From the NCBI GenBank assembly GCA_007116035.1, contig SKJG01000041.1, positions 1 through 42,863 on the forward strand: a stretch of DNA of 42,863 bases, in the 5' to 3' direction. The stretch's first letter is position 1; every line of letters starts with the position of its first letter. The position numbers and the translations under genes are program-made. The notes beneath the pieces are model-generated. The model was not told the origin of the DNA, ran no database searches, and worked only from the letters and a program-made list of their open reading frames with translations. Source of the DNA: Thioalkalivibrio sp. Lineage in GTDB: Bacteria > Pseudomonadota > Gammaproteobacteria > Ectothiorhodospirales > Ectothiorhodospiraceae. This document shows positions 1 to 42,863 of the stretch, piece after piece.

Positions 1-2520
1 GAGATGCAGCTGCGGACGCTGGCCCGTGAGCTTGGTTGGCAGGGGGAGGACGTCGATGCCCTGATCGCCGCCATTGCTCCCCGTGCCAAGCTCGCGCTGG
101 TGCGTGCATTGCTGGCAGAGCGCGGTGAGTGCGCGTCGGCGCTGGCCAGCAGCGGCGCGGCGTTGCGGGATGCGGAGTCTCAGTGTGTGCGCCTGCGCGA
201 ACGCCTGGCGGCCGTGGGCGAAGTGACCGACACCGCGGGGATGGCGGCGGTGATTCGTTCGGTGCGCAGCCTGGGTGATATCACGGGCAGGATGGGTGCG
301 ACGGAAGCCGAGTTGCGCGAGGCGCAGCGACGCTGTGCGCGCCTGCAGGAGAACCTGCATCCCGGTGTGGCGTCCCTGGAGGATCTGGCCGGGATACGGG
401 TGCCGGTGCGCGCGGAGGTACAGCGCTACCGGGACCGGCGCCAGGACTGGGAGCAGCGCGAGCGGGAGAACCGGCGCCAGGTCGAGGCGGCCGAGGAGGA
501 GTTGCTCCGGGCGCGCGGCGCCTTCGAGCGCTCCTTCCAGGACGAAGGCGGGATCACCGGGGAGCAGCTGGCGGAGGCGCGCCGCTATCGGGACGCCCTC
601 TGGGACCTGGTGCAGCGCCGGCATATCTGGGGCACACCGATTCCGGAGCCAACCCAGCGGCAGTTCGCCGATGCGCTGGAGGACCTCGCTGGCAGCTTCG
701 AGCCCGCCCTGCGGGCCGCGGATCGCATTGCCGACAGGCGCTTCGAGCACGCCGAGTCCTTGGGCCGGCTCGCCGAGCTTGCCCGCGGCATCGAGGAACA
801 CCAGGAGGCCCTGGCCCACCTCCGCGGCCGGCAGGCGCAACTGACGGAGGAGGGGCGGACCCTGCAGGTGGAATGGCAGGCCGCTTGGGAAGGCACCGCC
901 ATCGAGCCACTGGGCCCGGATGCGATGCTGTCGTGGCTGGATACGCGTGATGAACTGCTGCAGGCGCTGGAGGCTCGCGACGCCGCGGCCGCCCGGCTGG
1001 CGGGCCACGACGCGGAGCAGAGGCAGGCGGCGGGCTGGTTACTGGAGCAACTGGCTGGTCACGGTGCGCCCAGGGCCGCACAGGCATCACACTCTCTGCC
1101 CGTCTTGCTGGAGCAAGCCACTGATCTGCTGCAGGGCTACGAACAGGCCAACCGGCAGCGGCAAACGGCGGAGCAGGGCCTGCGCGAGGCGGAAGAGGAA
1201 CGGGAGCGGCGTCGGGACGAACGGATTCGGGCCGAGTCCGTGTGGTCCGCATGGCAGGACCGTTGGCGGCGCGCCGTGGCGGAAGCCGGGCTTTCCGCCG
1301 AGGCGGACCCGCAGGAAGTGGCGCACCAGGTCGACATCATCGAGCAACTGCGTGATCTGGCGCAGCGGATCGACAGCCTGCGCCACGATCGCATCGGCAA
1401 GATCCTGGGCGACGTGGCCGACTTCGAGCGCGACGTGGCCGGCTTTCTGAACGAGGTCGCGGCGGACTTGAGCGGCAGCCCGGCCGACGAGGCGGTCGTG
1501 GAGATCGAGCGGCGCCTGGCCGAGGCGCAGGAGGTCCGTCAGCGCCAGCAGGACCGGCAGGCCACGATCGACAAGCTGGAGAAGGAACTGGCCGAACTCG
1601 ACAGGGTCCTGGACGCATCGCGCCAGAGCATCGATCGCCTCCGTGGCGCCGCCGGTGCGGAGACGGTCGAGGCGCTTCGCGAAGCCATTGAACGCAGCGA
1701 TGCCCTGCGCCGGCTACATGCAGAACGGGATGCCACCGAGCGCCGGCTGGAACAGGAAGGAGACGGCCTGACCATGGCCGAACTCGAGCAGGAATGCGCA
1801 GCCGCCGATGTCGACCGGATCGTCGCGCGCCAGGAGACCCTGGGCGGGCAGATGGACGAGTTACGCCAGCGCCGGGACCTGGCGGTGGAGGTCCGGTCCC
1901 ATGCGCGCACGGCCTTCGAGGCCATGGGGGGCGGCGATGCCGCAGCGCGGGCTGCTGCGGCCCGCCAGGAGGCGCTGGCGGAGCTCCGCGCGGTGGCGGA
2001 GCGCTACGTGCGGGTACGCAGCGCGGCGGTTTTGCTCAAGTGGGCCATCGACCGCTACCGCCGGGAGAAACAGGCGCCCCTGCTGGAGCGCGCCGGGGTC
2101 CTCTTCGCCACGCTGACGCAGGGGGCGTTTTCGGCACTGCGCGTGGAATACGACGACCGTGATCAGCCCCACCTGACCGGGCTGCGTAGGAACGCAGAGC
2201 AGGTACCGGTGCCGGGGCTGAGTACCGGCACCGCCGATCAGTTGTTCCTGGCGCTGCGCCTGGCCTCGGTCGAGGACTACCTGGAGCGTGCGCCGGGGAT
2301 GCCGTTCGTTGCCGACGATCTATTCATCAACTTCGACGACGAGCGTTCCTCCGCCGGCTTCGACGTGCTCGGCCAGCTGGCGACGAAGACCCAGGTGCTG
2401 TTCTTCACCCACCATCGCCACCTGGTCGAGATCGCACAGGCTCGCCTGGGCAGTGCCGTCCATGTGGAGTATCTCGCCGACGACGCGGACACCGTCGCTT
2501 CGGGGGCCCATCACCGCTGA
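1..2520 (+). CDS. YhaN-type AAA/ABC ATPase, 3' part (5' end outside window)
   Basis: The frame is open from base 1, so the gene begins upstream and the ATG at base 4 is probably internal. About 840 residues are visible. The long middle section is charged, rich in Glu, Arg, Gln and Ala, and has the heptad character of Rad50/SMC-like coiled coil. The C-terminal 150 residues hold an ABC signature (GLSTGTADQLFLALRLA), a Walker B/D-loop region (FVADDLFINFDDERS) and a switch histidine (FFTHHRHLVE). This is the arrangement of the YhaN family, SbcC-like ATPases usually paired with a YhaO/SbcD-like nuclease. The Walker A lobe and any nuclease partner must lie upstream. The likely role is DNA-end processing or repair, by family inference. 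The gene converges on the DUF4197 gene. A small perfect stem (2528-2533 with 2540-2545) lies in the 58-bp gap but has no T tract. Confidence 0.8.
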   Translation, partial: EMQLRTLARELGWQGEDVDALIAAIAPRAKLALVRALLAERGECASALASSGAALRDAESQCVRLRERLAAVGEVTDTAGMAAVIRSVRSLGDITGRMGATEAELREAQRRCARLQENLHPGVASLEDLAGIRVPVRAEVQRYRDRRQDWEQRERENRRQVEAAEEELLRARGAFERSFQDEGGITGEQLAEARRYRDALWDLVQRRHIWGTPIPEPTQRQFADALEDLAGSFEPALRAADRIADRRFEHAESLGRLAELARGIEEHQEALAHLRGRQAQLTEEGRTLQVEWQAAWEGTAIEPLGPDAMLSWLDTRDELLQALEARDAAAARLAGHDAEQRQAAGWLLEQLAGHGAPRAAQASHSLPVLLEQATDLLQGYEQANRQRQTAEQGLREAEEERERRRDERIRAESVWSAWQDRWRRAVAEAGLSAEADPQEVAHQVDIIEQLRDLAQRIDSLRHDRIGKILGDVADFERDVAGFLNEVAADLSGSPADEAVVEIERRLAEAQEVRQRQQDRQATIDKLEKELAELDRVLDASRQSIDRLRGAAGAETVEALREAIERSDALRRLHAERDATERRLEQEGDGLTMAELEQECAAADVDRIVARQETLGGQMDELRQRRDLAVEVRSHARTAFEAMGGGDAAARAAAARQEALAELRAVAERYVRVRSAAVLLKWAIDRYRREKQAPLLERAGVLFATLTQGAFSALRVEYDDRDQPHLTGLRRNAEQVPVPGLSTGTADQLFLALRLASVEDYLERAPGMPFVADDLFINFDDERSSAGFDVLGQLATKTQVLFFTHHRHLVEIAQARLGSAVHVEYLADDADTVASGAHHR

Positions 2521-2578
2521 GGCGGGAGTCCGGCAGGTACCGGACCCCAGGGCCGCAACGGTCTGCGAGATCTCGGGC

Positions 2579-3361
2579 TCAGTTACCGAAAACTTCTCGG
2601 AGCAGGTCTGTGGTCCGGGCCACGGGGTCCTGGCGGATCTTCTTCTCTTCCTGGGCCAGCAGCGTGAAGACGCCGTCGAGGGTCTTGCCCGTCACGTACT
2701 CGTTCAGATCGAGGTCGTCGAGGGCGCCGATCCCGGGTACGCGGGTGCCCACCTGGTCGGTCACCCCGGTGAAGGCCTTGGTCACCCCCGTTTCTTCCAT
2801 CGACTCAGCGACGATGGGGCGGAAGCTTTCGGCGATCCGATCTCCTGCCCGGCGACGCAGGAAGCGGGTTGCCCCGTCCTCGGGGCCGACCAGGATCGCG
2901 CGCGCATCGTCGATGCTCATGTCGCGAATGGCCTCGATGATGATTTCCTGGGCCTCGGGTACCGCCTTCTCGGCCGCCCGGTTCATGCTGTTCTCGAATT
3001 CATCCACCTGACGACCGAGGCCGATGCCGCGCAGCATCCCGCTGGCGTTGTCGAGCGGTCCGGGCATGGGAATCCGGATGTTGGGGTTGTCCTTGAAGCC
3101 ACCCTCTTTTCCAGCGACCTCGAGCGCGCGGCGGCTCCCGGTCTCCAGGGCTTCCTTCAGCCCCGCGACCATTTGGTCGTGCTCGACCCCAAGCGCGGGC
3201 CCGGCATCGCCCTCCGCGGCTCTGGGTGTGGTGGGGATCTCGGGGACGCCGCCCTTGAGGCGGTCTGCCCAGCTGCCCTGGGCAACCGCGGGTAGCGAGG
3301 CCGCAACGGCCAGGCACAGGATGGTGCTGCCAAATCGGGAGAAAATGTTCATGGGACTCAT
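2579..3361 (-). CDS. DUF4197 family exported protein
   Basis: The protein has about 260 residues. The frame stays open further upstream, but the first credible start is the ATG at 3361, or the ATG three codons later at 3352, because a signal peptide follows at once (NIFSRFGSTILCLAVAASL, then a cleavage-like AVAQG). The mature part matches the DUF4197 pattern, with LKEALETGSRRAL near its start, then NPNIRIPMPGPL, a Met- and Arg-containing middle, and the closing TLDGVFTLLAQEEKKIRQDP block typical of the family's C terminus. No enzymatic motif is visible and the family has no established function; a periplasmic location is inferred. The gene lies 88 bases downstream of the MotB-like gene on the same strand and could be co-transcribed with it. 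No strong ribosome-binding site precedes either start. Confidence 0.85.
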   Translation of the reverse strand: MSPMNIFSRFGSTILCLAVAASLPAVAQGSWADRLKGGVPEIPTTPRAAEGDAGPALGVEHDQMVAGLKEALETGSRRALEVAGKEGGFKDNPNIRIPMPGPLDNASGMLRGIGLGRQVDEFENSMNRAAEKAVPEAQEIIIEAIRDMSIDDARAILVGPEDGATRFLRRRAGDRIAESFRPIVAESMEETGVTKAFTGVTDQVGTRVPGIGALDDLDLNEYVTGKTLDGVFTLLAQEEKKIRQDPVARTTDLLREVFGN

Positions 3362-3449
3362 CGCTCGTTTCGGGACCGGTGCCAATGATACGACACCGTC
3401 CGCTGAATCGGGAGATTGCACGGGGAGGCCGGCGCCTTTCGCACAGGGT

Positions 3450-4466
3450 TCATTGCGGAGGCAGGGGATCCTCCACGACTTCCAATACAAGGCTGACGCG
3501 GCGATTCAGGGCCCGGTTGGTCGGAGAGTCGTTGACCGCCCGGGGTCGTGTGTCGGCGTAGCCTGTCACCCGGAGCCGCTGTTGCGGGACTCCGAGCGCG
3601 ATCAGTTCCCGCGCCACCGTGGTGGCCCGGATCGACGACAACTCCCAGTTGGAAGGGAAACGGGCGGTGCTGATCGGGACGTCGTCGGTGTGGCCCTCCA
3701 CGGAAATCTTCAGCCGTTCGTCGCTCAGGGCATCGGACAGCTCCGCGAGCAGGGACCGACCGGCATCGGCCAGGTCGGCGGTGCCGGAGGGAAAGAGGAT
3801 GTCGTTGCCCACTTCGAGGCGCAGCTGGTGCCGATCCAGCAGCAACTCGAGATTCTGTTGCTCTCCGTGTGCAGCGACCAGATCCATGAAGACCGCGAAT
3901 TCGGCCGGGATCGCCGGCGCCAGCGCGGCAGCGATGGACTCCCCATCGATCACCGGCGTGACCTCCTCAACGGCCACCCGAGTCTCGGTCACGGTGTTCG
4001 CGACCGGCACCACTGCCGCTGTCGGGGCGGGTTCGGGATCGATCGCCGCGGTCTGGACGGGCAGCGGGGTCTCCGCTGCGGGCGCAACGGGTGCCGGCTC
4101 CGATGCAGCGACCGGCGCCGCTGGATCCGATGATCCCCCGCCCGACGGTGCCGGGTCGGCAACCGTTTCAGCTGTCCGCGCTGGTTCGGCCGGCGCAGGC
4201 ACTGCCGCAATCGCAGGGGCCTCGCTCGCGCGAAGCGAGCGGAGATCATCCATCTGCAGGAGCGTCGCCCCGAGCAGCGCGGCAAACAGAGTCACCAGGA
4301 TCAGCAGGACGTCCAGGTAACCCACGGTCCAGCCGCCGTCATTCCCCGCCGCTTCGTGCTCCTCGAATTCGACGCGGTCCTTCTGTGTCCATGCCGGCGG
4401 AGGGCTCTGGATTCGCGCCTTCGACGCCCTCCATCCACCCTGGCGCGCGAGTGCCTGGCTGGTCAT
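3450..4466 (-). CDS. MotB/OmpA-like peptidoglycan-binding channel subunit
   Basis: This 338-residue protein has the layout of a MotB-type stator subunit. A cytoplasmic N terminus is followed by one membrane helix carrying an Asp (GYLDVLLILVTLFAALLGA, about residues 49-67). Then comes a Pro/Ala/Glu-rich linker of roughly 100 residues and a C-terminal OmpA-like domain. That domain shows the expected signature (EGHTDDVPI, NWELSSIRA, GYADTRP, NRALNRRVSLVLE), which binds peptidoglycan. Its ATG overlaps the stop of the upstream MotA-like gene (ATGA), so the two are probably translationally coupled and form one complex. In MotB the helix Asp carries the ion through the channel. No flagellar genes are nearby, so this could be an accessory stator, a gliding or secretion energiser, or another MotA/TolQ-type motor. 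The linker is longer and more low-complexity than in classical MotB. Confidence 0.8.
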   Translation of the reverse strand: MTSQALARQGGWRASKARIQSPPPAWTQKDRVEFEEHEAAGNDGGWTVGYLDVLLILVTLFAALLGATLLQMDDLRSLRASEAPAIAAVPAPAEPARTAETVADPAPSGGGSSDPAAPVAASEPAPVAPAAETPLPVQTAAIDPEPAPTAAVVPVANTVTETRVAVEEVTPVIDGESIAAALAPAIPAEFAVFMDLVAAHGEQQNLELLLDRHQLRLEVGNDILFPSGTADLADAGRSLLAELSDALSDERLKISVEGHTDDVPISTARFPSNWELSSIRATTVARELIALGVPQQRLRVTGYADTRPRAVNDSPTNRALNRRVSLVLEVVEDPLPPQ

Positions 4467-5269
4467 GCGCGCATGCCCTGCAGCGGGAGGGCGTGTACCT
4501 TCGCACCCGGCAGTTTCGGGTCGGGGCTCGGCTGCACGGAGTTCATGAATTCACCGATCAGGACCGGATGCTGGCGCTCGTACAGCATCATGATGGCGTC
4601 GACCAGGAAGTTCATGTGTAGCAGTTGCTTGCGCGATCGATCCTCCACTTTCAGGGCCAGCGGGCGGAACAACAGGTTGGCGGCCAGCAGCCCATAGAGG
4701 GTGCTCATCAGCGCGAAGCCCATGGCCACGCCGATGTATTCCATGCCGGATTGACCGAGATCGCCCAGCAGCGAGACCAGGCCCAGCAATGTGCCCAGCA
4801 TTCCGAAGGCGGGGGCAAAGGTTGCCATGGTGCGGAGGATGCGGATGTCGGCGTTGTCCCGTTCCTTTTGCTGCCGCATGCGCCATTGCAGCATGCGGCC
4901 GAGTTCCTCGCCGTTGTGCGGGTCCAACGCCAATCGGGTGCCGCCGCGCAGGAACGGGTCCTTGATGGCCTGGGCCGCTTGCTCGGCGCCGCGTACATCG
5001 CCCCGGCGGTAGCGGTCGGCGACGTTCATGAACGGCTTGTAGTCGTCGGTACCCGGCTCCTCCTGCTCCTTGAACAGGCTGGGTACGCGGCGAAGGAGAT
5101 CGATCACCGGTCGCGGTGAATGGCCGATGATCGAGGCGAGGAAGGTGCCGCCAAGGACCAGGATCAATCCGGGCAGGTTGATTCCGGCAAGCCCGATCTT
5201 GAACGACAGGAGGATGGCGATCGCAACCGCGCCCACGATTGAAAGACCGAAATAGAGTTTCCTGCGCAT
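4463..5269 (-). CDS. MotA/PomA-like proton or sodium channel subunit
   Basis: The protein has 268 residues. Start ATG 5269 was chosen because GGGAG lies just upstream and the encoded N terminus (MRRKLYFGLSIVGAVAIAIL) is the first MotA membrane helix. The frame extends upstream, but without membrane character. Helix 2 follows (LPGLILVLGGTFLASIIGHS). A cytoplasmic segment of about 100 residues (FKEQEEPGTDDYKPF...) precedes the conserved MotA block ATFAPAFGMLGTLLGLVSLL and the last helix pair (GVAMGFALMSTLYGLLAANLLF). This is the MotA/TolQ/ExbB fold, closest in layout to MotA/PomA. It overlaps the MotB-like gene by four bases, which supports a two-gene motor module. The coupling ion cannot be decided from sequence alone. 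Confidence 0.82.
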   Translation of the reverse strand: MRRKLYFGLSIVGAVAIAILLSFKIGLAGINLPGLILVLGGTFLASIIGHSPRPVIDLLRRVPSLFKEQEEPGTDDYKPFMNVADRYRRGDVRGAEQAAQAIKDPFLRGGTRLALDPHNGEELGRMLQWRMRQQKERDNADIRILRTMATFAPAFGMLGTLLGLVSLLGDLGQSGMEYIGVAMGFALMSTLYGLLAANLLFRPLALKVEDRSRKQLLHMNFLVDAIMMLYERQHPVLIGEFMNSVQPSPDPKLPGAKVHALPLQGMRA

Positions 5270-5392
5270 GATGGCTCCCGCATGTATCGTCTCCGATCCG
5301 AGACCATGCAGGGGGTGTGCCAGGTACTGGATGGGCCACGGAACCGAAGGATTTCGGGGCGATGCGACACAATCGCTGCCGCCGGTGGCAAG

Positions 5393-5420
5393 GCCGGGCG
5401 GCAAGATCCTGCCGCCCGGC
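5393..5420 (-). terminator. GC-rich perfect hairpin downstream of trpB2
   Basis: An 11-bp perfect inverted repeat (GCCGGGCGGCA and its complement) is separated by 6 bases. It lies 18 bases past the stop of the trpB-like gene and 123 bases upstream of the MotA-like start. There is no T tract on either strand, so it is an incomplete intrinsic terminator or a transcript-stabilising stem. Confidence 0.45.
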
Positions 5421-5438
5421 TCCGCGGACCCGGGGGCT

Positions 5439-6800
5439 TCAGGCGACGGACGGCAGTCCCGCCAACGCCATCGCGATCTCGCCGTCGTCGTACTCCAGAT
5501 CCATCAACTTGCCGTCGAGGTAATCGCGGTAGGCCTGCATGTCGAAATTGCCGTGGCCGCAGAGATTGAACAGGATCGCGCGGCTCACGCCTTCTTCCTT
5601 GCAGCGCAGGGCCTCGTCGATCGCGGCGCGCACCCCGTGGTTGGCCTCGGGCGCCGGGATGATGCCCTCGGCCTTGGCGAACTGCAGCCCCGCCTCGAAG
5701 CACTGCACCTGCTGGTAGGCACGCGGGTTCACCAGCCCGAGGTCGGTCACCTGCGAAACCAGCGGTGCCATGCCGTGGTAGCGCAGGCCGCCTGCGTGGA
5801 AGCCCGGCGGCATATAGGTCGAGCCCAGCGTGTGCATCTTGACCAGCGGCGTCAGGTGGGCGGTGTCGCCGAAGTCGTAGGCATATCTGCCGCGGGTCAG
5901 GGAAGGGCACGCGGAGGGTTCGACGGCGATCAGTTCGATCTTCCTGCCGCCGCGCAGCTGCTCGCCGAGGAACGGGAAGGTGATCCCGGCGAAGTTGCTG
6001 CCGCCGCCCGTGGGTGCGATAACCACATCGGGATAGTCACCTGCGAGATCGAACTGCTTCATGGCCTCCAGGCCGATCACGGTCTGGTGCAGCATCACGT
6101 GGTTCAGGACACTACCCAGCGCATACTTGGTGTCATCGCGCTGCACCGCGCGCTCCACCGCCTCGCTGATCGCGATGCCGAGGCTGCCGGTACTGTCCGG
6201 GTGTTCCGCCAGAACGGCGCGCCCGGCCGCGGTGAGTTCGGAGGGACTGGCGATGCAGGTGGCGCCGAAGGTCTCCATGAACGAGCGTCGGTAGGGCTTC
6301 TGCTGGAAGCTGACCTTGACCATGAAGACCTCGATCTCCAGGCCGAAGAACGCGCCGGCGATCGACAGGGCGGACCCCCACTGGCCGGCCCCCGTCTCTG
6401 TGGTGATGCGCTTGATGCCTTCCTGCTTGTTGTAGAAGGCCTGCGCGATGGCGGTGTTCGGCTTGTGCGAGCCGGCCGGGCTGACGCCCTCGTACTTGTA
6501 ATAGATGCGCGCCGGGGTATCGAGCATCTTCTCCAGCCGCCGGGCGCGATAGAGCGGCGAGGGACGCCATTGGCGGTAGATGTCCCGGACCGGACCGGGG
6601 ATCTCGATCTCGCGCTCCCGGCTGACTTCCTGCTCGATCACGGCCATCGGGAAGATCGGCGCGAGGTCGTCGGGCGTGACGGGCTGGTGGGTGCCGGGAT
6701 GCAGTACCGGCGGTGGCGGGACGGGCAGGTCCGCCACGATGTTGTACCAGTGCCGCGGGATGTCTCGTTCATCGAGGACGTACTTCACGGAGTCGGTCAT
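5439..6800 (-). CDS. trpB: TrpB2-type tryptophan synthase beta chain
   Basis: The 453-residue PLP enzyme joins indole and serine to make tryptophan. The Schiff-base lysine is K113 in the motif [10 protein letters not shown], and the PLP phosphate loop is [11 protein letters not shown]. The conserved [11 protein letters not shown] block and the C-terminal [11 protein letters not shown] are visible. The length, the N-terminal extension ([21 protein letters not shown]) and the spacing match the TrpB2 subfamily rather than classical TrpB1 of about 400 residues. No trpA lies next to it. TrpB2 proteins often act without TrpA, for indole salvage or, in a few lineages, on other hydroxy-amino acids. 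ATG 6800 is used: AGGAG lies about 12 bases upstream, and the open frame further upstream is not conserved-looking. Confidence 0.93.
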
Positions 6801-6912
6801 GGCTTCAGCTATCTCCTGGGAAAGTCTTTTCTCTCGAGGTCTGGCAGGCACTCTCGTCCCTGACTCCGGCCCATTCCGGATTGCATCCGGGGAACGGCGT
6901 AGACACGCGGCT

Positions 6913-6936
6913 CCGGGCGCCGTTTTCGGCGTCCGG
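6913..6936. other. Hairpin in the 225-bp gap between divergent trpB2 and OMP genes
   Basis: A 10-bp stem with one G-U pair on the plus-strand transcript and a TTTT loop (CCGGGCGCCG / CGGCGTCCGG) lies about 110 bases upstream of trpB2 and 90 bases upstream of the outer-membrane protein gene. It could be an operator or leader structure. No leader peptide or T tract accompanies it. Nothing else recognisable was seen in 6801-7025. Confidence 0.3.
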
Positions 6937-7025
6937 GGATCTTAGGATAACCGTTTGGCGGCGACAATTGCGCCCGGCTGCCCGGTGCCGGATACTCGTC
7001 GCAGCGTCCTCGAACCGGTACACCC

Positions 7026-7643
7026 ATGTCACTGCGCACCGCCGTTCTGGCTGCCGTTGCCACCCTCCTCGTCGTTGCGGCGCCGCTGCCCGCGGGTGCC
7101 GGACCATCCGGTTTTTCGATTACGCCGATGGCGGGTTACCGGGGGGGCGGCGGATTCGACGAGACGGACAGCGGCCGCAGCCTGGACATCAAGGGCGGCG
7201 CCGCCGGTTCGCTGGTGCTGAATCGGGAGGAGTCCACCGATCGCTGGTACGAGTTGATGTACAGCCGGCAGGAGACCAGCCTCCAAGGCGCCGATCTGGA
7301 CCTGACTGTGCAGTACCTGCACTTCGGCGGCATGGCAGCGTGGCCCCAAAACGGATTTTCGAGCTACCTCGCGGCTGGGGTAGGTGCCACCTGGCTGCGG
7401 GCCAGCGGCGGCGGTTCCGGCAGCGATGCTCGTCCTTCCTTTTCGATCGGCCTGGGTGTTCTGATCCCCCTTGCAGAGCGGGTGGAAGTCCGCCTGGAGA
7501 GCAGAGCGTATCTGACCCTCACCGATGGCGACAGCGAGTTCTTCTGTGCATCCGGACCCCAGGGCGGCGTTTGCCGGGTGCGTTACGACGGGGATGTGCT
7601 CACCCAGCTCGACGCGATGGCGGGCCTGACCTTCCGTTTCTAG
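7026..7643 (+). CDS. Small outer-membrane beta-barrel candidate
   Basis: The 205-residue protein starts with a clear signal peptide (MSLRTAVLAAVATLLVVAAP, cleavage near PAGAG). The mature part alternates hydrophobic and polar residues in short strands, for example GFSITPMAGYR, WYELMYSRQETSL, LDLTVQYLHFGGMAAW and SYLAAGVGATWL. It ends in a terminal Phe after AMAGLTFRF, the signature recognised by the BAM machinery. This pattern fits an eight-stranded barrel of the OmpA/OmpW-like size class. Two cysteines near residues 178 and 186 could form a loop disulphide. No specific family was recognised and the function is unknown. It is transcribed alone, divergent from trpB2, with no strong ribosome-binding site before the ATG. 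Confidence 0.75.
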   Translation: MSLRTAVLAAVATLLVVAAPLPAGAGPSGFSITPMAGYRGGGGFDETDSGRSLDIKGGAAGSLVLNREESTDRWYELMYSRQETSLQGADLDLTVQYLHFGGMAAWPQNGFSSYLAAGVGATWLRASGGGSGSDARPSFSIGLGVLIPLAERVEVRLESRAYLTLTDGDSEFFCASGPQGGVCRVRYDGDVLTQLDAMAGLTFRF

Positions 7644-7716
7644 ATCGCCACGGGCCGTCATGGACGTGCCACGGCCATCGATGGGTGGAAACCCCGTTTC
7701 CTCGGGGGCAGGCAAG

Positions 7717-7741
7717 AAAAGGCCCCGGACGGTGCCGGGGC
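7717..7741 (-). terminator. Intrinsic terminator of the PilZ gene
   Basis: Read on the minus strand, a 7-bp perfect stem GCCCCGG/CCGGGGC with a 6-base loop is followed by CTTTTCTT. It sits 29 bases past the PilZ stop codon. It also lies past the convergent outer-membrane protein gene, but the T tract is only on the minus strand. Confidence 0.75.
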
Positions 7742-7769
7742 TCGCTGCCGTTCATGTGGGCAGGGATTC

Positions 7770-8165
7770 CTATGAGTAGGCGGACAGGAAGCTCGCGCGA
7801 TCGGTCAATTGCGGTCGCGGACCCTCCAGGAATTCGCGATGAATGGCATGAGGATTCAGCACCTGATTGGCGAGGAATTCCTTGAGGCCGATGAAGTCGG
7901 TGGCATCCATCGAAAGGAACTTGATCCCGCACCCTGCGTCGTTCTCATAAACCGCCCAGCCCTCGATGGTGATTGAGAATGCATTTGTTTCGGCGGTGAA
8001 CAGATTCAGTTGGCATCGCCGATTGGTACACCCGTTGAGCGCGTGCCTGAACAGACCGCCATTCAGGCTGATGTCCCGGGTTTCCGTCGGATGATATTGC
8101 GTGCCGTCCAGACTCAAGTGTCCCAGAAGTCGCAGCGGCAAGCGCATATTTTTTCTTTTCTCCAT
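7770..8165 (-). CDS. PilZ domain protein (putative c-di-GMP receptor)
   Basis: The protein has 131 residues. The ATG at 8165 is fixed by GGAGGAG eight bases upstream; the in-frame TTG at 8180 would overlap that site and is rejected. The N terminus has an RxxxR-type c-di-GMP motif (R4-K-N-M-R8), and about 25 residues later comes DISLNGG, matching the (D/N)xSxxG second motif. The rest (FSITIEGWAVYENDAGCGIKFL) is the PilZ beta-barrel. A tail of about 35 residues follows the barrel. It is a single-domain receptor with no output domain, so it probably acts by binding a partner in motility, adhesion or polysaccharide control. The partner is unknown. A terminator closes the gene and an AT-rich leader precedes it, so it is probably its own transcription unit. 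Confidence 0.85.
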   Translation of the reverse strand: MEKRKNMRLPLRLLGHLSLDGTQYHPTETRDISLNGGLFRHALNGCTNRRCQLNLFTAETNAFSITIEGWAVYENDAGCGIKFLSMDATDFIGLKEFLANQVLNPHAIHREFLEGPRPQLTDRASFLSAYS

Positions 8166-8278
8166 CGCGTTCTCCTCCAAAATTTATTAATATCGTTACA
8201 TTAAAACTCCCTTATAGTCTTTGCTTTTCGCCATGGTGGCTTTTGGACCATAGTCCTGGTGTTGCGCTGGAGTCAATC

Positions 8279-8917
8279 TTACAGCGGTCTCGATGTTACC
8301 TCGCCGTTTTCCTGGCCCGCGGGCCTTGCGACGGCGAGGCACGAAGCGCGATTCCCATGCCGGGCCAGAACCGTGAATTCCTCAACGTCCAGCTGGGCGC
8401 TCCGGATCTGTGCCTCGAAATCTTCGCGGTAGGTCACGCGCCCGAAATCGATGCTTGTCACCCGCCTGAGCAAGGGCTTGAGCGTTTCCACCCAGCGCGA
8501 CCGCCGCTCCTGAAAGGTCTGGGTAAAAAAGATCCGCCCGCCGGGACGCAACAGCTGGCAGCAATGCCGCAATGCCTGTTCGGGATCGGGCAGGAGCATG
8601 AAGCTGGCCGAGAAATACACCGCGTCATACGGCCCGCCCCGATGCTCGTACACCGACTCGAGCCGCACGTCGATCCGATCCTCCACCCGCGACCCCCGAA
8701 GCCGCTTCCGGGCACGCTCGACGTAGTCAAGATCAATATCGATCCCCACCACGCGTAGCGCCTTGCGCTCGACCCGTTCCGCATTCGCCATCAGTGCACC
8801 CGCCGTCCCGATGCCGACATCGAGCAGCACCGTACCGTCCCGCAGGCGTTCCAGCACTTCGGCATACCATCGCGAGGTGAGCGTCAGAATCAGCCTGTCG
8901 TAGATGAAGCCTCGCAT
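8279..8917 (-). CDS. Class I SAM-dependent methyltransferase
   Basis: This 212-residue protein has the class I Rossmann methyltransferase motifs in order: motif I VLLDVGIGTAGALMA, motif II with the acidic ribose-binding end VVGIDIDLDYVERAR, a motif IV region YDAVYFSASFMLLPDP, and post-motif LLRPGGRIFFTQTFQ. The methyl acceptor cannot be read from the sequence. Its ATG lies in TGATG, overlapping the stop of the upstream PDC-sensor gene, so translation is probably coupled. The frame stays open far upstream inside that neighbour, but methyltransferase similarity begins at MRGFIYDRLI. The two genes probably act in the same process. Confidence 0.88.
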   Translation of the reverse strand: MRGFIYDRLILTLTSRWYAEVLERLRDGTVLLDVGIGTAGALMANAERVERKALRVVGIDIDLDYVERARKRLRGSRVEDRIDVRLESVYEHRGGPYDAVYFSASFMLLPDPEQALRHCCQLLRPGGRIFFTQTFQERRSRWVETLKPLLRRVTSIDFGRVTYREDFEAQIRSAQLDVEEFTVLARHGNRASCLAVARPAGQENGEVTSRPL

Positions 8918-9867
8918 CACGGACTCCCCCCGAACCAGAACGTGTGGCTCTTGGTCAGGAACTCGTCGTAGTGCATGTAGTGAGAGCCGTCGCAGGAAAA
9001 CGTCACGCTGATCATACCGTTGAAGAGGTTGATCGAGGCCATGCGCAGGTAAAAGGTCTCGTCGGTCAAGCGCAGCGGCCTCAGGGCGCCGAGCAGGGGA
9101 GAAACGCATTGTTGCGGGATCGCGGCGTCGAGCGGATAGGGAGTCTGTGGATAGACCAGGCAGACATCCGGATCGCTGAGCGCCTCGTGATCCAGGAGGC
9201 GATAGCGAAACGGGTCATTCACTGTCCAGACCGTCGCCTGGCTACTCGAGAAGTGGATCAGGCATTGAAACACGCCCCGCTCGGTGAGCAATTCCTCCAG
9301 GATCGAGAGGGACTGCTCCAGGCTGCCATCCATCGGGCTTTCGATGCGGCACTGCTGGAAGACCCCGCTACGAATCGCGGGATCACCCTTGATCTGGCGC
9401 CAGTGCGAGGGTTCCTCGTAGAGCTCGGCGGTCAACGGCAGGTTACGCAGGTCGAAATCGGCTCCGAGATAACCCACCACCGAACCATTGTCCGCTCGGA
9501 CGACCTGCAACGCGGTGATCGAAGGCCGGCCGGCGAAAAGGCTGATGTAGGCATCCGAAAGCAGGAAGCCCCAGCTCGGCACGGCTTCTTTCATGTACGG
9601 CCGCGACGATCGGTCACGCCCGAAGTGTTCCGACAAAAGCCCTGTCTCGGCTACGTTGTCGGAAATCTGGATTCCGTCGGTTCCCAAACAGTAGAGAAAA
9701 GTTCGGTGCGGGACACGACAGAAACCCTTCAGCAGTACTTCATTCAGGCGAACCCGATCTCCCCAGGCCCGCGCGCATTCCTCAGACAGATGCGCCAACG
9801 GTTCATGCAGGATCTGCGCGAGCCGCTCCCGCTGCAGGTAAATGCTGTCCTTCAGCGAAGGTTTCAT
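8917..9867 (-). CDS. PDC/Cache-like sensor-domain protein without output domain
   Basis: The protein has 316 residues. ATG 9867 is preceded by AGGGGG about 9 bases upstream; an ATG at 9888 is a weaker alternative. Residues of roughly 30-185 look like a PDC (dCache) ligand-binding fold: an N-terminal helix, then GTDGIQISDNV, the segment GRDRSSRPYMKEAV, ISLFAGRPSITALQVV and the closing VVGYLGADFDLRNLPL. These are the positions that contact ligand in Cache sensors. No transmembrane helices, HAMP, kinase, GGDEF or methyl-accepting domain is present, so this is a soluble, orphan sensor module. The C-terminal half (about 130 residues) is unrecognised. It overlaps the methyltransferase gene by the TGATG junction. 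The gene faces away from gltB across a 294-bp gap. Confidence 0.7.
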   Translation of the reverse strand: MKPSLKDSIYLQRERLAQILHEPLAHLSEECARAWGDRVRLNEVLLKGFCRVPHRTFLYCLGTDGIQISDNVAETGLLSEHFGRDRSSRPYMKEAVPSWGFLLSDAYISLFAGRPSITALQVVRADNGSVVGYLGADFDLRNLPLTAELYEEPSHWRQIKGDPAIRSGVFQQCRIESPMDGSLEQSLSILEELLTERGVFQCLIHFSSSQATVWTVNDPFRYRLLDHEALSDPDVCLVYPQTPYPLDAAIPQQCVSPLLGALRPLRLTDETFYLRMASINLFNGMISVTFSCDGSHYMHYDEFLTKSHTFWFGGSP

Positions 9868-10161
9868 CTCGCCACCCCCTGAGCGCATGGCTGCATCGCA
9901 TGCCCACAACCCTCCTGGTCAGAAAGGAACGGGCTTGCGGAAGTTCCCGAACGACTGGGAGCGTCATCGAGCCCACGACCCCTGTCGAAGGCCTCTGACG
10001 TTCTTTTGCAGCCTGGGATCGTTCCGTCGCCACGGTTCTTTCCCGAAGGCTCCGAGAAAGGGGCAAGAATTCCCGCGGTGAATTGATTCAGCGTCGGGCG
10101 GGGTGCACAGTGAAGTCGGGGCATCGTACGCTTCCCCGGCAGGTCTGGTTGGAGCCTGAAA

Positions 10162-14697
<4,536 letters not shown>

Positions 14698-14706
14698 GGT
14701 CGCATC

Positions 14707-16182
14707 ATGTCCGAAAATCACCCCGATGGATTCCTGCAGCATCCGCGTCGGCCGATCGGCTACCGGGACGCGCGTTCACGCACGCGAGACTACCGCCAGA
14801 TCTACCGGTTCGAGTGGGATGCGGAAGCGCTGGGTACCCAGGGGCAGCGCTGCATGGACTGCGGCGTGCCCACCTGCATGGGCGGCTGCCCGATCGGGAA
14901 CCTCATCCCGGAGTGGAACGATCTCGTCTACCGCGGTCTCTGGGAAGAGGCGCTGGCACGCCTGCATGCGACCAACAACTTTCCCGAGTTCACCGGCTAC
15001 ACCTGTCCCGCCCCCTGCGAACCGGCCTGCACGCTCGCGTACAACGACGCTGCGGTCACCATCAAGGACATCGAGAGGGCCATCGTCGACATGGGCTGGG
15101 AGAACGGCTGGATCATCCCCCGTCCTCCGGCCGAGCGGACCGGGAAGCGGGTGGCGATCGTCGGCAGCGGCCCGGCGGGGCTGGCGGCCGCCCAGCAGCT
15201 CAATCGCGCGGGGCACGCGGTCACGGTGTTCGAGCGCGACGACGCGATTGGCGGACTGATGGTCTACGGCATCCCCGATTTCAAGTTCGAGAAGCGCATG
15301 GTGGCCCGCCGCGTGCAGCAGCTGCAAGAGGAAGGCATCGAGTTCCATACGGGTGTCAACGTCGGTGTCGATGTTTCGATCGCCGAGTTGCAGAAGGAAT
15401 TCGACGCGGTGTGTCTCGCCGTCGGTGCCCTGCGGCAGCGCGATGTGCGAGTGCCGGGACGTGATCTGGCGGGTGTGCTGTTCGGAATGGACTATCTCAC
15501 CGCCGAAAACCGCCGCCAGGCCGGACGGTCGGTCGACGGGATCACCGATGCCCGCGGCCAGCGCGTCGTCGTCCTCGGCGGCGGCGATACCGGCGCCGAC
15601 TGTGTCGCGACCGCGCACCGCCAGGGTGCCCGGGAGGTGGTGCAGGTGAGCATCAATCCCTGTCCGCCGGAACAGCGTCCCGTGGGCAACCCGTGGCCAC
15701 AGCAGCCGCAGACCTACCGGAGGACCTACGCCCTGGAGGAAGGAGGGGAGGAGGCCTACAGCCTCAACGTCGCCGGATTCATCGACTCGGACGGGGATGG
15801 ACAGGTGAACCACATTGATGCCGAGCGGGTTGACTGGAAACGCGACCGGCACGGTCGACGGATCGAGAAAATCGTGCTCGAGAGCGGGATCGAGATTCCG
15901 GCCGATCTGGTTTTGATCGCGATCGGCTTCGAAGGCCCGGAAGTGGCACCTTTGCAGGACGGGCGCCTGACGTTGACCGAGCGCAAGGCGCTGGAGACCG
16001 ACGATCGGAAGATGTCGGCCATACCCGGTGTCTTCGTCGCGGGTGACGCCAGCCGCGGCCAGTCGATCGTCGTCTGGGCCATCGGCGAGGGGCGCGATGT
16101 CGCACGGCACATCGACATCTGGCTGATGGGGAAATCCCGGCTGCCGCCCAGTCTGGAAACCCCCAACCCGCCCAGTTCCTAA
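14707..16182 (+). CDS. gltD: Glutamate synthase small (beta) subunit
   Basis: The 491-residue NADPH-oxidising partner of GltB passes electrons through FAD and iron-sulphur centres. The N-terminal cysteine cluster C49-C52-C57-C61 (CMDCGVPTCMGGC) and a second set (GYTCPAPCEPACTLAYN) bind 4Fe-4S clusters. The first Rossmann fold (VAIVGSGPAGLAAAQQL) binds FAD and the second (VVVLGGGDTGADCV) binds NADPH. IPGVFVAGDASRGQSIVVWAI closes the FAD site. Length and motifs match the family fully. The stop codon TAA overlaps the TAG stop of the convergent FAD oxidoreductase gene, so no room exists for a conventional terminator between them. Confidence 0.97.
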   Translation: MSENHPDGFLQHPRRPIGYRDARSRTRDYRQIYRFEWDAEALGTQGQRCMDCGVPTCMGGCPIGNLIPEWNDLVYRGLWEEALARLHATNNFPEFTGYTCPAPCEPACTLAYNDAAVTIKDIERAIVDMGWENGWIIPRPPAERTGKRVAIVGSGPAGLAAAQQLNRAGHAVTVFERDDAIGGLMVYGIPDFKFEKRMVARRVQQLQEEGIEFHTGVNVGVDVSIAELQKEFDAVCLAVGALRQRDVRVPGRDLAGVLFGMDYLTAENRRQAGRSVDGITDARGQRVVVLGGGDTGADCVATAHRQGAREVVQVSINPCPPEQRPVGNPWPQQPQTYRRTYALEEGGEEAYSLNVAGFIDSDGDGQVNHIDAERVDWKRDRHGRRIEKIVLESGIEIPADLVLIAIGFEGPEVAPLQDGRLTLTERKALETDDRKMSAIPGVFVAGDASRGQSIVVWAIGEGRDVARHIDIWLMGKSRLPPSLETPNPPSS

Positions 16183-17798
16183 CCCGCGCGCTCGAGCAGG
16201 TTCAGCGCCACGGCTTCCGCCGCTTCGATGCCGTCGACCGCCGCCGACAGGATGCCCCCGGCATAGCCTGCACCTTCGCCCGCAGGGTACAGACCGCGGC
16301 TATTCAGGCTTTGGCGGTCCGTATCCCGCGTGATGCGAATCGGTGCCGAGGTGCGCGTCTCGACTCCGGTCAGGACCGCATCGTCCATCGCGAAGCCGCG
16401 GATTTTCCGGTCGAAGGCGGGCAGGGCCTCGCGGATGGCGGCGATGGCGTAGTCCGGGAGACAGGCGGCAAGGTCGGTCCAATGCACCCCCGGCGTATAG
16501 GACGGCAGCACCGCACCCGGACCGGTAGAGGGACGCCCGGCCAGAAAATCCCCGACCCGCTGCGCCGGCGCGGCATACTGCCCACCGCCGGATTGAAAGG
16601 CCGCCGCCTCCCAGTGATCCTGCAACTCGATACCGGCGAGCGGATTCGCCGTGACATCGCCGGGAAAATCCGCCGGCGTGATCCCGACGACGATCGCGGC
16701 ATTGGCATTGCGTTCATTGCGCGAATACTGGCTCATCCCGTTGGTGACGACCCGTCCGGGTTCCGAGGTGGCGGCCACCACGGTGCCGCCTGGACACATG
16801 CAGAAGCTGTAGACCGAGCGACCGTTCGTGCAGTGATGCACCAGCTTGTAGTCGGCCGCGCCCAGGATTGGATCGCCGGCACGGTCACCGAAACGACAGC
16901 GGTCGATCAGCGACTGTGGATGCTCGATGCGCAGGCCGATCGAGAAGGCTTTTGGCTCGATGTACACGCCGCGGGCGTGCAACATGCCGAAGGTATCGCG
17001 TGCGCTGTGGCCCACCGCCAGCACCACGTGTCGGCTGGCGATGTGCGTCCCGTCGGCCAGCACGACACCGCGAACCTGACCGGCAGCGATCTCGAGGTCC
17101 GCCACCCGGCTGCCGAAGCGGATCTCCCCGCCCAACGCCTCGATGCTGGCGCGTATGTGCTCGACCATCGTCACCAGCTTGAAGGTGCCGATGTGCGGCT
17201 TGCTGACATAGAGGATCTCCGGCGGCGCTCCGGCCCGGACGAATTCCTCCAGCACCTTGCGGCCGTGGTGGTGCGGGTCCTTGATCTGACTGTAGAGCTT
17301 GCCGTCGGAAAAGGTCCCGGCACCGCCTTCGCCGAACTGCACGTTGGATTCGGGATTCAGTTCGCCCTTGCGCCACAGGCCCCAGGTGTCCCTGGTCCGT
17401 TCGCGCACCGCCTTGCCCCGCTCCAGGAGGATCGGCCGAAACCCCATCTGCGCCAGCAGCAGGCCCGCCAGCAGGCCGCAGGGGCCGGTGCCGATCACCA
17501 CGGGCCGGTTAGTGAGCCCCTCCGGTGCGCGCGCGACGAAGCGGTAGGTCATGTCCGGGCTGGGTCGGACACGTTGATCGTCCTGCAGCCGCGCCAGCAC
17601 CGCCGCGTCGTCCTGCACTTCCACGTCGAGGGTATAGATCAGCGCGATCGCGCTGCGCTTGCGGGCATCGTAACCGCGCCGATGGATCACCACACGGAGC
17701 AGCTGCGCCTCCGGCAGCGCCAGTCTTCGGAGTACGGCCGCGCGCAGGGCCTCTTCGGGGTGACCGAGCGGGAGCTTGACTTCGGTGAGACGCAGCAT
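16179..17798 (-). CDS. FAD-dependent oxidoreductase (COG2509-like)
   Basis: The protein has 539 residues from the ATG at 17798; the open frame upstream of it encodes an unlikely Ser/Thr/Pro-rich stretch. An N-terminal domain of about 95 residues (LRVVIHRRGYDARKRSAI...) precedes the dinucleotide fold (VVIGTGPCGLLAGLLLAQMG, glycine loop from residue 103), followed by NVQFGEGGAGTFSDGKLYS. This GAGTFSDGKL block is characteristic of uncharacterised FAD-dependent dehydrogenases (COG2509). CMCPGG and the C-terminal GLYPAGEGAGYAGGILSAAVDG complete the family pattern. The substrate is unknown. It shares its stop region with gltD, tail to tail, and its start lies about 100 bases downstream of the DUF1456 gene on the same strand, so those two may form an operon. 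Confidence 0.87.
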   Translation of the reverse strand: MLRLTEVKLPLGHPEEALRAAVLRRLALPEAQLLRVVIHRRGYDARKRSAIALIYTLDVEVQDDAAVLARLQDDQRVRPSPDMTYRFVARAPEGLTNRPVVIGTGPCGLLAGLLLAQMGFRPILLERGKAVRERTRDTWGLWRKGELNPESNVQFGEGGAGTFSDGKLYSQIKDPHHHGRKVLEEFVRAGAPPEILYVSKPHIGTFKLVTMVEHIRASIEALGGEIRFGSRVADLEIAAGQVRGVVLADGTHIASRHVVLAVGHSARDTFGMLHARGVYIEPKAFSIGLRIEHPQSLIDRCRFGDRAGDPILGAADYKLVHHCTNGRSVYSFCMCPGGTVVAATSEPGRVVTNGMSQYSRNERNANAAIVVGITPADFPGDVTANPLAGIELQDHWEAAAFQSGGGQYAAPAQRVGDFLAGRPSTGPGAVLPSYTPGVHWTDLAACLPDYAIAAIREALPAFDRKIRGFAMDDAVLTGVETRTSAPIRITRDTDRQSLNSRGLYPAGEGAGYAGGILSAAVDGIEAAEAVALNLLERAG

Positions 17799-17894
17799 GA
17801 GGGTCGACTTCGCGGTAGGCGTGGATGCTATGGGACACTCCGCATGCCGTCCCGGTTGACTCGTCGTCGGATGGGTGGCCGACTCCTCAGGCAC

Positions 17895-18413
17895 TCACGA
17901 GGTCGTCCCGCTCGGAGGCAATCCGCTGCTGCGGTTCGGGCGCGCGGGCTTGGGCCCCCTGCGGGTCTCCGACAGACCTTTGAGGAAGTTCCGCAACAGC
18001 TGGTCGCCGCAGGCACGGTAGTTCTTGCTCCCGGGCTTGCGGAACACCGCATTCAATTCGGGCTTGCTGACCGCAAACCCCGCTGCCTTCAGGATGGCAT
18101 GCATGTCATCCTCCTGGAGTTCAAAGGCCACACGCAGCTTCTTCAGCACCAGGTTGTTGGTGATCGGAAGCTCGATCGGCCGCAGCGGCCGGTTTTCGTC
18201 CGGTCCACGCAGGTACAGCACCAGGCCGTTGAGAAAGTGGGCCAGGAGCTCGTCACTGCACTCGCGATAGCCCTCTTCGGTGTCCTTCTTGAGCAAGGCG
18301 GAGACTTCGTCCTTGTCCACGGTACCACCGGAAAGCCGAATGATCTCGGCGACCTTGGCGTCGCTCGCATCGAGGCTGAAGCGCACGCTGCGCAGGACAT
18401 CATTATTCAACAT
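17895..18413 (-). CDS. DUF1456 (YehS-like) family protein
   Basis: This 172-residue protein consists of two related repeats of about 70 residues. Each begins with a NxVLxxLRxAFxL-type helix (NNDVLRSVRFSLDASD and NNLVLKKLRVAFELQEDD) and ends with a conserved YRxCxDxxLxxFLxGL segment (YRECSDELLAHFLNGL and YRACGDQLLRNFLKGL). That is the DUF1456/YehS arrangement. The C terminus is a basic, Pro-rich tail (RRGPKPARPNRSSG). The function is not established for the family. ATG 18413 is used; a TTG directly before it is less likely. The ribosome-binding site is weak. The gene precedes the FAD oxidoreductase on the same strand. Confidence 0.88.
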   Translation of the reverse strand: MLNNDVLRSVRFSLDASDAKVAEIIRLSGGTVDKDEVSALLKKDTEEGYRECSDELLAHFLNGLVLYLRGPDENRPLRPIELPITNNLVLKKLRVAFELQEDDMHAILKAAGFAVSKPELNAVFRKPGSKNYRACGDQLLRNFLKGLSETRRGPKPARPNRSSGLPPSGTTS

Positions 18414-18538
18414 CAACCATCTCTATCGACGAATTCACGGGGAAACGGGCGCGCGGTCGCAGCGGCTGGCGTCGGCTTTCTCATGCCTGGCCGGGAACGC
18501 TCATGGCGGTCCGCGAGCAGCGATCGTACACGAGTCCC

Positions 18539-18742
18539 TCAGGGACTGATCGGCTCGAACAGGCCGTCTCCAGCCCCCCCGGTGGCGGGCACGAACACCA
18601 CGCTGGCGGTGATGTGGTGCGGAGTGTACAGCGTCGTGCGGATCAACCAGCCCTGACCCGGCATCACAGCCTGCTCGGTCATGGTCCGGATGTGCGTGGT
18701 GTCGTCGAATCCATCCTCGATCAGTTCGTACTCGAGCTTCAT
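18539..18742 (-). CDS. Unknown 67-residue protein
   Basis: The ATG at 18742 is chosen because GGAGG lies 8 bases upstream; an ATG two codons earlier is too close to that site. The product starts MKLEYELIEDGFDDTTHIRT and continues with a hydrophobic, strand-like run (GWLIRTTLYTPHHITASVVF). It ends with GDGLFEPISP. It has no membrane helix, signal peptide or cysteine, and no family was recognised. The good ribosome-binding site, normal start and position between same-strand genes make it a credible small gene. The stop lies within a short palindrome (AGTCCCTCAGGGACT). Confidence 0.6.
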   Translation of the reverse strand: MKLEYELIEDGFDDTTHIRTMTEQAVMPGQGWLIRTTLYTPHHITASVVFVPATGGAGDGLFEPISP

Positions 18743-18856
18743 GAGCATTCCCTCCGGCTGCACAGTGGTGTCTCCCCCTGACTCTAGCCGATCGCCAGGA
18801 ATTGTGCGGGCAGCGTCGCCCAGCGGCCCCCATCGACGCGACCCACCCCTGAACAC

Positions 18857-18970
18857 GGGGTCGGACCAAGGCAACCTATTGAAAAATATCCAGTAACGGG
18901 TTAAATATGGCCCGATTTCGGTCTTAGAGGCCCATTTTTGGCGCCGAAAATGCGGCTTCAAGCACCGTGC
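18857..18970 (+). repeat. Dispersed repeat copy A (starts GGGGTCGGACCAAG)
   Basis: A non-coding block of about 110 bases lies in the 401-bp gap between the 67-residue gene and rlpA (18743-19143). It starts GGGGTCGGACCAAGGCAA, has an AT-rich middle, and contains GGCCCATTTTTGGC 73 bases in, followed by GAAAATGCGGCTTCAAG. Hand alignment without gaps to the reverse complement of 21482-21587 gives about 68 identities in 106 positions, concentrated at both ends. The rest of the gap shows no clear gene, promoter or RNA. Confidence 0.7.
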
Positions 18971-19143
18971 GCGTGCCGCCCCAGTCGCGACCTCGGGCGC
19001 GACGATGGGGCATCTCGCCACGAGGACAGAAACGTACGAATACGGGAAATGCGATGAGGATGAGGGAGGACGGGTGGAAGAGAACTGTAAACTGAACCCA
19101 GAGGCTATTGGCGACGATATGTAAGAGACTCGCGAAGACGGAT

Positions 19144-19704
19144 ATGGAGCCGATTTCGAGTATTGATTCCCGGCGGCTGCGCGGTATGCGGGGGCTTGTC
19201 GCACGTCTGCCCCTTGTCCTGGTTCTCCTGGTAGTCTGCGTCGGTCCTGCGAAGGCCCAACCGGGATACGATCGCGACCAGGGGAAGTATGACGAGCTGG
19301 CCGCTGTGCCTCCGAAGCAAAAGGAGGCTGCCCTGGTTCCGCAGGTCGCATCCTCTTCGAAATCAGCTCGCGCGGAGCGTGCCAGGAAAAAGTCCCGGGC
19401 ATCCACGACCCAGGGAGCCGTGGAGGTGGGGAAGATTTCTTTTTACGGGTCCAAATTCCATGGCCGCCGCACCGCTTCAGGAGAGCGATTCGATCAGAAT
19501 GCCCTCACCGCCGCCCATCCCAGGCTCCCGTTCGGCACACGACTTCGGGTGACGAATCTGTCCAATGGGAAGTCGGTGGTGGTACGGGTCAATGATCGCG
19601 GTCCCTTCATCAAAAACCGGATTCTGGATGTAAGCCGGGCCGCGGCCCGGGAGCTGGAAATGATCGACGCGGGGGTGGTGCGGGCGCGCGTGGAAGTGCT
19701 CTAG
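19144..19704 (+). CDS. rlpA: RlpA-like septal-ring lytic transglycosylase
   Basis: The protein has 186 residues from ATG 19144; ATG 19186 and an upstream TTG at 19108 are alternatives. A signal sequence ([17 protein letters not shown], cleavage near AKAQ) has no good lipobox. A basic, low-complexity spacer leads to the C-terminal double-psi beta-barrel: [58 protein letters not shown]. These are the RlpA barrel motifs, including the catalytic-region Asp in NDRGP and the RxxDxS element. RlpA cleaves glycan strands lacking stem peptides. No SPOR domain follows the barrel, so it belongs to the short forms and would need another way to reach the septum. It precedes a second murein-degrading candidate on the same strand. 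Confidence 0.88.
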
Positions 19705-19786
19705 CGCGCCTTCCCGACAAACAACACCACGGTCGGTTCAGGCATATCGGCATCGTTGGATTGTCACCCAGAGAGCCGAAGCCCCC

Positions 19787-19817
19787 GTGACCGGACGGCC
19801 GGCCGCATTCGCTATAC
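19787..19817 (+). promoter_or_regulatory. Candidate sigma-70 promoter of the SLT lipoprotein
   Basis: A TATACT -10 hexamer lies at 19812-19817, 41 bases before the ATG at 19859. GTGACC at 19787-19792 could be the -35, with a long 19-base spacer. The -10 is good and the -35 is poor. Confidence 0.4.
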
Positions 19818-19858
19818 TGGCGGCCCGAGTGAACGTTGAATCGGGAGATTCGGAGCAG

Positions 19859-20509
19859 ATGCGATTTCCGTGTGGGGCCACCGTGGTTCGAACGCTGCTG
19901 GTCCTGGGTCTGGTTGGGCTCACTTTCGGTTGTGCCACACTTGGGCCCGCGCCGCCGCCCAAACAAGACAATCTTTGCGAAATCTTCCGCGAGCATCCCC
20001 GCTGGTATGACTACGCCCGGGACTCCGAGCGGGAGTGGGGTACGCCGGTCGCAACCCAGATGGCATTCATCCAGCAGGAATCGTCGTTCCGCAGCCACGT
20101 GCGACCGGATCGCAAGCGCCTGCTGGGTATCGTGCCCTGGCGTCGTCCCTCGTCCGCCTATGGCTATGCCCAGGCGCAGGACCCTGTCTGGGGCGAATAT
20201 CGCGCAGATGCCGGCAGCCTGACTGCCCGGCGTACGCACATGAAGCACGCCACCGACTTCATCGGCTGGTACAACGCCCGCACGAACCGGATGACCGGGG
20301 TCTCGCTGCAGAATGCCGAGCACCTCTACCTCGCCTATCACGAGGGCCAGGGTGGCTACAATCGCGGCACCTGGCGCAGCAAGTCGGGCGTGCAGCGGGC
20401 AGCACGCCAAGTCGCCGTGCGCGCCGACCGCTACCAGAGCCAGCTCGCCGCCTGTGAATCCGAGTTCCGCTGCCGGCGGTTTTACCAGTTCGCTCCGTTC
20501 TGCCGCTAG
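19859..20509 (+). CDS. SLT-type lytic transglycosylase-like lipoprotein
   Basis: This 216-residue protein begins with a lipoprotein-type signal (VVRTLLVLGLVGLTFGC, lipid-modified Cys probably C25; the lipobox is imperfect). The globular part resembles the goose-lysozyme/SLT fold. The likely catalytic Glu is E74 in MAFIQQESSFRS, followed by SAYGYAQAQDP (the GLMQ-like strand) and YLAYHEGQGGYNRG (the AYNAG-like element). It therefore probably cleaves peptidoglycan from an outer-membrane anchor. Four cysteines near the C terminus (CESEFRC, FCR) may be disulphide-bonded. The ATG is chosen for its GGAG sites at 3 and 11 bases and because the signal sequence follows; an open frame upstream is not signal-like. 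It sits 154 bases after rlpA. Confidence 0.8.
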   Translation: MRFPCGATVVRTLLVLGLVGLTFGCATLGPAPPPKQDNLCEIFREHPRWYDYARDSEREWGTPVATQMAFIQQESSFRSHVRPDRKRLLGIVPWRRPSSAYGYAQAQDPVWGEYRADAGSLTARRTHMKHATDFIGWYNARTNRMTGVSLQNAEHLYLAYHEGQGGYNRGTWRSKSGVQRAARQVAVRADRYQSQLAACESEFRCRRFYQFAPFCR

Positions 20510-20551
20510 GACAGTCGCGAACCCGACCGGTTCTGGGGGACTTCACCGCGA

Positions 20552-21280
20552 TCAATCACCGGTCTCGGCGTGCAGGGCGGAGAAGCTCACAGCAAAGAGC
20601 ACGGCATTGTAAATGCCGTGGATCACCGCCGGCACCGCGATGTTGCCGCTCCGCTCGTATGCGAGGCCGAAAACCAGGCTCGGCAGGACGAGAACGGTCA
20701 CCGTGGTGAGGCGAGCAGCAAGTGGACCGCTGAGCGCCACCAAGTGCAAGGCCGCAAACGTCACGGAGGCGAGGGTGATGGCGGCGCCGGCACCGAATGC
20801 CTGGCGGAGACGGCCTTGTACCACGCCGCGAAACAGGAGCTCCTCACCCGGTCCGATGAGGAGGAACGAAAGCGGTATGAGGAGAAGGAAGATTTCGGGG
20901 TGCTCTACGCCGATCTCCTGAATCCGGTGTTCGCCGACACTGAGACCGAGCAGCGACACCACGAGCAAACCGATGCTGAGTGCGGCGAGTGCGAGCGCCG
21001 AGCCTCCGACCATCCATTGCAGGTCGTTGGCCGTCGGCCACCTCAGCGGCACGCGTATCGTGCCCCGTCGGAGTGCGAGGTAAAGCAGGGCCACCCCGCC
21101 GAAGCTCACGCCCTGGGTGAGCAGGATGGAAAGCACCATCACCAGCGTTGGCCGGAGCTCGATGCCCGCCGCCATTGCCGTGATCACCGCCAGCGGTAGC
21201 ACGACCGCCACCCCCGCCGCGACGAGGATAACCGTCAGCGCTTCGGACAGTGCTCTCGTCTTCGCACCTCGCTCTCTCAT
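20552..21280 (-). CDS. CPBP-family intramembrane metalloprotease
   Basis: This 242-residue integral membrane protein has about seven to eight hydrophobic segments. It carries the CPBP/Abi signature: EELLFRG (EExxxR motif) after a helix ending in FLLIGPG, then FAALHL (FxxxH), and HGIYNA (HxxxN) in the last helix. These residues form the glutamate/histidine active site of Rce1-like proteases. Bacterial members are linked to bacteriocin immunity or membrane-protein processing, but the substrate is unknown. The ATG at 21280 has no strong ribosome-binding site. It is convergent with the SLT lipoprotein gene, and its upstream region begins directly with dispersed repeat copy B. Confidence 0.87.
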   Translation of the reverse strand: MRERGAKTRALSEALTVILVAAGVAVVLPLAVITAMAAGIELRPTLVMVLSILLTQGVSFGGVALLYLALRRGTIRVPLRWPTANDLQWMVGGSALALAALSIGLLVVSLLGLSVGEHRIQEIGVEHPEIFLLLIPLSFLLIGPGEELLFRGVVQGRLRQAFGAGAAITLASVTFAALHLVALSGPLAARLTTVTVLVLPSLVFGLAYERSGNIAVPAVIHGIYNAVLFAVSFSALHAETGD

Positions 21281-21299
21281 TCGATCGTTGTGAACCCCG

Positions 21300-21420
21300 G
21301 GGGTCGGACTAAGCCAAGTCGTTGTTAAAGATAGGATACTAGGTGTAAAAGCGGGCGAATGGGTGCCTTATCCGGTCCTTTTTGACTCCCAAAACGGCCG
21401 CATGGGCGTAGGGAGCGAGT
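21300..21420 (+). repeat. Dispersed repeat copy B
   Basis: It starts GGGGTCGGACTAAGCCAA, 20 bases upstream of the CPBP start codon. About 77 bases in it has CCTTTTTGACTCCCAAAACGG, matching the CCATTTTTGGC...AAAACGG block of the other copies. It is the most diverged copy and reads toward copy C. It occupies part of the 387-bp gap between the CPBP gene and the tRNA. Confidence 0.55.
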
Positions 21421-21469
21421 TTCCCGGTCAATGTTGTGCGTCGCGAATCGTCACCCGGAATGGGCGTGG

Positions 21470-21587
21470 CAGGGTTTCGACCTTGAGGCACCGTTTTTGC
21501 TGCCAAAAATGGCCCTGTAAGGCCCTATTGGGGTTGTTTTTAGCCTTTATGTTTCAGAAAAACAGTGGTTTGGCTTGGTCCGACCCC
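21470..21587 (-). repeat. Dispersed repeat copy C (inverted relative to A and B)
   Basis: On the minus strand it starts GGGGTCGGACCAAGCCAA at 21587 and reaches GGGCCATTTTTGGCAGC at the same offset as in copy A. With copy B it bounds a 288-bp block with inverted ends (21300-21587) whose terminal 18 bases match at 17 positions (T instead of C after GGGGTCGGAC in copy B). No open frame inside resembles a transposase. Confidence 0.7.
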
Positions 21588-21629
21588 GATGGCGCGGTTT
21601 TCTTGGTGGGGTGGGTGGATGGGTAAACG

Positions 21630-21651
21630 AAAAAGGCACCCGTAGGTGCCT
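21630..21651 (-). terminator. Intrinsic terminator of tRNA-Ala
   Basis: Read on the minus strand, a 7-bp perfect stem AGGCACC/GGTGCCT with a 4-base loop is followed by TTTTT. It lies 17 bases past the CCA end of the tRNA. Confidence 0.88.
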
Positions 21652-21667
21652 GATTCTATTAATGCAT

Positions 21668-21743
<76 letters not shown>

Positions 21744-21752
21744 AATCCGCGA

Positions 21753-21761
21753 ATGATAGCA
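21753..21761 (-). promoter_or_regulatory. Extended -10 promoter element of tRNA-Ala
   Basis: Read on the minus strand, TGCTATCAT (extended -10 TGnTATnnT) lies 9 bases before the mature tRNA 5' end, followed by a GC-rich TCGCGG discriminator as in stringently controlled stable-RNA promoters. No good -35 is visible. Confidence 0.5.
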
Positions 21762-21817
21762 GTGGCAGGGCCTTCGGGGAAGGAGGTGGTGGCCGTCGGC
21801 GTGCGGGTGGGCGACGC

Positions 21818-24034
21818 CTATTCCGGAGCCAGGATCAGGGCCGCCAGCGGAGGCAGGTCCAGGCGCAGGGTCGCGGGGAACCCGCGGTAGGGCTGTGCCT
21901 CGGCCATGGCGCCGCTAGAGCCGCGCGAGGCTCCCCCGTAGAACTCGGAATCGGTATTCATCAAGACGCGCCAATAGCCGCCGTGTGGGACGGGAATCTC
22001 GTGGTTGAACCGCTCGACCGGCGTGAAATTCAGCACCACGATGACATTGGAGTGGCTGCCCCGGCGCAGATAGCTGAGGACCGAGCGGCTCGCGTCGTCG
22101 CAGTCCAGCCACGCGAAGCCCTCCGGCTCGAAGTCACGCTCGTGCAGCGCAGGGTCATCCCGGTACAGGTGGTTCAGGTCCCGCACCAGGCTCAACAGGC
22201 CTCTGTGCAGGGGATAGTCGAGCACATACCAGTCGAGTTGGCCCGCTTCGCCCCACTCGGTGCCCTGCCCGAATTCCTGGCCCATGAACAGCAGCTTCTT
22301 GCCCGGGTAGGTCCACTGATACGCGTACAGCATTCGGAGCTGGGCGTGCTGTTGCCATTCGTTGCCCGGCATGCGACTGCGCAGGCTGCCTTTGCCGTGC
22401 ACGACCTCGTCGTGGGAGAAGGGCAGCAGGAAGTTCTCGGTGTACGCATACAGCATGCCGAAGGTCAGCTGATTGTGGCGGTGCGAGCGATACACGGGAT
22501 CCTGCTTGAAATAGTCCAGGGTGTCGTGCATCCAGCCCATGTTCCACTTCATCGTGAAGCCGAGCCCCCCGGTCTCCGGGGGACGGCTGACGCCGGGCCA
22601 GGCGGTGGACTCCTCGGCGATCATCAGGACACCGGGATGATTCGTCTGTACCGTCCGGTTCAGTTCCCGCAGGAAGGTGATGGCCTCGAGGTTCTCGTTG
22701 CCCCCGTATTCGTTCGGGAGCCAGTCGTTCGGTTCGCGCGAGTAATCGAGGTAGAGCATCGACGCGACGGCATCGACCCGCAGGCCGTCGATATGGAAGT
22801 CCTCGATCCAGCACAGGGCGCTGGAGAGCAGGAAGTTGCGGACCTCGGAGCGCCCGTAGTTGAAGATCAGGGTGCCCCAGTCGCGGTGTTCGCCCTTGCG
22901 CGGATCCTCGTGCTCGTACAGTGCGGTGCCGTCGAATCGCGCCAGTGCGAAGCTGTCCTTGGGGAAGTGCCCCGGAACCCAGTCCAGCAGCACGCCAATG
23001 TTCGCCTGATGGGCCTGGTCGACCAGGAAGCGAAAGTCGTCCGGTGTTCCGAAGCGTGAGGTCGGGGCAAAGAAACCGGTGCTCTGATAGCCCCAGGATC
23101 CGTCGAAGGGATGCTCGGTGACGGGAAGCAGCTCGATGTGGGTGAAGCCGTGATCGCGAACGTAGGGGATCAGCCGGTCGGCCAACTCGCGGTAGCAGAG
23201 GAAGCGGCCGTCCTCGCCCTGCTGCCAGGATCCCAGATGCACCTCGTACACGCTCAGGGGACGCTCCTTCCAGGCATAGGGGTCGCGGCGGTGCATCCAC
23301 GCCTCGTCGTTCCATGCATACCCGGAGCCGCCGAAGACGCGGCTCGCAGTATTCGGGCGTAACTCGAAGGAAGCACCATAAGGGTCGCTTTTCAGGAGAA
23401 TATGACCTGTATCCCGGTTGCGGATCTCATACTTGTACAGGGTGCCGTCGGGGAGGCCGGGGATGAACAGTTCCCAGACCCCGCTGCTGCCGTGGACCGT
23501 CATTGGATGGACGCGTCCATCCCAGTGATTGAAGTCCCCGACCACGCTGACCCGCTCCGCTGCCGGCGCCCAGACCGCGAAGCGGACGCCGGTGACGCCA
23601 TCCCGCGTCTCGATATGCGCCCCAAGCATGCGGTGGACGTGCCAATGGCGCCCTTCACCGAAGAGGTGGAGGTCGAAGCCGGAGATGTGCGGGGAGAAGC
23701 TGTAGGGGTCGACGAACTGTAATGTGCGGCCGCTAACCTCGGCCCAGAGCACGGTCGGGTGCAGGGGACAGCGCGCCAGCGGACCGGTCCATGTGAACAG
23801 GCCCGGGAAATCCGGGTGCGCGACCATCGGCTCCCGATGCAGCGCTGCCGACTCGCCGGTGCTGACCATGAGCCATGCTTCCGTGGCGTGTGGCAGGAGT
23901 GTGCGAAAGCAGCAGGTCTCGTGATCCAGCGCGTGACGACCCAGCAGTTGGTGCGGGTCGTGCCAGCGAGCCTCGCGCAACCGTGCCAGTTCTCCCTCGA
24001 TTGGGCGGATGCATTTATCCAAGGCTGTTGTCAT
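21818..24034 (-). CDS. glgB: 1,4-alpha-glucan branching enzyme (GH13)
   Basis: The 738-residue protein makes alpha-1,6 branches in glycogen. An N-terminal domain ([13 protein letters not shown]...) is followed by a CBM48-type domain ([26 protein letters not shown]) and the GH13 barrel ([26 protein letters not shown]). The catalytic nucleophile is D421 in [17 protein letters not shown] and the general acid is E474 in [15 protein letters not shown]; their 53-residue spacing equals that of E. coli Glg[12 protein letters not shown] holds the third acidic residue. The C-terminal beta domain ends the protein. It is divergent from glgC across 109 bp, where shared regulation is likely, although no clear promoter could be assigned. 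Confidence 0.97.
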
Positions 24035-24143
24035 ACTGATGCCGATTCACCTGAACGTTTGCACCGACCATACCGGTAGAGTGAATGGCCGGTCCAGTGA
24101 GTGTGCGGACTGATATTCAATCAAAGGACCGAAGGATTATCGC

Positions 24144-25409
24144 ATGAATCCCCAACCGCAACGCTTCGTCAGCCGGCTGACCCGGGAGACACTCGCGCTG
24201 ATACTGGCTGGTGGTCGCGGCTCGCGGCTCAAGCACCTGACGCTGTGGCGGGCTAAGCCGGCGGTCCCGTTTGGAGGCAAATTCCGGATCATCGACTTTC
24301 CGCTCTCGAACTGCATCAACTCGGGGATTCGACGGATCGGTGTGCTGACCCAGTACAAGGCGCACTCGCTGATCCAGCACGTGCAACGTGGCTGGAGTTT
24401 CCTTCGCGGTGAGTTCGGCGAGTTCATCGAGTTGCTGCCGGCGCAGCAGCGGATCGAGACTTCCTGGTACGCCGGCACCGCGGATGCCGTGTATCAGAAC
24501 ATCGACATCATTCGGCAGCATGCTCCGGAGTACGTGCTGATCCTGGCCGGCGATCACATCTACAAGATGGACTACGGCCAGATGATCGCCTACCACGTCG
24601 AGAGCGGGGCCGACATGACGGTCGGCTGCCTCGAGGTGGGTCCGGAGGAGGCGCGTGCCTTCGGGGTCATGGCGGTCGACGAAAAGGGGCGCGTGACCGA
24701 CTTCCTGGAAAAGCCCGACGAGCCGCCATCGATGCCCGGAAAACCGGGTGTCGTGCTGGCGTCGATGGGCATCTACGTCTTCAATACCGCGTTCCTGTTC
24801 GAGCGCCTGATCCGTGATGCGGACGACAGCCGTTCCAATCACGATTTCGGCAAGGACATCATTCCCGGGATCATCGACCGGTACAAGGTGATGGCCTACC
24901 CGTTCCGGGACGAGAAAAGTGACCAGCAGGCATACTGGCGCGATGTCGGTACGGTGGATTCCTACTGGGAGGCCAATCTGGAACTGATCGGCGTGACGCC
25001 CGAGCTCAATCTCTACGACAGCGAGTGGCCGATCTGGACCTACCAGGAGCAGTGGCCCCCGGCGAAATTCGTGTTCGACGAGGACGACCGGCGCGGCATG
25101 GCCATCGACTCGATGGTCTCCGGCGGCTGTATCATCTCCGGCAGCACCGTGCGCCATTCGTTGCTGTTCTCCGACGTGCAGGTCGATGCCGGTGCGTTGG
25201 TCGAGGACTCGGTGATTCTGCCTAGCGTGCACATCGGTGAGAACTGCGAGGTTCGGCGCTGCGTGATCGACAAGGGCTGCCAGATTCCGGACGGTATGAA
25301 GATCGGCATCGACGAGAAGGAGGATGCCCGGCACTTCTTCATCTCGCCGAAGGGCGTGCGTGTGATCACGCCCGAGATGCTTGGACAACTCTCACGTTAT
25401 GTCCGCTAA
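24144..25409 (+). CDS. glgC: Glucose-1-phosphate adenylyltransferase
   Basis: The 421-residue enzyme makes ADP-glucose, the committed precursor of bacterial glycogen. The N-terminal nucleotidyltransferase domain has [17 protein letters not shown] (nucleotide binding), [20 protein letters not shown] (activator and substrate lysines), [12 protein letters not shown] and [11 protein letters not shown] (metal-binding Asp). FLEKP and [12 protein letters not shown] hold glucose-1-phosphate contacts. The C-terminal left-handed beta-helix ([16 protein letters not shown]...[15 protein letters not shown]) is the allosteric half. GAAGGA lies about 8 bases before the ATG. The 3' end overlaps the GH57 gene by 11 bases, so the two are one transcript. 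Confidence 0.97.
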
Positions 25410-27126
25410 GCGCACGGCCACCGAGGTGCCGAAGCCGCACCTGGACGTCGTGCTGTGCTGGCACATGCATCAGCCACAGTACTTCGAGCAGGCACGGGAG
25501 GCCTATGCGCTCCCGTGGACGTATCTTCATGCGATGAAGGACTACTCCGATATGGCGGCGCATCTGGAGGCTGCCCCCGAGGCGCGCGCCGTGGTGAACT
25601 TCGCGCCGATCCTGCTGGAGCAGATCGCGGATTACGCCCGGCGCATCCAAGGCTTCCTGAGCCACGGTGAGCCCATCCCGGATCCGGTCCTGGCGCTGCT
25701 GACGACGGAATCCGTGCCGTCCGATGCCACGGCCCGGGCCGAAATCATCCGCGTCTGTCTGCGTGCCCACGCGCCGCGCATGATCGAGACGATACCGCTG
25801 TTTCGCAGCCTCGCGCCGGTCGCGGCACGGGCGCAGGAGGATCCGGTACTGCTGCGCCACCTGGACGCGGCCTTTTTTCTGGATCTGGCGACTTGCTATC
25901 ACCTGGCCTGGCTTGGTGCCACCGTACGTCGGGAGAACCCCGAGGTCCAGCGCTGGCTGGCCGAGGAAGACGGACACGACGCCGGCACGCGGCGGCAGCT
26001 CCTGGAACTCATCGGCTACGTACTCGGTGACATCATTCCGCGCTACCGGGCCCTTGCGGAGTCCGGACGGGTCGAACTCTCCTTTACCCCCTACGCCCAC
26101 CCGATCATGCCCTTGCTCCTGGATGTCGAGTCGGCGGAGGAGGCGATGCCGGACGTGATCCTGCCGACACACCGCGCCTACCCGGACGGCGAGGGACGGG
26201 TGCGCTGGCACATCGAACGCGGCCTTGCGGTTTTTCAGAAGCACTTCGGCTTTGCTCCGAAAGGCTGCTGGCCTTCCGAAGGCGGTATCAGCACCGCCAC
26301 ACTGCAACTGCTGGATGAATACGGCCTGGCGTGGACGGCGAGCGGCCAGACCGTGCTCGCGAACAGCCTAGCGGCCCTTCCCGACGCGGAGAAGGGCCCG
26401 CGCGACGGCTGGCTGCACCAGCCCTACGGCCTGAAGGGCACGCGCATGCTCACCTTCTTCCGGGACGATGGACTGTCCGACGCAATCGGTTTCCGCTACG
26501 CCGATTGGCACGCGCGCGACGCCGTGGGCGACTTCATTCATCACCTGGAAAACATCGTCGAAGCGCCCCCCGTGGGTGGGGTGGTATCGGTGATCCTCGA
26601 CGGCGAGAACGCCTGGGAGTACTACCCGGACAACGGCTTCCATTTCCTGCAGAACCTCTACGAGCGCCTGTCCGACCATCCGCGCATCAAACTCCGCACC
26701 TTTGCCGACATCTACGAGCGCCGTTCCGGGAATGCCCCCGAACTCCCGGCCGTGGTGGCCGGGAGCTGGGTCTACGGAACCTTCTCGACCTGGGTCGGCG
26801 ATCCGGAAAAGAACCTTGGCTGGGATCGCCTGATCGAGGCAAAACAGGCGGTGGATACGGCGGTGCGGCAGCATTCCGAACTGCACACGGATGCGCTGCT
26901 GGAGCAGTTGGCGATTTGCGAGGGATCCGACTGGTGTTGGTGGTTCGGCGCCTACAATCCGGCGGGCTCGGTCGGGGACTTCGAGGCCTTGTACCGCCGG
27001 CACCTGGCAGCGCTGTATCAGCGCGCAGGTCTCGCGGTTCCGCAGTCGCTATCGGTCGTGCTCTCCACCGGCGGTGGCGATCCGGCGACCGGGGGCACGA
27101 TGCGACGGGGGCAGGCGCACTCGTGA
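25399..27126 (+). CDS. GH57 glycoside hydrolase (alpha-amylase/glucanotransferase-like)
   Basis: The protein has 575 residues. It carries the GH57 signatures: HMHQPQ (residues 22-27), the probable nucleophile E294 in [11 protein letters not shown], and the probable acid/base D401 in [23 protein letters not shown]-type aromatic motifs near the C terminus fit COG1449 proteins. GH57 members include alpha-amylases, amylopullulanases, 4-alpha-glucanotransferases and branching enzymes, and the exact activity cannot be fixed by eye. Because a GH13 branching enzyme is next door, debranching or alpha-glucan trimming is more likely than branching. ATG 25399 lies inside the end of glgC; TTG 25381 is an alternative. 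It overlaps malQ by four bases (GTGA). Confidence 0.9.
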
Positions 27127-28619
27127 GCGATCACGAACTCAAGAACTGCCTGATGGAGAAACGCCGCTCCGGGCTGCTGCTCCATCCGACCTCCCTGCCG
27201 GGCCCGGGACCGGTGGGTCGCATGGGTGCCGAGGCGAGGCGCTTCCTCGGCTGGATGGAGGAGGCCGGTTTCAGTGTCTGGCAGATTCTGCCGATCAACC
27301 CGCCACTGGCCGACGGTTCCCCCTACGCTTGTGTCTCCGCCTTCGCCGGAGATACCCGAATGATCGATCCGGAGGCGCTGGTCAAGGACGGCTGGATCCG
27401 TGCGGCCTCTGCGCGAGCGCCGATCGGGCAGGCGCTGTCCGAGGCGCGCGCGACCTTGGAGGCGGCGGGTGGGGCGGGCTGGTCCGAATACCTGGAGTTC
27501 TGCCAGGCCCGGGCCGACTGGCTCGAAGACTTCGCCCTGTTCGCGGTGATCAAGCGGCTGCAGGGCAACCGTCCCTGGTGGACCTGGCCGGAGGCGCTGC
27601 TGCATCGTTCGCCGGGGCGGCTGGAGCAGTTACGTGCGGAGGCAAAAGAGGCGCTGGAAGCGGTGCGCTTTGCCCAGTTCGTGTTCTTCCGGCAGTGGTC
27701 GGCGCTGCGCGCCCAGGCCAATGCCCGTGACATCCTCCTGCTCGGGGACATGCCGATCTTCGTCGCCCACGACTCTGCGGATGTCTGGGCGAATCCGGAG
27801 AATTTCGACCTGGACGCAGACGGCCAGCCGCACACGGTGGCCGGGGTTCCACCGGATTATTTCTCCGAAACCGGTCAGCGCTGGGGCAACCCGCATTACC
27901 GTTGGGACTACATGGCCGAGCATGGCTATGACTGGTGGCTGCGGCGGATCGGATGGGCACTCGAGGGCCTCGACGCGCTCCGCATCGACCACTTCCGCGG
28001 CTTCGAGGCCTACTGGTCGATCCCCGCGAACGAGCCGACCGCCATCGGTGGAGAATGGAAACCCGGGCCAGGTGCGGCGTTCTTCAAGATGCTGCTGCAG
28101 CGTTTCGGGGAACTGCCTCTGCTGGCGGAGGATCTCGGCGTGATCACCCACGAGGTCACGGCGCTGCGCGACCGCTTCGGATTACCCGGCATGAAGATCC
28201 TGCAGTTCGCCTTTGACGGCGGCGCCGACAATCCCTATCTCCCCGAGCATCACGTCGAGCGCGGGGTGGTGTACACGGGCACGCATGACAACGACACGAC
28301 CCGGGGCTGGTTCGACTCGCTTCCGCCCGATGCCCGGACCCGCGTGCTGGAGAAACTCGGTCAGCCGGAGGGCGCCTCCATGCCTTGGGCGCTGATCCGC
28401 GCAGCGATGGCATCCCCGGCGCGGCTGGCGGTGATCCCGATGCAGGATGTGCTGGAACTGGGTAGCGCGGATCGGATGAACACCCCGGGAACCACGAAGG
28501 GCAACTGGTGCTGGCGCTTCGAATGGTCGGAGGTTCCGCCGGAACGTGCCGGGGAACTGTTCGAGCTGAACGAGGAGACGGGGCGGACCACGGCCCTGCA
28601 CCCCAAACGCGGAACCTGA
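27123..28619 (+). CDS. malQ: 4-alpha-glucanotransferase (GH77, amylomaltase)
   Basis: The 498-residue enzyme transfers maltodextrin segments between chains. It has the bacterial short-form layout (RRSGLLLHPTSLPGP at the start, WQILPINPP). The nucleophile is D289 (ALRIDHFRGF), the acid/base E336 (LLAEDLGVIT), and the third carboxylate lies in GTHDNDTTRGW (HDND at 388-391). The 47-residue D-to-E spacing agrees with Thermus amylomaltase. NTPGTTKGNWCWRF is the closing family motif. The GTG at 27123 overlaps the GH57 stop as GTGA, arguing for coupling; ATG 27153 is an alternative start. It ends the glgC-GH57-malQ operon. Confidence 0.95.
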   Translation: MSDHELKNCLMEKRRSGLLLHPTSLPGPGPVGRMGAEARRFLGWMEEAGFSVWQILPINPPLADGSPYACVSAFAGDTRMIDPEALVKDGWIRAASARAPIGQALSEARATLEAAGGAGWSEYLEFCQARADWLEDFALFAVIKRLQGNRPWWTWPEALLHRSPGRLEQLRAEAKEALEAVRFAQFVFFRQWSALRAQANARDILLLGDMPIFVAHDSADVWANPENFDLDADGQPHTVAGVPPDYFSETGQRWGNPHYRWDYMAEHGYDWWLRRIGWALEGLDALRIDHFRGFEAYWSIPANEPTAIGGEWKPGPGAAFFKMLLQRFGELPLLAEDLGVITHEVTALRDRFGLPGMKILQFAFDGGADNPYLPEHHVERGVVYTGTHDNDTTRGWFDSLPPDARTRVLEKLGQPEGASMPWALIRAAMASPARLAVIPMQDVLELGSADRMNTPGTTKGNWCWRFEWSEVPPERAGELFELNEETGRTTALHPKRGT

Positions 28620-28687
28620 TCGGCGCTGCGGAAACTACGTCACGGCTGGCGATGAAACCGGCGTCGCCGAAGGCCCCGCACGTGCCC

Positions 28688-28870
28688 CTAACGGCTCGAG
28701 CGAGGTCCGAAAATGAGCCAGAGGATGAAGCCCAGCAGAGGTAGCAGCACCAGGACCACGATCCAGACCACTTTCGCGCCGGTCGAGGCACGGCTCTGTA
28801 CCGTGCTGACGATGGCCCAAATGACCAGAATCAGTAGGACCAGACCAAGGAGGCCAGAGATTTCAATCAT
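28688..28870 (-). CDS. PLDc_N-domain small membrane protein
   Basis: This 60-residue protein has two hydrophobic helices (IEISGLLGLVLLILVIWAIV and AKVVWIVVLVLLPLLGFILW) joined by a short polar loop, ending in LIFGPRSSR. This is the phospholipase D N-terminal (PLDc_N) membrane domain as a stand-alone protein, without any HKD catalytic domain. Such short proteins are common and have no assigned function. AAGGA lies about 13 bases upstream of the ATG. It follows the Sel1-like gene on the same strand after only 35 bases, so the two may be co-transcribed. Confidence 0.82.
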   Translation of the reverse strand: MIEISGLLGLVLLILVIWAIVSTVQSRASTGAKVVWIVVLVLLPLLGFILWLIFGPRSSR

Positions 28871-28905
28871 GATGTAGGTTCCGTCCTTAAGTGATTAAAA
28901 AAACA

Positions 28906-29763
28906 TCATTGCTCGTTTAACCATTGCAGTGCCCTGCGCCGGGACTCGAGCAGTTCCGCCCGGTCCAGGTGGCTTGCCAGTTCCCGCCGAAGCCGTTCAC
29001 CGGTCGTATCCCCCCCTGACGCGGCGAGACTGGCCCACTTGTGTGCCTCGACCAGGTCCATCGGGACGCCATCGCCGCGGGCGTGCAGCAGGGCCAGCCA
29101 GCCCTGCATTTCGGGATTGCCAGCCTCGGCGCCGATCCGGGTGTAGTAGGCGGCGCGCCTGGGGTCGGCGGGTAGGTTGCCGATCCCTTCAACGTGGATC
29201 TGAGCCAGATACTGCGCCGCCTCGGTCATGCCGTCCTGCAGCGCCCGGTCCAGCAGGTCGCGCGCTTCGATCGCGCGGTCGGGACGCAGGCTGGCGGCGG
29301 CGTCTGCGATCAGCATCGTTCCCAGCGCGAGTCGTGCGGCGCTGTCGTCGCGTTCCTCGATCACCCGGCGGAACCAGGCCTCACCCTCCGCCCGATCCGG
29401 CTCCATCCCAAGACCCTGGATATGCAACCAGCCGATGCGCAACCCGTATTCGTTCTCACCCGCTTCATAGGCCTGCGTGTAGTATTCCAGCGCGCGGGTG
29501 GCATCGGGCTCCACGCCCAGACCCTGTTCGTAAAGCCAGCCGGCCGCAGCCATGGCCTCGACCGAACCGCTTTCGGCAGCACTTTCCAGCCAGCGCCGGG
29601 CCTCCACCAGATCCGGCGGCTCCAGCGCCAGGTGGCGTTCGGCTTCGAGCCGCTGTTCTTCGGCGCTGAGGTCGGCGGCGACCTCCGGGCTGAAGGCCTG
29701 GGGGGCGGCATAACCGGGGGCCGCCAAAAGAAACGCCAACACGATGACGAGTGCTGCGCGCAT
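28906..29763 (-). CDS. Exported Sel1-like repeat (TPR-like) protein
   Basis: The 285-residue protein has a signal peptide (MRAALVIVLAFLLAAPGYAA), a helical linker, then about five Sel1-like repeats. These have the usual spacing of A/G-rich helix pairs: ARRWLESAAESGSVEAMAAAGWLY, GLGVEPDATRALEYYTQAYEAGE, GLGMEPDRAEGEAWFRRVIEE, and DPRRAAYYTRIGAEAGNPEMQGWL followed by DGVPMDLVEAHKWASLAASGG. Sel1 proteins are scaffolds for protein contacts, and in the periplasm they often act in signalling or envelope quality control. The ATG at 29763 has GGAG 8 bases upstream. A run of seven T follows the stop on the coding strand, without a strong stem before it. The gene is divergent from the unknown single-pass protein. 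Confidence 0.85.
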   Translation of the reverse strand: MRAALVIVLAFLLAAPGYAAPQAFSPEVAADLSAEEQRLEAERHLALEPPDLVEARRWLESAAESGSVEAMAAAGWLYEQGLGVEPDATRALEYYTQAYEAGENEYGLRIGWLHIQGLGMEPDRAEGEAWFRRVIEERDDSAARLALGTMLIADAAASLRPDRAIEARDLLDRALQDGMTEAAQYLAQIHVEGIGNLPADPRRAAYYTRIGAEAGNPEMQGWLALLHARGDGVPMDLVEAHKWASLAASGGDTTGERLRRELASHLDRAELLESRRRALQWLNEQ

Positions 29764-29841
29764 GAATCCGCTCCAATGCCGATGTAACGCCCCTATGCTA
29801 CCGTTTACCGTCGCAAGCTGCAGAAAAAAGGAGTAGGACGC

Positions 29842-30516
29842 GTGGACAGCCCCCCGCCGGTGAAGAAAGACCGTTCGCGCCGCCTGGCTTGGGTTTTGGT
29901 CGTTCTGTTGATCCTGCTGCTGATCCTGGCGGGCGCCTGGATCGTCTATCTGCTGCAGGCCCAACGCGATGCCCCGGTGACCCTGACGCCGCAGGAACAG
30001 CAGGAACTGGACCACAAACTGTCGGCGTTGCGCGATGCCGCAGCCGCCGAGCCGCGCCCGGAACGGATGCCCCCGCCGGCACCGGATCACGATGAGGATC
30101 GCGCGCTGGTGCCCGAGATCTATGCAGAGGATCCGGATCGGCGCCGGATTCGCTTCACCGAGCGCGAAATCAACGCCGCCATCGCCCGCGACCCTGCGTT
30201 GGCCGGGCGGGCCGCGGTACGGCTGTCGCCGGGACAGGTCAGCGCGAGTTTTCTGATCGATGTGTCCGAGGACCTGCCGCTGCTCGGGGGGCGCAGCCTG
30301 CGCGTCCGGACGGGACTGCAGCTGCTGACACAGGATGAGCGGCTCGAGGCACGCTTGCTCGGCATCAGCGTCGGCGGCGTCCCCCTGCCGGATGCCTGGC
30401 TGGGAGGCTGGAAGGGAAGCGATCTGCTGGCGACCACCGGTCTCGGCGGGTTTGGCGCGGGCATCGAAGCGCTGGAGGTCCGCGAGGGCGAGTTGGACTT
30501 GCTACTGGCGCCCTGA
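29842..30516 (+). CDS. Unknown single-pass membrane protein
   Basis: The 224-residue product starts at a GTG with AGGAG 8 bases upstream. A basic cytoplasmic N terminus (KKDRSRRLAW) leads into one long hydrophobic helix (VLVVLLILLLILAGAWIVYL). A Pro/Asp-rich spacer follows, then a periplasmic domain of about 120 residues (RRIRFTEREINAAIARDP, VRLSPGQVSASFLIDVSEDL, LRVRTGLQLLTQDERLEARL, ISVGGVPLPDAWLGG). The strand-rich domain with FTEREINAAI and a repeated ligand-like curvature recalls lipid-binding or DUF2993-type proteins, but I cannot place it in a family. It is convergent with the SIMPL gene. Confidence 0.75.
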   Translation: MDSPPPVKKDRSRRLAWVLVVLLILLLILAGAWIVYLLQAQRDAPVTLTPQEQQELDHKLSALRDAAAAEPRPERMPPPAPDHDEDRALVPEIYAEDPDRRRIRFTEREINAAIARDPALAGRAAVRLSPGQVSASFLIDVSEDLPLLGGRSLRVRTGLQLLTQDERLEARLLGISVGGVPLPDAWLGGWKGSDLLATTGLGGFGAGIEALEVREGELDLLLAP

Positions 30517-30534
30517 CTGACGCGGTCTGGAATC

Positions 30535-30555
30535 CCCCGCAGGTTCTGTGCGGGG
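30535..30555. terminator. Hairpin between convergent genes
   Basis: A 7-bp perfect stem CCCCGCA/TGCGGGG with a 7-base loop lies in the 55-bp gap between two convergent stop codons. No T tract follows on either strand, so it is only a weak bidirectional terminator candidate. Confidence 0.35.
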
Positions 30556-30571
30556 CGATCCGGGTGGGCTC

Positions 30572-31300
30572 TCAGCGGCGATCCAGGGTACGCAGTGTGG
30601 CAGCCCCGTAGGCACGGGCCTCGCCAGAGACCGTCATCCGCAGCGTCGAACGTCCGGCCTCGAGCGCCGGAGCCGTGGCCGCCTCGTCCATCGCTCGCAT
30701 GGCCAGCATCGGTGGGGGCATCGGGAACCCGTCATCCGCCATCCTGAGTTCCTTCGGGAAGATGTGCGAGGCGCCGATGGCTGCGCCCATCGCCTGGGCG
30801 GTGCGCTGCCACCGCCGGATGGCCTCGAGCAGCAGCTCCTGCTGGTGCGCCGCACGTGTCTCCGGGCTGATGGAAAAGTCGATCTGCGTGATCGACAGTC
30901 CCAGGCCCTGCAGTTCGGCTGCCATCTCTGTGAGCCTGTCGAAATCCCTGCTTTTCAGTTCGAGACTCTGTTCGACCCGCCAGGCAACCGGCTCGGTACG
31001 GCTGCGGTCGCGGTCGTACACGGGGGAGGTGCTGTACCCCAGGCTACGCGCTTCGATGGAAGCGATCCGCAGCGCGCGCTCGAGACCATCGCGCATCAGT
31101 TGATTGACCGCGGCCGTCGCCTGCGCCACCTCGGTTTCCCGCCGCTCGGCCTTGAGGTGCATGGTCATCAGGTCGTTCTCGATCTCGCTTTCGGCATGGG
31201 CGGTGATCTGGAGCAGGGTGGACCCGTCGTCGGCCGATGCAACGGGCGCGCCGGCGCAGAGAATCGCGATGAGGATCAGGGCAAACGGCAGTCGAAACAT
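30572..31300 (-). CDS. SIMPL (DUF541) domain exported protein
   Basis: The protein has 242 residues. The ATG at 31300 begins a signal peptide (MFRLPFALILIAILCAG, cleavage near VASA). The mature part matches the SIMPL/DUF541 pattern: LLQITAHAESEIENDLMTMHLKAE at the N terminus, then LGYSTSPVYDRDRSRTEPVAWRVEQSLEL and ELLLEAIRRWQRTAQAMGAAIG. These periplasmic or outer-membrane-associated proteins are linked to oxidative or envelope stress, without a defined activity. A GAGG lies about 9 bases before the start; the frame extends upstream without signal-peptide character. The amidotransferase gene lies 125 bases upstream on the same strand. Confidence 0.85.
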   Translation of the reverse strand: MFRLPFALILIAILCAGAPVASADDGSTLLQITAHAESEIENDLMTMHLKAERRETEVAQATAAVNQLMRDGLERALRIASIEARSLGYSTSPVYDRDRSRTEPVAWRVEQSLELKSRDFDRLTEMAAELQGLGLSITQIDFSISPETRAAHQQELLLEAIRRWQRTAQAMGAAIGASHIFPKELRMADDGFPMPPPMLAMRAMDEAATAPALEAGRSTLRMTVSGEARAYGAATLRTLDRR

Positions 31301-31424
31301 GGTCGGGAGCCTCGTCTGGGGGCCATGAGCGTTGCCAGGTCGGATCACGCCTGGAAGATGGACGTTGAAGTGGTCGCGGGCCTTCAGGTTGGCACGGTGC
31401 ATCTGCGCCGATCCGGGCCGGGCT

Positions 31425-32207
31425 TCACAGTGCCAGCAGTTCCGGAGGTTCGTCCGGTACGACGACCAGGATATGACCCTCCGGGACGCTGCGCCAACGC
31501 TCCCGCTCGGTCAGTGGCTCCGAGGCGATGACGACGGCGCCCTCGGGAAAACTGTCGTCGTCGCTGGTGTAGTAAAGGCTGGGGCTGATGTCGTTCACCG
31601 CATGGCGGCTGGCGACCAGCCGTTCGCCATCGGTCAGGATCACGTTCAGCAGGGCCCGATCCGAACCCAGCCACGACGCGATCGTCGAGAAGGCCTCGAT
31701 CATCGCGCCCTCGAGACTCAGGTCCGCGTCATCGAGCAGGTACTGGCGCATCAGTGCGAAAAGATGCTCGGAATCGGTCGTGCCGAGGATGTCCGTCTCC
31801 ACCTCCGGCTCGATGATGTTCTGGATCTGCCGCCGGATCCCCGGACGGAAGCCCTCGATCAGGCCGTTATGGCTGTACAGCAGCTCGCCGACTGCGTAGG
31901 GTTGGGCATTGACGACATCGCCGCCAAACCCCGGTGAGGCGCTGCGGACGGCCGAGAGCCAGAGGTCGGCGTAGAGGTTGCGCGCGAGATCGGCCAGGTT
32001 CGGGTCCTGCCAGATGGGGTCGGCCCGACGGTACACCACGGCGTTGTCGTCCTCGCCGTACCAGCCGAAGCCGAAGCCGTCCGCGTTCAAGCGCGCATAA
32101 CGCAGTTCCTCGGGTTCGCTGGCCTGGCGCACCAGGCTGTGCGGTGGCAGGAAGAGGAGCTCCTGCAGCGACAATTCCGGTCCGATATAGGCGACGTGGC
32201 GACACAT
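31425..32207 (-). CDS. Class II glutamine amidotransferase, EgtC/YafJ-like
   Basis: The 260-residue protein becomes an N-terminal-nucleophile hydrolase when Met1 is removed, exposing C2 (MCRHVAYIGP). The class II glutaminase pattern follows: LPPHSLVRQ, LNADGFGFGWYG, PIWQDPNL, VRSASPG, NAQPYAVGELLYSHNGLIEGF, and the TTDSEHLFAL block. These motifs, including MCRHxAY and DGFGxGWY, are shared by EgtC (gamma-glutamyl hydrolase of ergothioneine synthesis) and YafJ-type proteins. No egtB or egtD is in the window, so a role in ergothioneine synthesis is not supported here. The start is fixed by the need for Cys at position 2. It faces away from sixA. Confidence 0.85.
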   Translation of the reverse strand: MCRHVAYIGPELSLQELLFLPPHSLVRQASEPEELRYARLNADGFGFGWYGEDDNAVVYRRADPIWQDPNLADLARNLYADLWLSAVRSASPGFGGDVVNAQPYAVGELLYSHNGLIEGFRPGIRRQIQNIIEPEVETDILGTTDSEHLFALMRQYLLDDADLSLEGAMIEAFSTIASWLGSDRALLNVILTDGERLVASRHAVNDISPSLYYTSDDDSFPEGAVVIASEPLTERERWRSVPEGHILVVVPDEPPELLAL

Positions 32208-32368
32208 GGGCGGATCTCGGCTGGTGGGTCCGGGCCTGGAAGCGCGGCAGGCTTCCGGCATTCATGGTAGCTTTCCGGGCGTGTTGATGCACGGGTGCCG
32301 TCCCGCCAGGAGGACCGATCGATGTCCACGTCTCGGAATGTTCCACACAATGACCGGGAGGGGAGCCG

Positions 32369-32896
32369 ATGAGCACAGTTCCGGTGGCGCGCGAACGTCT
32401 TCTGGTACTGGTCCGGCATGCCCAGGCGGGTGACCCCGAGCGTTTCCGTCGGGAGACGGGGCGCTCGGATCGGGAACGGCCACTGACCGCCGAGGGTCGG
32501 CAGCACAATCGAGCCGCCGCCGCGGGGCTGCATCGGCTTCTGGGGACGCTGGACCACCTGTGGAGCAGCCCGTACACGCGGGCTCGACAGACGGCGGAGG
32601 GGATCGCCGAAGTGTTCGACCGGCCAATCGAAGCCCCGGACTTCCTCCTGCCACCCTGGGATCCCGGCACGTTGGGAGAGTGGCTGCAGCCGCGGCTGGG
32701 GCGCGGACAAACCGGCATACTGGTCGGGCATGAGCCGGATCTCTCCCTGCTGCTGGGAGAGTGGCTGTGCGGGCGCGGTGCCCCGGTGCCGATGGAGAAG
32801 GGAGCCGCCTGTGCACTGCGCATCCCCGACGGATTGGGCCGGGGTGCCGTGGAGTTGATCTGGAAGCTTCCGCAGTACGGTTTGAGAAAACTCTAG
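32369..32896 (+). CDS. sixA: SixA-type phosphohistidine phosphatase
   Basis: The 175-residue histidine-phosphatase-superfamily member has the RHG-type motif LVRHAQAG (H17 forms the phosphohistidine). It also has SSPYTRARQTAE and the second histidine H121 in LVGHEPDLSLLL. In E. coli SixA acts on phosphohistidine, first described for the ArcB HPt domain and later for PTS-Ntr NPr. The size and motifs fit SixA rather than cofactor phosphoglycerate mutase. GGAGGGGAG lies just before the ATG. The ppx start follows 8 bases after the stop, so the two are one operon. Confidence 0.88.
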   Translation: MSTVPVARERLLVLVRHAQAGDPERFRRETGRSDRERPLTAEGRQHNRAAAAGLHRLLGTLDHLWSSPYTRARQTAEGIAEVFDRPIEAPDFLLPPWDPGTLGEWLQPRLGRGQTGILVGHEPDLSLLLGEWLCGRGAPVPMEKGAACALRIPDGLGRGAVELIWKLPQYGLRKL

Positions 32897-32904
32897 GGGA
32901 CACG

Positions 32905-34431
32905 ATGGCAGCAGAGAAACCGGACCGGGCGGGAAGACGGCGGGGCGGATTCGACACCGTCGCCGCAGTGGATCTGGGTTCGAACAGCTTTCACATGATC
33001 GTCGCGCGCTGGCACGAGGGCGAGGTGATCATGGTCGACCGATTGAAAGAAACGGTCCGGCTCGCGAGCGGACTCGATGCCAGGAACCGGCTCTCCGCCG
33101 AGGCCCAGCAACGGGCGCTCGAGTGCCTGAGCCGGTTCGGCCAGCGTTTGCGCACTCTGCCGCTCGGCAGCGTGCGGGCGCTCGGTACGAACACCCTGCG
33201 CAAGGCGCGTTCAGCGCGTCGCTTTCTACAACTCGCCGAGGAGGCGCTGGGGCACCCGGTGGAAATCATCGGCGGGCGCGAGGAGGCGCGGCTGATTTTT
33301 CTGGGCGTGGCCCACAGCCTGGCCGACGATGGTGGCCGCAGGCTGGTGATCGACATTGGCGGCGGCAGCACGGAATTCATCATTGGCGAGCGCTTCGAGC
33401 CACAGCTCGCGGAAAGCCTGCAGATGGGCTGCGTGACCTTCAGTGCACTGCATTTTCCCGATGGCCGCATCACCGCGCGGAGGTTCCGCCAGGCGGAACT
33501 GCATGCGCAGCTGGAGTTGCAGCCGATCGTGACTGCATACCGGAGCCTGGGCTGGGAAAAGGTCCTGGGTTCGTCGGGAACCCTGCTTGCGCTGGACCGG
33601 ATCCTGCACGAAACCGGCATCGAGAAGACACCGGGCATGGGTCTGTCCGGGCTCGAATCCCTGCGCACCCAGTTGATCGAGGTCGGAGAGATCGACCGTC
33701 TGAACCTGTCCGGCCTGAGCGACGATCGGCGCCCGGTGATCGCCGGCGGGCTGGCCGTGATCATCGGTGCCTTCCGCGGCTTGGGGATCGAGCGCCTGAC
33801 GACCTCCGACGGCGCGCTGCGCGAGGGCGTGGTGCATGACCTGTTCGGGCGTTTTCACCACGAAGACGTGCGCGGACGCACGATTCACCACCTGCGCAAG
33901 CGCTTCGCCGTGGATGCGGCGCATGCCGATCGCGTGATGGCAGAGGCGCAGCGTCTGTTCGCGCCCGTGGCGGAGACCTGGAATCTCGGCGAGGGCGAGC
34001 GCGATCTGCTGAACTGGGCCGCGGAATTGCACGAGATCGGGCTGGCGCTGGCGCACAGCCGTTATCACAAGCATGGCGAGTACATCCTGACCCACGCCGA
34101 TCTGCCGGGCTTCTCGCGCCTGGAGCAGGCCGACCTGGCCCTGCTGGTGCGTGCCCACCGGCGACGGCTGCAGGAACGCCTGTTCGAGGAACAGCCCAAG
34201 GCGCGACGCAAGCGCCTGATCCGGCTCGCCATCCTGCTGCGCCTGGCCGTGCTGCTGCACCGTTCGCGGACCGACGAAGCCGTGCCGATCCAGACGGTCA
34301 CCGCGACCCGTGACGGCATCATCCTGGAGTTTGCACCGGATTGGCTGGCGGATCATCCGCTGACCGCGGCGGACCTCGACAATGAGGCGGAGCAGATCAC
34401 GGGACTGAGCTTCACGCTGAAGGCGCGCTGA
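32905..34431 (+). CDS. ppx: Exopolyphosphatase (Ppx/GppA family)
   Basis: The 508-residue enzyme removes terminal phosphate from polyphosphate. The actin-like ATPase fold shows AAVDLGSNSFHMIVAR (phosphate loop 1) and LVIDIGGGSTEFIIGE (loop 2), with the GREEARLIFLGV element between. The C-terminal HD-like half (RFAVDAAHADRVM, NWAAELHEIGLALAHSRYHKHGEYIL) is the extended form found in Ppx. The full length of about 500 residues favours Ppx over short GppA-like proteins, although ppGpp-related pppGpp hydrolysis cannot be excluded. AGGGGA lies five bases before the ATG. It faces ppk, so synthesis and breakdown of polyphosphate are adjacent but separately transcribed. Confidence 0.93.
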   Translation: MAAEKPDRAGRRRGGFDTVAAVDLGSNSFHMIVARWHEGEVIMVDRLKETVRLASGLDARNRLSAEAQQRALECLSRFGQRLRTLPLGSVRALGTNTLRKARSARRFLQLAEEALGHPVEIIGGREEARLIFLGVAHSLADDGGRRLVIDIGGGSTEFIIGERFEPQLAESLQMGCVTFSALHFPDGRITARRFRQAELHAQLELQPIVTAYRSLGWEKVLGSSGTLLALDRILHETGIEKTPGMGLSGLESLRTQLIEVGEIDRLNLSGLSDDRRPVIAGGLAVIIGAFRGLGIERLTTSDGALREGVVHDLFGRFHHEDVRGRTIHHLRKRFAVDAAHADRVMAEAQRLFAPVAETWNLGEGERDLLNWAAELHEIGLALAHSRYHKHGEYILTHADLPGFSRLEQADLALLVRAHRRRLQERLFEEQPKARRKRLIRLAILLRLAVLLHRSRTDEAVPIQTVTATRDGIILEFAPDWLADHPLTAADLDNEAEQITGLSFTLKAR

Positions 34432-34435
34432 AGCC

Positions 34436-34458
34436 CCGCCGACCGGGCCGGCCGGCGG
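34436..34458. terminator. GC-rich inverted repeat between convergent ppx and ppk
   Basis: A 6-bp stem CCGCCG/CGGCGG encloses a self-complementary CCGGGCCGG-type loop in the 45-bp gap between the two stop codons. There is no T tract. It may act as a weak bidirectional terminator. Confidence 0.3.
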
Positions 34459-34476
34459 CGTGCCCGGTGGTTCCGA

Positions 34477-36552
34477 TCACCGGTTCGCGAGTCTCCCGAG
34501 GAGGTCCTGCTGTACCGAGTAGGGCGTCGCGCCGCTGGCAGGCGACTGGCGCTGGTAGCTGCCGTCCTTCTGCAGCACCCAGGCCGATGTGTTGTCGCGC
34601 ATGTACGAGAACAGGGACTCCTCGGCCGCGCGTTCGCGCAGCTTCGGATCCTTGATCGGGAACGCGACCTCCACCCGGCGGAAGAAGTTGCGCGGCATCC
34701 AGTCGGCACTCGACATGAACAATTCGGGCTGGCCATCGTTGCCGAAGTAGAAAACGCGCGAGTGTTCGAGGAAGCGGCCGAGCACCGATCGCACCTCGAT
34801 GTTCTCGGAGACCCCCGGCACCCCGGGACGCAGGCAGCAGATTCCGCGCACCAGCAGCTTCACCTGTACCCCGGCACTGGAGGCCTGGTACAGCGCCTGG
34901 ATGACCTGCGGCTCGATCAGCGAGTTCATGCGCGCGGAGATCACGGCCGGCTTTCCGGCAGCGGCGAGTGCCGTTTCGCGCTCGATCCGCTCGATGATTG
35001 CGGCATGCAGGGTGAACGGGGCCTGCAGGAGATCCTTGAGCTTCGACACCTTGCCCAATCCCGTCAGCTGTTGGAAGACCCGGTGGACATCCTCGGTGAT
35101 CACGGGATCGGCGGTGAGCAGCCCGTAATCCGTATAGGCCTTGGCGGTGCCGGCATGGTAGTTGCCGGTGCCGAGATGGGCGTAGCGGGTGATCTGATCG
35201 TTGTCGCGGCGTACCACCAGGGCCATCTTCGCGTGTGTCTTGTAGCCGACGACGCCGTAGGTGATGTGTACTCCCGCGTCCTGCATGCGGTTGGCGAGCT
35301 CGATATTGGCCTCTTCGTCGAACCGAGCGCGCAGTTCGATCACCACCGTGACCTCCTTGCCCGACTGCGCCGCCTCGATCAGCAGTTCCACCAGTTGCGA
35401 TCGGGTCCCGGTGCGATACAGCGTCTGCTTGATCGCGAGCACCGCCGGATCGCGTGCGGCCTGACGCACGAACTCGATCACCGGCATGAAGGACTCGTAC
35501 GGGTGGTGCAGCAGGAGTTCCTGTTTGCGGATCGCATCGAAGATGCTGATGCCGGCGCCATGGTATTTGGGTAGGCTGGGGATGAATGGCGGAAACTTGA
35601 GATCGGTGCGGTCGACCAGGTCGTGCACGGCGATCAGGCGGTTCAGGTTTACCAGCCCGTGCACCTGGTACAGCTCGCTTTCCGTCAGGTTGAAGTGCGC
35701 CAGCAGGAAGCGGGCGTCGTCTTCCGGGCAGTTGTCCGCGATCTCCAGCCGGACGGCCTGTCCGTAGTTGCGCTGCGGCAACTCGCCCTCCAGGGCATTC
35801 AGCAGATCGTCGATCTCCTCCTCGCGCACGAACAGGTCGGAGTTGCGCGTCAGCCGGAACTGGTAGCAGCCGGTGACCTTCATGCCCTGGAACAGCTCGC
35901 CGACATGGGCGTGCAGGATCGACGACAGGAACACGAAGTCGTTGTCCCCCTGCGCGACCTCGCGGGGCAGGCGCAGCACGCGGGGCAGGGAGCGCGGTGC
36001 CTGCACCACGGCCCGGCGCGATTCGCGTCCGAAGGCATCCTTGCCCTTCAGGGTGACGATGAAGTTAAGACTCTTGTTCAGGACGCGGGGGAAGGGATGC
36101 GCGGGATCGAGTCCGATCGGGCTTAGTACCGGCTGCAGCTGATCCTGGAAGAACGCCTTCAGCCAGTTCTGCTGCGCTTCGTTCCAATGCGTGCGCCGGA
36201 TGAAACGGATCTCCTTCTCGGCCAGCTCGGGAATCAGCACCTGGTTCAGCGTGTGGTACTGCTCGGCGACCAGCTGGTGCGCGATCACGCTGATCTTTGC
36301 CAGCTGTTCCTGGGCCGACAGGCCGTCGGGACCCGGGGCCTGGACGTTGAGCGCCACCTGCTGGCGCAGCGAACCCACCCTCACTTCGAAGAACTCGTCG
36401 AGATTGGTCGAGGAGATGCACAGGAGCCGCAGCCGCTCCAGCAGCGGGTAGCTTTCGTCCAGCGCGAGCTCCAGCACCCGGCGGTTGAACTCGAGCAGCG
36501 ACAGCTCGCGGTTGAGGTACAGCTCCGGGTTGGTGAAGTCGATGGCGTTCAT
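34477..36552 (-). CDS. ppk1: Polyphosphate kinase 1
   Basis: The 691-residue enzyme polymerises ATP gamma-phosphates into polyphosphate. The N domain is LYLNRELSLLEFNRRVLELA, the head domain contains CISSTNLDEFFEVRVGSLRQQV, and the catalytic C1/C2 domains contain the autophosphorylated histidine H459 (TRYAHLGTGNYHAGTAK) and the second conserved region VKLLVRGICCLRPGVPG. DWMPRNFFRRVEVAFP is the C-terminal signature. Length and order match Ppk1. The C-terminal 40 residues end in a Ser/Gln-rich segment. The start ATG has no obvious ribosome-binding site, so its translation may be modest. It is convergent with sixA-ppx and lies downstream of argF on the same strand. Confidence 0.97.
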   Translation of the reverse strand: MNAIDFTNPELYLNRELSLLEFNRRVLELALDESYPLLERLRLLCISSTNLDEFFEVRVGSLRQQVALNVQAPGPDGLSAQEQLAKISVIAHQLVAEQYHTLNQVLIPELAEKEIRFIRRTHWNEAQQNWLKAFFQDQLQPVLSPIGLDPAHPFPRVLNKSLNFIVTLKGKDAFGRESRRAVVQAPRSLPRVLRLPREVAQGDNDFVFLSSILHAHVGELFQGMKVTGCYQFRLTRNSDLFVREEEIDDLLNALEGELPQRNYGQAVRLEIADNCPEDDARFLLAHFNLTESELYQVHGLVNLNRLIAVHDLVDRTDLKFPPFIPSLPKYHGAGISIFDAIRKQELLLHHPYESFMPVIEFVRQAARDPAVLAIKQTLYRTGTRSQLVELLIEAAQSGKEVTVVIELRARFDEEANIELANRMQDAGVHITYGVVGYKTHAKMALVVRRDNDQITRYAHLGTGNYHAGTAKAYTDYGLLTADPVITEDVHRVFQQLTGLGKVSKLKDLLQAPFTLHAAIIERIERETALAAAGKPAVISARMNSLIEPQVIQALYQASSAGVQVKLLVRGICCLRPGVPGVSENIEVRSVLGRFLEHSRVFYFGNDGQPELFMSSADWMPRNFFRRVEVAFPIKDPKLRERAAEESLFSYMRDNTSAWVLQKDGSYQRQSPASGATPYSVQQDLLGRLANR

Positions 36553-36567
36553 GGCGATATCAGTGGC

Positions 36568-36596
36568 TTAATGCGATGAGCCTAAACCACTTTCAA
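36568..36596 (-). promoter_or_regulatory. Candidate sigma-70 promoter of ppk1
   Basis: Read on the minus strand, TTGAAA (5 of 6 consensus bases) at 36591-36596 is separated by 17 bases from CATTAA (3 of 6) at 36568-36573, 15 bases upstream of the ATG. The -10 is poor. No PhoB-box repeat was seen in 36553-36689. Confidence 0.35.
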
Positions 36597-36689
36597 GCCC
36601 GGGTATAGGCGGGCGCCGCTTCCGGGGCGGGGCGCTCGACCGCCTCCACCTTCTTTCGGCCAGGGTAGGCACTGCGGGGCGCGGCGTGC

Positions 36690-37601
36690 TCAGGGGTGCA
36701 GGAGCAGGAACTCGACCAACGCTTTCTGCGCGTGCAGGCGGTTCTCGGCCTCCTCCCAGATTACGCTCTGCGGGCCTTCCAGCACTTCGGTGCTGACCTC
36801 TTCCTCGCGGTGCGCTGGCAGGCAGTGCATGAACAGCGCTTCCGGCCGGGCCAGCCGCATCAGGGCGGCATCGACGAAGAATCCGGTGAACGCCTGTCGG
36901 CGTGCGCTTTTCTCGTCTTCCTGGCCCATGCTGGCCCAGACATCGGTGACCACGAGGTCGGCGTCGCGCGCAGCCTGGCGCGGGTCGCGGACCAGTTCCA
37001 GTGCCGCGCCGGCCGCCGCTGCGATCGCGGGATCGGGGTCGTAACCCTCGGGGCAGGCGGCGGCGAGCGTGAAGCCGAGCTGGTGCGCGGCGTGGATGTA
37101 GCTGTTGCACATGTTGTTGCCATCGCCGATCCAGGCGACGCGCTTGCCCCGGATGTCGCCGCGCTGCTCGGTGTAGGTCTGCAGGTCGGCCAGGAGCTGC
37201 GCCGGGTGCTCCCGGTCGGTCAGACCGTTGATCACGGGGACGGTGGCATACCGGGCGAAGCGCTCGATCTTCTCGTGTTCGTAGGTGCGGATCATCACGC
37301 AGTCGACCATGCGCGACAGCACCCGGGCGGTGTCCTCGATGGGCTCGCCGCGACCCAACTGGGTGTCGCGCGGCGACAGGAACAGGGCGTGCCCGCCAAG
37401 CTGCTGCATGCCGACCTCGAACGACACGCGAGTGCGCGTGGACGACTTCTCGAAGATCATGCCCAGCATCTTGTTGCGCAGGATGTGATCGTGGTGCACG
37501 CCGTTGCGGGTCTCCTGCTTGAGTTCGGTGGCGCGCTGGATGATCTGGCGGACCTCGGCCCCGGTCAGGTCGGAGAAGCTAAGAAAGTGACGCAAAGTCA
37601 T
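36690..37601 (-). CDS. argF: Ornithine carbamoyltransferase
   Basis: The 303-residue enzyme makes citrulline from ornithine and carbamoyl phosphate. The carbamoyl phosphate site is SSTRTR (residues 52-57), the HPAQ motif is within [13 protein letters not shown], and the ornithine loop is FMHCLPAHR near the C terminus. [18 protein letters not shown] is the second-domain signature. The ATG overlaps the argD stop by four bases (ATGA), so translation is coupled and argD-argF act together in arginine synthesis. No ArgR box could be assigned by eye upstream of argD. Confidence 0.97.
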
Positions 37602-38794
37602 GCGGTAATCCTTTGTTTTTCATCTTTTGTAATGAACTCCAACACGATGTCGGCCACCGTGTCCGCGATCTCGTGGACCTGCGCGTCGTCGATGATCAAG
37701 GGCGGTAGCAGGCGGATCACGCGTTCCGCCGTGACATTCAGGAGCAGGCCCCGGTCCAGGGCCTTCCGCACCAGTTCGGCGGCCGGGCGGTCCAGTTCCA
37801 CGCCAAGCATCAGCCCCCGGCCGCGAATATCCAGGACTTCGCTGCGATGGGTCAGGCGTTCCTCGAGCAGGCGCTTCAGTTGCTGCCCGTATTCCTCTGC
37901 GTGCTCGCACAGGGCCTCTTCCTGCATCACGTCGAGGACCGCCAGGGCGGCGCGGGAGGCGAGGGGGTTGCCACCGAAGGTGGTCCCGTGACTGCCCGGC
38001 GTGAACAGATCCACGGCGCGGCCGGAGACCAGGCTGGCCCCGATCGGCACGCCGTTGCCAAGACCCTTGGCGAGGCTCAGCACGTCCGGCACGATCTCTT
38101 CGTGCTGGAAGGCGAACCAGCGGCCGGTGCGGCCGATGCCGGCCTGGACCTCGTCCAGCATCAGCAGCCAGTCGTTCTCGGTTGCGAGGCCGCGCAGGTC
38201 GCGCAGATAACCGTCGCACGGGATGCGGATGCCACCTTCACCAATGATCGGCTCGACGAGAATCGCTGCGACTTCGGGGTCGTTGCGGTACTCGGCCACC
38301 GCTGCCGAGTCACCGAAGGGCACTCGGACGAAGCCATCGACCAGCGGCTCGAAACCCTTCTGGACCTTGGCGCTGCCGGTGGCCGACAGCGTCGCCAGCG
38401 TACGCCCATGGAAGCTGCCCTCCATCACGATGATCTTGGGCCGGTCGATGCCGCGGCGGTGGCCGTGCAGGCGTGCGAGCTTGATCGCTGCCTCGTTGGC
38501 CTCGGCGCCGGAGTTGCAGAAGAACGCCTGGTCCATACCGGCCAGCGCACAGAGGCGGCGGGCCAACTGTTCCTGGAGCGGAATGCGGTACAGGTTGGAG
38601 GTGTGGATCAGGGTGCAGGCCTGGTGTGCGATCGCACAGCTGATCTTGGGATGCGAGTGGCCCAGACCGCAAACGGCGATTCCGGACAGGGCATCGAGGT
38701 AACGCCGCCCCTCGGTATCCCAAAGCCATGCGCCTTCACCACGCTCGAAGGCGATCGGCAATCGGTTGTAAGTGGTTTGCAGGGCATCTGCCAT
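37598..38794 (-). CDS. argD: Acetylornithine aminotransferase
   Basis: The protein has 398 residues. The PLP Schiff-base lysine is K243 in [15 protein letters not shown]. Other motifs are [49 protein letters not shown] and [14 protein letters not shown], which is the DEVQxGxGRTG signature of class III transaminases. The ATG at 38794 has GGAG 8 bases upstream; an open frame further upstream adds no conserved sequence. The enzyme makes N-acetylornithine, and in many bacteria it also serves lysine synthesis. It overlaps argF by four bases. Confidence 0.95.
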
Positions 38795-38898
38795 CGAGGA
38801 TCTCCGAACGAAGAAGGCCGGTGACATCGGAAGACGCTGCACCGGCCTCGGGGCGAGGCAAAGACCTACCGTGCCTCCACACCAATTGGATTGTCGGA

Positions 38899-39480
38899 CT
38901 ATTTCATCTGACTGGCAACGAAGTCCCAGTTGACCACGTTCCAGAATCCCTCCAGATACTTGGGCCGGGCGTTGCGATAGTCGATGTAGTAGGCGTGCTC
39001 CCAAACGTCGGCGGTCAGGAGCGGCGTCTTGCCGTCGCGCAGGGGGTTGGCCGCGTTGGAGGTGTTCACGATCTCCAGCGAGCCGTCACTATTCTGCACC
39101 AGCCAGGTCCAGCCCGAGCCGAAGTTATTTACCGCGGAGTCGTTGAATTTCTCCTTGAAGGCGGAAACGGAACCGAAGGCCGAGTTGATCGCGTCGGCCA
39201 GTTTGCCCGAGGGCTCGCCGCCGCCATTGGGAGACATGCAGTTGAAGTAGAAGGTGTGGTTCCAGACCTGCGCGCCGTTGTTGAAGATGCCGCCGGCAGG
39301 TGCCTTTTCGACGATCTCTTCCAGCGAGGCGTTCTCGAACTCGCTGCCGGGCAGCAGACCATTGAGTTTGGTCACGTAGGTTGCATGATGCTTGTCGTGG
39401 TGAAACTCGAGGGTTTCCGCAGAGATGTGCGGTTCCAGTGCGTTCTTCTCGTAGGGCAGTGCCGGAAGTTCGTGAGCCAT
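38899..39480 (-). CDS. sodB: Superoxide dismutase (Fe type)
   Basis: This 193-residue enzyme starts [20 protein letters not shown]. Metal ligands are in [15 protein letters not shown] (first His), [12 protein letters not shown] (second His), and [13 protein letters not shown] (Asp and His). [12 protein letters not shown] and [10 protein letters not shown] fit the cambialistic/Fe-type group. The tail [14 protein letters not shown] is also Fe-type. Metal specificity is inferred, not proven. ATG 39480 has GAGGAG 8 bases upstream. The frame remains open upstream but that part has no SOD similarity. It lies 104 bases before argD on the same strand and appears to have its own promoter. Confidence 0.95.
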
Positions 39481-39796
39481 GCAGTTTCTCCTCATGTTAT
39501 GGATTGCGTATGGAGCGCAGGTGTCCTTGGGTTGCAGAAAGATAGACATACCCTTGGCAGGATGCAATTCCCGAGGTATTCGCTCAGCCTTAACGGGTGC
39601 TTGTGGCAAGGGGGGAACAGGCGCTGTGTGCGCAGGAGCCGAATAGGCCCGCGCGCCCTGCTAACGCATCCGGGGGATGCCGTATCATGCTGGGCGACGC
39701 GAGAAAACTGACTGGAGGGCCTGTGTACCGACTGCTTCCTGTCGCGGACACTTCCATGCGACGGTCACGCTCCACGTGCTGGAGTGGTCGTTCAGC
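39481..39796. other. Non-coding gap between sodB and the DASS permease
   Basis: The 316-base gap contains the sodB promoter candidate, then little structure until a 6-bp stem GCATCC/GGATGC at 39666-39680, followed by TATCAT at 39683-39688, which could be a -10 or operator for the permease. An open frame in it on the plus strand (from 39677) runs into the permease but has no conserved sequence before 39797. Confidence 0.35.
39539..39567 (-). promoter_or_regulatory. Candidate sigma-70 promoter of sodB
   Basis: Read on the minus strand, TTGCAT at 39562-39567 and TATCTT at 39539-39544 have an exact 17-base spacer and lie about 60 bases before the ATG. Both hexamers are imperfect. No iron-responsive or SoxS site was recognised. 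Confidence 0.4.
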
Positions 39797-41278
39797 GTGA
39801 GCGATGCTCCGCGCCCCCCGCCTCGCGCCGCGAACACCGGCACGCTGATGGCCCGGGTGGGCCGTTGGCTCGGACCCGCCGTTTTCCTGGCATTTCTGGC
39901 CATTGCGCCGCCCCCCGCGTTCAGTCCCGAGTCTTGGCGGGTGCTGGGGTTGACCTTGTTCATGGCGATCTGGTGGGTGACCGAGGCAGCCCCGATTCCG
40001 GTCACCGCGCTGATGCCGATCGCGGTGCTTCCAGCGCTGGGCGTCGTGCCCATCGGCGAAGCCACGGCTCCCTACGCGAATCCCTTGATCTTCCTTTTCG
40101 TCGGCGGGTTTGCAGTCGCCCTTGCGGTCCAGCGGTGGAATCTGCACCGGCGGGTCGCACTGAAGATCCTGCAGGTCTCTGGCAGCCGTCTGGACCGGTT
40201 GATCGGCGGCTTCATGGCGGCCACCGCTGGGCTGAGCATGTGGGTGAGCAACACTGCGACGGCGGCCCTGATGCTCCCGATCGCGCTGTCGGTCCTGGCG
40301 TTGGTCGAGTCGGACCGGGAGGCGCACGAGGGCGATTCGCGCCCCGCGATCGCGCTGCTGCTCGGGATCGCCTTTGCCGCGAACATCGGCGGCATGGCCA
40401 CTCTGATCGGCTCGCCGCCGAACGCCCTGACCGCTGCGTTTTTGAACGAGCGCTACGATCTTCAGATCGATTTCGTGCAATGGCTGATCATGGGTGTCCC
40501 TATCTCGGCCACGCTGCTGCTGTTTACCTGGTGGTCGTTGACCCACTGGGTCTTTCCGGTGCACCGGATTCGCCTGTCCGGCCTCGGCGACCTGCTCACC
40601 GGCCAACGCGAGGACCTGGGCGGCTGGTCCCCGGCAGAACGGCGCGTTGCCCTGGTCTTCGGGCTCGTGGCGCTGGCATGGCTGTTCCGACCCCTGTTGA
40701 ATCAATGGTTCCCGCTGGAGCTCACCGATGCGGGCATTGCCATCCTGGGTGCGGCGGTGCTGTTCATCGTGCCTTCCGGGCGGCCGGAACAGCGCTGCCT
40801 GCTGGCCTGGGAGAACACGCGCGACCTGCCGTGGGGCGTTCTCCTGCTCGTCGGCGGCGGACTCAGTCTCGGTGCGGCCATCGAGGGCAGCGGACTCGCG
40901 GCACTGACCGCGCAGACGCTGCACGGGGCGGTGGATCTGCCCTTCTGGGTTCTGGTCACTGGAGTGATCGTGCTGACGATGACGCTCAGTCACGTCACCA
41001 GCAACACGGCGACCGCAGCGACGCTGCTGCCGCTGGTCGCGGCGCTGGCGCTGCAGGCGCAGACTGCACCGTTGCTGCTGGCCGCGCCCGTCGCGCTGGC
41101 GGCCTCCGCCGCGTTCATGCTGCCGGTTGCGACGCCGCCCAACGCCATCATCTTCGGCAGCGATCGGTTGACCGTGCTCAACATGGTCCGCGGCGGCGCA
41201 TTGCCCAGCCTGGCGGCGATCCTATTGCTGATCCTGGTCTCGCTGACCTGGATCGGTTTCGTGCTCGGGTCCGGCTGA
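39797..41278 (+). CDS. SLC13/DASS-family anion permease
   Basis: The protein has 493 residues from the GTG at 39797; ATG 39848 is an alternative because membrane segments start soon after it. About 12 hydrophobic segments form two related halves. Each half has the DASS substrate/sodium motif: LSMWVSNTATAALMLPIAL and LSHVTSNTATAATLLPLVA (SNT motifs). IGSPPNALTAAFL and VATPPNAIIFGS follow as paired hairpin signatures. These proteins move sulfate, dicarboxylates or citrate with sodium. The substrate cannot be told from sequence. The next gene starts 5 bases after its stop. Confidence 0.92.
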   Translation: MSDAPRPPPRAANTGTLMARVGRWLGPAVFLAFLAIAPPPAFSPESWRVLGLTLFMAIWWVTEAAPIPVTALMPIAVLPALGVVPIGEATAPYANPLIFLFVGGFAVALAVQRWNLHRRVALKILQVSGSRLDRLIGGFMAATAGLSMWVSNTATAALMLPIALSVLALVESDREAHEGDSRPAIALLLGIAFAANIGGMATLIGSPPNALTAAFLNERYDLQIDFVQWLIMGVPISATLLLFTWWSLTHWVFPVHRIRLSGLGDLLTGQREDLGGWSPAERRVALVFGLVALAWLFRPLLNQWFPLELTDAGIAILGAAVLFIVPSGRPEQRCLLAWENTRDLPWGVLLLVGGGLSLGAAIEGSGLAALTAQTLHGAVDLPFWVLVTGVIVLTMTLSHVTSNTATAATLLPLVAALALQAQTAPLLLAAPVALAASAAFMLPVATPPNAIIFGSDRLTVLNMVRGGALPSLAAILLLILVSLTWIGFVLGSG

Positions 41279-41283
41279 CGGTC

Positions 41284-42108
41284 ATGGCACCCGGACAGCG
41301 TGGGGGAGGGCTGCGCGAGGCGCTGAACGATATGCTCTGGCTCCTGCCCGCGCCCTTTCTGCTGATCCTCGCTGACCGATTCGGATCGGCCTTGTCGGAC
41401 CGGGCCTTTGTCGCAGCGGTGCTGGGCACGGCCGTGCTGATGGCCGCCGGTATCTGGCTGCGCGCCGTCGTACACCGAAGGATTTTCCTCGCCGGGGCGC
41501 TGCGCGGGGAAAGTCCCTGGTATCGATGGCTGCGGGGCGGCGCGGGCCTGGCGCTGGTCTCGCTGTTGGCGTCCGTACCGCTCGCCGCGATCCTGCTCGT
41601 AGCGGTGATTCGTCCCACTGAATCGCATTTGCTGGTCGGGCTGGTGGTGAATGTGCCGGTACTGGTGCTGCTGCGACAGTTCTGGATGCGCCGCCTGGCG
41701 GCCCATGCAGTGCCCCGGTTCCAGCCGGTGCTCGCGTTGCGCTTTGCGTTGGCGTTGAACTTCATGCTGCTCTTTCTCGTGCTGGCGATCGCCGCGGTGT
41801 TCCAGTCCTACCCGGATTTCGGCGCGCTGACGCTGACCGAGGCCATGCTCTCCGAGGCCGGGCGACAGCAGGCGGCAAGCGGTCTCTTGCAGAGCCTGAT
41901 GCAACTCGCGGCAGCCAAGGATGCATTGTCCTGGTGGCTGGGGCAGCAGATGCTGCCCGGGGCCATGCAGCCGGGGCTGCAGTTCGCGGCCTGGGCCGTG
42001 TTGCTGGCAACCAATGCCTTGGTGGTATGGTCTTACCTGCTGGTGTGTTCGTCGGTGTTGACCTTGTTGCATTGGCGGAACTGGCACCCAGGAACGGGAA
42101 GATCATGA
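41284..42108 (+). CDS. Unknown multi-pass membrane protein
   Basis: This 274-residue protein has about six hydrophobic segments, for example DMLWLLPAPFLLILAD, FVAAVLGTAVLMAAGIWL, GLALVSLLASVPLAAILLVAVI, LLVGLVVNVPVLVLL, FALALNFMLLFLVLAIAAVF and FAAWAVLLATNALVVWSYLL. Between the last two is a soluble stretch of about 60 residues. No family motif was recognised. The start lies 5 bases after the permease stop, and its own stop overlaps the next gene's ATG (ATGA). A three-gene unit, permease plus two unknown membrane-associated proteins, is therefore likely. Without a recognised domain I infer only that it works in the inner membrane. Confidence 0.7.
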   Translation: MAPGQRGGGLREALNDMLWLLPAPFLLILADRFGSALSDRAFVAAVLGTAVLMAAGIWLRAVVHRRIFLAGALRGESPWYRWLRGGAGLALVSLLASVPLAAILLVAVIRPTESHLLVGLVVNVPVLVLLRQFWMRRLAAHAVPRFQPVLALRFALALNFMLLFLVLAIAAVFQSYPDFGALTLTEAMLSEAGRQQAASGLLQSLMQLAAAKDALSWWLGQQMLPGAMQPGLQFAAWAVLLATNALVVWSYLLVCSSVLTLLHWRNWHPGTGRS

Positions 42109-42863
42109 CGACGCAGACGACGCAGACGACGCATCACGGATTTGCCGGCAATGCAGCACGCCTGCTGGTGCTGCTGACCGGGCTCGGCCTCCTGACGGCG
42201 CTGGTCATCGATCAACGCCTCTGGGAGCGCCTTCTGCCCGCCCATCCGGGCTTCGGGATTGTGGTCGAAGGGCGCGATTTCCGGGTCGATGGCGAGGTGG
42301 TCGAGGCTCTGGCCCTACGGTCCGCGGGGCGGGCCAGGCTTGGGAGTGCGCGCGCGGGTGTCGCGGTGCAAGACCTGGTGGCGGCCGAACTCGATGCGTT
42401 GTTCGACGATCTCGCGGCGCGGGTTCCCGAGTACGCGGACTGGTATTTCTCGCTCAAGGGGGAGTACACGCGGCTGTCCCTACTGATCATGCAGCGTACC
42501 GGATTCGCTGGCGGCGACTACCTGGCCGACCGTGCTGCGGATCTGATCTTCGGCGGCGAGGAACTGGGTGACCGGCTCGCCGCGATCGAGGATCGTGCTG
42601 GGATGCTGCTGGGCGCCCATGCCCACGAGCAGCGGGCGGCGTGGCTGGCGGAACTGCTGCAGCTGACGGAGGGGCGGACGCTTGCCGAAACCGGCCGTGC
42701 ACCCGCGGCCGTCCTGGTGTTGGATGATCTGGCAGCGGAATTCGGCGGACACGGCAACAGCGAATTCCAGTCGCGGCTCTCGGCGAGTTCCGCCGGCGCC
42801 GGCGCGGCGGGGATTGCCGCGCCATTGCTGGCGCGGCTGGCGCTGCGTCCGGCGGCCACGGCC
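42105..42863 (+). CDS. Unknown protein with N-terminal membrane anchor, 5' part (3' end outside window)
   Basis: The ATG overlaps the preceding stop as ATGA and the frame is open to the window edge (253 codons). Near the start the 9-base unit ACGACGCAG occurs in tandem (third copy ends CAT), encoding TTQTTQTTHH. A single hydrophobic helix follows (RLLVLLTGLGLLTALVID), then a soluble domain with EYADWYFSLKGEYTRLS and TEGRTLAETGRAPAA. A second Ala/Gly-rich hydrophobic segment (SSAGAGAAGIAAPLLARLAL) begins near the cut. The fold resembles a membrane-anchored periplasmic domain, but no family was recognised. It is probably translated together with the upstream membrane gene. Confidence 0.7.
   Translation, partial: MTTQTTQTTHHGFAGNAARLLVLLTGLGLLTALVIDQRLWERLLPAHPGFGIVVEGRDFRVDGEVVEALALRSAGRARLGSARAGVAVQDLVAAELDALFDDLAARVPEYADWYFSLKGEYTRLSLLIMQRTGFAGGDYLADRAADLIFGGEELGDRLAAIEDRAGMLLGAHAHEQRAAWLAELLQLTEGRTLAETGRAPAAVLVLDDLAAEFGGHGNSEFQSRLSASSAGAGAAGIAAPLLARLALRPAATA

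Follow-up and report, generated by a model that had tools for sequence, protein, structure and literature searches.

What is the short, gene-less block that stands between a protein gene and a tRNA gene in this Thioalkalivibrio DNA, and, if mobile, what moves it? The block is 288 bp in length, spans positions 21300 to 21587 of the 42,863-nucleotide stretch that was analysed (the window, here meaning that whole stretch), and carries inverted ends. It is best viewed, with a probability of roughly 0.86, as a MITE-like, i.e., non-autonomous, derivative of an insertion element of approximately 0.93 kb whose gene product is a Y1 HUH tyrosine transposase akin to the RAYTs and TIRYTs. That is, as with MITEs generally, the block is short, lacks a gene, and possesses inverted ends that are common to an autonomous element.

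The block and its neighbourhood

The block consists of two units that face each other across a spacer. The left unit (copy B; 21300 to 21411, plus strand) has a conserved 26-nt end, a phased AT/GC ladder, and an inner dyad, and it matches the unit profile over 21300 to 21405 (E 2.5e-16), its end at 21411 having been placed from alignment with other units. The right unit (copy C; 21476 to 21587, minus strand) matches over 21481 to 21587 (E 7.9e-20), and the central spacer, 21412 to 21475, lies in the gap between these two profile matches. A third copy (copy A; 18857 to 18968, plus strand) is a lone unit without a partner (profile match 18857 to 18965, E 7.9e-22). The outermost stretches of the block, 21300 to 21326 and 21561 to 21587, form an inverted repeat of 27 nt that is 81% complementary, and the 18-mer GGGGTCGGACYAAGCCAA occurs with no mismatches both at 21300 (plus strand) and at 21570 to 21587 (minus strand), and with one mismatch at 18857 (plus strand). 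Allowing up to three mismatches, the window contains three matches to this 18-mer versus 0.10 expected, with none of 100 shuffles reaching three. The likeness of the copies exceeds the 18-mer, every arm being a unit of approximately 112 nt.

That copies B and C face each other and have inverted ends in common, as the first-pass annotation of this DNA had claimed, is borne out by the 27-nt arms and by the exact 18-mer at both ends. So too is the claim that the block lies between a CPBP gene and the terminator of a tRNA gene. On one side the CPBP/Rce1-like gene (20552 to 21280, minus strand; an open reading frame with PF02517 at E 1.3e-18) has its ATG 19 nt from the block. On the other stands a tRNA-Ala(CGC) gene (21668 to 21743, minus strand; ARAGORN, Rfam RF00005), with a terminator-like hairpin, a consensus match only, in the interval between tRNA and element (21634 to 21651, minus strand). 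A sigma-70 consensus scan finds no promoter within the block. The block also is, as had been stated, without a transposase, 288 bp being shorter than is needed for the transposase gene that elsewhere is seen between such ends.

Copies with and without a transposase gene

A search of the whole genome for further copies, as had been proposed along with the annotation, finds them in number. In the organism's own genome (G000; 3.03 Mb in 186 contigs) a 16-nt end with up to two mismatches occurs 61 times, versus eight times for the reversed pattern, and a profile search finds at least 86 units. The profile is sequence-only and was made from 26 units, and its per-genome counts are lower bounds. Across 58 aligned ends the likeness extends approximately 112 nt with few gaps, these being 58 of 73 end matches, with the other 15 dropped by eye as partial, cut, or diverged in body, though some of those may be genuine ends. 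Twenty-four genomes were searched with the profile, and nine of these are of high copy number, with at least 21 to 87 units each: beyond the own genome, at least 87 are found in G018, 71 in G017, 64 in G015, 53 in G020, 43 in G014, 26 in G028, 22 in G003, and 21 in G024, all of these likewise being minima. Eight further genomes, all with a close homologue of the transposase, have at least five to 18 units each, and the remaining seven have zero to two units among the matches listed. A stricter, 18-nt pattern is matched in 22 of 96 genomes and its reversed control in none. Thioalkalivibrio records predominate in the pattern scan, with the 26-nt end found as well in records labelled Desulfuromonadaceae, Desulfobacterales, Nitrospiria, Lysobacteraceae, Chromatiaceae, Oceanospirillales, and others, individual lineage assignments among which may be wrong as most are metagenome bins. 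The exact 26-nt pattern is found in no viral contigs, and the transposase protein has no match in plasmids at E 1e-30 nor in phages at E 1e-20.

The stretches of the own genome that were examined hold 16 inward-facing pairs, of 258 to 351 bp, plus single units, and overall such pairs, of 238 to 351 bp and so too short for the gene, are numerous. Among 230 unit matches in the examined loci, 116 are in inward-facing pairs and 114 are without a partner, some of the latter being cut by contig or locus ends; these partnerless units are not accounted for by a plain two-ended model.

One-strand arrays of units are seen as well. A 7.9-kb contig of the own genome (C11; locus L038, 1 to 7926) has nine plus-strand profile units among toxin-antitoxin genes (YhaV/PrlF, Phd/PIN, and ParE by Pfam, others by eye), plus partial ends, one of them on the minus strand, and several gene ends there are 10 to 35 nt or less from a border. 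Locus L196 has four plus-strand units, at 1347, 2099, 2992, and 4233, and locus L185 has five minus-strand units; one of these two runs is accompanied by a BrnT toxin gene and an Rpn-like gene (by eye), and one is in a deltaproteobacterial-labelled record. Units strung in one orientation among toxin-antitoxin genes might be taken for integron-like cassette boundaries, i.e., for analogues of attC, which is the reading that the C11 array prompts and that the L196 and L185 runs fit. The own genome, however, has no integron integrase above cut-off, C11 itself carries that minus-strand partial end, half of the examined units (the 116 of 230) are in inward-facing pairs, and it is a Y1 gene rather than an integrase that is found between the ends. 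An integron origin accordingly is given only a very small chance.

Other repeats, and other arrangements of this one, were encountered in the course of inspecting these loci. At L040, 562 to 3542, two same-orientation units enclose a segment of approximately 2.9 kb with a photolyase-like gene (by eye); the corresponding site in G014 holds a single unit and lacks the segment, and in G018 approximately 218 bp beyond the unit are repeated, so that the segment looks like one lost or gained by recombination between units. Tandem partial copies of the 24-to-40-nt end are present at L038 (5484 to 5580), L045 (2382 to 2406), and L166 (212 to 252), as if these were duplicates from abortive events. A palindrome, GTAGGAGCGGCC..GGCCGCGA, which looks like a classical GTAG REP, stands at the edge of one element (L040, 6199 to 6230) and has many matches in relatives and none in the window. 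A different repeat, of approximately 180 bp (L043, about 3996 to 4184), is matched dozens of times in G014 and several times in G018.

The transposase flanked by the same ends, which the annotation had suggested looking for, exists. Five pattern loci have the arrangement unit-transposase-unit (L133, L153, L155, L156, and L205; 80 of 97 pattern loci covered), though that of L153 is without an open frame of 150 aa. The L205 protein was then compared with 96 relatives at E 1e-20, matching in 30 genomes, with the best locus per genome examined (L205 being also L285, and L155 also L288, i.e., the same loci met twice). All 14 close Y1/HUH homologues (L285 to L298; 56 to 100% identity with at least 215 of 257 residues covered) sit between inward-facing ends, 13 by profile and L297 by profile plus motif. 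Among gene fragments a unit is present at five of six, the sixth, L302 (64% identity), having different ends, and among distant homologues (28 to 37% identity) a unit is present at none of ten. Ends of other types occur with these: L304, L308, and L312, all distant homologues, show GGGGTCAGA-type ends, and the Y1 genes of L302, L304, and L312 have GGGGTCAGAC or GGGGTCAGAGC ends near them, with dense short-palindrome arrays in L312. The ends at L302, L304, and L312 perhaps represent sister TIR families.

The 14 gene-carrying elements are uniform in build. Twelve are 933 to 941 bp, with L298 at 908 and L297 at 806, and 13 of the 14 have their start codon 115 to 116 nt away from the GGGG border (101 nt in L298). 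Two of the genes, L286 and L291, have internal stops, and forms of 414 to 502 bp with gene remnants (L128, L169, and L184) look like intermediates between the complete and the gene-less forms. Inverted ends along with a size of 240 to 350 bp would equally suit an ordinary MITE, one belonging to a DDE transposase that has terminal inverted repeats. In 14 of 14 cases, however, such ends enclose the gene of a Y1 HUH enzyme, and no target-site duplication, taken as a directly repeated sequence of at least 3 nt, is found at the borders of 57 pairs (57 of 58 pairs used), which leaves a DDE origin with next to no credence.

Gene and units are not always together in the nine high-copy genomes. Complete genes are present in G018, G003, and G015; that of G017 carries an internal stop, and G000 and G024 have fragments. 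At E 1e-20 no gene is found in the assemblies of G014, G020, and G028, which are 67, 77, and 58% complete, respectively. What the own genome has of the close homologue is a 5' fragment of approximately 125 matching codons on contig C148, beside one unit and 47 nt from the contig edge. As all that reads of this closest gene is a fragment close to a contig edge, the window copy probably is no longer mobilised from within its own genome, unless an intact gene has been lost in assembly or the Y1 enzyme of contig C161 serves. That latter gene (C161, 321 to 1881; L060) is intact and distant, encoding 239 aa at 36% identity to the L205 protein, with a unit pair approximately 0.85 kb away that does not flank it. 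The other Y1 genes of the own genome, on C47 and, as a fragment, on C110 (L058 and L059), have no unit there.

Genomic sites and the anatomy of the ends

Is the block a fixed feature of its locus? Of tRNA-Ala loci with at least 485 nt on the relevant side, 24 in all, the block is present in two, those of the own genome and of G018, and no unit is present in 22; three more loci, with just 198, 114, and 18 nt on that side, were left out. The block thus is not fixed at one place in relatives. The G018 copy, at the same place, is 86% identical to that of the window (flanks 88 to 91%), and its border sequences are identical to those at locus L139. Viewed from the CPBP gene, a pair is upstream in G000 and G018, one unit is upstream in G020, and the element is absent in four other genomes, where the upstream DNA differs. 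A second pair (L040, 5907 to 6192) is absent in the near relative G018, which has approximately 100 bp of other DNA between the same flanks, and a third, by a substrate-binding-protein gene (named by eye), is common to G000, G018, and G014, with five other genomes showing none. Joining the flanks of 93 pairs (those with less than 60 nt of flank excluded) and comparing these with the collected loci, some of which overlap, gives one spanning match, and that sole site retains approximately 15 to 18 nt resembling the right end. As far as the stretches show, far-side DNA differs in the compared relatives, and for that reason no base-exact empty site emerges. The search for empty sites that had been advised yielded presence and absence between species but no clean, base-exact empty site in the relatives examined, and what bears on movement itself is this presence/absence along with the one remnant site. 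With the further copies, the same ends around a Y1 transposase, and the lack of fixation at one place, reading the block as a non-autonomous mobile element, which the annotation had offered as interpretation, is supported.

Just outside of the elements the base next to GGGG is C in 65%, and the following base C in 60%, of 114 borders, the flanks being 63% GC. Within the unit, information is concentrated in positions 1 to 26 (38.5 bits) and 65 to 110 (39.9 bits), with the middle, 27 to 64, having only 12.2 bits. The border motif is GGGGTCGG, with A or T at position 7 in 1% of 223 units, and an inner dyad symmetry is centred at position 87.5 (CTT/AAG and TTT/AAA).

Solved Y1 complexes read single-stranded hairpins, and REPs of the GTAG type, as well as the REPINs built from these, are short, GTAG-tagged palindromes with a stem that are mobilised by RAYTs. 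The block might then be viewed as a GTAG-type REPIN, that is, as two inverted REP hairpins that fold together and are moved by a classical RAYT. Its RAYT-related enzyme, its inverted doublets, the few gene copies relative to many gene-less doublets, and a consensus dyad all are consistent with that view, as are the convincing stems that single-sequence DNA folds give in some of the 58 units. The dyad, however, lacks covariation. Among 152 non-redundant units (from 173 nearly full ones of 275 matches) variable pairs are not above shuffles, with per-pair z from -1.6 to 2.1, and in the 26-sequence alignment 66.3% of cells pair versus 65.5% in shuffles; that sliding the dyad partner lowers pairing in this latter alignment is due to the consensus dyad. 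A long hairpin, arm against arm, fares no better, with arms within an element 0.351 identical at variable columns versus 0.362 between elements, and with 1700 of 2000 permutations as high as the observed within-element value. As moreover the ends are GGGG rather than GTAG and the unit is approximately 112 nt rather than 20 to 40, a GTAG-type REPIN is a quite improbable description of the block.

What the unit displays instead is a ladder, that is, an alternation of AT-rich and GC-rich stretches with a best-fitting period of 10.6 to 11.3 bp depending on the set. Over 152 units its phase-coherent amplitude reaches 5.69, the highest of 1000 null trials being 1.13, and, free of alignment, it is 5.80 versus 1.33 in 500 trials (137 of the 152 units), with just 0.30 immediately outside of units (149 stretches). 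Ends from beyond Thioalkalivibrio, other phyla included, which were picked solely on their first 26 nt, have the ladder as well, with an amplitude of 4.58 versus 1.72 in 1000 trials (43 ends, 40 of 41 loci). All of these nulls overstate independence as units share descent, an effect that the other-lineage set reduces without abolishing. The AT-rich columns examined take A and T interchangeably. It is the phasing that is kept and not base identity. The ladder covers approximately positions 24 to 108, or about 85 bp, and stops near 108, with 107 to 153 essentially flat. The best centre of AT symmetry is position 71 (r 0.79) rather than the dyad near 87 (r 0.71). A helical phasing of the lengths of the elements was considered too and is weak and not robust: of 2000 nulls, 15 reach the observed value with 52 pairs, and once related pairs are removed more strictly 222 do so with 39 pairs and 747 do so with 27.

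Composition phased with the helix raises the question of whether a host protein is being served. BIME-2 REPs have been reported as sites for gyrase or a nucleoid protein. The pairs here might likewise be immobile host protein-binding sites, for gyrase or a nucleoid protein, that selection preserves and that recombination alone moves. Consistent with this are the nearly fixed unit length (195 of 222 matches within 1 nt net across positions 19 to 107), the retention of AT/GC phasing while base identity varies, the pairs at positions shared by G000, G018, and G014, and the gyrase motif of E. coli, which as described in PMC6379681 is symmetric, 130 bp in length, with two 47-bp wings, and likewise phased in GC content, at a period of 10.75 bp. 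That motif is attractive as a match on the outer side of the unit, where the amplitude is 0.169, but it is not continued inward, where the amplitude is 0.023 (null maximum 0.019; 134 of 152 units), and as the periodic stretch is approximately 85 bp and stops near 108 the 130-bp, two-winged form is not matched. Five of the 24 genomes searched by profile, furthermore, have no unit among the matches listed, 22 of the 24 well-covered tRNA-Ala loci have none either, and the window's block has diverged from that of G018 as much as its flanks have. Host sites that are immobile seem on the whole unlikely.

Returning to a mobile element with a Y1 transposase, its ends could be recognised as double-stranded DNA that is bent or wrapped, with a specific border of 26 nt followed by some 80 bp in which, for long stretches, nothing but the AT/GC class is kept, phased at approximately 11 bp. 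Ends of that kind could also serve as sites for gyrase or a nucleoid protein and so link the element to supercoiling or replication. This is offered tentatively, and is possible rather than probable. The open-licence PMC literature holds no joint mention of phased A-tracts, a transposase, and a terminal inverted repeat, and the string GGGGTCGGACC occurs there only in papers which by title are on other subjects.

The transposase and its nearest published relatives

The annotation's idea that the mobiliser might be a REP-associated RAYT, of Y1 type, holds in part, the protein being Y1 and RAYT-related but TIR-associated and below the NCBI cut-off for RAYTs. In an alignment of 14 rows (13 distinct proteins, as L155 is L288) and 268 columns, the HUH residues N59, H60, and H62 along with Y120 are invariant, as are N124 and M125, these in a tyrosine motif that reads YIDLNM (YIDMNM in L156). 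Four proteins, all of those tested, score 36 to 42 bits with Y1_Tnp (PF01797; Pfam cut-off 23) and 66.5 to 72.6 bits with the NCBIfam RAYT model NF047646 (cut-off 80; L133 queried without its first codon). A search of the PDB by sequence alone has no relevant match. The predicted structure, however, with a mean pLDDT of 75.5 and a pTM of 0.78, is matched best by E. coli TnpA-REP 4ER8 (Foldseek E 1.5e-4), which is top in both fold comparisons, with the IS608 and ISDra2 transposases coming next in the Foldseek list.

A complete element, found in relatives and perhaps once present here, would supply this transposase in trans. The enzyme would recognise the unit of approximately 112 nt at both termini and, by the HUH/tyrosine single-strand cleavage chemistry that is known for the superfamily, would cleave single strands at the GGGG border, moving or copying the element without duplicating the target. 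The ladder may allow the end to bend or wrap on a protein, whether a transposase multimer or a host nucleoid protein, and for that reason the end would be read largely as double-stranded DNA rather than as a REP-type hairpin. The element in other words is ordinary in kind but unusual in how its ends are built. An anonymous intergenic block is thereby linked to a named transposase group, one for which no biochemical study was found in the open-licence PMC literature, and a concrete, testable anatomy of its ends is offered. Composition phased with the helix but free of base identity, retained at the ends of a transposon that is presumed to act on single strands, would bear on how RAYT-like enzymes locate their ends, as well as on why REP-like repeats can coincide with gyrase sites.

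How does this family compare with known systems? With GTAG REPs and REPINs it has in common gene-less inverted doublets alongside a RAYT-like gene, and differs in having neither a GTAG end nor a short, covarying hairpin. With 4ER8, the best structural match, 152 residues superimpose (Z 11.6, rmsd 3.4), though that protein has 165 residues versus 257 here and is just 12 to 15% identical. The closest published kind instead is the TIRYT, i.e., the TIR-associated tyrosine transposase. TIRtrons and TIRYTs, as described in 2013 (PMC3733652), are RAYT-like genes flanked by long TIRs that have no relation to REPs; certain TIR families form dimers, and a GGGGWSAS motif is common to some TIRs, not all. 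The core of that description, a RAYT-related Y1 gene between long terminal inverted repeats, applies here, as do repeats that are single, dimeric, or grouped (at least 86 units in the own genome, with its 16 pairs plus singles) and a GGGG-headed motif such as is found in many published TIRs. The motif here is one base off GGGGWSAS (seven of eight letters fit), and the approximately 112-nt unit with its phased ladder may be a further difference. Quentin et al. (2018; PMC6006769) hold that subclass 2.1 of TnpAY1 probably corresponds to the TIRYTs, and by the account given there the present protein resembles that subclass in length (257 aa here versus a median of 238), in its NH[VI]H motif, in a C-terminal extension, and in no REP having been found beside the gene. 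It differs in having YID[LM]NM rather than the Y---NP of class 2 and, perhaps, in its C-terminal domain, which in subclass 2.1 is an HTH (Bac_DnaA_C, HTH_23, or HTH_28; PMC6006769), while here four proteins have no Pfam HTH match up to E 1, with helices predicted at 157 to 220. Given these deviations, of one motif base, of NM for NP, and possibly of the C-terminal domain, the family is described as TIRYT-like rather than as a proven member of subclass 2.1, its nearest kin nevertheless being the TIRYTs and not the GTAG-REP type.
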